DNA from: Macrolepiota albuminosa
Lineage: Eukaryota; Basidiomycota; Agaricomycetes; Agaricales; Agaricaceae
Assembly: GCA_027475525.1 (NCBI GenBank)
Contig: JAMWFC010000049.1
Location: 311,297-375,296, forward strand
DNA length: 64,000 nt
Reading direction: 5' to 3'
Numbering within the stretch: position 1 is the first letter of the stretch; every line of letters begins with the position of its first letter. The notes below the pieces were generated by a model. That model had not been told where the DNA came from. It saw nothing but the letters and a program-made list of their open reading frames with translations, and did not search any database. Made by a program: the position numbers and the translations under genes. This document shows positions 1-64,000 of the stretch, piece by piece.

Positions 1-1846
1 TACCGTACGGTCACGTCCACCGCTGACTACTTTGTCAGCAACAAAATCAACACAATATACCTCGTCCGTATGCCCTGGAAGATCTGTCTTGATCTTGTAG
101 GTCTTCAAATCCCAGATCTATCACCACCGGCATCAGTGACGACCCGCGTTCCAGAACACAATATTTACATACCTTGAGTGTACTGTCTTTACTGGCACTA
201 ACCAGCATTCTCGAGTCCGCACTCCACGCAAGGCGATACACCGCCCCAACATGGCCCCTCAATGTCGCAACAAACTTGCCTGTACGACCCTCCCACACGC
301 GTATACTGCTGTCCCAACCAGCTGACGCTGCCCAACGTCCATCTGGCGAGAAAGCCACATGAGAAACTTGTCTCTGATGTCCCGTCAATCGCGCAACGGG
401 CTTTTGCGATCCGGAGGAGCCGAAAGGTGACCAAAGGAAAAGTGTGTGGTCATCCGATCCTGAAATTAGGATCTCTGGTGTTGTTGCAAGAAGTTTGTCA
501 TAACGCGCTTTGGAGAGCTCCTGGGCTACACAGTGGATAAATCGTGAGGTGATGTCAGAGGAGAAGAAGCGCACCGTGTTCGTCTGAAGTAGGCTTTTTG
601 CCTGTGTGATCGAACGGGCCTGTTCGTAGGACAAAGTCGGTATTGAGGGCCAAGGTTGTGACCCAATGCGCATGATCCTTCAGTGTGCGCATAGCTCGCC
701 CCTGTAATGGATTGGATTTATGAATATAACGAGTTCGAAGGACAAGGGCTACTCACGGTTTCCGCGTCCCATATCCGCACAGTACGATCACTGCTTGCCG
801 TATACAGCACGCCTTTTGGTCCTCCAGCACCACCCCATTTTACAACGTTGACACTAGCAGAATGTCCACCAAGTGTGAACTCCGTTCTCCGCGTCAATGT
901 CGACCATACACGAACGGTACCATCCTTTGACGACGATGCAAGGCGGGGAGATGAAGGATTTCTGCAGTACTTTTAGCGAGCTGTAGAGGGCATGTGAAAA
1001 ATCAGCACACATATGTATTGGTTCCCAGGAGAGCGACGTAATCCATTTTGAATGGCCCTTCATAGCTTCCCCTATGGGTTTTCCAGTTTTTGGATCCCAG
1101 AGTCGTACGTGCCCATCATGGCCACCAGTCGCGAGCTTCCGCTCCATTGCTTCCCATTCAACACAGAGCACCCACCCTACGTGTCCTGAGAGGACATGTG
1201 AGGGTGTTTCTGTGTTGAGATCCCATAATCGCGCGTGAGTGTCCCCTGAACCCGTAGCGAGTAAGTTACCCGTCGGGGAGAATGAAGCACAAAGGATGGG
1301 TGATGAATGACCTGTGAAAGTCTGATAAGATCATTCTCCGAGAATTCCAACAAGCTGGCTGGCGCACCAGATAACGTTGAAGAACACCGCGTCGCAGGCC
1401 GCACACGGAAAACGCTCTGCGGTGAACAATGGACAATAAACACGTCTTCTGGACTGAACGTATCAGAGGAATGGTTCAAAACATCGGCTTCTAGCGATTT
1501 TTGAATGACAATTCGCGTTGGGGCACCTGGTTTCGTGTCTGGACCTTCGGGGAGGGCGACATAGAATTGGAATGGAACAGGATCTTCGTCCTTGAAGTCT
1601 AATGTCAACTCCGAGTTAAAAACATCTAAGAAGGCTTACTTGGGTGGACAATCTATTCAAAAGAACCTCTAATCCTTCTCTGGAAGTGTTTGCAGGGAGA
1701 TTGACCGCAGGTGCAAGAGATCGGCCATCGTCTTCGGACACGAACTGAACCACGATGTTCTGGGATGGTTTTGGAGCTTCGGGCTCTGGTTCTGGCACGC
1801 CTTGGTATATCTTTTGCCGTTTTGGCGGCGGTAATCTTGTCGCCAT
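1..1846 (-). CDS. RSA4: Rsa4/Notchless ribosome-assembly WD40 protein (3' end outside window)
   Basis: In the family this nucleolar protein sits on pre-60S particles and is the substrate of the AAA+ ATPase Rea1/Mdn1, which removes it during large-subunit maturation. The N-terminus (from the ATG at 1846, first residues MATRLPPPKRQK) is followed by the ubiquitin-like NLE domain, which reads on into the next exon up to VFRVRPATRCSSTLSG, the family hallmark leading into the propeller. WD repeats follow in order (LWDLNT, LWDPKT, RIWDAET, LFLWSPFG, VWEGRT, IWDLKT). At least five introns are visible; the last one checked is 118-172, joining STLK to IWDLKTYK. The final blade is open at the window edge with SGGRDRTV, so only the last few residues are missing. 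Order and spacing of blades match the family; no damage seen. Confidence 0.93.
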
Positions 1847-2206
1847 TGTTAGATGAGAAAGTAAATAAAAAGCAAAAGATATCAAAAAAGTTGCCGCACG
1901 TGGTTGAGAACGGCCCGGACTCGATACTGTTGAAATGATACAATGATAATTTCCAAAAGATTGGTAGCTTTCACTGGGCTGTTTCGAATAGAATAACGTT
2001 GGCACACGCAGACTCGGATGGCTTCCAAGTGGTGTCAAAGTGGATGTTGTTTTTCGCTAACACGTCGAGTAATTTTAGGGGCGCTATCAGAATGCCTCAA
2101 GAGACAAAGCTTAGGAGGACGGAATGCAAGTAAAAACATGTATTAAGATTCAGCAGTAGATTAATATATAGTACAATTATTTTGAGTTTATGACAAACAA
2201 GTTCCT
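1847..2206. other. Intergenic, RSA4 5' side to C2H2 gene 3' end
   Basis: A 360 bp spacer that must hold the RSA4 promoter and the terminator of the zinc-finger gene. It is AT-rich near 2130-2190. No further gene or clear motif was seen. Confidence 0.5.
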
Positions 2207-3470
2207 TTAGGAAGGGTCACAGATTTTTGACCTTTTATGCCTCTTCAAGGCATCGCGCCGACTAAGAGACGCGCCACAACGCTCACACTGATACGAAGCT
2301 TTCCCATGACTCCGGATGTGTCTTATGAAGTCGGTCGCTGACTTGCGGCTGATTTTGACTTCATGACAGAGTGGGCACTTGAAACCATAGCTCTTGCTGT
2401 GTAAGACATGATAGGCGACGATTTCAGCAGAAACTTTCTCGTTCTGTTCAAGGCGGCGGCGTTTCCCTGTTTGCGTTTTCTTTTGAGGTTGCGATGCTAG
2501 CGAAGACGTTCTTTGTCCTGTCTGTCTTGTCAAATCGTCGACCTTGCGTTTAAGATTTTGACGACGTGGAACGTGTGCCGTCAGGGAGGAGTACTTCACG
2601 TCGTGTATGCCCCTTGTTATGTCGTGTGGCGAGATATACAGGTCCGCTTCCAGAGGTTTGCTTGTAGGAATGTATTGAGCTGACATAGTGGCCTTGAGCT
2701 TGGTAAATGGTCCAGGTTGCGCATCGCCAGTGTGTGAAAGCGAAGGAAGATAATAAAGCTTGTCTACATCCGTCGAGTCGTTTGTATGCGAAGTCGCCTC
2801 TTCCTCAATGTTGCGAAAGGTGTGCGTTTTAACCCTAGTGCCTTTCATGCGCTTTGAGTTTCGATAATCTGTGTCAAAGTGTAAGGAAGATGCGGATGAG
2901 AGATACTCGTTGACCTCATATTTGACCTGTCTGTCGAATTCGGGCGGATTCGAGAGTTGTTTCAGACACGACGAGCTCGAGGTCGACATCGGAAGATACG
3001 GCTGAGAAGAGTAATCTGGGTGCGTCAATCTCGTGTCGTGGCTACTTGAAGGTTCAGGGGATTCGATGAAATATTCATAGATTGCAGCGTATTCTTCATC
3101 AGATATTCTGTGGGTACAAATTTGAAAAGGTATCACTGTATGCCAAGCAAAAGGATATGCACGTAGCTGAGCTCGGGAGTGACGTCTGAACGGATATCGA
3201 TTGGACATTTGTCGCCAACGAAGAGGGCGTGGTATTTAACCCGGAATCTACATCGCATCCAAAGTCACGTATATATTGATAGGTAGCGGAGACCGAGCCA
3301 AAAGATGGCAAATTGGAATAAGAAGATAGTGAAAGAGATTCCTGGGGAACCAGAGCCATGGAGAAAGCATCCGAAAGTAACGAGTCATTGTCGGGATTGC
3401 CGGGGCTCATGGAGATGAGGAATTGACCATAGTCATAGAGTTCAAATGGAGACAAGTAGTCCGCGAACAT
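2207..3470 (-). CDS. C2H2 zinc-finger protein, putative DNA-binding
   Basis: Two exons. The ATG at 3470 opens MFADYLSPFELYDYG, and an intron at about 3107-3160 joins LPSSAT in frame to ISDEEYAAIYEYF. The long middle part is low in structure and rich in Ser/Thr with basic patches (KRMKG, GKRRRLEQ) that could be nuclear localisation signals. The C-terminus holds two C2H2 fingers: CPLCHEV...FIRHIRSHG and CERCGASLSRRDALKRHKRSKIC, the second ending H-x5-C, a common fungal variant. Fungal proteins of this build are usually transcription factors; the target is unknown. The ATG lies only 25 bp from the left end of the Ngaro-type element at 3496, so its native promoter has been displaced by about 9.6 kb. 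Confidence 0.75.
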
Positions 3471-3495
3471 GTCCAAGCAAGGGAACAAAAAGTGA

Positions 3496-3803
3496 TAATG
3501 GATCGGGCAAGTGAGTGATGGGGGTTGCCCGGGGTTAATTCGAGCGATTAGATTAGATTCCTTCACCTCGTCACATTTGCACATACAACCCTGGCCACTG
3601 GCCACTCTTCCCTTTGGCCACTCCTCCCTTTGTCTCGCCGCCACCATTGTTACATCCCACTTATAAGCCTGCGAGCGCAAACATGAAGACTCCGTCGTCT
3701 CACACTGCGCTCGCAGGTAAGTTATTACTTACTCACGGTATCTCAGTCGTCTCACACTGCGCTCGCAGCGCCGCCCACAAACTACGTCACGCGTCTTTTT
3801 CGC
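3496..3803 (+). repeat. Split direct repeat A1
   Basis: 308 bp that recur at 12511-12818, offset 9015. Contains a 7-bp inverted repeat near the end (CGGGCAA 3504-3510, TTGCCCG 3525-3531). An 11-mer TGCGCTCGCAG occurs twice direct (3706-3716, 3758-3768) and once inverted (3669-3679). A GTAAGT/ACTTAC palindrome lies at 3717-3732. Now also the upstream region of the C2H2 gene. Confidence 0.93.
3504..3531. promoter_or_regulatory. Subterminal inverted repeat, candidate recombinase core site
   Basis: CGGGCAA and TTGCCCG form perfect 7-bp arms with a 14-nt spacer, beginning 5 nt inside the TAA at the element end. The same arms recur in A2 at 12519-12546. Such arms next to the crossover trinucleotide are what a tyrosine recombinase would bind; binding is inferred. 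Confidence 0.4.
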
Positions 3804-3822
3804 GTTTCCGATCTGATCTAAA

Positions 3823-3842
3823 GCACGAGCACTTGCTCGTGC
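3823..3842 (+). promoter_or_regulatory. Perfect hairpin directly before the Ngaro gag ATG
   Basis: GCACGAGC (3823-3830), loop ACTT, GCTCGTGC (3835-3842), with the ATG at 3843-3845 following without a gap. A stem this stable at the start codon could slow scanning or start recognition. Function is inferred. Confidence 0.5.
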
Positions 3843-3870
3843 ATGCCCTCTCAACCTCCCAGAGCTCCGG

Positions 3871-3874
3871 ACGG
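3871..3874 (+). repeat. 4-bp target-site duplication (left ACGG)
   Basis: ACGG abuts the TG of the 5' LTR and recurs at 8640-8643 after the CA of the 3' LTR. Confidence 0.8.
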
Positions 3875-4948
3875 TGATGAGCTCCCATTATAGATGACCA
3901 CAGATAGCACCAACACAAGCACCTCACATTGGCACACTGGGACCACCAGGAGCGGCACGTCTTAGCGCTCCAGAGGCTAATTTTTGCATATTTTTATGTT
4001 AATAACTCGCAGCTGGAGCCTCTAATTACTCCAGGACCACTCTTTATGGCACCATCTATTCTTAGCACTCCTCTTGACACCTTGCCGCACCTTGCCACTC
4101 ACCCTTCAGGGCCATACACGGACACAGACACTTGGCACCCATGATGCTCTTAGCCGGTGGCAGTAGGAATGATGAAGTATTTTATGACAGACAGCTTGGA
4201 GTTTCACCTTAGCACCTGACGTCGCTTAGCTTCTTGCCGACTCAGACTGACAGCATGATTGTGGACTTCTTCACCATATAGTTTAATTCAGGGCATTTAC
4301 TTACATATAAATACTTACTTTTTGTTAGTAGTACATAATCAATTTGGCAGTAGGGATTGTATCCCAACATTTTGGTCACCCTACGCAACAGACTACCTTT
4401 TTGTTGACCGTGTCGGCAAGGGGACTCTGCTTTAGTTCTCTCTCACCCTTTCTGTCTGCAATCTCTTAGTGTCTTGCAACTACGGCAAGGCATTTGCGCT
4501 TAGATCTGCTAAGCAATCTCGTCATTTTATCATCTCTTTTAGGTGCTAACACTTAGCGCCTCTTAGTGACCCCTTTACAGTGTCTCTTAGCGCCTTTCCT
4601 TGGCGACTCTCTCTCGCGCTCCTTAGCGCCTTTCCTTGGCGACTCTCTCTCGTGCTCCTTAGCGCCTTTCCTTGGCGACTCTCTCCCGCGCTCCTTAGCG
4701 CCTTTCCTTGGCGACTCTTTCCCGCGCCTCTTAGCACCTTTCATTGGTGATTTTTAGCATACTCTTGCCGCATTTTTGGGTCTTAAATAAGCGCCAATCA
4801 CCCCTTTTCCTTACCACCAACCTCTTGCCTACTGTGCGTTCTCTGGGACCTGTCCAGGACTCTCTCCCATACTTAGCGCGTCCAAAGCTATATTGACTAA
4901 GTAGCTGTACTAGTGATAGTGCACCTTAGCGCAATTTGGGCGTCATCA
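3875..4948 (+). repeat. 5' long terminal repeat
   Basis: Starts TGATGA and ends TCATCA, 1074 bp. It contains about 220 bp dense in CTTAGCG/CTTGGCG words and four 36-nt tandem units (4586-4729) followed by a decayed fifth. The 63-aa open frames in this part on both strands are by-products of the 36-nt periodicity, not genes. Confidence 0.93.
4586..4729 (+). repeat. Four 36-nt tandem units inside the LTR
   Basis: Each unit runs from CTTAGCGCCTTTCC through TTGGCGACTCT and a CT-rich end. The same block is in the 3' LTR at 8277-8420. There are no spacers, so this is a minisatellite. Confidence 0.85.
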
Positions 4949-4951
4949 AAT

Positions 4952-4969
4952 TGGAGCCCACCGCGAGGG
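4952..4969 (+). other. Primer-binding site of the LTR element
   Basis: TGGAGCCCACCGCGAG starts 3 nt after the 5' LTR. A start with TGG matches the CCA end of a tRNA; which tRNA cannot be decided here. Confidence 0.65.
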
Positions 4970-5171
4970 TTCTCTAGGGCAGCATTCCGCCAGAAACCCA
5001 CCTTTAAAAGGCAATCTTACCTCATTTTTCCAGTGCCTTGCCGCACTCCCCTTACAGTCAGAAACTACAAGACGCTTGCCACTAGCCAACTGTAGACGAT
5101 TATTTCTGATATACACTTGCCACTTGCCGTGGTCCCTTGCCAACTCTATTAATTCCCTTGCCACTCCCACT

Positions 5172-7172
5172 ATGAGCCAAGCACGACCCCTTCATATGCC
5201 CTTTCGAAATCACTTTGCTGCACCTAAATGGGATGAAACCCAACCACGCGAGTTACCACAGTACTTCCAAGAACTAGAGCTCCTTTTCCAGGATTGTGGT
5301 ATTACCGACTTTGCCCAAAGGAAGGATTACGCTATCCGTTATGTCTCCTATGACACGGCAGAATCTTGGACAGGTTTACCAGAATTCATCACCTTAGAGC
5401 CTGCGCTTGCCACCCCCCCAGTTCCCTTAGCACCTCGCCAACATAGCTATCAAGATTGGAAAACAGCAGTAATCAATTTATATCCTGGTGCAGAAGAATC
5501 TGCCCGTTACAGGCTTAGCGACCTCCAGCAGCTAGTGCAAGACACCTTTGCCACTAGCCTGCACACTCTTGGCACATTTTCTACCTATTACCGTGACTTC
5601 CAGCGCATCTCTAAATGGCTCCAGCAACATGGCAAACTTCACATAAATGAAGAGCGTCGCTTATTTCAGCAAGGTATTCCAACCTCCTTATGGACAAAAA
5701 TGGCACGTCGCCTAGAGATTCTCATGCCGACACACCATCCCGACGAGTTCTATGACATTGATCAGGTTTTTAAAGCAGGAAAATGGGTACTTGCCGGTAC
5801 AACCACTAGTGCCAACACTCTCAGTCCCCTTAGCACCTCCTATTCCCTTAGCACCTCTGAGCCTCTTAGCGCTCATTCTGAGGGTTTTTCTAGCGCTCCC
5901 ACGGTAATCCAAGCGCTAAGTGTTAGCGCCTCTGATGATTATAAAGACCTGGAAACTCGAGTTAATGCTGCCTTTGCCGCTGCCATGTCACCAATCGAAA
6001 ATAGGCTTGCCGCTGAATTGGCAAGTTACCAGCCCCAGTCGGAAGAACATATAGAGGAAATTTACTATTTTGGGCATGATCAGGACGCCAAGGAACCCCC
6101 TCAGCAGGAGTTTAGGGAACTAGCACGGCAGGAACGTATTGTGCAAATAGAGCAGGAACTGGCAAAGTTACGAGGAATTGCCGCACCAAAAACTACTCAG
6201 ACCCTTAGCGCCCCTTTGCCAACACTTAGCGCCACTTCTAGCGCGTCCAGCGCCAGCCTTAGCGCTGAATTTAGGGTGCCACTGGCGACGCAATCCATGG
6301 TTTTTCAATCCAAGCCTCAGAACACCTCTAACGTTAACTTAGCTCTTGCCGAGGCTGCCACTGCCGTACCCCTTAGCGCACCACCTAGCACTCATCCAGC
6401 AATGCTTAGCGCCTCTTCAATGCCTCCTAGCGCCTCCCTTGCCGCTCCTGTGAATGCTCAATCTGAAGTTCCCAACATTGCCGTCAATCTTGTTGTTATT
6501 GAGAACAGCTTCAGTGTTTCCCCTAGCGCACCTCTTGAATCCACCAGTTTACCCCCTAGCGCTCCACCAGATCTTGCCGCACCGCCTAGCACCTCCCTAG
6601 CCTTGCCTAGCGCCTCCCCAGAGTCTCTTAGCGCCTCCTGTGAAGACTCAGTCCTTTCCAATGTCAACTCTCGCACCATAACGTTAGCACCACCTACCAT
6701 GCCAGCACACAATAATCTGCCCACTAGCGACTTCCAGCCCTTAGCGCCAGCTCTTGGCGCTCCTCAGAAGCAGTATGGAGTAGACTCCTTGGCGACGTTG
6801 CAAATATTTGAGGTAGGAACTCAAGTTATTGATTATACTACAGCAACGCAAGTCACGGCAACAGTTGGAGACCTCTGCAGGATAGCTCCTAGCGCAAGCG
6901 CACCAACAGGCACTGTCTTAGCGCCTTCTGAGGATAAAGGCGCCACCATTAGCGCTACCTTTGGCGCTTCCAGCTTGGACAATAATCAGCACTACCATGA
7001 CCTTCCCGAACTGGCAGTTACTGGCGACGTTTCAACTTGTTGCCTCAATAGTTCCTCTACTGGCCCTTGCAGCACTACTCTTAGTGATCATAAAGCTTCT
7101 GAAGGACCGCTAAGGACCCCCAATAAGGTGCTAGTACCTGCACTTGCCGACGTTATTTCAGAAAATGGCTAA
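5172..7172 (+). CDS. gag: Gag-like protein of the LTR retrotransposon
   Basis: 666 codons from the ATG at 5172 (MSQARPLHMPFRNHF). The first ~230 residues are a helical retrotransposon Gag/capsid-like region (W-D-E at the start, FQELELLFQDCG, HSYQDWKTAVINLYPG, RLFQQGIPTSLW). From about residue 240 onward the protein is low-complexity, dominated by L-S-A/P-S-A-P repeats that follow the nucleotide word CTTAGCGCC or CCTAGCGCC. One helical island (about residues 260-350, ETRVNAAFAAAMS... and QEFRELARQERIVQIEQEL) looks like a coiled coil. I saw no CCHC knuckle and no enzymatic domain. The same words crowd the non-coding LTRs, so the repeats are probably selected at RNA or DNA level, not for the protein. 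Confidence 0.8.
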   Translation: MSQARPLHMPFRNHFAAPKWDETQPRELPQYFQELELLFQDCGITDFAQRKDYAIRYVSYDTAESWTGLPEFITLEPALATPPVPLAPRQHSYQDWKTAVINLYPGAEESARYRLSDLQQLVQDTFATSLHTLGTFSTYYRDFQRISKWLQQHGKLHINEERRLFQQGIPTSLWTKMARRLEILMPTHHPDEFYDIDQVFKAGKWVLAGTTTSANTLSPLSTSYSLSTSEPLSAHSEGFSSAPTVIQALSVSASDDYKDLETRVNAAFAAAMSPIENRLAAELASYQPQSEEHIEEIYYFGHDQDAKEPPQQEFRELARQERIVQIEQELAKLRGIAAPKTTQTLSAPLPTLSATSSASSASLSAEFRVPLATQSMVFQSKPQNTSNVNLALAEAATAVPLSAPPSTHPAMLSASSMPPSASLAAPVNAQSEVPNIAVNLVVIENSFSVSPSAPLESTSLPPSAPPDLAAPPSTSLALPSASPESLSASCEDSVLSNVNSRTITLAPPTMPAHNNLPTSDFQPLAPALGAPQKQYGVDSLATLQIFEVGTQVIDYTTATQVTATVGDLCRIAPSASAPTGTVLAPSEDKGATISATFGASSLDNNQHYHDLPELAVTGDVSTCCLNSSSTGPCSTTLSDHKASEGPLRTPNKVLVPALADVISENG

Positions 7173-7556
7173 AAGTACAAAAACATCAATACTTTGCTAA
7201 GTCGCCTTTCTTGAATCACCTTTTGTTAGCTTTCTTACTCTACATTCATAGACAATCTTTGTCACTACCTATACTAAAAATTGTCACCAAGATCACTACC
7301 ATTTTGTTACCTACTTGACCCTTGAGTTATTCGTCATTTTTGCACACTTTGTTATATTTTTCATTGATTCGTCACTCGTTTCATATTCTGGCTGCCGAGT
7401 TTCTAATGTTTTTAGCGCACCATACATTGCCGACATCGCCAGCACCCAGCATACCTTGGCACCTCCATCTCCTCCTTGCCGACTATGCATTCTCTTACCG
7501 ACTTTCAGATTAGCGACTCTCTGGAAAAGTGACTGAGGACAGTCAGGATTTCAGTT

Positions 7557-7565
7557 GGGGGGAGA
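7557..7565 (+). other. Polypurine tract of the LTR element
   Basis: GGGGGGAGA sits directly before the TG of the 3' LTR, where plus-strand DNA synthesis is primed. Confidence 0.75.
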
Positions 7566-8639
7566 TGATGAGCTCCCATTATAGATGACCACAGATAGCA
7601 CCAACACAAGCACCTCACATTGGCACACTGGGACCACCAGGAGCGGCACGTCTTAGCGCTCCAGAGGCTAATTTTTGCATATTTTTATGTTAATAACTCG
7701 CAGCTGGAGCCTCTAATTACTCCAGGACCACTCTTTATGGCACCATCTATTCTTAGCACTCCTCTTGACACCTTGCCGCACCTTGCCACTCACCCTTCAG
7801 GGCCATACACGGACACAGACACTTGGCACCCATGATGCTCTTAGCCGGTGGCAGTAGGAATGATGAAGTATTTTATGACAGACAGCTTGGAGTTTCACCT
7901 TAGCACCTGACGTCGCTTAGCTTCTTGCCGACTCAGACTGACAGCATGATTGTGGACTTCTTCACCATATAGTTTAATTCAGGGCATTTACTTACATATA
8001 AATACTTACTTTTTGTTAGTAGTACATAATCAATTTGGCAGTAGGGATTGTATCCCAACATTTTGGTCACCCTACGCAACAGACTACCTTTTTGTTGACC
8101 GTGTCGGCAAGGGGACTCTGCTTTAGTTCTCTCTCACCCTTTCTGTCTGCAATCTCTTAGTGTCTTGCAACTACGGCAAGGCATTTGCGCTTAGATCTGC
8201 TAAGCAATCTCGTCATTTTATCATCTCTTTTAGGTGCTAACACTTAGCGCCTCTTAGTGACCCCTTTACAGTGTCTCTTAGCGCCTTTCCTTGGCGACTC
8301 TCTCTCGCGCTCCTTAGCGCCTTTCCTTGGCGACTCTCTCTCGTGCTCCTTAGCGCCTTTCCTTGGCGACTCTCTCCCGCGCTCCTTAGCGCCTTTCCTT
8401 GGCGACTCTTTCCCGCGCCTCTTAGCACCTTTCATTGGTGATTTTTAGCATACTCTTGCCGCATTTTTGGGTCTTAAATAAGCGCCAATCACCCCTTTTC
8501 CTTACCACCAACCTCTTGCCTACTGTGCGTTCTCTGGGACCTGTCCAGGACTCTCTCCCATACTTAGCGCGTCCAAAGCTATATTGACTAAGTAGCTGTA
8601 CTAGTGATAGTGCATCTTAGCGCAATTTGGGCGTCATCA
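7566..8639 (+). repeat. 3' long terminal repeat
   Basis: 1074 bp, differing from the 5' LTR at one site found (8615 T against 4924 C). The 4-bp duplication ACGG follows at 8640-8643. Confidence 0.93.
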
Positions 8640-9529
8640 ACGGTCGGTTTGCTAGAACCACTCCGAGCCCTCCTGACAACGGCATGGCTTCCTCGGAGAC
8701 CGCCATCACAGACGAGCTCAGCAATCTTCGCGACTCCCACGCCGAACTTCGAAACATGATGCAGGATCTTTTAACAAGATTCAACACGGCGCCAGCCGCC
8801 GTGCCGCCGCCTCCAGCCGCGTCGGCGCTGCCTGCGGCGCCGCTGCCACCCGCAGGCGCGTTCGTCCCACCGATCGCCGGGCCCGGCCTCAACGGTGCGT
8901 CCTCTGCTGCTCCCCTTTCTCTTCGCTCTCGTTTCCCCGATGTCGACGCCGCGGTCATTGCGGCTATCATATCCCACGAGTTCAAGGCCGCGGATCTCCA
9001 CAAGCTCGACCCGTCGAACCGCGACAAGGAAACCGCCTACACGTTCAATGGCTCGACCAACCAGTTCGAAGTAAGCAACCGCTCGGCGAAGGAGTACAAA
9101 ACCCCATTCTCCGTCATTATCCCCCTCCAGTCCTATTTCGACATCCTGTCCTTCCACGTCAACGACGCCGCCGCCACTGGCGCCTTTTTTCGGTACACCG
9201 CCCACCTCGTGAAACTCGTGGCTGAGTACGAATGGGCGGCGGTATACGATTATCACGCCATATTCTTCAACCGTCGCCGCGCAGAGATGGCAGCAGGCGA
9301 CTACTCCCAATGGGGCCGGCGGGACAATGACCTCCTCTCCGAGCACGTCTACGCGCACCGCAAAACGGCGCCATCCAGGTCGAAAGCTTCGAAAAGCACC
9401 AGCAGCCCAAACGAGCCGTGCAGGAAGTTCAATGATGGGAGATGTCCGACCAGCCCGTGCCCGTGGGGCCGACCGCACACTTGCGCCACCTGTGGCAAGC
9501 CGGACCATGGCAAGCACCAGCACAAAGAT

Positions 9530-9597
9530 TAGCCAGGGGGCCGGGCGAGCCACTATCCCAGTGCCCTTCCGTCTCGCCCAGGCCAGCTCTCGGGCAC
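9530..9597 (+). promoter_or_regulatory. Candidate gag-pol stop-readthrough signal: UAG plus H-type pseudoknot
   Basis: TAG at 9530-9532 is the only stop between gag and pol, which share one frame. After a 6-nt spacer, stem 1 pairs 9539-9549 (GGCCGGGCGAG) with 9573-9584 (CTCGCCC-A-GGCC, one bulged A). Stem 2 pairs the loop segment GTGCCC (9561-9566) with GGGCAC (9592-9597). All listed pairs are Watson-Crick. A UAG followed closely by a pseudoknot is the arrangement of murine leukaemia virus gag-pol. Function here is inferred from sequence only; a stop created by point mutation is the alternative. Confidence 0.6.
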
Positions 9598-11989
9598 GTC
9601 TCCGTCTCTTGGTTTTTCCCCACTGGTTCCTCTCGTCGATAACCTTCCCCTCCCTCCCTCACGTCCTAACACGGACCCTCGCGCCAATACCCCGCTGCAC
9701 GACACCTCGCACCTGCCGCGCGTCGACTCCTCTCTAAACGCGCAGGCTTGGTCATACTACTTACGCGAGTACCCAGATTTCTCACTAGTACGTACTATTA
9801 ATCAAATAATACACGTTGGCGCCGACATCGGCTTTACGGGGGACCGTACGTTAAGTCAATCCTGCCACAACCTTAAGTCCGCGCTCGCAAACCCTGCAAC
9901 CGTTTCAGCGCTATCGTACGACATCGCCGAGCAGGTCGCCGCCGGGCGCACCTTGGGCCCCTTCTCGTGCCCTCCCTTCCCCAACTACCGCGCATCGCCT
10001 GTCGGGGCCGTCACGCGCAAACGCTCGAACAAAATTCGCCGCATACACCACCTCTCGTGGCCAGAGGGGAGCTCAGTCAACGACGGGATTGCAGACTCCG
10101 AGGCCTCGATCATCTACGATATGATCGATCGCGCTATACTCGACCTCGTTGCGTCAGGACCAGGCTCCTTGATGCTTAAACTCGATCTGGAATCTGCATT
10201 CCGCCACATCCCTGTTCGCCAGGACGACTGGCCGCTCCTGGGCTTCGAATGGGCAGGCGAATTCTACCACGACCTCGTCCTCGCGTTTGGTGCGCGCTCG
10301 GCGCCATATATATTCAATCTATTTGCCGAGGCTCTGCACTGGATCCTTCAGCGCAATATCCCTGCGCGTATTCGTCACTACCTCGACGACTTCCTCAGCA
10401 TCTTCCCTCCCCGCACCTCCGCTTCCCTCGTCCAACGTTCCCTCTCGTGGACCCTCGACCTCGGCGCCCAACTTGGACTCCGCTTCCAGCCCTCCAAGAT
10501 CGTCGGCCCGGATACCACGGTCGAGTTCCTGGGCCTGGAACTCGATTCGCGCACCATGGAAGTTCGACTCCCGGCTGACAAGCTCGACTTCTTACGGGAG
10601 CTCACGGCAGCGTGGCGCAAACGCAGAACCTGCACCAAGCACGACCTCGACGAACTAACTGGCTACTTGCAGTTTACCTCGCAGGTCATCCCCGCGTCGC
10701 GCGCTTTCATCCGGAGTCTTTACGACTTCTCAGCGTCGTTTCCCTCCGGCTCATTCACCAGACGCCACATCCCCGGCGCCGCGCGCCGCGACATCGATTG
10801 GTGGTGCACGGTCGCGCCGCTGTGGAACGGCATTCGCTTCATCTCACCGGACCGCCGCCGCCTCGACGTATTCACCGACGCCAGCGGATCGAAAGGGTTG
10901 GGGGGCCACTTTGGCGTAGAGTGGTTCTCAGCTCGCTGCCCTCGCCGCCTGCGCAAAGCGCACATTCAGGTGAAGGAGATGCTGGCCGTCGTGCAGGCCA
11001 TACTCCGCTGGGGGGAACAGTTTCGGGGCTGCCACGTTGTATTTCACGTCGACAACGAGGCCGTTTTCAACGCCATACGCAACACCTCCATACGATCCCA
11101 AGGAACCATGCGTCTCGTGAAGGATATGATAGCCCTGGCCTGTCGCCTCGACTTTTCTTTTTCTTCTGAGTGGCTCCCCTCTGCTGTTAATTCGATTGCT
11201 GACGCGGCGTCCCGTTTTGCTTACACTCGCATGTTCTCCATCGCTCCCTGGCTCAACCAGGCACCCACCTTGAAGCACCTCCGGCTTGGTGGTACGACCA
11301 CAACCCTCAGCACCCCAAAACCGTCGCTTTTTACCTTTGGCACGGGCTCGCGGCTAGCACGCGGCGCACCTACTCCACGGGACAACGCCAATTTATCCTC
11401 CACGTCCAACTCAACGGCCTCTACAACCCGGACGGTTCCATTTTCCCGGCCTCTCAGCGCGCAGTCCTGTCTTGGGTTGCGAGCCTCGGCCCCCGAGTTC
11501 AGCCCAAGACGATTAAGGCCTACTTGGCATCAGTACGTTCCCTCCATGTCGACACAGACCAACCCTTCACAGCCCTCGAATCTCCCGTGGTCCAGCGCCT
11601 GCTTCGCGGCATCAAACGCTTCCACGGCGAGCGCGAACGACGCCCAGTCCAGCCAATCACGCTCCCAATACTCAACGCGTTGCTCGCACAGCTTCAGCCG
11701 GGCACCACGCCAGGCCACACCTCAGTCTACGCAGCGTGCTGCCTCGCCTACTCCGGGCTCTTGCGGAGCGGGGAGTTCACGGTCGGCAAGCATGGCAAGT
11801 ACAACGCAAGCCTTAACCTTTCCCGCGGTTGCATCCAGTTCTTGCCCGACTTCGCCAACGCTACTCACGTTCGGCTCACCCTCCCAGCCTCCAAAACCGA
11901 CCCATTCAGGAAAGGCGTCACAGTCATGGCCGCCGCGGCGCCCGGCCGTCCCTCCTGCCCGGTCGCCGCCCTCAAGAGGCTGTACGTAG
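9533..11989 (+). CDS. pol: Ngaro-type pol: reverse transcriptase and RNase H
   Basis: Open without interruption from the codon after the gag TAG; the first ATG-less stretch argues for translation as a readthrough product. A Pro/Ser linker is followed by SYYLREYPDF and AEQVAAGRTLGPF. The RT palm comes next, with LMLKLDLESAFRHIPV and the catalytic box YLDD (10379-10390). RNase H follows with DVFTDASGSKG, KEMLAVVQAI (Glu) and VFHVDNEAV, closing around SEWLPSAVNSIADAASRF near 11220. Beyond about 11280 this frame is low-complexity and overlaps the recombinase frame, so the true product probably ends or shifts there. RT of this type copies the element RNA; no protease or integrase is present. Confidence 0.85.
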   Translation, partial: PGGRASHYPSALPSRPGQLSGTSPSLGFSPLVPLVDNLPLPPSRPNTDPRANTPLHDTSHLPRVDSSLNAQAWSYYLREYPDFSLVRTINQIIHVGADIGFTGDRTLSQSCHNLKSALANPATVSALSYDIAEQVAAGRTLGPFSCPPFPNYRASPVGAVTRKRSNKIRRIHHLSWPEGSSVNDGIADSEASIIYDMIDRAILDLVASGPGSLMLKLDLESAFRHIPVRQDDWPLLGFEWAGEFYHDLVLAFGARSAPYIFNLFAEALHWILQRNIPARIRHYLDDFLSIFPPRTSASLVQRSLSWTLDLGAQLGLRFQPSKIVGPDTTVEFLGLELDSRTMEVRLPADKLDFLRELTAAWRKRRTCTKHDLDELTGYLQFTSQVIPASRAFIRSLYDFSASFPSGSFTRRHIPGAARRDIDWWCTVAPLWNGIRFISPDRRRLDVFTDASGSKGLGGHFGVEWFSARCPRRLRKAHIQVKEMLAVVQAILRWGEQFRGCHVVFHVDNEAVFNAIRNTSIRSQGTMRLVKDMIALACRLDFSFSSEWLPSAVNSIADAASRFAYTRMFSIAPWLNQAPTLKHLRLGGTTTTLSTPKPSLFTFGTGSRLARGAPTPRDNANLSSTSNSTASTTRTVPFSRPLSAQSCLGLRASAPEFSPRRLRPTWHQYVPSMSTQTNPSQPSNLPWSSACFAASNASTASANDAQSSQSRSQYSTRCSHSFSRAPRQATPQSTQRAASPTPGSCGAGSSRSASMASTTQALTFPAVASSSCPTSPTLLTFGSPSQPPKPTHSGKASQSWPPRRPAVPPARSPPSRGCT

Positions 11990-12339
11990 AGCTTCCCCGC
12001 GTCGACAGCGCGCCGCTCTTTGAGCAGCCGGATGGTGGGGCCCTCTCGTACACCCTCTTTGTCAAAACAGTCCGCGAGGCCCTGGCCCTGGCAGGCGTCG
12101 ACCCAGGTCCCTACGCTGGCCACAGCTTCCGCCGTGGCGCAGCCTCAGCGGCAGCAGCGGCCGGGTACTCTGACTACGAGATCCAGCTCCTCGGCCGCTG
12201 GCGGAGCGACTCTTATAAACTTTATATTGAAAACGATCCTGTCCGGATACTCCACCTCTCCTCTCTCCTTCACTTGGCCTACCCTCATCTAGCCCCTTTC
12301 GAGCCTCCGGCACTGCGGGACTTCTCATCCATGGCTTGA
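11170..12339 (+). CDS. Tyrosine recombinase of the Ngaro-type element
   Basis: This frame (-1 relative to pol) is open from the codon after the stop at 11167-11169 to TGA at 12337. No ATG stands at its head, so the real start is unknown. The recognisable protein begins near 11281 with PAWWYDHNPQHPKT, then WHGLAASTRRTYSTGQ (core-binding domain). The catalytic part has the first Arg in YSGLLRSGEF, H-x-x-R in AGHSFRRGAAS, then LLGRWRSDSYKLYIE with Trp in place of the second His and the Tyr nucleophile. It would insert a circular DNA copy by crossover at TAA. Its last codon and stop lie inside repeat B1. A -1 shift at CCCAAAA (11314-11320) or reinitiation could give expression. Confidence 0.85.
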
Positions 12340-12513
12340 TCTTCGGCCTTTCTCTCTCTCACGAGGGAGAAACCGATCATCGAGAACGGTACCGGACTCA
12401 AGAAATCAAACTGTTTCTTTCCCGCATCACTGCGCACACCTTCATTAAGTTCTCTCTCTTGTTCTCCCTTTCAAGTTCCTCCTTCCCTACCAACACTAGC
12501 AGCTTCGCATTAA
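12334..12513 (+). repeat. Split direct repeat B1
   Basis: 180 bp identical by eye to 12908-13087. It starts within the last codons of the recombinase and shares TAA (12511-12513) with the start of A2. Confidence 0.93.
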
Positions 12514-12818
12514 TGGATCGGGCAAGTGAGTGATGGGGGTTGCCCGGGGTTAATTCGAGCGATTAGATTAGATTCCTTCACCTCGTCACATTTGCACATA
12601 CAACCCTGGCCACTGGCCACTCTTCCCTTTGGCCACTCCTCCCTTTGTCTCGCCGCCACCATTGTTACATCCCACTTATAAGCCTGCGAGCGCAAACATG
12701 AAGACTCCGTCGTCTCACACTGCGCTCGCAGGTAAGTTATTACTTACTCACGGTATCTCAGTCGTCTCACACTGCGCTCGCAGCGCCGCCCACAAACTAC
12801 GTCACGCGTCTTTTTCGC
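12511..12818 (+). repeat. Split direct repeat A2
   Basis: 308-bp copy of 3496-3803. It is followed by an 89-bp unique spacer (12819-12907) containing a short CCATT run, then B2. Confidence 0.93.
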
Positions 12819-12907
12819 CCACCCACCATCCCTATTCCATTCCATTCCATTCTACTAGGAATTTTTTGTACTCACTCCTACCATAATTAATTAGTCCCTC
12901 GTAGTTA

Positions 12908-13087
12908 GCTTGATCTTCGGCCTTTCTCTCTCTCACGAGGGAGAAACCGATCATCGAGAACGGTACCGGACTCAAGAAATCAAACTGTTTCTTTCCCGCA
13001 TCACTGCGCACACCTTCATTAAGTTCTCTCTCTTGTTCTCCCTTTCAAGTTCCTCCTTCCCTACCAACACTAGCAGCTTCGCATTAA
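12908..13087 (+). repeat. Split direct repeat B2, right end of the element
   Basis: 180-bp copy of B1 ending GCATTAA. Host sequence starts CAATTCG at 13088. Confidence 0.93.
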
Positions 13088-13106
13088 CAATTCGTCTAGA
13101 GTGGCA

Positions 13107-13581
13107 CTATTTTATACCAGAGTACGTGAATAGCGCCAAACTTCGCAATACGCAAAATATGCAAATAGTGCATCGTGGATGAAGCGTGTCTTGTGATAAA
13201 AAGGGAAAATGCTGTGGAAAATAAAGCAATGGAGAAGTTGATGAGTCGAATGACGCGTAATGGAATAGCTTCGGTTTGTTCTTTCGAACGCGAGGCAGTG
13301 CATGTACGGATACCACAACTGAGTCAGACAGGCAATTTGACAGGTAGGCGAAAGGAAATTTGGAAGAAGACGGCACGCTTACCGCGTTGAGGCTGTCCAG
13401 ATGTTCGGGAAGGCCGCATCAAGCCGGGATTGAGCCCGGAGATTGATCCATGATCTAATCTTATCATCCGTCGTCGGCTGTTGGATCGTCTTCCGGACAC
13501 ACTACCTTGGGTAGTTGTTATAGTCGTCGTTGGGTGAACCTGAGGTGCGCCTGGCCTACAGTTTTCGGCCGTACTACTCAT
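13107..13581 (-). CDS. Possible small hypothetical protein, two exons
   Basis: An ATG at 13581 opens MSSTAENCRPGAPQ, followed by a Ser/Arg-rich stretch (SGRRSNSRRRMIRLDHG) and SGLNPGLMRPSRTSG. A good donor (GTAAGCG, about 13382) and an acceptor near 13322 (CTGACTCAG) give a 60-nt intron. The continuation to the stop at 13107 has no recognisable character and may be wrong. No family recognised. It lies just right of the Ngaro-type element and on the same strand as the C2H2 gene, so the two were close neighbours before the insertion. Confidence 0.3.
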
Positions 13582-13599
13582 GCTTACCGTTTTCAGCAC

Positions 13600-14946
13600 T
13601 GGTAGTTGTGTGTAAATAGGCGAAATAAAGATTATTTATATTTTTATATTCTCAGTCCCTGTTTCGTATTCAGTATCAATCCATCCACCTGGCTCTATCA
13701 CTTCACTCGCCACTCTGGAATGCGTGAGGACCTGGAATATCTTTGTTTCAATGCATTCTAAACTCGTTCAAAAATATATTTGGGAGCAGGCATGGCACTG
13801 AAAGGTTGAGGTTCTATGATGGGCTGAAGAGCGACCACAGCAATTAAAGACTTCGAAAGCCAACTCATCAGCTCGATGGACATCCGACGAGACCAAACCA
13901 CGCTACTCCACCAATGCATTGGCGATTAACGATAGGAAATGAATAAGCTCCTTTACCTTGATTCCCCGTTCCTCGTGAGTCGTTCCTTGGCTCAACCTAT
14001 GGCACCTTTGATTCATCTGCCGCACCTCCTTTTCTACTTGATCATCCATCCCTGTCTCTCGCTTCTTCTTCTGACTTGGCTTCTTCTGTGGTTCCTCATA
14101 ATTTCGCTTCTAGTCTGCTTGCAACGCAACAATCCGGAACTTTTGACACGCTCAAACTCGAGACCTCTCTAATCCATGTCATCATCCCTTATATCCGAGT
14201 AACGGAACCCCACTCAGCCCTCCATCTGTGTTCAAGCAGCATCAGACTTGGCATCAAACCCAAATGCGAGGATATTTTATTCCATGCGCCCCCATGGTAA
14301 GAACCGACTAAGGCAAAGGGTGCGCAACTCGCCGGCACTCATCTTTGCAGGGCGGCCAGCTGCATCGGTGGTCGAACCGAGCTTTGACTTTCGCGAATAA
14401 ACGACGTGGCAATGTGTCTGTCTATACATGCCTCCTGCCCGCGAACCACTGATACATGGTTGTGTAGACTTGGCCTGGAGCAATCTGAAGCGGGTTAGGA
14501 TCAAACGCACCTACATGGCTTTGGGTTTTACATGTTTCGTCTGGCACGACATGAAGTGTTCCGTCGACCGTCTTCTTTCATCCAATTTTGCACAGCGTCT
14601 GCTATCTTTTGCACTTTTGTTGATTGCTTGCAATGACAAACTCCTTGTATGGTTTCATTGATCGACCCGTAGACCCTCATTCGCATTTATATCGCATCCT
14701 CAGACCTGGACAATTGCCTTCTGACTCGGAATTCGACATATATATCCATTATCTTATAATCTTTCTGGGCTCCCTGTCGATGTGCGAGTGTACCCGTTTC
14801 AATGAGCCCCTTGTAATTTATATTCATTGGTATCATCCTAGTATAAGAAACAAAAATAAGTAAAACTATTGAACACGAGAGCCGCCTCATATTGGCTATC
14901 TGTGGCCCTATTACATATACACGAATGAACGGATTTTCTTATACGT
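13600..14946. other. No gene recognised
   Basis: About 1.35 kb. Short frames occur on both strands but none shows a domain, signal peptide or convincing splice pattern. The right end must hold the terminator of XDH. Confidence 0.4.
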
Positions 14947-17900
14947 TCAGATATACGCAAAGAAACTGTCACGATCACCTTCCTTCCTCTCGACTGTTCC
15001 CTGTTTCGCAAGGAAGTCGCCTGCCGCCATTCTAATTCTCTCGCTGGTGAGAGGAAGCCTAAAGTCTTGGACATCTGTAATCCCAGAATCCTTGCGGGCA
15101 GATCTGAGTGCATAGCGGATGGCGAGTGCAACAGACGCGCCAAGGAACAACGGCGGCTCTCCTGTATAGTTGTCAATCACTTGTTATAATAAGATAATTG
15201 TATGTTCTTACCAATTCCTTTAGAACTCTGTGGAGATAGAAGAATGAATAAGTCAGTTTCCACATGGACAACCCGGAACAACATGATCTCCACCTTGATA
15301 CTACTCAAATTAGGCCACTCAGCGTCACGGAGAAGGGACACATTGAAGACTTGAGGAATATCAGAAAATCCTGGAAGTTTATATGCACCTGCACAGATAT
15401 AAGCATATGGTATAAATCGGGTAGATAAACACCAGCCTGGTCCCTGAGTGAAGAGAGCTCCATTATGTCGAAGCCAAAGTGACTCCTCGATTGTTGCCCA
15501 TCCTTGCCCTTGAGTAAACGCTCCTTCACTGCAAAGGGGTATTCCTGTCTGTAGGATTGACCAAGCAAAATAAGCTTACATTTGGCCGTAATCAATAGCG
15601 GGATTAAGAGATTTTCCGACGTCCATCTAGAGAAAATCCTTTATTCAGTAACGCGATATCGATAGCAGAGAACGCATCAGATTCACATGAATGTCGACGC
15701 GAAGGACTGTGTGATCTCCTGTCAGCGTATCAACTTCGACTTCTGTTGCCGCAACGCCCTGCGTAAAATACATGAAAAGATTTCCCGACTTCTTCATGTT
15801 TCTATAACGATTTTAAATCAAAGCAAGGGTCGGACCTATCTTGTTGACTCACCCCCATTCATACCCTAAACCTTCAGGTTTGAAATACCCAGTAGCACTC
15901 AATGACACCCGATCAGCCCAAGCTGCTGCTGCTAAAGTTGCTAAAGGAGCATCATTGCCTAATCTCTGTCGAAAAGGCTCCAATCTCCGGTTCAGTTCGA
16001 CACATGCATTGTGCACAGCATGTCCTTGAAGGTCGCTTCCTGCAGAGGCTGCAGTTGCGACAGCATCTTAAATATCGTGTTAATAACTGTAGGTGAGGTT
16101 CAGGCGTAAACCTACTAGGTACAATGTTTGAGGAGGATTCAGATGTGTATACAGCATCAAGGGGAACGTGTAATTCCTGAGCTGCTATTTGACAACATCT
16201 GTCTCATTGTAAGTAATCGTATTGTAAAGGAGCTGAGATGCTCACTTCGTGTAAAGGCCTAGATAAGGAAAATCGTTGAGGTGTATGCTGCACAGAAAAC
16301 AGGACAGCTTCATACCTTGACCCATTTCAGTCCCACCATGAGCAACGAGAACAGATCCATCCATATATATATGAACTAGTGCCGCTCCTTGGTTCAAAGC
16401 TCGGACACTACAGTAGATTCAGAGAGCAGTAAGAGACCGGTACTTCATCAATCTTACCCGAAACCAAGCTACAAATGCCAATGCTATGAGTGACTGTCTT
16501 GGTCTTCAGAAAACGGAATAACACTTACACCGAACTTCGTGGGCACTAACACCAGACCACGCTTTCTCCATCTATGCTCCTGAATTATGAGATCAGATGA
16601 CGTTGAAGACTCTTACAACTATCCTACAGACTTGATTGAAACGATCGACTTCAGCACGACGACGTTCATACTGGCTCGTGGCGCGACAATCTTGCAGGAG
16701 TCGCGGGACATGCCAATCGAGGACCTTGGCTCTAACCTGAGGAGAAGCACCAATGATGAAAATTTGGAAAGCACATACCTGTTGGTGATATGGTGTCTCT
16801 TGTCCTTCTTTGTATAGATTGATCTAGAGGAATCATGTAAAGATGGAAACGCTATGTAATAAGTAGACTCCGAACCTCCCGAATGTGATCAATATCCATG
16901 TTAAGACGATGAGCGATGACTTCGATATAATGTTCTGAGACGATCATGCCCTAACCAATGCGTAAGCGTAACAGTATTAGAATTATCAGACAATAAGGTC
17001 TTCACTTGAGGACCGCCGAAGCCTCTGAAAGCAGTGTTAGAAACTGTGTTGGTCTTACAACACCTCCCCCAAAGTTCAACGTGTGGGATGTAGAGACAAT
17101 TTTCTATGTGTGCAAGTGCACGATCGACAACTCCACCGCTTAGGTCAAGGGAGTAACCTGCATTGGCAAATAATTGAGCCTTCAATGCAACGATTTTCCC
17201 CTCGGATGTGAATCCGACTTTCCAATCTACAAGGAAAGGATGCCGTTGACCGCTTGTCTGAATGTCCACAGAGCGATCGAGCATGCAACGAACCGGCCTC
17301 TTCGTTTTCTTTGCAGCCAGAGCTACGATGGCGGCGAGCTAGAACCATGGTTAGTTGGAATCAATTGTTCGAATGGTGTAGATAATACTTGGGCTGCACG
17401 TGTTTCTTTTCCACCAAATCCACCGCCCATACGTTTTACTCGGGCTACGATGCGGTTTCTGGGTACTCCAGTGACCTATAAACAGATGAGTCGGAGGAAA
17501 TGCAGAGACATACAAGACTCTTCACCTGAGCAACCCATCGTTGACAATCAGCTAAACATTGTGTAGAAGAGAAGACCTCCATTTCACCGCTCTCGAATTT
17601 AGGTACCCTGAAAAGCGTAAAAAAAAGTAAGCCACTACCAACACAAAGTGTTAAACTCCTCATACGCGCGGCACGACATAGTTTCCAAGTAAAAGTGCTA
17701 CAAAAGAGTGTATAAGCTTAGTTTTGAAAGTATAGGTATTCCATACCTCCTGACCTCCCATACGTGTCGTCCCCTTGGCGACATGGTCCGCGCTTGCAAG
17801 GACCTCATCAACCTTATCCCCTCGCTCTATCCTCCTATCATATTGCGAATGGAATGACCTTCTCTCAATCGCCTCCTCGATCGTCAAAACAACAGGATAG

Positions 17901-20684
17901 ATATCTTCATAGACAACCTCGACTATCTGAGCCGCCCGATGCGCCTGATGTTTCGTCTTAGCTACGATCATCCCTATCGGCTGGCCACACGCAGTTACTT
18001 CATCTACAGCGAGGAAGTACTCATCAAGCGCTGCAGCGCCCCATATGTTTGCCTTGGACGAGGGAAGGTCGTGGTGAGAAATGAAGTCAAGCACGCCTTT
18101 CATTTCGAGGGCTTTAGTAGCGTCGACGGAGACAATTTTGGCGTGTGCGTGAGTAGAGAGGACGAGAGCGCCAAAGGCTTCGTTTTGTACTGAGGGCATG
18201 TCGTCCGTATAGACAGCTTCGCCAGTCGTGTGCTTGAGACCTGAGACGTGAGGTTCGGGTTTGCCGACTACTTCTTGAGCATATGGGTCCTGAAGTGATG
18301 TCAGATCCTTAATCAGCTCAACGATGTAATGGGGGGAAAAGCCTTACCGAGTTGTCCCGCTGACCAGTACTGGCTTGTCGATGGATGCTGCCGATAATAT
18401 CTTGTGAATCAGTCATAGAGCCGATGCCGGCGTCATGGAGAGGAATGTTAAGCTCCACAGAGACAGCATTCCAAAACTTGAACAAGAAACTCAGAGCAAG
18501 GGTCTTTCGATATGATGGCATCCCACCAGGCACATCGTAGCGTAAATCAACTTCTTCACCCAGAACTTCAAGCGCTCCTTCAAGCGTCGCGTAGTTGAAG
18601 ACCTTGCCTGCACATGCGCTTGATGATGAGCTACGGACGGTCATGTCATGTCAAAGAAAGCCGACGAACCAGTAACATATGCCTGTGTCTTTGGTGTAGA
18701 GATTGTCCAAGCTGCCATTCCACCATAAGCAAACTTGGCGTGTCTAATGAAGCCGTCTTCATCGACTCTCATCCCAAAACAACTCGTGACAATCGCAATG
18801 TCATCGTCTCTTCTTCTAGCCTGGAGACAGCTTATTTCAAGGCCTGATCGTCAAACGGAGACTCATACCTGTTTATACGCCTTCACAACTTCTCTCGGTC
18901 CTCCATCAAGAGGAACAACAATCTTTTCGATCACAGAAGCCTTCGGAAGTCTCGTCTTCCTATATCCCACAAAAAAGTCATCCATACCCAATTCTACGCT
19001 CCCTTCTGCTGTCCTCGCAACCACCTTCGCGCCTACCGCCACCCACACGGGATTAAGATCACTTATTGGAGATGCGGTTGCGATGTTCCCACCAACACTA
19101 GCGACGTTACGGATCTGCCACCCTGCAAAGTAGCGTAGCTGGGCACGGATGGCTTCAAGCGGTCCTTTAGCGTAGGTGTGAGTACCATTTGGGGCACGTA
19201 TCAGGGTTTGGCAGAGGGTTTCAAGTTCTGCGAGGGGAACGTTGGCACCGAAGTGGAGTGAGGGGCGGGCGGGGCTAGGGAGGGAGATAGAAAAGAGTTC
19301 AGGAATATCGGATATATAGATGCATATCGGGTATTTTTGGGATTTTAACTACAAGTTCGTGATATTGAGCTGGATTCCTTTGTGATGATGAGGGAAGGCT
19401 AACCTTGACTTCAATCTGGATTTCGCTACTTCCGCCAACAAGCTTGACATCAGGGGAGGCCTGAAGAATATCTATGAGTTGAGTGAGGGTAGTAGGACGG
19501 AGCCATATGCGGTCTTCGTTGCCATACATAAGTGGCTTGAATATATGCTTGGATAGAGCAGGAGGAAAGATGAGTTCGGACCCGGGCTTGTAAGGGCGGA
19601 AAGTGAAGCGAGGGAACCAAGGATGTTTATTTCCTTTGTCACAAGAGGGAAGTTGACAGCAGTCGGGTCGTCCGCATCCCTTTGGTGTTGTAGATGTAGT
19701 TTTCAGCACTTGACTCTCTTGTGTAGAGATTGGCGCGGTCCTCCCACTTAAACCTGCGACTGGATCAATAGGTGGCACAGGAGTTTCTTGTACAGACAGC
19801 GCTGGCAATGAGACTAGCATTTGTCAGAAGAAACTCGAGATATGACAGACAAGACGCGTACTATCTGTGCTCAACTCAGACGAGTCTGGCTTTCCGGTAT
19901 ATGTTTTGCAGCAATCAGCAGATACAGCTTCTCCTGCATCTATGTTGGCTGCCGCATAGTTGACTGGAACGACAAAGTCCTTATCTTCCAAAGTACTTCC
20001 AGCTGCTATGGCATCAACACAATCAGAAGCGAATGAGAGTGATAGATCTACCTTGTGCTTGGGTAAGGTATTCTCCCACAAATGTCTTTGCTGTGTCAAG
20101 TATGGTTTTGTAACCAGTGCAACGGCATAGATTACCATCTAGTGCGCCTTTAAGCTCGACATCGTCGACGGTTAGGTGACCTAATTTCGCAGGATCAGAA
20201 TACGTGGTACGCAAGAGGGCATAAAGGGACATGATAATCCCGGGCTAAAATCGAGATGGATTCCAATAAGATGGTCCAAGTAGTTTGAGATTATACTCAC
20301 TGTACAAAAGCCACATTGGCTTCCACTCATCTTCCACATTCTTTCTTGCAATGAATGAGGGTTATCTGAGTTGCCCAAACCCTCTATAGTGATTACGTGT
20401 TTCCCGTCTATGCTCACGAGCGGTGCGAGGCATGCATTCACTGCCAGATGCTGCAGTATTCCTGTACGCGGATGTTTACTCTGTATAACAACAGTGCACA
20501 CCCCGCATCCACCTTCCCCGCACCCCAGTTTTGTCCCAGAGAAACCAGGGCCTTGGGATCGTATGAAATCGAGAAGAGTTGCATCGGGATCGATTTCTGA
20601 TGCATCGAGAGCAATGCGCGTGCCGTTGAGATAGAAAAGGATGTTGGGGGACGCGACGAATGCGAAAGGAGGGGTGAGAACCAT
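14947..20684 (-). CDS. XDH: Xanthine dehydrogenase (purine hydroxylase I)
   Basis: Oxidises hypoxanthine to xanthine and xanthine to urate, with FAD and Moco. The ATG is at 20684. The first 2Fe-2S ligands are in [12 protein letters not shown], the next two pairs in SQCGFCT and [11 protein letters not shown]; the exon join [14 protein letters not shown] is clean. The Cys-rich linker [14 protein letters not shown] leads to the FAD domain ([24 protein letters not shown]). The Moco half follows with the [15 protein letters not shown] domain, [14 protein letters not shown] and the molybdopterin loop [10 protein letters not shown]. It ends with [10 protein letters not shown], which carries the conserved catalytic Glu, and the stop at 14947. 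Many short introns break the 3' half (14947-18650), and I did not resolve all exon ends there. No in-frame damage was seen in the parts read. It stands head-to-head with the cofactor sulfurase. Confidence 0.93.
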
Positions 20685-20798
20685 AGTGGTCGCGGGAAGA
20701 GAAGAGGTATGACGATTGCATGATCCCCGGTAACATGACTTGATGCTCCTGACTTAAGACGAGGCAGAAATGTGGCGCTGATCAAGCCAAGTCTAATC
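20685..20798. promoter_or_regulatory. Shared 114-bp promoter of XDH and Moco sulfurase
   Basis: Only 114 bp separate the two divergent ATGs (20684 minus, 20799 plus), so both promoters and 5' UTRs must overlap here. I saw no TATA box and no match to the Aspergillus UaY palindrome. Confidence 0.7.
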
Positions 20799-23522
20799 AT
20801 GCGGCGACTTATTTCCTCTTGGTTCTTACCATCATCGTCCTTGCCGACCCCGATTGACAACCAGTATGGCCTCTCCTCGACATCGTTCGCTGACCTCTTG
20901 GCCGCAGAATACCCTGCGATCCACTCATCGGAGCTTGTCCACCTCGATCATGCTGCGTCACCTCCACCACCTATATCGGCTATCACTGCGTTCGCCACAA
21001 AGCTCTCGACCAGCCTATATTTCAACCCTCACTCCCATGTCCCGACTCATCAAGAGGTCGATGACATGCGAAGCAGGGTGATGCATATCCTGTTTGGTCT
21101 GAATCAACGAGACCAAGAGGGCTGGGATATGGTATGGACAAGTGGGACCTCTGCATCCCTGAAACTTGTTGCAGAAAACTTCCTATGGTGTCCTAGGTCG
21201 AAGTATCGCTACTTGAAAGAGTCTCACACGAGTTTGGTCGGTGTTCGAGGATGCGCATTGGCAGGTGGGGCTGAAGTTGAGAGTCTTACTCTCGATGCCT
21301 TTCTTTCGCCGGTTTCTGTAGCAAGCGATTGTAACAGTCACGTCTTGCATGCTTATCCTGCACAATGTAATGTCACTGGATCGCGTCTAGGTCTACATCC
21401 TGCTCTCTCAATTGCCCGTGTCCCGAAGAAAGGAGAAGCCATGCATGCGGTCTTGCTAGATGCGGCCGCCTACCTTTCAACATCACCTCTCGATCTGAGC
21501 ACTGTGCCGTACAAAGATGCGCCCGATTTCATAGCGGGGAGCTTTTATAAAGTCTACGTATGTCTTGACAAACATGCTAAATAGATTTTACATATCAAAC
21601 AACAATGTACATTGCAGGGTCATCCAACCGGTCTTGGTTTTCTGCTCGTCAAACGCTCCTCGGCTCATCTTCTCGTGTCGCGTAAGGACACATACTTTGG
21701 CGGCGGTGCTATTGATGCCATATCTGTTTCTTCGCCCTATTGGACCCATCCACGTGGAAGCAAGGAAACTGGAACGTCTGTCGACCTTGTCCATGAACGA
21801 TTCGAGAATGGTACCGTACCTTATCTGAGTATCGTGGCTCTAGGATGTGCTATAGAATCACACCAGAAGCTCTTCACTCCGCCCCTGAATTCTACTCTTC
21901 TCGTCCCGAGCTCCTCTCTTCGTGCTGTGAGTCGTCACACACATTACCTTGCCGACCTCACACGTGCGCATATGGCGTCCCTAAAACATTGGGATAACAC
22001 TCCTCTTGTACGCATACACAAAGGGGAAGGTAGTGAGCTGTGGGAAGACGATGGTCCCACGATTGCTTTCACTCTTTATGCCCCGTCATCTTCTTCAAAT
22101 AGACCTCGATGCATTGGTCACAATCACCTCCTCAACTTAGCTACGGTAGCTAATATACAGCTTCGTACAGGGGGACTATGTAATACTGGCGTTCTGGCAC
22201 GTGTCAGTGGACTGAGCGATAGAGAGTTATTTGAACTTTGGGAGACTGGAAGGGTATGTGGGGACGCAGGTATGCGCTCTTCCTTACACTTCTAACGAGG
22301 TTCCAAAGCTAATTTCGTAATGTTTCAGTGGAGTTTGGGGGTGATACTCATGGCAAGTCCCTTGGACTTGCTCGAATATCATTCGGTGCATGCAGTCGCG
22401 TTCAAGATGTACACAAGTTCATCGATTTCCTCCAACGGTACTTTCTGGTGTCAAAAGAAGTAGTGGACCTCACCATCGAGCACTCATTTACTAGTGGAAG
22501 GGTTAAGGAAATGGGTCTGACCGACGTGTACCTAAAGAGTCTCGTCCGATGTACGTTACACTCCATTTGATGATTCCATTGTTGACAATGAGAATTCAGA
22601 TCCTATCAAATCCTGCGCTGGCGAGTCATTGATCTCAGCCCGCCTCACATCTTATGGTCTCCTACACGATCGTGAGTTTGCGATTGTCAACAGTGCAACT
22701 GGAAAGATTATGTCCCAAAAGCAATTTCCGCGCATGGTTCTCATGCGACCGTCTATCAGTGACGATAATTCGGTAATGTACGTCAATGCACCTGAAATGC
22801 CGGAGTTGGCTGTATCGCTTAAAGATACCGAGGAAAGAGATGAGGTCAAGACGTGTAGCAACTTCGCCGGGTCTCATCGGACATCTGTCGAGGCTGATGA
22901 GTGGGTGTCGAAGTTCCTCGCATTGCCATGCCAATTGCATCGCTTTCGCCAACCAAGTACATCCCCAACTTCATCTTGCTCACAGCATCCTGCCAGAACA
23001 CCTGCCTCATTGCCGCTTGCTCCCATACTATTCTCGAATGAGTCCCCATTTACACTAATATCCACGTCCTCAGTGGACGTCGTCAATACCTGGATCCGTT
23101 CCCCGTCTTCCCACTCAGACGCCAAAGCAACTACCATCCATCCATCCTGCTTCCGTGCGAACTTCACCCTCTCAACCCCAACAACCTCCGCACTTCCGCC
23201 TTTCCTCGAAGATATGTTAGCACATATACGGATAGGAAAACAGACATTTCAATTTCTCGCACGGTGCCGGAGATGTCTGATGATCTGTGTGGACCCCGAG
23301 ACCGGTGTGCGTATGCGTGAGCCCTTCTGTTGTTTAGCGAAGAACAGGAGGAATGGAAGGCAGAGGGTGGAGTTTGGAGTGCATTTGATGTGGAGACCTG
23401 AGCTGAGCTTAAAAGGTGAGGGGCTCGAGGAGAAGAATGGATCAGTGGGTGTGATGTCTCAAGATGACTCGACGGACGAAGGGGTGGTTAGGGTAGGGGA
23501 TAGGGTTGCGTGGACATTCTGA
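20799..23522 (+). CDS. HXB: Molybdenum cofactor sulfurase
   Basis: Transfers sulfur from L-cysteine to Moco and so activates XDH and aldehyde-oxidase-type enzymes. The start ATG at 20799 gives MRRLISSWFLP. The NifS-like PLP domain covers roughly the first 500 residues: VHLDHAASPPPP, TSGTSASLKLVAENF, and the PLP lysine in SFYKVYGHPTGLG across an intron at about 21556-21628. The cysteine region reads LRTGGLCNTGVLARVSG. The C-terminal MOSC domain follows (LTSYGLLHDREFAIVN, ATGKIMSQKQFPRM) and ends CVDPETGVR...DRVAWTF. About four introns. Family proteins have the same N-PLP/C-MOSC fusion. The symbol follows Aspergillus hxB; animal homologues are called MOCOS. Its place next to XDH fits its role. 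Confidence 0.92.
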
Positions 23523-24197
23523 AGGACTAATGTCGTGTAATATTTAGGAGAACCTGAGTGCTTGCCATTTGTGATTGTTCAGACCACTAGGCCTCCAGCG
23601 CCGCAGCGCCGACGAGGTTTGTGTGGATATCACCAGAGAAAATCATGATAGCATGGGTTTCAATGAATCTCCTTTTAATTTGCATCTTATCTCCGCTCTA
23701 ACGCATTCTGTCTTGTATAGCTCTTTATCCAGTTTGACTCAGGGTGAAGTAGAGTTCGAGTAGGGGCTGTTTATACCGTCCCTTCCCATGTACCAACAGG
23801 GGTAAGTGGCTTTTTCCTGGGTGCCGACGACGACAAAGGGAGAATACGCGCATCCACTGATAATCACAAATCGCTCGGCAGGGAGAAGTGAGCCGTTCTC
23901 GTGAATCAGCGAATGAGGGAAATGTTTGGATGAGATACACCATAAAACCGACTGTTCGACTGAATAGGATTCTAGTCATACAATTTATGGCGGTGTGTGA
24001 AAAAAATCGGACTCTACTGTACTAGTCTTGCCTCCAAAAACACCATGTTTCTGTTTCAATCCTCGGTTCTCATTTAAGTTCGAATAGCGAGCCCCAAATG
24101 TTGAAAGCATTCGGCAAGATCAACTTCAGATGCTTGATGATAATAAGGATTCCTAGTTACTAGCCAGTTTACAGGTGGCAGTCGTTATGATATCGAT
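23523..24197. other. Intergenic, convergent ends of sulfurase and permease
   Basis: 675 bp between two 3' ends. No gene recognised. Confidence 0.45.
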
Positions 24198-26579
24198 TCA
24201 ACATGCATTGGTAATATCAACTGCTGTAGTACTCCCCTTTTGGACCTCTTCCGAACAGCGTGTGCTGGTATGTTCAGAAACCGGACTAATGTTCGGCACG
24301 GGTCCCGTGAACCAGTTTACGCCGCCATACTTCGGGAAATAGTACCATATTATGGAGAGTAGCATAGTACCCCCCATGACGACAACGACATAGTTCATGC
24401 CTTCAGCATCCGTCTTTGGAGCCATAGGGAACAAGAAAATAACAGACATGAATGCCATGAAAATGAGAGCGGCTGTCGTCACCGGGAGGCTCTATTCAAA
24501 AAGCTGTGATCAGGTCGTGTATGCACTAGGAATTTCGAAGAGCACGTACGAATCTGCCAAGGTCGAATGGCCCGGGTTTAAAATCATTTTCACCCAGGAA
24601 ACGTACAGCAATCGGGATTGAGTACGCGATGTAATTGCCAACGATTGACAGGGCAAATACGGCGTTAATAGCTTGGTCTCCAGCGAATGCGAGACATCCC
24701 ATCAAAAGTGCCATGGCGCCGTCGAACAGAACTGCATTGACTGGTGTTCCTGTAATTCTGTTCATGCGGTAGATCCAAGAGGAGAAAGGGAGACCTGGGA
24801 GCGAAGAACTGCATTGACTGGTGTTCCTGTAATTCTGTTCATGCGGTAGATCCAAGAGGAGAAAGGGAGACCTGGGAGCGAAGTCCACTAAATGATCAAT
24901 CCTCCCCTTGAGCTTAAGTGACGTACCTGAATCCCGGCCGAATGCAAAGATTTGCCGGCTGGCAGCAAGCAACTAGATCCATAGTGTGAGGTGATTGTTA
25001 TGAATTTGAAGGCTCAACAAGGTTAACGCACCATACTCGAGCCCATCATGAACCTATATGATTGAAGAGCATGAGATGATCAACCGTAGATCCTCAAGTA
25101 CGTACTGCGTGATTACCACGATTGCCCAGATAATAAGCGTGCCCTTTTGCCCAAAGCTTTGGAAGAATATCTGTGCCATGGGCTGATCACTATCGTTCAA
25201 TGCCTGAAGATCAGTCCCCATGCAAAACGCTAGTGATATATTGATGGCTTTGTTTCAACGAACGTCAGTAGTTAGAAGCAGGCCAGATGAGTAGTACGAC
25301 GTACCGAAGCCAACAACACCTCCAATGGCCACAGCCATGGTCATTCCCCAAGGCACTGCAGTGGCTGCATTGGACGCTTCCTCACTAATGTTAACACTCG
25401 AGGCGAAGGAACCTTTATGGTAGATACATTAACTTTATTTCGACTGTAATGAGAAGTTAGTCCTACAGATTGTCCACAACGGTGTATTGAAGCTCAGGAT
25501 GAAAGCGAACCCATCTGGCCAATCACTGACTGGAAAAAAATTGAATGAATCGACGATACCGTATAACCAACCACCCTTACGATTTTTAAGGTCCCACAAT
25601 GCAAATTTCGCTGTGTTCCTGAACTCGAGAGGTGTAGCTGCGGGCAATGCAATAATTATGGCTAGACAGAGTCTGCATGTGTTTGAACATAGCGTGAATG
25701 TTCAGAAGAGTGGTACATACAAGAGATTGAGTATAACATATACTCTCTGTAACCGCGCGAGGATAGCTGTCCCAAGAGAACAAAGGGCAATATGAGCAAA
25801 AATTAAAAGGGCATAAACAGCACTGTAAGTTCCGCTCTGTATCAATGGGACCGGCCACGATGTTCTATGAGTGCAGTGCGTACTAAGTCTGCGCTGAAGT
25901 GGGTTCAAATGTCTCATTTGACCCAATGGTAGCTGCTGCCATTATTTGTACTGCGCATCCCCAGTCTATTGAGGAAAATGCAGAGATAGAACCCAAGGCG
26001 TATGCATCTGGGGATAGGTCAGTATAGAACGTCAAATAGTAAAACAGTATCATTACATCCTACGATCCAGCAAAGGAATGCCTTCCACTTGGGCGATGCT
26101 AGACTGTATGTCCAAAAGTACAACTAGCATCACTGTGAGTAACGAGTTTGGTATGCAAAACAATGCGAGTACCCCTCCTGAAGTAGGTGCTGCTGACCCC
26201 AATTCAGCCAGAGCCAGTGCAACAGCCAGGATAAAAACGCTGGCAACGGCCCACTATGTCAGGGGACAGTAGTCAGTCCAATTTCTCAAGATGATAATGG
26301 ACTTTTGAAGAGGCTGCTTACCCCCCAGACCATAGCAGGTCCACCGCCATAGGCCATTGTATAAAACAGAACAGAGGCAATAGAAGGCACCAATCCAATG
26401 ATTGAAAAAGCGACACCGAACACCTAATAACGAGATCTGTATACCTCAGCTGGCAAAGGACTTGTTATTACACGCACCTCAAGCGGTGTGAACTCTCGTT
26501 TAAATTCTTGCTTGTACCCGAGAGATGCAAGTAACTCCTCATCAGTGGGTTTATTCCCCGACAAATTGTTGACAATCAT
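24198..26579 (-). CDS. APC-superfamily amino-acid permease (GABA/choline-type)
   Basis: A plasma-membrane or vacuolar carrier of about 12 membrane segments. The ATG at 26579 gives MIVNNLSGNKPTDEELL, then the family start LGYKQEFKREFTPLEVFG and FSIIGLVPSIASVLFYTMAYGG. Later segments include RQIFAFGRDSG-LPFSSWIYRMN (the APC loop after TM8) and NAVFALSIVGNYIAYSIP. The C-terminal end is GGTMLLSIIWYYFPKYGGVNWFTGP, stop 24198. The order matches fungal Uga4/Hnm1-like permeases; the substrate is not decidable. About ten introns. A perfect 77-bp tandem duplication (24728-24883) covers a splice acceptor: use of the acceptor in the far copy restores DSG-LPFSSW, so the gene is probably intact and the duplication an assembly error. 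Confidence 0.85.
24728..24883. repeat. 77-bp perfect tandem duplication in the permease gene
   Basis: 79 matching bases (24728-24806 and 24805-24883), period 77. It duplicates an intron end and exon start. Confidence 0.95.
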
Positions 26580-28260
26580 AAGTTAGATCTGGTCGTGGTA
26601 ATGGGGCCAGTAGGTTGATCACTAATGAAGCGTATTTGAACCCCCGGCATTGTGTACATTGACGTTTTTTATCCAATTCTGATGGAGATAAGAAGACTTC
26701 TATCGCGCGAACTTTTTTCCTCAAAGTACCAGAATAGTAAGAAGGAGCCCAGCGATATAGGACAAGAGGCGGCAGTGCAGACAAGTCATGTTCAGATTCC
26801 TCGGTACTAGTTCATGACGAGAGCTTTGTCGAAACAGTACATTGCGCGGAACATCTTAGTGGGAGGAGCTTGGAGCAATGAAGATTGGTTTTGTCCACAG
26901 CGCGTTGAAAGATTGCAGGCGGAAACCGAATCTAAAAAAACATCCTTTCCTTCCAGCGGTCAAGCGGTCAAGGTCAAAGCTGGAACTCCGCGTGTGAATC
27001 ATCAGCTGACCGATAGAGTACATATGGACTAGTTTCCATTAGATCTGACCACAGGTCACTCTTACTGCTCCATCAGAAGGTATATAAATGATAACGTTAT
27101 GCAAGGCCATATGCACTAGTGGGTAGGTACGCGCATGCTGCGCCATCATACAAAATCAGATGTCTAAAGCTTGTTATCTGGATGTTTAGCGAGGAAGGCC
27201 TGGATCCTGGGAAGCTGCATGATACGCATGAATGTGCTGATGTGTCTCTGATTGATTTGTGTCATAGATGTAAGAGAGTGTGTTCTTTGGAGTAAGGAGG
27301 GTGATTTTTTTCATTGTGGGCTTGCAGAACAACCTAATATTGGGGGAAAACTATAATATATTCATAAATCCACTGCGTTGACGCGTTCCTCACTAATTGG
27401 CAGGGCGATGCAGGAAACTTTGAAATCTTCACGAAGACGCCGCGTAGACACGCTTCTTAATTGGCTTAGTCGACACATTGTTACCTTGCTGATTTGGAGT
27501 TACCCGGAAGCAAACCAAGTCGTGGATACATGTATTATCTTAGATATGGAGGTATGTTTCGTGCAGAATCTTGACTAAAGTCCTTGATCTTTCCAAGTCA
27601 CTGATTTACACACATTTTGCGGTCATTTTGAGACATTGAAGCCCTAACTCAAAATTCTGCATTCGGATTATTTTTCTCCATAAGATAGAAGTGAGTTTCG
27701 AAGCTGTGGAGTTTGGGTCCATCGTACCATGCCAAAAGTCGAGTTTAAACTAGCAGGCATGGCCAGTGCCCACTAGTAATGGCTCGTTTACTTGCTCCTC
27801 ACATGCTCTCGCATGCCGTGGAGCCTGTGTGACCCGAGGCTCAGGGACTAGACTATCTTTCGCACATTGTTCATCTGATTCTCGTCAGGCGTAAGCTTAA
27901 AATATTGAACAAATCGTAGTTGACGTCCACTTTTAAAGCACTGTTCACGAGTTATCGAGAGGATCGGTGAAGCACTGACCTCGATACTACTTGTTCCCAC
28001 AACTCCTTTGATGGCTTGCTATACAACGCTCGAGGCATAAATTTCAACGGCTTTGGTCTATCAGTTACAGTCCCAGCAATCGACCTTTCCGCATGACAAC
28101 ACCGCTTGATGTCGATTTGTTAATTTATGACCTATCGTTCATGTTGTGATACGACGCAGAAGTTTCGAGACTTGCGACGAGCGATCTTGTTCGTTATGCA
28201 CAAGAGTTCTTTCCAAGTTACGATATATACACCTCTTGAGATTTCCTATCTCTGGCCAAC
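26580..28260. other. No gene recognised
   Basis: About 1.7 kb, including the permease promoter (left) and the 3' region of the Cys-rich gene (right). Short frames (for example 26814-27032 and 27378-27578) lack any recognisable feature. No tRNA was seen. Confidence 0.4.
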
Positions 28261-28919
28261 CTACATATTCGACAAGACGAAAAGTGCCGATACGCCCAGA
28301 AGAACAGCAGATCCAATGGCTACTACAACACCACCTACAGGAAGAACAGCGTCGAACGGCCCGTCCCAGGTAGATGGAAGTGTCAGAGCCGTCTGCGAAG
28401 CATTAAGAGTAGTCGTATTTTCGCAGGCTGTTGCATAACCTGATGCGCACAGTCAATGTCAACCATCATCAGTATTCTGCAGAGGTAACCATCCAACGCA
28501 CCATTCAGCACAGCCTGTGATCCGACCCGGAAATCCGCCTTCTGGTTCAGCTCAATAAGCTGAGTAAACAGGCACTGCTCGCAGTCACGAAGGTGGGCAA
28601 CTGTCGTAGAATCGCAGAAACAGTTGAGGTCATCATTGCAGTTATGAAGCGTCGAATTTGCAAGAGAGCAATTACACTGAAGACCATTAGACCTTTATGA
28701 CGAGGACGACAGCGAAAGAACGCACACCAGCTGTGACCGCGCTATCTGGAAAGCTGAGAATCTGTGATGCGAAAAGGACCATATTGGTGCTGACGGAGAC
28801 ATTGAAGACGGCCAGGACTAGCAGACGTGGGAATCGGTGTATGGTCGGCCATCGATAAGAGCTCACTGACCTCGACTTGCGAGCACAATAGAAAAAAGAA
28901 GAGATGCAAAGGAGAACAT
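28261..28919 (-). CDS. Small Cys-rich secreted protein with C-terminal membrane anchor
   Basis: Assembled from four exons too short to stand out alone. The ATG at 28919 gives the signal sequence MFSFASLLFSIVLASR. An intron with donor GTCAGT leads to VLAVFNVSVSTN. A 47-nt intron joins AVTAG to CNCSLANSTLHNC. The cysteine core continues NDDLNCFCDSTTVAHLRDCEQCLF. A third intron joins ALDG to YATACENTTTLNASQ. The tail PFDAVLPVGG precedes a final hydrophobic segment (VVVAIGSAVLLGVSALFVL) ending SNM, typical of a GPI signal or single anchor. Reading frames match at all three joins. N-glycosylation sites are visible (NVS, NCS, NST, NTT, NAS). Known fungal proteins of this shape are cell-surface proteins of unknown function. 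It is divergent from the SAP-type gene. Confidence 0.65.
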
Positions 28920-29098
28920 GTTGCAGGCAAAGAAAGGAATAAAAGCCTGCCAGAGGCGAAAGAATCAATGCGGAAGAGAGAAACGTACCAAGTAGCGACG
29001 GTGGCGGTTGCCACTGATTGGTGTGGTCACGTGTGAGACGCGTAAACAGAGGAAAACACTGGATGCGTTCGTTTATTGCTCGTTTGACTTGGACCATC

Positions 29099-30401
29099 AT
29101 GGCCGCCCCAGTGTTCGCCGGCGCTCTCATGCCCAAGAAGAAGCAGGAACTTCAGGAGATCGCTGTCGCACTCAAGGTCAACGATGGCGGCACCAAAGAC
29201 GATCTCATGAACAGGATCAAACGCCATCTCGAAGTCAATCCTGATCTGGAGGAGGATCCTTCTTTCTCCGGACTTTTTGGAAATCGCCGCAAGCGAAGCG
29301 TGCAGCCTCAGCCTGCTGTCGTTCAGTATGCTCATATCTTGATCTCTCCTTACTACAGCTTATCTGCCATAGAGCACAGGCAAAGCCTCACTCTAGGGGT
29401 CGACGCGTGGTTCCTCTTGATCCTGTACGCGAATCTACTCCTATCAACGACTTGCGTGACGTTTCCATGTTCTTGAAGAATCCGGTGTCGCCACTCCATG
29501 AGACACCCGAACACTCACCACAACGGGCTGTTGCTATCACGCCCAGCAGTCTACCTCCGCTTCCTCCAAGCTCTGTGAAAAGCATAGTACAGCGTCTATC
29601 CGCAGCACCAAATGTTGATGCGCTCACGACGAAGATCAAGGAGACCGAGTTGCTGCAGAATAGTGTTGAGCTGTTGGAGCAGTTCCGTGGGGTGCGTGCC
29701 GTGGTCCTGTGGTTACTTCTGTACTGAGACATTACTACAGTTCCTCTCTAATTCGAGGAACGTGTGGTCTGCCACAGCCGTCATCGAATATTTTTATATA
29801 ATGTACACTGTGATACCCTGGAAAACTGGCAAAGTAAGTTAACTCTGACTCTTTAAGGCTCCTGTCTCCTGACACTTGCCAGGTCCCCCTCTTTCAAATG
29901 CAAGATACGACCATCGCTCTTCCTTATTCCTACCCACCGTTGAGCACATTCCAGACGTACGCCTTTTGGATGGTCATTGTTCATTGGGCCCTCCCGACCG
30001 TCATCCTTCCTGCCATCGCGGGTAGTCTCATTTCTTTCACCCCAAAGGCTGTGCCTCAATCCAAAACGACTGGTCATTCTCAAGTCGTGACTCCCTTTGA
30101 TCCATTGACAGCGGCAATTATTCGCCTCGCAGTTCAAGTCAACTATCCCTATGTCTCAATCCCTGTTCAAGGCGTTGACGTCCTTGGCTGGAACTGGCGT
30201 GTTTGGAATGCGGTTGTCGGGCTTCTATTTGCTTTTTCAGAGAAGCTAGGAGATTCTCCCCAAACCACCGCTGAAATTATTCAGACCGAAAGGCAAAAGG
30301 AGAGGCTCCAATTAGAAGGCTCTGCATCCACTCCGGCAAGCCCATCTACCCGGCGCAAAGCAATAGCGCCTTCCAGTGAACTCGCTGATGAAGTGGATTA
30401 A
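29099..30401 (+). CDS. SAP/HeH-type protein with C-terminal membrane segments
   Basis: ATG at 29099. Residues 8-50 (AGALMPKKKQELQEIAVALKV..GTKDDLMNRIKRHLE) form a SAP or helix-extension-helix motif. Exon 2 (about 29399-29695) codes a Pro/Ser-rich linker and a helical SVKSIVQRLSAAPNVDALTTKIKE. Exon 3 (about 29741-29833) and exon 4 bring hydrophobic segments: AVIEYFYIMYTVIPW, AFWMVIVHWALPTVILPAIAG and WRVWNAVVGLLFAFSE. The tail is charged. An N-terminal HeH fold on a multi-pass membrane protein recalls inner-nuclear-membrane proteins of the Heh1/Src1 type, but I see no MSC domain, so this is only an analogy. Splice joins Q|GRRVVP and WKTGK|VPLFQ are in frame. Confidence 0.7.
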
Positions 30402-30654
30402 TGCGAGTGGATTGATGCGTGATGTAGATCGTGATCTATTTATTATGTTTATTGGCTTTCCTTCCCGTTCGTCGTCGTATTAACTCATGATCTAATGACT
30501 GCTCTATCTGATTTTTTTCTCTGTATTACCTTGTGTACTACAACTACCAAGCGCTGTTTGTATTTACTTTCCCATCTTCTATCCACGGATTTCAAACTTC
30601 ATATTTACCAGCTTGATGTTAGCGTTCCTTGAATATACTTTGTTCTATACCTCC

Positions 30655-32478
30655 ATGTCTACCAATGAGTCACTCGCACAGAGCTCGTTTCGTTCTGCAT
30701 CCTCACTCATGGGTCTTCAGCTCTTCTCGCGCCTATTCACGTTCGTGCTGAATCAGGTCATGGTTCGTATTGCCCCGCCTCAGGCATACGGAATTGCCGC
30801 AATCCAATTTGAGCTCCTCCTGAGCACTATCCTCTTCCTCAGCCGCGAGGGCGTGCGGAACACCCTCTTGCGCGCGAAGAACATGAGTCCTGCAATGCGG
30901 AACATGTCCGTACTACCTGTGCTCCTGGGGTTCCCCGTAGCGCTCGTGACGGCATACACGTATGCAAAATTCGCCGGAAGCGAGGTCCGGGCGCAAGAGC
31001 ACTTTGGTGTGTCGATTGGTATGTATGCGTTAGCCGCGCTGCTGGAGCTCATGAGCGAGCCGATGCACAACCTGTGAGGGGCCATTGATGTCGTGTTCTG
31101 TGAAGATGGTATCCTGACCGGGAGTGCAGCGCCATGGCGGAGCTCATGACGGGGATACGTGTTAGGGCAGAGGGGCTGGGTATCACGAGTAAGACGGTTG
31201 TAACGTTCTTGGTGCTAATTTATGATCACAGGAGTGGAGGGGATGGTGCATTGGCGTTGATTGCTTTCGCGGGCGGGCAGCTTGCGTATGGCGCGACGGT
31301 GCTTGGGACTTATTTGGCGGCGTATGGGGTGGATAGTTGGTGGCCCAGGAGACTTTGTATCGAGTACGTGTTATTTCCATTATGTGTTGGAACCACATTC
31401 ATTTCAGGGCAGCCATAAGCCAACCCATTTCTTCGACCCAGGACTTCTTCGTCTCTCGATGACCATGACCTCTCAGTCCCTGGTCAAACACTTCTTGACC
31501 GAGGGAGACAAGCTTATATTGTCGTATTTTAGTCCTTTGCAGGACCAGGGAGGATACGCTGTGGCTGTGAACTATGGTCAACCTCTCCATATTGTTCAAT
31601 TCTGTACATATTTAACTTCTGAAAACAGGTTCCCTCGTCGCACGCATTGTATTCCAGCCAATTGAAGAAGCATTTCGCGGGTTCTTCTCAAAAGTTCTGG
31701 GTAACGTCACGACCAACATTGGGTCTAAGACAGAGAATGACGCTGCATTGCAACAGGCGTCCACGGCACTCATTTCTCTTCTATCTGTGCAAGCCGCATT
31801 TTCCCTCATCCTCATCGTATTCGGGACAGCATATCTTCCATTTTTATTGCAGATTTTGCTTCCTCGACAATACCTCGCGACTAGCGCGCCACAGGTTCTC
31901 TCTGCTTGGGTGTGGTACATACCCGTGCTTGCATTCAATGGTGGGCTTGAGGCATTTTTGTCGAGTGTGGCCACGCCTCAGGATCTCAACAAACAAAGCC
32001 GGTGACTGCGCCCTCATCTGTCGCTCTTTTCGAGAATTTACTGAATGTGCGACCCAGGTGGATGGCCGTCTTTTCCATAGTTTACATCGTTGCAGCGGTG
32101 TCTTTTTTCAACTTGCGATTGGGCGACGCGTCCCTAGTATACGCCAACATCCTAAACCTTTCTGTGCGCATTGTATATACAGGAACATTCATCACGTCTT
32201 TCTTCGCGCGCTGTGGTGCTCGACGACTCCTTGACTGGAGAGCTGTTATGCCAAAAACACAGGTTCTTTTCTGTGTCGCGGTCTCTGCTGTCCAAATTCT
32301 TTGTAGTGCGATATTCCTCAGGGTCGAAGCTTCTGGACCAAAAGAGGGTTTTACGCGGGGAGTTTTATTGCATATCATGATTGGCGGGTTGCTGGGAGCG
32401 GCAAATCTACTAACGTGGTGGAGATACTCAGGTCGTTACATGTCACTGCCGAAGGCGAATCGTCCCAAAACACAGTAA
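30655..32478 (+). CDS. RFT1: RFT1, ER oligosaccharide-lipid protein
   Basis: Needed in the ER membrane for N-glycosylation with Man5GlcNAc2-PP-dolichol; long called the flippase, though this role is disputed. The ATG at 30655 opens MSTNESLAQSSFRSASSLMG, then the family signature LQLFSRLFTFVLNQVMVRI, PQAYGIAAIQFELLLSTILFLSREG and RNTLLRAK. Later exons hold GALALIAFAGGQLAYGA, an exon around 31430-31580 with HFLTEGDKLILS, FRGFFSKVLG, and ending helices up to LTWWRYSGRYM. About ten membrane segments in total, as in the family. Four or more introns of normal size. It is the downstream neighbour, on the same strand, of the SAP-type gene. Confidence 0.93.
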
Positions 32479-32576
32479 CAGGTTTAATATTCCCCAGTGA
32501 CAGGTGTTCTAAATTGTATTAGACATTAATATATAAAGTTGTGTAATAACTCTAACATCCTCATCTATCACCAGCT

Positions 32577-35363
32577 TCAATCTGCCGGCGCTTCAACTCG
32601 TGCAGATGATCTACTCTCTCCTTCCCCCGGTCTCAGGTTTAACGCCGCATTTCTGCGTGCTCTCAATGCACCTTCATAAGCTTTGGACAGCCACGCGATA
32701 TACTTAATATTCGCCACCGAACGCCGTGCAACAAGCCGATGGTGTAAAACCTCGATGTCATCGAACATGATCAACGGTGGTACATGGTCGTCGGGTACTT
32801 CGACATTTGAAGTCATACGTACCAGCGGCCGCTCGCCGACAAGCACGGTACGGGTAGAACGCATCGCAGGTTTGGGGGCGGGCACACGAACATCAGACGG
32901 TGGGTAACGATCTGCGAAAGAACGTAGATGTTGCATCGCTCTGTCCAAGTTGTGGGTCCTGTAAAAACATCAGAAAAAACGATATCTGAAAGAGGCAAGT
33001 CAACGCACAAAGCAAGCACCCGTATCATCGCAATATGTGCCCTTTCAATGATCCGCCCACTCAGAGGCCGTCCATTCTCATGCCCAGCATCTTCCAACTT
33101 CTTCCACTCCGCCCACACCTCTTCAGCAAAGTCCAGCACAATCGTCCGTTCATAACCACGTCGTGAGATGGCACATCTTTCCAGTGCCTCTACATACGTA
33201 CGGCCTGTACGAGGGACCTGACATTCTGTGAACACCCGTCGGTACAGATCACGAGCATCCTCGAAAGGCGCGTGTCGATAATAAACAGCGAGGTATGAAT
33301 TGACCAGACGCGACGTAAGTTCCACGTGCTGAAACTTTTGTTCCGCGGGGAGGGCACCACCGTCGGTGGGGTCAGACAGATTTTTCAATCCTGAATCATA
33401 CAGTATCCGATCGAAAAGTATCTGGATTTCGTGTATGACTTCTGTACCACTCTGTGGGGGGATATGGCTAAACGCCGATCCCGGTCCATTAGTAGCAACA
33501 CTCGTCGATTGCGGAGAGCTTTGTGATACGTTGGGCGATACTTCGTTGTTCGAAGTGGTTGGTATATTAGTATCTTCTGTTGTTTCAGTGGTTTTGACGA
33601 GGTTCCTGTTGAACGGCGGGCAATATGAAGCATACGTATGGAACACATGCATCATGACTTCCTCATTGACGGCCTGAGCATCTGTATCGCTCCGCGTCGA
33701 AGTCATCTGCGCCAAAATCCATCTCGCTCTCGATAGATCACCGATACGCTTGGCACCCTCAAGTAGCGCACAATATGTCCTACGAGAAGGCTTAAACGCC
33801 GACTCGCCCCTCGCATCACGATGAGAATCTAGCATCTGTTTTGCTAGCCTAAATGCCTCATTTACATACGTTGTCTTGCCAGAGCGTGCACACGCAAGGA
33901 TGATTGCGTCATAAGCGCCTTCAGTCGGTTCGAAACGATGATCCACGGTCATTTCAGTCCAGAGGTCAAGCGCCCTTTCTGGCTCGGAAGGACGCGTATT
34001 TATAGGGGAAGCGCAGGCACGAATCATCAAAGTGTAGAGAGCAGGATCGGGAGTGGCATGTGCAACATAGCGCATGTGTGAGAAGATGTCCCAAGCCTGG
34101 GCGCGGCCCAGAGACGAATTGGATGAGAAAAGGGTAGTGATAATAGAGGTGTAAGTTTGGACGGGAGCCGGCAAGGCTTGATTTTCGTAAAAATGAAGCA
34201 ACTCTAGGGCAGAGTTGGCAAGAGTCTCTTTAGAGGCGGAAACGAGATGAGATTTGATATGGAAATGTCGTTGCTGGGGAGTAGGTGGACCGTCTAAATA
34301 CCGTACCAGGATCTGTTCGGCCTTGGAGATGTTGCCTGCGGAAGCATAAACCTTCAGAAGAGAATTAATCATGTCTTCTGGTATCGTAAGGCCACTCCGC
34401 TATGGGAACACATCAAGGTCAGGATCAAAAAATCAAGGCTTAACGCACCTTCATTAGGTCCAGAGTGAGATCTGCAGCATCGGCATCACCAGCTCGAATC
34501 TACAGACTTATTAAGGCAAGTCACTATAATATGTGAGATGCTCACTGAAAGTCTCAATATCGAGCGAAATTCCGAAACCGACAGTATCGACACAGGAAGA
34601 AATTCGTTTCCCACGACGGACGGCTCAGTATTAGGTGAGCGTTTTATTGTTTCTCGAGCGGCTTCTATGCGCGAGATTGCATCGCGTGTATACGAGAGTA
34701 CACGATGGTAAGGATGCAAGAGAGCTTGCGTACTTGAGGAAGCATGTGGTTCATCCGCCAACGCTCGTTCCTCAGCGGCGCACACAATTAACAAGTCTTC
34801 ATCAATTTGCCGTTGCTCAAGTTCTTGAGTAGAGACTTCTTCGTGTTGTTCAGGGGAAGATGGAAGTGCAAGGACGTCTTCATAGAAGAACATCAACTCT
34901 TCTTCAGTAAAGCCTTGGGGCTCAAGTGCAGCAGTTTCCTAGCACCCAAGTCAGTTACGCGACGAAGAATTGTTTAAAAGAGCAAGAGTACCTCGGCGCT
35001 TGCGATCTCCTCCAGTGCCTTGACACGCATCGCGAGTTCTACCCCCATATCTTGCCCTATCCGCTCAGTTCTAGCACCTTTCAATGCACTAGACCGTCGG
35101 TCACTATGCGAAGTGATCTTAGTATGAAGGGCAAAAGATAAAGAACTTCCACTTTACCTGATTCCAGTCTCTGTTATTCGAGGTTCTGTAAGACCATAGT
35201 GATATGCAAGCTTGGGCGGTGGCGGAGGGGGTGGGAGTACTGTCTGACGGACATGGCGGGCGGTAGAAGCGCAACGCGAAGTAGTCAAAGCACCAGTTGT
35301 AATACGCGCAGAAGGCGTAGAAAGGCGAAAGAGCGTGAAGTCCACGAGTGCAGGTGGAAGCAT
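32577..35363 (-). CDS. Pentatricopeptide-repeat protein, probably mitochondrial
   Basis: The ATG at 35363 gives an arginine- and serine-rich leader lacking acids (MLPPALVDFTLFRLS, ARHVRQTVLPPPPPPPK), typical of a mitochondrial presequence. Exon 1 ends at ITETGI (about 35153). Exons 2 and 3 hold ARTERIGQDMGVELAMRV and EEELMFFYEDVLALPSS. The main exon (about 32950-34372) contains PPR-like helices: MINSLLKVYASAGNISKAEQIL, AQAWDIFSHMRY, ALYTLMIRACAS, GAYDAIILACARSGK, RTYCALLEGAKRIGDLSRAR. The last exon (32577-32948) ends EGALRARRNAALN and a short basic tail. Fungal PPR proteins of this kind bind mitochondrial RNA or the ribosome; the target is not known. About six introns. Confidence 0.8.
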
Positions 35364-36569
35364 CGACAGTTTAGCTTACAATAAAATCAAAATTTGAAGG
35401 TCAGTCAACATAGGTACAAACAAAGCATATCCTGGTTTGGAGCACGCGTCCGTGTCGCGCTTCCTTGTTTTACTCCAGACGACTGCATACTGTTATCACT
35501 TCGCTTACTCTTAAAGCGGAGGCCAATCCTTCTTTTGTCACACCACTGAGCGTTGATACCTGAACAATCTTCCGCAGCATCTGTGAAGGCGCTGAACGAG
35601 ACTCTTTCCAGGTTCTCTCCTCTCGATCGTTCTTTCTCTGTTGTGCGACACATTGTCTTTGCACCATCGTCGACTCTCTATCATGATGACGGAGTGAGTA
35701 GCTTCTGTCTAAGCCTGGCAAGGATCGATTTCTTCCGTCATTGACTGGCGGCACACTGTTATCCTGGTGCTGGCATCAGGGCCTTAGTCATCATTCTACC
35801 TGGATTACCCTGCTCTTACAATTCTACCTAAACCGAAGGGCAGACCCCGCAAACAAATGCAACTGCCCCGGAGACCTTTGTTTGATCGTTCACAGGGTCT
35901 TTTTCTGCGAGTCCACGCCAACATACCACAGATTATCGACTGATCCTTGTATACAAACCCTTGCGGGAGGTACAAGGACCGCTGAAGTTGACGTTAAAGT
36001 CTTTTGCGTTGGGTGAATATACATCGTTTTCTGCTCGTTGGCAAATTCATTTGTGTGTTTTTCTTTCTGTGAAAACACTCGCGTGAATGTCTCCAAACTG
36101 CCCGGCCGGACATCACATACATCACATCTGAGACCTCCATCTCTGAATGAAAAGAAGCGGGCGCGGCGTAATGAGGGCAAAGAGTAACTAGAACACCAAG
36201 ATAGATCATCCCTTGGCCCAGCGAAAGATTTTATCATTGTATACAGCGGGGACAAGGTTTCGAAAGAATGACTTGAAGAATTACTTAACATCATGTGCTG
36301 ACCTATCGCGATATCAAATCGTGGCTCAGACTCGAGAAGACATTCGTTGTTCGAATATTGGACTCCTCCGTATGTATAATGAAAAATACAACACCACACT
36401 GTAACAAATCTGTCTCCCGCGAGGAATGGTTGGAGACGATCACGTCCCCGGCTGCGAAACTTCACACCTAATTTTGGGATCGCCCATACTAAATATAAAT
36501 ACCACTCCATACGAAAGACAGAAACTAGAAATACTAGAGATGAAAGGTCCTAAATCGAAAGACTGGGGC
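35364..36569. other. No gene recognised
   Basis: Contains the promoter of the PPR gene. A 206-codon frame at 35890-36510 (minus) has no recognisable domain and looks accidental. Confidence 0.4.
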
Positions 36570-37435
36570 CTAAGTCAACTTCTCATCTCGGAATCCCCCC
36601 GTGCTCCCCTGGACCTGAATTCAATAACGATTCAAGCTGCGCAGATCAGAAATGGCCACATATTGAACTAAAAAGTTGAGCAAGAGGTCTCACCTGCTCA
36701 AGCACTTGGGGGCCACCATTTGCGCCACTATTCGTATTCTCCATCGGCATTACAGTAGACGTTGACCCTCCGTTATGTGTTTCAGTTGTCTTGATTTACC
36801 TTGTGTCAACTTGGGAGAAAAATTACATCTGGAAGGGGATGGTTCACCTGCTTTGTGGTTGACGAGTTCGGCTTTTTCCCAGCTCTTAAGGGAATGTCGT
36901 CCCTAGGAACGATGTCGATTAAGAAGTCAAATTGATCGGACTTGCTTAAGGCTTTGGCGATGTCAGAGCGGGAGAGCGTACGGCGTTTGTTGGCATCTGC
37001 AACGATGAAAGCCCTTGCCGTAATCTCAGAAATAAATACTACAGAGCGAAACTGAGTCAGATGGCACTGAACGTAAATATGAGAATGACCGTTCCAACCT
37101 ACTTTCGCAAGCTTTGCAGAATAAGATAGGAGCTGCGCCCACGCATGTTGCACTGTTTAGACGCGTGAATACTATGCATGCGGCTGATGCATACCGTCTG
37201 CGGCAATCATCTACCCAGTGTGTATGAGGTTACGAGCAGAAATGTCGCGCCAAAATGAACCCCTTACTTTAACATCTGGATCGCTTTTCATTACTTTCTT
37301 TATCCTGGCTAACGGAAGAGGTGGGTGGCGATAATCTGGGGTTTCCTGTTCTGCAGCATCAATTTGGCGCTGCCAGAATGACCGTAGAAAGTCATTGAGC
37401 GGTTCGCCCGGTTGGACATATGGCTGCGTCGACAT
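36570..37435 (-). CDS. HAP5: CCAAT-binding factor subunit C (HAP5/NF-YC)
   Basis: Histone-fold subunit that, with HAP3 and HAP2, binds CCAAT boxes; in fungi it controls respiration, iron and nitrogen genes. The ATG at 37435 gives [13 protein letters not shown] and [12 protein letters not shown]. The fold starts [17 protein letters not shown] and runs over a 16-nt exon (37195-37210, MIAAD) and a 30-nt exon (37103-37132, [10 protein letters not shown]). It continues [31 protein letters not shown] and [16 protein letters not shown]. The tail is Asn/Gly-rich. The 3' end is uncertain: splicing from LEQ to [14 protein letters not shown] stops at 36570, while reading straight on stops at 36646. Core residues match the family well. 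Confidence 0.9.
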
Positions 37436-38907
37436 TTTAATTTAGAGGAGGTTTCGATGGTTGTGGATGATTCAGGATCGTGGAACCCTAACCCAGGGCC
37501 ATCACATCATTTTCCATTTTTTCAAACTGCAGATCGATCGCGAACTAGACACCACATCTTAGGACTAGTACAACCTCGTACTCTACATAAAGTCATCCAT
37601 TTTACACCAGTTTGGGGACAGACTAAAAAAAGAATCATACGATTTCACGTTGATTGATTAAGTAGTAGTGAGGAAAGTACAGTTCCTAATATGACTATCA
37701 CGAGTAGCAGGCGGTTGAACAAGGACCGTATTATCCTGTCCTTGGTCCGAGACATCGGTTTGTAAGTAGTCACTATATCTTTACGGTCTATACACGCGGT
37801 TTATCCGGTAGTGTCTTTTACATCTTGGTTATTCAGCATTTTAGCTACAGCTAATCACGAAGAGCCAGGCCATAAGTGAGTCAAGGGTGCATGGTGATAC
37901 TAGATACGTCCTGTAGTTGGACTTGATGTCAAAGATGCACCTAGAAAGTGGTAAAAGAAAAAGGAATTAGCTACCTCTAGTGACTAAGAGTTGTATGAAC
38001 TTAGCGCTAAGAAATTGAAAGGGGGCCTGTGATGTCATGTATTTGATTTTTTAAGTAGTAACTAGGTACAGACATTTATAGCAATGGCCAAAGGTCATTG
38101 TGTAAGTAAGAAAGATGTTGATGTGTTTTGACAGTAAAATGTAAAAAAGTGTCAAGGTAATAATGCACGCAGTAAGTGCATGGAAGCAAAAGGTCAACGT
38201 TTCAACCATAGTCAATAGCTAAAAGTCACATGACTATTGATTACACTACACTATGTATTGTCAAAGAGGATGGAGCTAATTTCAACTTGAATAGGTGTTG
38301 AAAATACACTCCAATGATTGTTGCATCATAACCTTGATTAATGGAATATTGTTTCTGATTGTAGCGACCGTGACCGGTTTCCCCTCGTTCCAATCACTGT
38401 AATCGCGAGCACTCCGAGTCAGGAGTAAGTGGGATTCAAATAACTCTTACGAACAGGAGGAAAACCACATTTGTTTACAGTTTCATCAATCGACCAACAG
38501 ACTGCGCTCCGGAGATAGATGAAACTTGGATGGAGAACGATCGCCATGGCACAAGAAATAGGGAAGTGAATCAAAGGGAAATACATGTTCGTTTACACTG
38601 TGAATACTACTAATCCTTACCGAAATTCGAGTCTTGACCAGCGGTAAGCCCTGGTTATTGCCGTACTTACCGCTGGAAATTTTCATATATGTCAGGAAGA
38701 AAATTTGAAAGATCAAGGTCGTGCAATCAATCATGGCGTGGAACCTTGTATTTGATACATTCGTCCCTTGACATGAAGAACAGTGATGGTCGTCGGAGTC
38801 GGTAGCTCAACGTCCAGCGTTCTATAAAGCCCTCGTGTTTATACAACTTGTTTCGCACTCTCAGTGCTTCTGGCTTGTCGGACACGGGTCAATAAAGCAT
38901 AGGAAAA
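37436..38907. other. AT-rich intergenic region, no gene recognised
   Basis: About 1.5 kb between two divergent genes (HAP5 and the P450). It is AT-rich at 37650-38350 with no long frame. A short frame at 38486-38734 shows nothing recognisable. Confidence 0.4.
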
Positions 38908-41194
38908 ATGCTTGATGTAGCTCAGTTGTCTGCTGTCGCTGTTGTTTCTCTTTTCCTCTTTGGGTTGAGCATTATCAGACGCTCAAACGCGCACGGTGGC
39001 TATAATCTACCTCCAGGGCCTCCTGGTTTGCCACTTCTCGGAAATTTGCTGGATATCCCTGGCAAAGTATATTCTCCTCATCCTTTGATACATAAAAGTG
39101 ACTTAAACTCAATAGCATCTATCAACGTACTTCCGAAGATTGCTCGATGAATACGGAGGGATTGTGTCCTTAAACGTAGGGGGTTTTGTAAGTATATACG
39201 ATCTATGTTAGAGTGTTGACTCATGCCTTTTGCGATAGCGACTTATCCTGATTGGTGACATCAGACTTGCCAAAGAACTCCTTGTGAAGCGCGCAGCCAA
39301 ATATTCGTCACGTCCACTTGCGCATTATATTGTTAGTCACAAATTTTATGTTCTACATTTCAACTCATCTGTCGCTTATTGCATATCTCAGCGTTATCAC
39401 TTAGACCCCATGGAAGCTCAATGGGTTTTCATCAAAGAAGGCCGAAACCACACTCTTGCCCGGAAGCTGACAGCCGGGATCATGTCTGACGTTCGAGCCG
39501 GAAAGACAGAACTACTTCAGGAATTTGAAGCGACTGTCAATGTTCAGAGGCTACTCAATGATGGGGGGAAAGAGTGGTTTCGCCACATGAATCTGCAAGT
39601 AACATTTTGTCATGATATATAATGATTAACCATATTAAATTGTTTCTGACAGAATAACCGCTAGTTCAGTCCTTGCGGTAGGATTTGGCCTGCATTGCCC
39701 AACAGGCCAAGAACCCGACCTTAAAGAAGTTCTTGATGTAAGTTCCGACTTGATTTACATCTAATGCAAGCTTCATGTGCGCCTGCGCAGGTGATTGACG
39801 AGGCAATGCTTCTCACAGGTCCTGCAGGAAGTATTGTCAATGCTATGCCCTTCTTAGATCTACTTCCTGGGCCCATGCCATGGAGAATGCGTGCACAGGC
39901 ATTTCGAAAACGAGAAGACTCAGTGCACAGCAAGTTAATCGACGAGGCTGTAACAGGCAAAGCATCTGGGATGAATACGTGCGCCTACGCCTACTTCCCA
40001 TCCTCGCGGAAAGAGATTGATCAAGAATCATCTCTCTAGATGGGCTGCTCAGTTTGCAAGGGACGACAAACCTGGAGGCGATCAACGATTCCTGATCAGA
40101 GGACTAATTTCAGTGAGTTTACTTTTACAGAGTTTTTTTTTTCGTCTTGAGGCGTTATCCGACGGTATCGTAGGCAGCTATCGAAACTGTAAGTTGCCTA
40201 AATACTACGAAATCCCGACGAATGTTCAAGTACTGATTTTAGACCGCCGTCTCCTTACAAACCTTTGTCCTTGCTTGCATTCGTTACCCTGACTGGATCA
40301 CGACCGCACAAAAGGAAATAGATGCTATTGTGGGTACCGATCGGTTGCCATCCTTCAAAGACCGACCTTTCCTTCCCTATGTGGAGGCTATCGTCCGTGG
40401 TACGTAATCATATACTTTATCGATCATTGATCAGAAGAAACAAGGACATGTAGAAACGCATAGATGGCGTCCCGCAGGTCGGCTTTATTTTCAGCAGAGT
40501 TGAGGTCAAACTCATAAAATCTTAGCTCGGTTTGGAATACCCCACCAATCTGTTGCTGACGATGTCATCGAGTATCAGGGGAAAGAGTATTTTATCCCGA
40601 AGGATAGCATTATTTTTTCTGTGACTTGGTCAGTATTATTACATGCGTTTTGAATCTTGGTTTAGAGCAGTATTAGGGCGATTGAACACGACCAATCAAG
40701 GTTTGAGGATCACGATCGCTTCATGCCTGAACGCTTCCTTGACGCTAAGGGCAACTTGAAGCCCGACTATGAAACAAGTGCCTTCGGTTTCGGTCGGCGT
40801 GGTCAGTGTTTTAATGCAACTATTTTTTTATTATCAGACCATTGAATCCTGGATAGGATGTCCGGGGGTCCCATTTGCTGAACGGACACTATGGATAAAC
40901 ATCGCCATTTTGCTCTCGACCTTCAATATTCGTGGGTCTAAAGTACATGATGCTAAGACGGGTCTACCATTCCACTACGACGATAGTGATGCAGCGTTCA
41001 GAGGGAATGTTCGTCGTCAAATCGAGACATGTCGGACTGATGCTGACTACAGTCGTTAGATCACGAGCTGTCCGCACCCATTTCCAGCTATTTTTGAACC
41101 TCGCTCCCCGCAACACGCAGAAGTTGCCAGGAGAGAATGGGCAGAATGTGAAAAAAACTTGAATGTCCTGCTCCCCGCGCCAAAAGAAAACTAA
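38908..41194 (+). CDS. Cytochrome P450 monooxygenase
   Basis: An ER-anchored haem monooxygenase; substrate unknown. The N-terminal anchor VVSLFLFGLSII is followed by the Pro-rich hinge LPPGPPGLPLLGN. Later blocks include TLARKLTAGIMSDVRAGK, FGLHCPTGQEPDLKEVLD and VNAMPFLDLLPGPMPW. The I-helix motif AAIETT is split: AAIET is coded by a 15-nt exon (40174-40188). The K-helix ExxR (ETHR) lies on a 24-nt exon (40454-40477). PERF is visible (DRFMPERFLDAKG). The haem loop FGFGRRGCPG is split by an intron. A final intron (about 41008-41061) leads to FPAIFEPRSPQHAEV and the stop at 41194. It has more than ten introns. Taken as single frames it looks broken, but all checked joins are in phase, so it is probably functional. 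Confidence 0.85.
40174..40188 (+). other. 15-nt microexon carrying the P450 I-helix motif
   Basis: GCAGCTATCGAAACT lies between an acceptor (ATCGTAG) and a donor (GTAAGT). It supplies AAIET, completed by T from the next exon. Confidence 0.75.
40454..40477 (+). other. 24-nt microexon carrying the P450 ExxR motif
   Basis: Between acceptor TGTAG and donor GTCGGC. It completes ETHRWRPA and joins in phase to ARFGIPHQS. Confidence 0.7.
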
Positions 41195-41330
41195 ATGTGT
41201 AAATAACTAGAGATAGGATACGCCACTTTATACATTTGAGACCTGCGTCATGATTGATGCCCCGTAGAGGATGACGTCATGACCACTATATAACAGAAAC
41301 TGCAGTAATGATGCCCGAGACCTCTGCACA

Positions 41331-43175
41331 ATGAGACCCTCGCTTTTCTTACTCTGCCTTGCCGCTACAGCTCAAGCATCGTCTTGGTTTGGATCCTCTG
41401 AACCGCAACCGCCCTACTCTACTTGGTCTGTTTCTCAACTTACCTCCTGGTTGCAGGCCCACAACATCCCCATTCCTTCAAAATCTCCCACTCAAGCCCA
41501 GTTGCAGGCACTTGTTCAGGAAAATTGGAATCTCATCACTAACTGGTCCTATGACCAGTATACTTCCTCCCAAAAATATTTTGCCGACATCAAGGAAAAT
41601 TCTTTTGATGCTTGGGACGAGTCTCGTCTCCGCGAGTTCCTTCTCTCTCAGGGAATAGTCGCTCCCAAAGGCCACAGGGATCAGCTTATGCACCTCGCAA
41701 AGTCACAGTATCGGGCATATACCAATGCAGCCTCTAGTTTCGCTGATCATGCGAGTACTGCGGTGTACGGCGATTCGGTTCACAAGGCCACCCAGAGTCT
41801 TTCTAGTGTCGCCGCTCACGCTACGGACGCTGCTTCGCGGACCCTAGACAGCACCAAAGATTATGTATACTCTACTTGGGACGACAGTAAGCTTAGGAAC
41901 TACCTAGAGTCAAAGGGCGTCGTGGTCGAGGAGCAGGCGAGGCAAAGTCGCAATGATCTCCTCGGTTTAATGTACGATGCATACGCCAAGGTCACTGATC
42001 CCGTCTACCATGCTTGGAGCGACTCTTATCTTGTACGCCGCGTTATTCCTTTTGCATTGAAACTTTGATTTACTCTCCATCGTACAGCATAATTGGCTTG
42101 TTTCTCACAACGTTATCTCGCCTGCTCCTCCAGCTCCATATTCTCGTGAATATCTCCTCGGCAAGATGCAGAAATTTTATTACGATGCGAACGAATCGGT
42201 GTATTCCACTTGGTCGGATTCTCAGCTCAAAGAGTGGCTTGTTGAAAACGGGATAGTCAAGAGTAACGCTCAGTTAAAGCGAGAGAAGATGCAGAAGCTT
42301 ACCGAGTAAGAACAAGAATGTTCGACACAATGTATCTGACCTTCGTTGACACATAGGGATAACTATCTTACCGCTCATTCGACACTGACGTCTGCTTGGT
42401 CGGATAGTCAACTACGGGATTATCTTGTCCAGCACGGATACATTGATAATCGCAACGCTGCTCAGAAGAAACGTGATGATCTTGTGAAGCTTTTCCAAGA
42501 AAAGTGCCTTGCTATTCCGCCTACATCTGGCTCCTTTTTCTGATCAAAGTTTTCAGATACCATTCTGTTGTCACCCCCAGTTATTTATCTTGGCCGGATG
42601 CACGCCTTCGAGCTTACCTCCGCCAGCACAATGTTCCAGAAGATGGTCTTCCAACTGCACGTCCAGGTCTTCTTCAAGAAACGCGCATTCGCTGGGTGGA
42701 AACAAAAACCGGTACTGAAGCGCTGTGGGCTAGGGTTCGGGATATTGTTGGGGGGGTAGAGGGTGGGATTGAAGGCCGTCTGTGGCATATCTGGAACGTT
42801 CTGAAGAATTACGGTCAGAATGGCCAGTGCGTTGGACAGCAGTGCGATTGTGTCGGGAAGGATTGTAAATGCGGCAGCGGCGAATGTCATTGCGCTGGGA
42901 AGGACTGCGATTGTTTCGGGGCGAAATGTCAAGGGTCGGCGAAGCGCGCTGCCAAGGAGAAGATTGAAGAGGGACAGCGCTATGCCGGCGAGACTTACGA
43001 TAACGTGAAAGATAGAACGGGAAGGCAGTATTCGGAGGCGGAGAAGGCATACGAAGGGGCAAAGGAGAGGGCTTATTCTAAGGCGCAAGGCTCGAAGGAT
43101 ACCGTCGGGGAGAAGATGAAGGCCGCGGGTGAGAAAATTATGGGAACTGGACAGAAGATAAAAACAGAGCTTTGA
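41331..43175 (+). CDS. Ish1/Msc1-repeat protein with metallothionein-like Cys block
   Basis: ATG at 41331 with signal peptide MRPSLFLLCLAATAQASS. At least seven Ish1/Msc1 helical repeats follow: YSTWSVSQLTSWLQAHNI, FDAWDESRLREFLLSQGI, YSTWDDSKLRNYLESKG, YHAWSDSYL-HNWLVSHN, YSTWSDSQLKEWLVENG, TSAWSDSQLRDYLVQHG and YLSWPDARLRAYLRQHN. Relatives are ER or nuclear-envelope stress proteins in fungi. A 34-residue block (DNA 42828-42929) holds ten Cys in CxC pairs with 4-residue spacers (CDCVGKD, CKCGSGE, CHCAGKD, CDCFGAK). The C-terminus is LEA-like, rich in Ala, Lys and Glu (EKAYEGAKERAYSKAQG, GEKMKAAGEKIMGTGQ). Three introns (about 42031-42089, 42307-42357, 42509-42582) are in phase. The function of the Cys block is inferred to be metal or redox related. 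Confidence 0.85.
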
Positions 43176-43365
43176 GAACTTTATGTTAGCATCTGAGTAA
43201 TAATCAGCATTGTAATCACGGTTGTATGAGCTAAAACTGTATGTCAATCTCGCACTGTTTTAAGCTTGTAAGACACAAAGTGATTTAGCGCATATCTTAA
43301 GGTAGGCTCTGGAATTCGCAAGTATCAGAAGTCTTGTTGGGCCAATAGTTATTTTAACGGCTTTA

Positions 43366-44863
43366 CTACCATCCCAGCCTCTCCAATGTCCATCCAAAGA
43401 CTTGCCCGTTCTCGTCCGCAGCATTACATATACGTTGGTTACGATCTAATGCAGAAACCTTGATGATATCTTCTGCTTCAAGAACAGGAAGCTGATCAGA
43501 ATCATCAGTCGAATGACTTGGCCAACAGAAGAAGAAATTTCTACATTGATGTTCTCCTTTTGATGTTCCTCTTTCGAACTCATGGGGATTATGATGATAT
43601 GACGAGCGAGGTGCCAGGCCAAAGTGATCTGGTTCGGGGTAACCTTGTACTTTTTTGCGAGTTCGACGATGAGTGGGTCCTTGCGAACGGTGTCATAACC
43701 TGAGATGCCGATCTGTATAAGAGCGCGTAGTATAACAATGATTCAACTGACCGCTTGGAGTGTACGCGGAGATGAGGATCCCTTTCTTGTCACAATACTC
43801 CCGCAGATTTTCCTGAACGAGGTATGGGTGTAGTCTAAAGTTCTATTACTTCACGTTGTCTAGCAACCATGAGATTTAATATCGCACTCGACTTGGTTGA
43901 CAGCCGGGATAATTTTTGCCGTCTTCAAGAGTTCTTCTAGACTACGAAAAATGTTATTGAATGATAAGGGAACAACATAAAGATGATATATTTACGTACG
44001 TTTTGACGGAAAAATTACTGACACCAATCGCCTTGATTTTTCCGGCTTGGAAGAGCTTCTCGAGTTCTTCCCAGGCTTGAGGGAAGATAACGTCCTCTGT
44101 GACCTTCCACGTCCCGTCAGAATTCTTTTGTGATTCATAACCTGATAGGAAGTAAGAAATGGATGGGGTTACACAACACATTTTGTTATCATCTACCATG
44201 AGACATTGGCCTTGCTTGTGGCCAATGAATGAGGAACTGATGGGAGATATGAATAAAATGATCAACAAGTAACAAGGACAAACGTGCGAGATCAATGTAA
44301 TCAACGCTGAGGGCCTTTAAGCTCTCCTCAAACGACTCTGCAACTCGATGTTGGTTACATGAGCTAGGAGGAGTTAACTCAGTAAGGAAGCGTCGACGTC
44401 GACATTCCAAAGCTCACCTGAGTTTACTAGTTATGAAAATCTTTTCACGAGGAATACCGGACTCCTTAATAACTTCACCGACCAATCTCTCGGTATCTAA
44501 GACAAGCTTGTAGATGATAATGTTACACTCAAAGCCAGGTTCACTCACTGTAGCCTTGTGCTGTGTCGATGTGGCGGTAGCCGGCCTAAAGTCGCACACA
44601 TAAGGTGTTAACTGCACTTGATCAGAACATTATACTTACCTTGAGGGCGGTCAGAAGCCATTTTTTTGCCTTGTGACGTGCTTCGTCTGTATCGGGTGCC
44701 CAAGCTCCATGAGCTTCCAAGATATAATGGATGGAAGTGAGGAAAGACCGAGACGATTGAGAATTCTATGACGTTTAGTAAGCGATAAGATCTACTCACC
44801 AACTGCAGGAATGGCGACTCCATTGTTAAGGGTGTAGATGGGCACTGAGCTAGGCGAAGACAT
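43366..44863 (-). CDS. Aldo/keto reductase
   Basis: An NADPH-dependent reductase of carbonyl compounds, TIM-barrel fold. The ATG at 44863 gives MSSPSSVPIYTLNNGVAIPAV, then GTWAPDTDEARHKAKKWL. The catalytic Asp and Tyr are in AGYRHIDTAQGY, joined by an intron to DTERLVGEVIKESGIPREKIFITSKL (catalytic Lys). Later exons have ESFEESLKALSVDYIDL and EELEKLFQAGKIKAIGVSNFS. The last exon ends VLEAEDIIKVSALDRNQRICNAADENG and a Trp, stop 43366. Spacing is normal for the family, with about eight introns; catalytic residues are present where checked. The physiological substrate cannot be told. Confidence 0.88.
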
Positions 44864-45628
44864 AACGATGCTGTTCGATTCTGTATTGGGGTTCTATAGG
44901 TTAATGACATTACCCTAGATGCAACCTATTTATCCGCCACAGAACAGGTGCTTGTGGGATAGCACAAGAAGTCAATCAGGCAGAAGCGTCGATGTCTGTG
45001 ACTGCTGACTGATTGGGAAAGATATATCAGGAGAAGATAGGTAATTATATTATTGCAAGGAGATGCGGGGAGATGCCCGAGGGATAGACACCACATGGAA
45101 ACCTAAATCTTTAGCATACGTGGCTTAAGCTCAAGGGCAGCACCGAGGGACGAGCGCATAGTGATACGTCTGCCTCAAACCGAGGCAAACAAATAGTCTA
45201 AAATAGAGCTCCGAATATACTCCTATCATGCTGAAAATCGTAAGCATGCGTCGATGACTGTAGACGCGGCAGACTGCCTCAGAAAAACCCAAAAACAGCC
45301 AGCAGCAACCAAGGTGGGAACCGGACACTGGTTCCGTTTGATGCGTGGCGTCAGGTTCAGCTGATCTCGGAGTTTGTCCCGAGATCGATCTTATCGGCTA
45401 TATCGCCTCACGATCAAACTTTCCTCTCGTTACACTTTTTTGGGTTTTGCAAGTCTAGTTTTCGACGCATGCTTGCGATTTTCAGCATGATAGCAAAAAA
45501 CTGTCTACTGGTTGTGTAAGCGACTCCTGAAGCTGAAGCGTCTGAAGGCCTGACCAGTTGAAGGAGGCATCCGTTTGCCCAATGCCTAGTATAAAGTACC
45601 ATGCTAAGGATATCTTCTCACTGAAGCT
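44864..45628. other. Intergenic, AKR promoter to GRC3 3' end
   Basis: 765 bp. GATCTCGG (45363-45370) and CCGAGATC (45379-45386) form a perfect 8-bp inverted repeat with an 8-nt loop. No gene recognised. Confidence 0.45.
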
Positions 45629-48095
45629 CTACATCTGTGCCCGCCGCATCAGGTTTCGTCGTATCCGTCTTTTCTCTCCTCCAATACCCTCGCCTTTACC
45701 CCACTGCAAAAACGGCACTTTGCTACTTTCTACGCCCGCTACTTCATCGCCCTCTTCTCTATGATCAAGCATACCCCAGATCGGGAGCTCTAGCTCGCCC
45801 TTCACAAGAACTCGACATGCTGAAAGTAGTTTGGCCGGTAGAGGCGTCAGGATATGCATTTGTGTCTGGGGTTCAAGAGGCGATACAGAGCGGATGAGTG
45901 CAAGTCCAAGGCATCTGGATGAGGCTGGTGAAGGTACTCCGAATGCTTGTGTGTATGGAATCCGCGATGCCGAAATTTCAGAAGTATGATCCAGATCAAG
46001 TGTCCCTGGTGTGTATGCGACAAGGGCGACAAGACCACCATTAAGAACACGGGCTATCTCAGATGGTACGACATCTTCCGTTCCTGTTCCGGTCAGGATG
46101 ACCTTATCGAACGAACGAGCACAATCAACCTCGAATGGCGGCACCGCGCATAGAGGAACGGAAGTGTGCCACGTCAGAGCGGTTATCTGTGGTAACTCAT
46201 CTGCAGGTGGTATAGAGCTTGGAAATACCGCATGGAAGTATGACATAATGGAGAGAGCACGGTGGTCTACAGCAGAATAGTTCGCTGAGAGAATGGAGGC
46301 AGGTGCAGGTTTGAGGAGATGGATTTTAGCGGGATGGGAGGGTGCTGCAACATCGACATCTCGAGATGCGGGAGCGGGCCATGCTGGGTCATAGGGTGCT
46401 TCAATTTCGTAGATATCGGTGGGTCCAATCATCTCTTGTAATTTCAAAGTGAGATCAGCACCAAGACCCTTGTTCCATCCCATCGTGTTTACAACCAACG
46501 GAATGGAGTCTGATACGCGTGTATCAACATCAGAGCTTTGCCATGAAGTGGAAGGTGTTTGAATATCCAAAAGGTAGGTCTCGAGGATGGCTTGAACAGC
46601 CGCCAAATAGAGTGGCGGCGAAGAACGTGGAGTCGTCGTACCTATGTAGTGAGCAGTGTGCGGCAATGTCGGATGAGTAAAAGGAGGGCCTGGAGATGTT
46701 AATGAGCATAAAACGTACCTATGTAGTGAGCAGTGTGCGGCAATGTCGGATGAGTAAAAGGAGGGCCTGGAGATGTTAATGAGCATAAAATCCAAGTCCT
46801 TAAGAATAGCGATATACCAAAAAGCGGAGTTGATACAACATTGAGAGCAACCATTCCACCGGGAGTAAACTCTGACTGACCCAAATCACACTCAAGGTAA
46901 GCGACCTTCTGATATCTGAGGCTTTAAGTTATTCTGCAACATCATTTAATAAGCAGGGCCTACTGGCTGAGTAACTCGTTGACAAGTGTCCTGGCAAATG
47001 TGCTCTTCCCGGACTTCTTTGGGCCTTTAACAAAATGTACGGAAGTGTAGTCGCTGGGGAATTTCTGTACAAGCGCTCGCCGCCACGAGACGGGTAGTTC
47101 GAAAACTTGAACATCCTTTGTCTGCGAAAAAACCTGGACACAGTTGGTACAGATAAGTAAAAGAGCTTCGATATGTTACAGCTTACCATATGCACCCCAG
47201 AAAGCTTGAGTGGGCATGTGAACGATCTTTGCCAACGCGAAGGCTCAAAGACACCGCCAAAGTTACGGCAGATGTCGCCTAGACCTTCTATACCTGAACG
47301 CAACTCTTGGAGCAGTACCAAAGTGACCGGAGTAGATATAGCAGAATGCACGGATGACGGAAGCTGATGAATACAAGGTATTGCCCCCGAACCATCGACA
47401 CCCTCGAGGACATGTAGTGGAGCTGACCGCGGTGCATATACACGATACTTTTTCGGCGAGGAAGATATTGTCACTCCAGAAAATGTAACGGAACCTTGGA
47501 GAACGGAAAATGTGTATGTTCCTAGAAGACAGAGGGTCTCTTCTGGTTGAAGAGCGACTACTGTTGCGTGATTGGGCGCGTCGTCTTCAAGACGCAGAGA
47601 CGACACCTCTGCTGACTGAAGAAAAAAGGTATTCTGGTTCGGGGTGGGACGGAAGGTAGAGAGAATGTCCGGGGTATCTGCCTCATTGTATGGGGCGACG
47701 ACTGTGGGTTGAGCCTGAGAGGAAGTGACGTCTACTTCTTCGTCGGAAGAATGGTTGAAGGGGGTACTAGGTGACCATCTGCCTTTCCTTATCGTAGGAT
47801 CTGACGTTGAGCTATCTTCTGATAGTGACTCCTCATTTGACTCTATGAAAATAACATCTTCCTGGGTCCTGAAAGGGCCTTCGACAGAAGATCTAGGTTT
47901 TCTCGGTGTTCGTTTTTCTTTCTTCTTTCGTTTAGCCGAGTTCATATTCTGGGTCGATGTCTTGCGTTTAGAGGTAGGCTTGGCTTGTATGGGCACTTCC
48001 ACTGAAGGTTCCAGGGAGGGTGCATCTTTTGCAACAGAATTGGAATCCTGGCGGGCGGCTTGGGCAGCCTTTCGAGCTGCAACGGCACTGAGCAT
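45629..48095 (-). CDS. GRC3: GRC3 polynucleotide 5'-hydroxyl kinase (rRNA processing)
   Basis: With the nuclease Las1 it phosphorylates and helps trim the ITS2 pre-rRNA end after cleavage. ATG at 48095 (MLSAVAARKAAQAARQ). The N-terminal third is charged and basic (SAKRKKKEKRTPRKPRSS). The Clp1/Grc3 N-domain includes QPEETLCLLGTYTFSVLQGSVTFSGV and KKYRVYAPRSAPLHVLEG. The P-loop is VKGPKKSGKSTFARTLVN, coded after an intron around 47124-47186. The C-terminal part has LVVNTMGWNKGLGADLTLKL and GGLVALVAYTPG, stop at 45629. A 77-bp perfect tandem duplication (46638-46791) shifts the frame between exons; with one copy, GPPFTHPTLPHTAHYIG reads straight into TTPRSSPPLYLAAVQAIL. Divergent from TSR2. Confidence 0.92.
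46638..46791. repeat. 77-bp perfect tandem duplication in GRC3
   Basis: 46638-46714 equals 46715-46791. Removing one copy restores the GRC3 frame. Confidence 0.97.
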
Positions 48096-48304
48096 GTCAA
48101 AAGGGGTATTTAAAACTTCGAGTACCCGATGTAGGACAGTGAATTTCCAGTCATTGTTGCAGAATGGACCTACACGCACCCGAAATTTCAACGCGTCCCT
48201 TCGGTGTAAAGGACGTCCTACTTTTTTTAGCTGACCAATCACAAATCATATCTTATCACGTACTTATGGAATTTTTCCCACCTGCTCTCGAACCACGAAC
48301 CACT
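48096..48304. promoter_or_regulatory. Shared promoter of GRC3 and TSR2
   Basis: 209 bp between divergent ATGs. It holds a CCAAT box (48235-48239) and an ACGCGTC element at about 48191. The region contains an alternative upstream TSR2 ATG at 48266. Confidence 0.6.
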
Positions 48305-48880
48305 ATGGATGTCTCCACTGCCCCACCCCCTTCTTCTGTCCTTTTCGCAAGAGGGGTGATTGCACGATTAGCTATCTGGTCTATTTTGAGAATTGCCGTT
48401 CAAGAGGGCTGGGGTGGGGCTGGGGCAGCTGAAAAGCGCACATGGCTCGCATCAGTCATTGTCGACGCGTTTGAAGAGCAGTCTCAGACCCCGGACGACC
48501 AATACATTGAAGAACTCCTTCTTCAAATTATGGCTGACGAATATGAAACGATAGTAGAAGATGGAAGTGCAGAAAGTGTTGCTCAGGACATCGTCCGTAT
48601 GTGGGAAGAGACAAGGATTGGGAAGGCCGATTCCGTCATAAAATTCGAGCAACTGGCGCAGAATATTAAAGGGAAAAAGGCGGATGTACAGCATACACCC
48701 CAGGGTCAAGATGATGAGTGGGAGGACGACTATGACGGTTCTGATGATGATGAGGAGGACGAGGAAGAGGAAGAGGAAGTTCCGCAGCTACTCCAATCGC
48801 AGTCTCAACATAAAAACGAGCCTGAAGTGGACGAAGACGGATTTACGCTGGTTAAGGGAAAAGGGAAAAGCAGGAGGTGA
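48305..48880 (+). CDS. TSR2: TSR2, pre-rRNA processing protein / Rps26 escortin
   Basis: Tsr2 releases Rps26 from importin and protects it until it joins the 40S precursor. I choose the ATG at 48305 (MDVSTAPPPSSVLFARGV), because the conserved part starts just after it; an in-frame ATG at 48266 would add 13 residues. The conserved domain covers ARGVIARLAIWSILRIAVQ, GWGG, EKRTWLASVIVDAFEE, YIEELLLQIMADEYETIVEDG, VAQDIVRMW. The acidic C-terminus (DDEWEDDYDGSDDDEEDEEE) is the family's binding tail for the basic cargo. The last residues are GFTLVKGKGKSRR. There are no introns. Divergent from GRC3 and followed by RVB1 on the same strand. Confidence 0.93.
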   Translation: MDVSTAPPPSSVLFARGVIARLAIWSILRIAVQEGWGGAGAAEKRTWLASVIVDAFEEQSQTPDDQYIEELLLQIMADEYETIVEDGSAESVAQDIVRMWEETRIGKADSVIKFEQLAQNIKGKKADVQHTPQGQDDEWEDDYDGSDDDEEDEEEEEEVPQLLQSQSQHKNEPEVDEDGFTLVKGKGKSRR

Positions 48881-49376
48881 CGTGATTCATGATTTACTAG
48901 GTCTATTGCTGGATGCTATCACGTCTTCATATACCCGACATGTTACTCCAAAACATTCAAATTGTCGGAACCCCCACAACTATACCCTAACTTTGGGTGC
49001 CGTGTTCTAATACCGTCCTCAACTTGCTCTTGTTCTGAGTCAGGAGCACCTAAAGACATCTACAGCCAGTACTATAACGATGGCTAGTTATGACTTATTG
49101 CATCAACATAGGTATTCAGATGAGGACTACGTGTTCTTTGGACTGGCCATCAGTATCTTTTATTCAATCGAGGTGATTTGTTCATCTCAATGATTATCTA
49201 TTCTATGCAGAAACCGTATGCCATACATATAAATCGCGAAATAAGCCTACGAGGGTCGTGCTTGTCGTTCAAGTTGTGATAAACGCCTCAGTTGCAGTTT
49301 TGAGATGCCCAAGCACCCATGTATTATGTAATTGTAGGATAGCGTCGCAATAATCCAAAAAAGTTTCCAACGAACG
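48881..49376. other. Intergenic, TSR2 end to RVB1 start
   Basis: 496 bp with the TSR2 terminator and RVB1 promoter. No gene recognised. Confidence 0.45.
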
Positions 49377-51148
<1,772 letters not shown>

Positions 51149-51701
51149 ATTATTGGTTGTACGAGGACTTTTGATCTCTTGGTGTGTATGATAGTCACCA
51201 AAGTATCCAGTCGTTTATAAATACCTCAGTGGGACGAAGGAGCAAATGGAGATTAACGCTGACTTGACTAGATTTGAGTCATATAAAAACACTTGCTTTT
51301 AATGAAGAGAATTCTTGGATGTAGGTCGGATTGCACTTGTGAATTGCAGTATACGAAATATTGTGACACGGATGAGCCGGGATGACCGGACTCTGGAAGT
51401 GTGGTGGAGACCCCACCTCAGGCAGGATGTATATTTCAATAGATATATTGATTGTATCAGATTTGTGCAAAGTAGCTCTCTCAAAATGACGATTCCGATG
51501 CAGTCTACGATGCAGTCTACGATGCACCAAGAGGCACAGGAAATCTGCTTAATGATATGTTCAAAACCCTTTTATTAGATGAATTAGTTCATTAATTCGT
51601 TATTGAATAATCTATAATGAGCAATGTTCTGACGAGATGCATCTGAGTTCCGTCCTTGACATTCCATGCACACATGGGTAAGAAGTGACCGAATGACCGA
51701 C
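51149..51701. other. Intergenic, convergent ends of RVB1 and MRH4
   Basis: 553 bp. CGATGCAGTCTA is tandemly repeated twice (51496-51507, 51508-51519). No gene recognised. Confidence 0.45.
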
Positions 51702-54118
51702 TCAATGCGCAACCAAGGAGCTAACCTTCTTTCGGACCTCTTTCGCACTGGAGCTCCCTCTTCCTTTCATCTTTCCAAAGACGACAACCTTGCCTTTCTC
51801 TCCAGCCCTACCAGTCCTCCCTGCACGATGCAAGAAATCAATCATGTTTCTCGGTTCATCTACGATGAACACATGCTGTATTGAAGGGGAGAAATCAAGT
51901 CCTCGAGAGAGTAAAGAAGTGGTTATCAGGACATGCGGGTTGGTTTTTGGGTCTGAAGCAATGACAGTATCCGATGCGACAGGTTCTTGCTCGTCGTTAG
52001 GGCTGACCTCTGAGCCCTTGTCTCGTGTGCGTAGGAAACCATCAAGATGATGGTTCGAGCCTCTCTTTCTGTGCTCGCTAGTGCTGCTGAGTGCAATATT
52101 CTCGATTCCTTGCTCGTCCAAATAATTTCCGAGCTCTTCGACCTTGACGCTCATGTTGCAGAAAATCAAAATTTTGCTCAGTTGCTGTGGGCTCCCATTA
52201 ACGTTCGTCTTCAATGAATCCTCGGCCCAGACGCGCCGTATTCGGCGTTCTATATCGGCATGTTTATTCCCACCACTCCAGTTCACATATTCTGTTTGAA
52301 CGGTTTTAGGAAGATGATGCAAGCGTGGTGAGGCAAGGCGCATCATTTTAGGATGATGGACATCAAGGTAAGTGGCAAGAGAAGCCGGGATTGTTGCGCT
52401 GGTGAGGATGAGATTGAAGGGATAGTCATGAGGTTGAGGTCTCGAAGCGGGAAGCTTATTGGAAGGATGAGACAGTGATGGGGCAGGGACGAGAGGAATC
52501 GGGCGGCCGCGCGCCGCGCTTATGTCTGCAAGAAGCTGGCGTGTAGTTTCTTGAAAGTCTGGATCTGTAAAGTCTCGATTTTAAACCAGGGTTTCATAGA
52601 GAATTGCTCCTAAACTTACCAAACAAGACGTCTGCCTCATCTACAACCACCCACTCAACGTTAGCCAAACCCATCTCTGGTTTACTCCGCCATTTGCCAA
52701 ATCCAACCACCTTATCTCTGCCTCGTCTGAATTTCGGACTAAGATCATCCACAATGGTTTCGTCAGCATCGTCAGCATCAAGCTCCTTACGATCCCAACC
52801 TCTTCCTTTCACCATCTCAAGCAGTTTCATAGGCGTGCCCACGACGACGTCCACAGGGAACCCTGAGCGTTCCTTTATTTCAAACTCTCCTGATTCTTCG
52901 TCCGCCTCGAGCTGGCTCGCCATCTGACGTGCCGTCGCATCGCGTTCTTTTGTGCTTTTGACGTTCGCTCGACTAGCACACAAGACACGCAACTTGATCT
53001 TATGTAGGAGGGACTTGGCGAATGTAGACAACTGACGCGAAAGTTCGTGAGTGGGCGCAAGTATCAAAGCACGAGGATTGAGTGGACGTTGATGATCTTG
53101 TGAGGGTTTACGATGGTGCGGTGACGAAGCATCAAGTTCCGACAACTTGAGACTTTGAAGTACAGGGAGGAGGTATGCGATCGATTTACCAGAACCTGTT
53201 TCTGATGCCAAAAGGACCTGTTTCCAGCCACCAAACACGTCGTCTAGCTCGCTGGAATTATCCAGAAGCCATTGAAGGCTCAATGCTTGGATTGGTGTCG
53301 GAGATGAGCCAGGTCCAAGGACCTCCTGCAAACAAGACAGAAGCCCTGGCATAAGGGGTGGTGACGTGAATCGAGTCGTGAGTCCAGTAGGGTTAGCTTG
53401 ATTGGTGTTCATTTCAGAACGATCCGGTATTGGAAGAGAGGTTTCATCAACTTTCGTGAACAGTTCTGTGATACGCCGTAGTGATTGTGTTTGAGTTTGT
53501 TGCCGATTTCTTGCTTGATCCAGATCCTTCTGTCCTTGCAGAATGGACGATCTTGTAAGGGCACCGAAGGCGCTGGCTGCATTCCGCCTTGCACGATTCA
53601 TCTTTCTGTTCGCGTGGTGAATTACTTCCCATTCTTCAAAATCATCACCTTGTTTTGCAAACCTTTCCCCCTCCCATTTTCCTGTCCTGTTATTCCACCT
53701 GCCACGCCTAAAACACGCACTCTTGGCCTGCGCAACCTCGAATGGTTCCAGACCTTCGTGAGGAAGAGGATCTCGTGGAAATTCACGTTTAGGCGCAACC
53801 TTAAACCTGGGAACTGTTTGACCCCCGCGAGTCATAGAGCGTCCTGTATACTTGAAAGAACTCCGTTTTCGTCCTACGTCATTCGTTGGAACCTTTTGAT
53901 TCGACGCCTGAAGTCCTGAGTTTGCTCCTAAATCCTCAGCGAGTCGCCTCCTGGATGAACCTAGAAGAAATATATCCAGTGAATAATAACCAAGAAATCC
54001 ATTGAGCTCCAACGTAACTCTTAGCTTTTTTGGCTGAGACAATGGCGCTCGTATGAAAGAGATACAATTTTTTGTGTATTGCTCTAGAGCATTTTGTGAG
54101 AGTAGTCGAACGAAGCAT
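51702..54118 (-). CDS. MRH4: Mitochondrial DEAD-box RNA helicase, Mrh4-like
   Basis: An ATP-dependent RNA helicase; yeast Mrh4 acts in mitochondrial large-subunit assembly. ATG at 54118: MLRSTTLTKCSRAIHKKLYLF is a typical presequence. An intron joins KAKS in phase to SSRRRLAEDLG. Domain 1: Q-motif region SSPTPIQALSLQWLL, motif I ASETGSGKS, ALILAPTHELSRQL (Ia), VVVGTPMKLLEM (Ib), motif II VVDEADVLF. After an intron come LTSATIPASLA (motif III) and domain 2: KILIFCNMSVKVEEL, VLITTSLLSRGLDF (V) and HRAGRTGRAG (VI), stop 51702. Inserts between Ia and II are long and acidic or basic, as in fungal Mrh4. Four or so introns. Confidence 0.88.
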
Positions 54119-55282
54119 AAATTTAGCTGGAGCTTGTTTGCAAAGATTGGTCGAAAATTTGCATCAACAACTTTCAAACAACCTTTATGGGGATTTCTCA
54201 CGTTTCAATATTAATCAAGCTGTGACTTATTGAACTACATTTTTCTTCGTGCCATGATTCCTTCAGTTGATTATCTACTTTCGTCAATCAAATTGTGCAT
54301 AGGAGTTCTTCGTACCTAACATGCAAATTATCTATGCCAGCCATTGTCGACTTGCTGCCAAAGGCAGTTGTTCCCCAAGTATAATCATATCGGATGGACA
54401 ACTCAGATGGCTCTGTAGGAAATCTTAGACAGCTGTAGCAGTGGCACTGAAGTCCATATGACTTTCATGTAAATCCTTTTTCCCAACTTGCGAATCAGAT
54501 TATTTGATTTTTGCAATGGAGAACTGATACTCCAGCTGTACGAATTAGTTAAACATGAATATCTGGATTGTCGTGACCTACGATGTAATCGAGATGATTA
54601 ACGCCGACAGGTCATTGACCTATCATTAGGTCATCTAGAGGAAACGATCACGAAAGGAAAAGTGTACATTGTAATATGATACAAGTCTTTAGTCCGGTCG
54701 AGCAACTGATATAAGATCAAGAACCACTGAAACTTGATGCATAGAACAACATGCTCTAGAATGTATACGTTTCCTTAAGTTTGACCACTAGATTCAATCC
54801 GCCACCAAAATTCCGATATATTGACCTGATATATTCCTGACTCCTAGAATTCGAACAAACAGTACCAATGAGGTGTACATATCTGTTGAATCGGTGGCTG
54901 AATGAATTTTGTTGCCCTGAAACCAGCGTCACGATGGCAACGGGTTGTCTCGTGCAAATGGTCAAACAAAAAGTTCGCTTCGAGATCCGCAGCGATTGAA
55001 GGATGGTAGAAGCTTGGCCGCGCGATCTTATAGTGTATGTAGTACACATTCGCATTGTTGAACAGAAGCAAGTGATTTGGAAAATCTGCTCGTGCCAGTT
55101 CTACATGGAGAGTAGAGTGCAGGGTGGGTTCATTTGCTTGATGAATAAAGGAGCTGGGAATACTTTAGGCCACATATGATGATGATCCGGTATAATGGTT
55201 CTCTGCCAACGTTGTTTGTGTAATAGCGGCACTCTTTATGCAACATACTTATGGGGCCAACCTGAATCTATCAGGCCCAGCG
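54119..55282. other. Intergenic, promoters of MRH4 and the phosphatase
   Basis: About 1.16 kb between divergent genes. AT-rich. A palindrome GGTCATTGACC is at about 54611. No gene recognised. Confidence 0.4.
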
Positions 55283-57916
55283 ATGTCTCTCTCCACTATG
55301 TCTACCTCCAAACGCTTTCGTCCGCCAAACATAAATTTAACTTTGGCCAGTCAAAAACGACCACAAGACATCGAGCTCGAAGCCGAGTCCCCTATCGAGT
55401 CTCTTTCCGGTGACGATGACTTGGATGAGTTCGAGGAAATATTACAACTTTCTTCAGGCGAGTCGTCACCGGCAACACCGCCGTCAATACCTGCCCTCAA
55501 GCTCGACACGTCGGATGAGGACAGCAGTTCAGATGATATTGCACGAGGTCTGGAGGAATTGAGGCAGTTGCGGAAAAGTGTCAAGCAGAACTTGAAGTTG
55601 CGGCCTATACGTTCACACAGCGCCCTGCCCAAGGTCGATCTGAATGCAACTCCTCGATCACCCTGGCCATCATCCGTCATGCCATGGAGAGATAAAGAAC
55701 CAGCTGCTCCTTTTAGCACGACGAGCCCCCTGTCGAGCACCGCATCCATCTACTTCACCCCATTATCGACAGCTCACTTTTCAACTCCTTTTAGCGCAAA
55801 CATGGCCACCTCTGATGCTTCAAGCTTTGATGCTTCAAGCTCTGACATTTCAGTTCCACGAGGCGTCGAAGCAGCAGAGCTTTACAAATGCCTCATGTCC
55901 AAAAAGCGTCCACTCCTGATCGACACCCGCACACCGACCTCTTTTGTCTCCTTACACGTCAAAGATAGTGTGAATATCGCCATTCCATCTCTAATTCTCA
56001 AAAGATGTAAAAAGCCTGGCGGCGGTTTCCAGTCGTTCGATGCTTTACGTCAGTTTATCACCACAGATGGCAGCAAACAATCTTGGGACGAACTGATGTC
56101 ATCTACTCATTCAGTATGGGATGGAAATGTGGTGATATACGATGATGAGATGGATCTCAAAGATAAAGACAATGTAGGCATGACGGCATGGGCATTGATT
56201 CCGGTGCTGTCTCCCTTGGTCACCCAGGGCAATGTTGATTATCTCAAGGGTGGCTTCTCGGCGGCAGTCCATGATTCGGGCTTCGAAACTCTGCTTATTT
56301 CAGGGGGGGAGCTGAATTATGGTTTCAATGTTGACTCTGCGCCTCCACAGGTTGGAGGTGGCGGATTAAAGAAGGGTAGTGGACTGTTCCAACTCGACAC
56401 TCAATCAGCTTCCTTCCCGAAGCCTGTTTCTGAAATTGAGCCTCTATCATGGGTAGTGGACTGTTCCAACTCGACACTCAATCAGCTTCCTTCCCGAAGC
56501 CTGTTTCTGAAATTGAGCCTCTATCATATCTGTCGTTGAAACCTCCTTCGCCTCGACCATTGAAGTCTGGCGTTTTTGTCCCTCTCAATCTGTCCCGCCG
56601 AGTAATCATCACAAAACCATCCAGATCACCGACTCTACCCCATCTCCTCCACCTTCATACATCAGTTTCCATCGTCCCTCGCCTCCTAAACGGCACCCCA
56701 GCCAGCCCATTTTGCGAAGGATTGACACGCGCTCTGCCGAGCGTCTCAACAGCGATGTTCCTAGTCTTTCTATACGGACAAGACCGTTGAGATCTGCGAC
56801 CTTGGCTGTTCCCCCCTCTCACGCTTTACAAGCACCTGCCTCACCTTCTCATCTGAGTCTGGTATATTCCAACCACACCCCTCCAGGCTCTGCAGTACGC
56901 TTCAATACACCTTCCTCTCCATCGTATGATCTTTCAAATTTCCTCACAGCCTGTTGTACCCCCCCTCAAACACCAGGTACACCAAAGCCATTCTTACCCC
57001 CCTCACCAATAACCGCGCGTCAGGAACTTGATAATCCTCCGACTACGGAAGAAGCCTTTCCCGCATTCACGATATCTACAATTCTTCCCGATTTTCTTTA
57101 TCTTGGGCCAGAACTTACTGCGACAGAACATGTCACAGAACTACAAGACCTGGGAGTCAAGCGTATTCTCAACATTGCCATCGAATGCGATGACGACCAA
57201 GGTTTAAACTTGAAGGAAGTATTCAGATACCATAAAATTCCCATGCGGGATATTGTGGAGGAGGAGAATATTTCTCGGGGGGTCAAAGAAGCTTGTGATA
57301 TCATCGGTATGTTTTGCCTGATGAGCATCAACCATTCCTCATTTCTTCTTGGTTATCAGACGATGCTCGCCTACACTCTGCACCCGTCTACGTGCACTGT
57401 AAGGCCGGAAAGTCTCGCTCTGTCACAGCGGTCATCGCCTATCTCATTCACGCCAATCATTGGACTCTCTCAAAAGCCTACGGCTTTGTCCTGGAGCGGC
57501 GGAAAGGCATTTCACCTAATATTGGGTTTGTCTCAGAGCTCATGTCTTTTGAAGAACAAGAGCTCGGTGGGAAGTCCATCGGTGTTCATCCTACTGTCTC
57601 CACTGGTATGTCGCAGCACGATCAGCCTCCTCCAGATACCTCATTCGGCGCTGGGGTTTCTGGTGGCGGACACCTCCGTCGTGGCCACGTGCGGGAGAGT
57701 TTGCCACCTGCCCTGAGCGGGATGGAGATCGATGGTTTGACGATCGGCTCAATGTCTGCAGGGGGACTTTTCGATAGAGTTAACGGTGACTCTGGGCAGG
57801 AGATGGAAGTTAAAGATGCCTCAGGGCGCTATCGCCACGCACGACGGGCGCCTGTGGATGAGAATACCTTGCAGCCTATGCGTCGGGTTAGCAAGGCTGG
57901 GCTGGAGAGCTCTTAA
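55283..57916 (+). CDS. Rhodanese-dual-specificity phosphatase (MAP-kinase phosphatase)
   Basis: Probably inactivates MAP kinases in the way of Msg5 and its relatives. I start at the ATG 55283 (MSLSTMSTSKRFRPP). The first ~190 residues are acidic and Ser-rich, followed by a rhodanese domain (AELYKCLMSKKRPLLIDTRTP, VVIYDDE, YLKGGFSAAVHDSG). The catalytic DSP domain starts ISTILPDFLYLGPE, with LGVKRILNIA, and after an intron APVYVHCKAGKSRSV, which contains HCxxGxxRS, the active site. It ends KGISPNIGFVSELMSFEEQELG and a Ser/Gly tail, stop 57916. A 77-bp duplication (56374-56527) breaks the frame; one copy restores PVSEIEPLSYLSLKPP. A second frame change near 56572-56624 could be a 53-nt intron with a weak donor (GTTTTT). 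Confidence 0.85.
56374..56527. repeat. 77-bp perfect tandem duplication in the phosphatase gene
   Basis: 56374-56450 equals 56451-56527. A single copy keeps the phosphatase frame open. Confidence 0.97.
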
Positions 57917-58890
57917 ATCTAGGGCGCACGGATACCCTGCTTTGTAATTGATACCTGTCCTAGCGTGCATCTTGTTTTTTTTTCCTTTTCTAGTGCCTCA
58001 TTGTATCTATCTGGGTTTAGGCAATGCTTTCGCTGTGACTTCTCTGCTTCTCTGTATTTACATTCTGGACCCATCAAAGTGGATCGTGTGTTCTCATTTG
58101 TATACATTTACTACTTATCATATCTATCTGGCCATTTCAAAAGTCAAACACACGCCAGCTTTCGAGATGGATCATTTCATGTTGTCAATTTGGTCATCCA
58201 CATTATCACCATTGCTTTGGTCAAGTATGTACGCACTTGATATTGTGCATGTGGTTACCGTGATAAACAAAGGTAAGATCTACTCGCTTTCTAATTCAAA
58301 TTGACTCAGCGTCGCTCCTCGTATTCGATGTACAGAGGGTTTGAAGATGGGGCATCAATTCTCCACGTCCATGGTGTGAACATTTGGTGTAGGGCTCGGT
58401 GAATACTTTCCTGAGAGATAGGTTCATGTGTAACTATTTCTTCAGCATTTGAGATAATTATTCACCATGATTTAAGTAGTCACTTTCTAGTAACTACACT
58501 AAACCCTCCCTCAAAGACCAACCGGGGTGTACCGTGACTGATGGACCTGGACCTATAACAGGCACAATAAAGAAAACCGCAGGCGCACGTTAGGGATAAA
58601 AAGCAAATGAGGCTGGAGACGACTTCCGATGAAGTAAATCTATGAACTACGTCACGGACCAGACGTGATGAACAAAAGACCCATCCATGCCAACAGTGAC
58701 GAAGAACAAATCAAGAGGAGATAAGGAATCACAAAGATTCTAGATGATATCAACATCAGAAGCTAGCTAGTACAAGCGTGGGTAGACCGTCGTCTAGACC
58801 TAAAGTAACACACGGTAAGCGAATTATCCTCAGTAGCGTGTAAACGGAACTACATTGTATGTACCTAGTAACACACTGTAAGCAAATTAT
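57917..58890. other. Intergenic with degenerate repeats, no gene recognised
   Basis: About 970 bp. Near its right end (58799-58890, continuing to 58972) are imperfect repeats: GTAACACAC..GTAAGC.AATTATC twice and CTCAGTAGC.TGTAAACGGAACT twice. They look like relics of a short repeat element. Confidence 0.4.
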
Positions 58891-59354
58891 CTAGGTACGA
58901 CTACGATTCGTGTGAATGTGTATGTAGTAAATATATATAGCGTACCCCTCAGTAGCCTGTAAACGGAACTGTGGGTACATGCGGCCGTCGTCGTCTATGA
59001 TATCCATGACATATAGTTGGTTGAATAAAGTGATAATGGCCACCATATCCCTGACAATGGTGTTTGGTAACGGGACCACGTCACTCATTTTTAGCTTCTC
59101 TGCGGTTACCTGCCTTCTGGTTGATAACTCGAGTCGACGTGTCACCCACCTCAGTTTTGTTCTTCCCTATCGGGCAGGCACTGAGGTGACGACATCGCCG
59201 CCTTACAGGTTTCTTCGATACGGGCCAGCATGTTTCGGAAAACATAATATGGGCTGTCGTTGCTTTCTGGCATAAACTTGTTAAATTCCACAAGGCCGTT
59301 TCCTTTCACGCGGATTGGATGACTTCCAATGGAATAGTATTTCATTAACGACAT
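58891..59354 (-). CDS. Possible small hypothetical protein
   Basis: An ATG at 59354 gives MSLMKYYSIGSHPIRVK, then EFNKFMPESNDSPYYVFRNMLARIEETCKAAM. A putative intron (donor GTGGGT, acceptor CCGCAG, about 59104-59145) leads to EKLKMSDVVPLPNTIVRDMVAIITLFNQLYVMDIIDDDG. Composition looks protein-like, but I recognise no family and the joins are uncertain. It follows the amidohydrolase on the same strand. Confidence 0.28.
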
Positions 59355-59477
59355 TCTGAGAAAACAGAAAGTGAACTCGTCTTCTCAAGGATAAGACAGT
59401 ACTCAGGTAACCAGGGAACGTCCAAGTAAAGGAAGAGTCAACGGATGATTGATCTTTGAAAGACACATCCATACGAA

Positions 59478-62282
59478 TCACAGGTTGCCATAGACCACTT
59501 GTCCATCGACGACAGTAGCAGCGACTTTTGTCGTCAAGATTTCAGACACAGGAATTGTCATGATATCTTTGTCACTTGTCCATCGACGACAGTAGCAGCG
59601 ACTTTTGTCGTCAAGATTTCAGACACAGGAATTGTCATGATATCTTTGTCAGAACAACAAAGTCCGCTTTCTTGCCAGGGGTCAGGGACCCGATCTCTTT
59701 CTCCATGAACGACGCATATGCTGCATCCAACGTCATTCCTTTCAGCGCCTGTTCGCGCGTCAGTTTCTGTTCAGGGTACCTGTGCCCCGGGACATAAATC
59801 AAAGCAACGTCATTCCTTTCAGCGCCTGTTCGCGCGTCAGTTTCTGTTCAGGGTACCTGTGCCCCGGGACATAAATCAAAGACAAAAGATTTATAAATAA
59901 CGGTGACGCACCAGCCACAGCTACCGTGCGGGGAAGTTCCTGGAACATCAGGGTGTTCTGGGTCAACATGAAGACGTGTAATAGCCGCGTAGAATCCAAG
60001 CAGAGGATTAATAGACTCTACTGGGAAATCAGAGCCAAGTGGAAGAATGTGGTTGGGAGAGGCTCTGTATGAGGAAGGAAGTGAGAAAAGGCCTGGCTCG
60101 AGATACTTGAACGCACTGGAGCAATGATTGGTAGGCGTAAGCACCCTTGATCCGTTCCGGACCCTAAGAAAAAGTAAAATCAGACCGGCGGCATGTTGCT
60201 TCATACTTGAAAACGAAAACGTACCACCCGTTTTTCAGCGTAGCTCATGTCAGAAGTCCTGGCGGATATAAAATATCAGTTAGAATTTGTTCAATTACTG
60301 ATTATACTCTTACGCGTGAGTAGGTTGGACACTAGTCAGGACTAAAAAGGTAGTTAGCGAGGATTGCCAAATCACCCAAGAAGTAATGTGCACACCACCA
60401 AGTCTTCCAGTCCTCTTGATATCGTCTAGAGTCATGATTTGCGCATGCTCAATTCGCGGTCGCCATTCCGTTACATTACCCCCTTGCTTCGTTAGAATAT
60501 CCTCGAATATGTCGAGTACTAGGTGGTTAGCACGGTCACCAATGCAGTGAATGTTCTGGGTGAGTAGAAAATGCTCAGGTCGAATATGTCGAGTACTAGG
60601 TGGTTAGCACGGTCACCAATGCAGTGAATGTTCTGGGTGAGTAGAAAATGCTCAGGCGAATCAAGGATACATCAAACTTACTCACAACTTGGAAATCATC
60701 TTTCCAAAACTGATGAACCAGCGCCGACAGCTCTTCGGAGGTGTGAGCAGAAGACCGTTGACATCTGGTTTATCAGAGTAGGGCTCCAGTAAGGCGGCAC
60801 CCCATGAGCCAAGAGCACCTTAGATGTAGAGTTGGCATTGAACACGGAGATAACGAACCGACGGCTTACCGTCAGCAACAAGTTTAACGCTTCTTACTGT
60901 CAGGTGTCCCTGTGTTCCATAGTTGACGAGCTGCGGAATCTGCGAGCCCCAATACTCGCTTGATGAAACGTGGCCCATGAGATAAAGGCGATTCTAGAAT
61001 TTTGAACTTGATTGAAAATGAAAGATTAGAACATTCAACCCACGGGCAGTTCGCCTGCTTCGGCCTTTCTGCAAGCAAATTAACCCAAAAGTAGCTTCTT
61101 AAGAAATGTGGATACTTCTTGAAAAAATGGATCTGCTGGGGTGTTGCCATGGCGTCGTGGATCGAAGTCAACCCATGGGACAGAGCATCTTTCATTGTCT
61201 TGTTAAACAATTGGTTCATCCGCTCTTCAGTCCACTCTGGCGTTGGGATGAGAGCCATGGCGTTGTCTACAAACACACCTGATGCACGAGCTAGTCAGAT
61301 ACTTTGTAATCGCTTAATGAAGATACAAGAGGTTACCAGTTGGTTGACCCTCGGCGTCCCGAACAATGAGTCCGCCTTCAACGTGGTCAGGAAGTTGTCC
61401 CATCAAATCTAGGACGCGAGGTGACACCCATTTGGCATGTAAATCAACTCGCGACAAGGAGATGGGTCGGCCTTTCAATACTGGGTCTTGGTCCAGATCA
61501 GACTGAGGGACCCATATCAGATAATGCGGTGAAAGCACGACTGGTGTCACGCAACGGCAGTAGGGAACTGAGGTGTTGACCATTTGGTTTGGTCCCAGCC
61601 CATCCCTTCTATCCATTTGGACTTATCATTCTCAATTTCGGGGTTTTCATGTATATAGGCTTTGATGCAGTCAACAATTTCTGGTGGTAACAAATATAAA
61701 TGAGGCGTGATGGAAGTGACTATTTTGTTCACCTTGTATAGATCGTGTACCAGCCAGAGGTAACTGTTTCACAAGGCCATATTCAAGGATGTGCGCGTGC
61801 GCATCTATTGAAAGTTCCCTCTCAGGACTTGAATGCTCATCATGATGACATACCTGTTAGTCCTGGAACGACCATGTAATTCGAATCAATATTAAAGACT
61901 TCGGGAGTCCTGCGTAGATACTTGGAGAGCACATCTGTAATGGACAGACGAATCCTAGACGGGCTTCTTTGCATAATATCATCTTCCAAAACCTATGTAA
62001 GGAGTGGTTGGATCGCCTTTTAGTCACGACAGTACCGTAGTTTCCCGTGTCGGTTATTCTTGAACCTTTGACAGAAATACACCCCACTCGGGGGTTGCTC
62101 TTGACCACAGTGTAAATGTTGTTTGACTCGGAACACACGAGGTAGGTTTCTTCGTCAAAAAAAGTATTGTACGCATCAAATGCCCACACCGCCAAGGCTA
62201 AGATCGAAAGAAAGGCTACTCCAAACGTGAGCAGCGAAAGTGGTGACCTAGTTTTCCGTGGCACAAAAGACTTCTCTGACAT
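59478..62282 (-). CDS. YtcJ-like amidohydrolase, membrane-anchored
   Basis: A metal-dependent hydrolase of the amidohydrolase-3 family; substrate unknown. ATG at 62282 (MSEKSFVPRKTRSP) and one N-terminal membrane segment (LSLLTFGVAFLSILALAVWAF). Metal ligands are visible in DAHAHIL (after an intron near 61810). Then WIEGMGWDQTKW, HGLTSIHDAMA, VKLVADGALGSWGAALLEPY (the family's D-G-ALGS motif) and NIHCIGDRANHLVLDIFEDIL. The last exons contain RIEHAQIM, YPEQKLTREQALKGMTLDAAYA, EIGSLTPGKKADFVVL and KVAATVVDGQVVYGNL, stop 59478. Three perfect 77-bp duplications lie inside (59496, 59728, 60503). Collapsing the last two restores the frame. At the first, a 1-nt shift remains between ADFVVL and DKDIMT, so a base seems lost there or the gene is slightly damaged. 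Confidence 0.82.
59496..59651. repeat. 77-bp perfect tandem duplication near amidohydrolase 3' end
   Basis: 79 matching bases (59496-59574, 59573-59651), period 77. Confidence 0.97.
59728..59881. repeat. 77-bp perfect tandem duplication in amidohydrolase gene
   Basis: 59728-59804 equals 59805-59881. A single copy reads YPEQKLTREQALKGMTLDAAYA. Confidence 0.97.
60503..60656. repeat. 77-bp perfect tandem duplication in amidohydrolase gene
   Basis: 60503-60579 equals 60580-60656. A single copy reads NHLVLDIFEDILTKQGG. Confidence 0.97.
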
Positions 62283-62424
62283 GGATAGACGAACGTTGCA
62301 GGGACGTCCTCGTACTATTCAGGGACAGTCAACTTTGCATGGGATGATTTAATTATAAATAAGCTCATGTGACACTCGCAAAATGTGACACAGAAATTTG
62401 CCTCCGAACTTGCTCCCGTCCACT
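62283..62424. promoter_or_regulatory. 142-bp divergent promoter, amidohydrolase and PCT1
   Basis: Divergent ATGs at 62282 (minus) and 62425 (plus). An AT-rich stretch lies at about 62347-62360. Confidence 0.55.
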
Positions 62425-64000
62425 ATGTCGGTTGAAGCCCCTCGCAAGCTTCTACATAGCAAAAAATCGTTTGGAAAATATCCCAGATCAGTGGACTCTC
62501 CGGCATATGATGCGTGCGTGATTCTATGCCATATCTACTCAACTAATAGGGTGATCAATAAATAGATCGGAAGAGGACAATGACCCTTTAACGGATGATG
62601 GCGGTTCATCGGTGTCTGTCCCGACTGTCAACCGGTTTGCCAATCTACCCAGTAATCTGCGCGCTCCGCACCCGAAACCGTCTTCGACTCGTGTCAAGCA
62701 TCAACTCGCGTCGACTCTCTTATCAGACTCGGATGGCGTAGATTCTCCTACATATGATGGAGACGTCGAGTCCAGTGCAACTGCTGGTCCTGATATACTC
62801 TCCTCACGACTGCCACATCAACATCACCACAACACATCATCAACTTCTACTCTTAGCACGCCTGTCACTCCTAACTATCCCTCATCTTCCACTACGCCGA
62901 GTGCTGGGCAGAGCAATCACATACCATCACGCGCAACGACAGAGTTGAATCACCCTGTTTTCCTCTCAGCCCCGATTCATACAGCTGCACCTCTATTTGT
63001 ACCTGAGGAGCCAGCAGTGGCAGCTCCTTCAGAAGCAGCCTTCAACCCTGCTGCTCTCACAGCGGAAGACATCCAAGCCTTCGTTCAAAAAGCTATCAGC
63101 GGCGAACCCTGGCGGAAATACAAGATCAATCCTCCTCCCAGTGATCGTCCTGTTCGTGTTTATGCAGATGGTCTGTGATTATCTCATCAAGTTTCCCATT
63201 ACGTCACTCCTGTTGAAACACCTTGATTAGGCGTTTATGATCTCTTCCACTTTGGGTAATCCCGCCCTTGTCACGTCCTACCCCTGCTTACACGTCGCAG
63301 GCATGCCCTTCAGCTTCGACAAGCTAAACTATCCTTCCCTTCTGTTTATCTCCTTGTGGGCGTCAATTCTGACGAGCTCGTAAGGCAACACAAGGCTCAA
63401 GGTGTCATGACACATGCTGAAAGGTTTGTCTCAATCATAAACAGCTAAGCAGCAATCATCATCATTAAATCAGGCTTGAAGCGGCCAGGCATTGTCGATG
63501 GGTTGATGAGATCGTCGCTGATGCGCCATGGGTGATCGATGAAGCCTTCATCCAGAAATATGAGATAGACTACGTCGCACATGATGAACTCCCTTATGCA
63601 AGTGCAGATCATGAAGATGTATATGCGTACGTCAAGAATCAAGGCGTGTATTCTTTTGTCTTCCATGTTTGATTATATCGAAGAACTTTTGTCAGGCAAA
63701 TTTATTCCGACGCGGCGCACTCCGGGAATTTCTACTTCGGAACTCTTGGAGCGCATTGTTTTGGGTTATCGTAATTGCGAGTTTGACGACAAATTGACCA
63801 AAATGGGTCTACTTCGGAACTCTTGGAGCGCATTGTTTTGGGTTATCGTAATTGCGAGTTTGACGACAAATTGACCAAAATGGGCATGCTGAATTACGGG
63901 CTGAAGGGAGTGACTATGATGGCAGCAGTCGGATGGCTAGTCGTTTAGCGAGCAGGAGTGGCAGTCCCACACATAAATCTTTGCGGTAAGATATCCAGAT
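62425..64000 (+). CDS. PCT1: Choline-phosphate cytidylyltransferase (3' end outside window)
   Basis: Makes CDP-choline from CTP and phosphocholine, the rate-limiting step of the Kennedy pathway. ATG at 62425 (MSVEAPRKLLHSKKSFGKYP). An intron (about 62514-62563) joins YDA to SEEDNDPLTDDGG. A long Ser/Pro-rich N-terminus follows. The catalytic domain starts RPVRVYADG|VYDLFHFGHALQLRQAK, which contains the HxGH signature, then LLVGVNSDELV, THAERLEAARHCRWVDEIV, YEIDYVAHDELPYAS and RRTPGISTSELLERIV. A 77-bp duplication (63731-63884) lies in the last part; with one copy FDDKLTKMG continues to HAELRAEGSDYD. The C-terminal membrane-binding region lies beyond the edge. Confidence 0.92.
63731..63884. 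repeat. 77-bp perfect tandem duplication in PCT1
   Basis: 63731-63807 equals 63808-63884. A single copy restores the PCT1 frame. Confidence 0.97.

Follow-up and report, generated by a model that had tools for sequence, protein, structure and literature searches.

Stop codon readthrough between gag and pol is already known as a kind of recoding from the gammaretroviruses. In murine leukaemia virus (MLV) it occurs at a frequency of 5% and the stop is decoded by an ordinary tRNA, according to the accessible part of PMC2194720. Among fungal elements, the gag-UGA-pol junction of Tca2, with its predicted pseudoknot, directed no readthrough in S. cerevisiae (same part of PMC2194720), and we regard this failure as the main warning for the readthrough reading developed below. 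In fungal Ngaro elements, the tyrosine recombinase (YR) lies either in the reverse transcriptase-RNase H (RT-RNase H) frame or in a shifted one (PMC3783388, accessible part), and the terms 'stop codon' and 'read-through' occur zero times in the main text of that survey. As far as the accessible parts of the open-access literature go, we found no report of readthrough or of gag stops in Ngaro, DIRS or YR elements, and no description of how Ngaro elements set their Gag:enzyme ratio. By the same literature, YR retrotransposons are an apparently new setting for this kind of recoding, which agrees with the sequence-only reading of the locus, to which the arrangement was unfamiliar in Ngaro-type elements.

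Here we describe a locus of Macrolepiota albuminosa that probably uses programmed UAG readthrough in a Ngaro-type element to yield a Gag-RT-RNase H protein, with a first stem (stem 1) as the main stimulator and a probable pseudoknot.

The gag-pol junction and its element

The window, that is the whole stretch of 64,000 nt that was analysed, carries one copy of this element on its forward strand, to which all coordinates refer unless stated otherwise. One frame carries both gag (from 8627, or from the first ATG at 8684, up to 9532) and pol (9533-11989), and the TAG at 9530..9532, the proposed readthrough codon, is the sole stop between them. It is followed by a 6-nt spacer, CCAGGG (9533..9538), whose sequence varies among copies and whose length is constant. 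The 5′ arm of stem 1, GGCCGGGCGAG (9539..9549), pairs with a 3′ arm (9573..9584) made of CTCGCCC (9573-9579), a bulged A (A9580) and GGCC (9581-9584). Within the stem 1 loop, GTGCCC (9561..9566) can pair with GGGCAC (9592..9597), located 7 nt past stem 1, to form stem 2. Stem 1 contributes 11 Watson-Crick pairs and stem 2 six, a total of 17. These positions and pairings had been proposed by the sequence-only reading and agree with the sequence to the base; its statement that gag and pol form one frame with a lone TAG also holds, as no other stop occurs up to 11989.

Taken alone, stem 1 (9539-9584) folds better than expected (z = -3.02, with 3 of 200 dinucleotide shuffles equal or better). The wider 9530-9600 fold is ordinary (z = -0.74; 41 of 200 shuffles equal or better) because the region is GC-rich, a caveat already raised with the original proposal. 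An Rfam scan gave no family at threshold and one sub-threshold match, on the minus strand (9442-9480). The lowest-energy fold of the window copy includes pairing of the spacer with downstream sequence; this outer stem was above a mononucleotide shuffle (z -3.5), yet it was rejected, as no spacer register beats stem 2. The decisive evidence is comparative, namely that stop, spacer length and stem 1 are kept across sister copies.

The surrounding features fit the architecture of a Ngaro-type YR retrotransposon: gag, RT-RNase H, YR and split repeats. The gag product (8684..9529, from the first ATG to the last sense codon; the ORF spans 8627 to 9532) had no match in a Pfam scan, and ends two residues past a C-terminal CX2CX4HX4H zinc knuckle (9482-9523). 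In the same scan the product of the pol frame, open from the TAG (9533..11989), matched RVT_1 above the cut-off (E 2.1e-12, residues 211-337) and RNase H models below cut-off only. The recombinase frame (11203..12339) overlaps pol in -1 relative to it; its match to Phage_integrase (E 0.0021, 18.3 bits) falls below the curated cut-off of 27.1. An HSFRRG and a late tyrosine, which we take to be the tyrosine recombinase active-site motif, are visible in this frame, and several Pol relatives carry the source names integrase/recombinase xerD. None of the three scanned proteins matched a methyltransferase, a DDE integrase or a protease in Pfam; DIRS elements have a methyltransferase.

Ngaro elements carry split direct repeats in the order A1-ORFs-B1-A2-B2. 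Downstream of the recombinase frame, the B1 (12334..12513, 180 nt) and B2 (12908..13087) repeats are 100% identical and bracket A2 (12511..12818, 308 nt). An A1 partner was sought in the window copy and not found; it was seen in one copy only, on contig C71, where it lies 5′ of gag (L026:233-540) and is 100% identical to A2. The window copy ends abruptly on its left at about 8640, near 36-nt tandem repeats (8241-8456), with no detectable A1. It is identical to the C71 copy over 4,181 nt, up to the fetched end, and the left flanks differ, which suggests recent movement of the TAG-bearing form; this comparison covered the left flanks. Two other pairs of loci, L031/L032 and L042/L043, are each identical across the whole fetched stretch including the flanks, and we take them for segmental duplications or duplicate assembly, not separate insertions. 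Elsewhere in the window, an ORF at 5076-7172 encodes 698 aa with a long Ser/Ala/Pro-rich tail, its N-terminal part presumably resembling the Gag of another retroelement, and a minus-strand ORF at 17660-18199 presumably resembles part of a xanthine dehydrogenase.

The protein search of the 100-Mb genome gave at least 77 matches. Junctions could be read only in those fetched loci whose Gag match extended at least to residue 294, which gave 24 distinct junctions; with the decayed copy L076, which keeps its TAG, there are 25. The sequence-only reading had pointed to sister copies for persistence of the stop, and there it is indeed kept: 23 of the 25 junctions carry TAG and two carry TGA. Among the first 24, the aligned stop is TAG in 21 and TGA in L054. 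That reading had also named a sense codon at this position as a refutation; TAG or TGA is found nearly throughout, and the most distant copy, L051, has ACT there followed by TGA one codon later. In the decayed copy L046 the Gag frame has slipped, and a pattern search still recovers TAG, 6 nt and stem.

Twenty-two copies were aligned (alignment A1; L046 and L051 were dropped and L076 was left out). TAG occupies its column in 21 of 22 rows of the stop-anchored codon alignment and ranks second of 167 codon columns, behind a tryptophan. Two codons of the stem, GGC at +3 (91%) and GGC at +17 (86%), also stand near the top of this ranking, although glycine has four codons. Since the median identity at fourfold sites is only 0.41 (22 copies, 231 pairs), close descent does not explain the conservation of the TAG. 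The spacer measures 6 nt, free of gaps, in all 22 copies. A search of the genome with the pattern of the signal returned 36 sites, against 14 with a reversed control, and the 23 sites that deviated from the pattern at no more than one position all proved to be junctions of this Ngaro family.

Downstream of the TAG, none of the 22 copies has an in-frame stop within 60 codons (the other two frames have one in 13/22 and 20/22), and the gaps near the stop measure 3 or 9 nt. Codons +1 to +22 combine the lowest dS (0.48, versus 1.05 in gag and 0.73 and 0.83 farther on) with the highest dN (0.36), values pooled over 12 chosen, partly overlapping pairs; this would be as expected for an RNA element laid over a loosely constrained protein stretch. 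The locus thus shows what is looked for in a readthrough element, an in-frame stop conserved across diverged relatives with coding constraint on both sides.

Stem 1 and the putative pseudoknot

Pairing of stem 1 was counted over the 21 distinct rows of alignment A1. In the 11-bp stem, 90.4% of the cells are paired, a value equalled by 1 of 500 shuffles. When the stem is extended to 15 pairs the figure is 83.3%, and none of 500 shuffles is equally high on any of five measures, while slid control versions of the extended stem pair at 24-46%, far below the actual register. Both sides have changed at 9 of the 15 pairs (24 such cells), and a tree from which the first 30 codons past the stop had been excluded requires at least 22 double changes, unpaired rows being treated as missing. 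Against random synonymous codons, a null that ignores shared ancestry, the pairing reaches z = 11.95, and the summed fold energy lies below all 300 synonymous nulls. The structure is also well located: over 18 copies, one per 85% cluster, a fine scan (46-nt windows, 3-nt steps) ranks the window starting at +7 first of 400, 5.0 SD from the mean. The site did not stand out in a coarser scan (54-nt windows, 18-nt steps).

Not all copies contribute equally. In L007 and L039 the fold of the stem 1 region does not improve on the copy's own synonymous nulls, in L005, L019, L020, L023 and L025 it improves on them by about 1 SD or less, and in L020 a 9-nt deletion extends into the 3′ arm. Several of the weak-stem copies are decayed. 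The covariation that the sequence-only reading had proposed to look for is therefore present in stem 1, and the stem breakage it had set against it is confined to a few copies with weak stems. A downstream structure is conserved at a fixed distance from the stop, as is characteristic of readthrough elements, and from these comparisons we regard it as close to certain that stem 1 is real.

The evidence on stem 2 is less uniform. Its register is paired in 63.9% of the cells (9 of 500 shuffles equally high), and it ranks first among the 300, 247 and 198 registers of 4, 5 and 6 bp that join spacer or loop to downstream sequence, stem 1 columns left out. This first rank holds with or without the discovery copy, L001. 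When L001, L003 and L004 are all removed, stem 2 is still the best loop-downstream register, and in none of the 200 synonymous nulls does any loop register reach its level. Moreover, the tree requires 10 or more double changes in stem 2.

These last results are the ones that weigh against a plain stem-loop stimulator, a reading in which readthrough takes place and stem 2 arises by chance from a C-rich loop and glycine codons. We find this doubtful, but several observations speak for it. In a free best-duplex test, stem 2 does not exceed the synonymous null (z -0.7; 119/500). If helices that share columns with stem 1 are included, stem 2 comes 38th of 1,891, 51st without L001 and 86th without L001, L003 and L004. 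Two of its five measures are ordinary, 136 and 317 of 500 shuffles being as high, and the geometry is tight, with an L3 that measures 7 nt throughout the 22-copy alignment and has to cross a stem of 11-15 bp. On balance, the pseudoknot is likely. Of the H-type pseudoknot originally proposed, stem 1 is thus retained together with the standing of stem 2 as best loop-downstream register, while the free duplex test and the overall rank lend it no backing.

In the mechanism that we favor, most ribosomes would terminate at the UAG and release Gag, and a minority would read the UAG as a sense codon and produce Gag-RT-RNase H. The trigger for this decoding would be the structure, which begins precisely at nt +7 relative to the stop. 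Its main stimulator would be stem 1, which has one bulged A and 11 bp, extended to as many as 15 in some of the copies; a pairing of 4-6 bp between the stem 1 loop and bases 7 nt farther 3′ would probably close an H-type pseudoknot. The anatomy of the sequence, its conservation, the covariation of stem 1 and the constraint on the frame are observed here; readthrough, its level, the tRNA used and the formation of the pseudoknot are what we infer. The observations support the original interpretation that Pol arises through stop readthrough.

Other routes to Pol and the recombinase

Could Pol be made separately, from a promoter inside gag, by reinitiation or by internal ribosome entry, the stem having another role? 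The Tca2 junction, inactive for readthrough in yeast, did show promoter activity there, but Tca2 Pol nonetheless comes from a gag-pol RNA (both in the accessible part of PMC2194720). In the present family, 11 of the 22 copies have an in-frame Met at most 72 codons from the stop, but the positions of these Met codons vary between copies. In five copies (L001, L005, L006, L017 and L020) the first in-frame Met is found 188-214 codons past the stop, 196 in the window copy, near the start of the RVT_1 match, and yet the frame is open from codon 1. Furthermore, a fixed 6-nt distance between stop and stem is unexpected for a promoter. Separate production of Pol is in our opinion improbable. Reinitiation at an AUG was itself rejected on the five copies that have no in-frame Met before codon 188, despite the nearer Met of the 11 others.

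Relatives in other species bear on a further route. The Gag search returned 64 homologues, and those with a named source come from Termitomyces or Tephrocybe, so that the host is probably an agaric close to these genera. The CX2CX4HX4H knuckle is present in 23 of them, and every one of these terminates exactly two residues downstream of it; the other 41 lack the motif and are partial, truncated or diverged. As these are protein records, the identity of the stop codon that follows is not visible in them. The Pol search gave 147 relatives, and among the 120 listed 19 carry a Gag part (within P0068-P0164, from Termitomyces, Agrocybe, Mycena and others). Two of these, P0126 (Trametes) and P0137 (Collybiopsis), are fused models that run from the Gag knuckle into pol, and they count against the readthrough reading; there may be no stop there, or an intron. 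A search for relatives in viral contigs found none.

The remaining 17 of the 19 Gag-bearing models among the matches listed, mostly from other fungi, contain neither the complete knuckle nor the stop and end their Gag part at varying points, as they would if the stop were spliced out to give a Gag-Pol mRNA. In the alignment, a GT (-103) and an AG (+18), each kept in 18 of the 22 copies, flank an in-frame stretch of 123 nt that could be removed in this way. They are, however, the sole GT and AG kept in at least 18/22 over the aligned stretch; the GT sits in the AAG TTC of a conserved Lys-Phe, unlike the fungal splice donor consensus, and the AG falls inside stem 1. The stretches skipped in the gene models differ from one another, as if picked to avoid a stop, and the models without full knuckle and stop are perhaps annotation artefacts. 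We consider splicing very unlikely and rejected it for want of a credible conserved donor. Finally, the caveat attached to the sequence-only reading, a TAG that is a mutated CAG in one copy, is excluded, as is any other decayed sense codon there, by the stops kept in nearly every sister copy.

Readthrough of the UAG would leave the recombinase to be accounted for. Its frame is -1 to pol in all six copies in which both motifs were found (20 were tried), and no Met was seen in the examined stretch ahead of its conserved start. In some copies pol stays open across the recombinase frame (open frames of 911-920 codons). By eye, no conserved slippery heptamer was seen before the YR frame in the six comparable copies. 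Expression of the recombinase seems to require another recoding step or else splicing.

The same genome contains more distant YR families, and four of 28 matches at 25-32% identity were fetched. In three (L056, L058 and L059) Gag ends at a TGA and pol crosses that stop in the +1 frame; in the fourth (L057) the Gag end is similar and the gag frame is broken. The first three represent, as we read them, a different solution to the same gag/pol problem. It is conceivable, and we put it forward tentatively, that an agaric Ngaro lineage independently evolved an MLV-like UAG readthrough pseudoknot together with a -1 step that leads into the recombinase frame. A single mRNA would then supply Gag, Gag-RT-RNase H and a recombinase fusion as three products in graded amounts, whereas the distant YR families overlap gag and pol in +1.

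Comparison with described systems

Among described Ngaro elements, those of fungi (PMC3783388) share gag, RT-RNase H, YR and terminal repeats with the present one, but the accessible part of that survey describes no gag stop with a downstream structure. The Cafeteria Ngaro (PMC8547959) has a Gag-like ORF1, an RT/RNase H ORF2 and a YR ORF3; three ORFs are described, with nothing on ORF2 expression in the part accessible.

Tca2 of Candida albicans is close in another respect. It is fungal, and has an in-frame gag stop, a spacer and a predicted bulged-stem pseudoknot. It differs in its UGA, its purine-rich 8-nt spacer and in being an LTR retrotransposon (PMC2194720, accessible part). After Tca2, for which no readthrough could be demonstrated, the M. 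albuminosa family would provide a second test case from fungi. Its more than 20 diverged signals, which show compensating changes, form a natural series; some of its copies seem to have moved recently, and the genome also contains relatives with a +1 overlap for contrast.

In conclusion, the junction resembles that of MLV in its overall plan, with gag-UAG-pol in frame, a short spacer and a downstream pseudoknot (PMC2194720 and PMC3835772, accessible parts), which in the Ngaro element is putative. The MLV spacer is purine-rich (PMC2194720), whereas the 6 nt of the Ngaro element are of mixed composition. Moreover, its stem 1 has a conserved bulge and matches no Rfam family at threshold, and its host is a fungal YR element without a protease or DDE integrase match in Pfam. 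With this family, the convergent evolution of stop readthrough in retroelements becomes testable.
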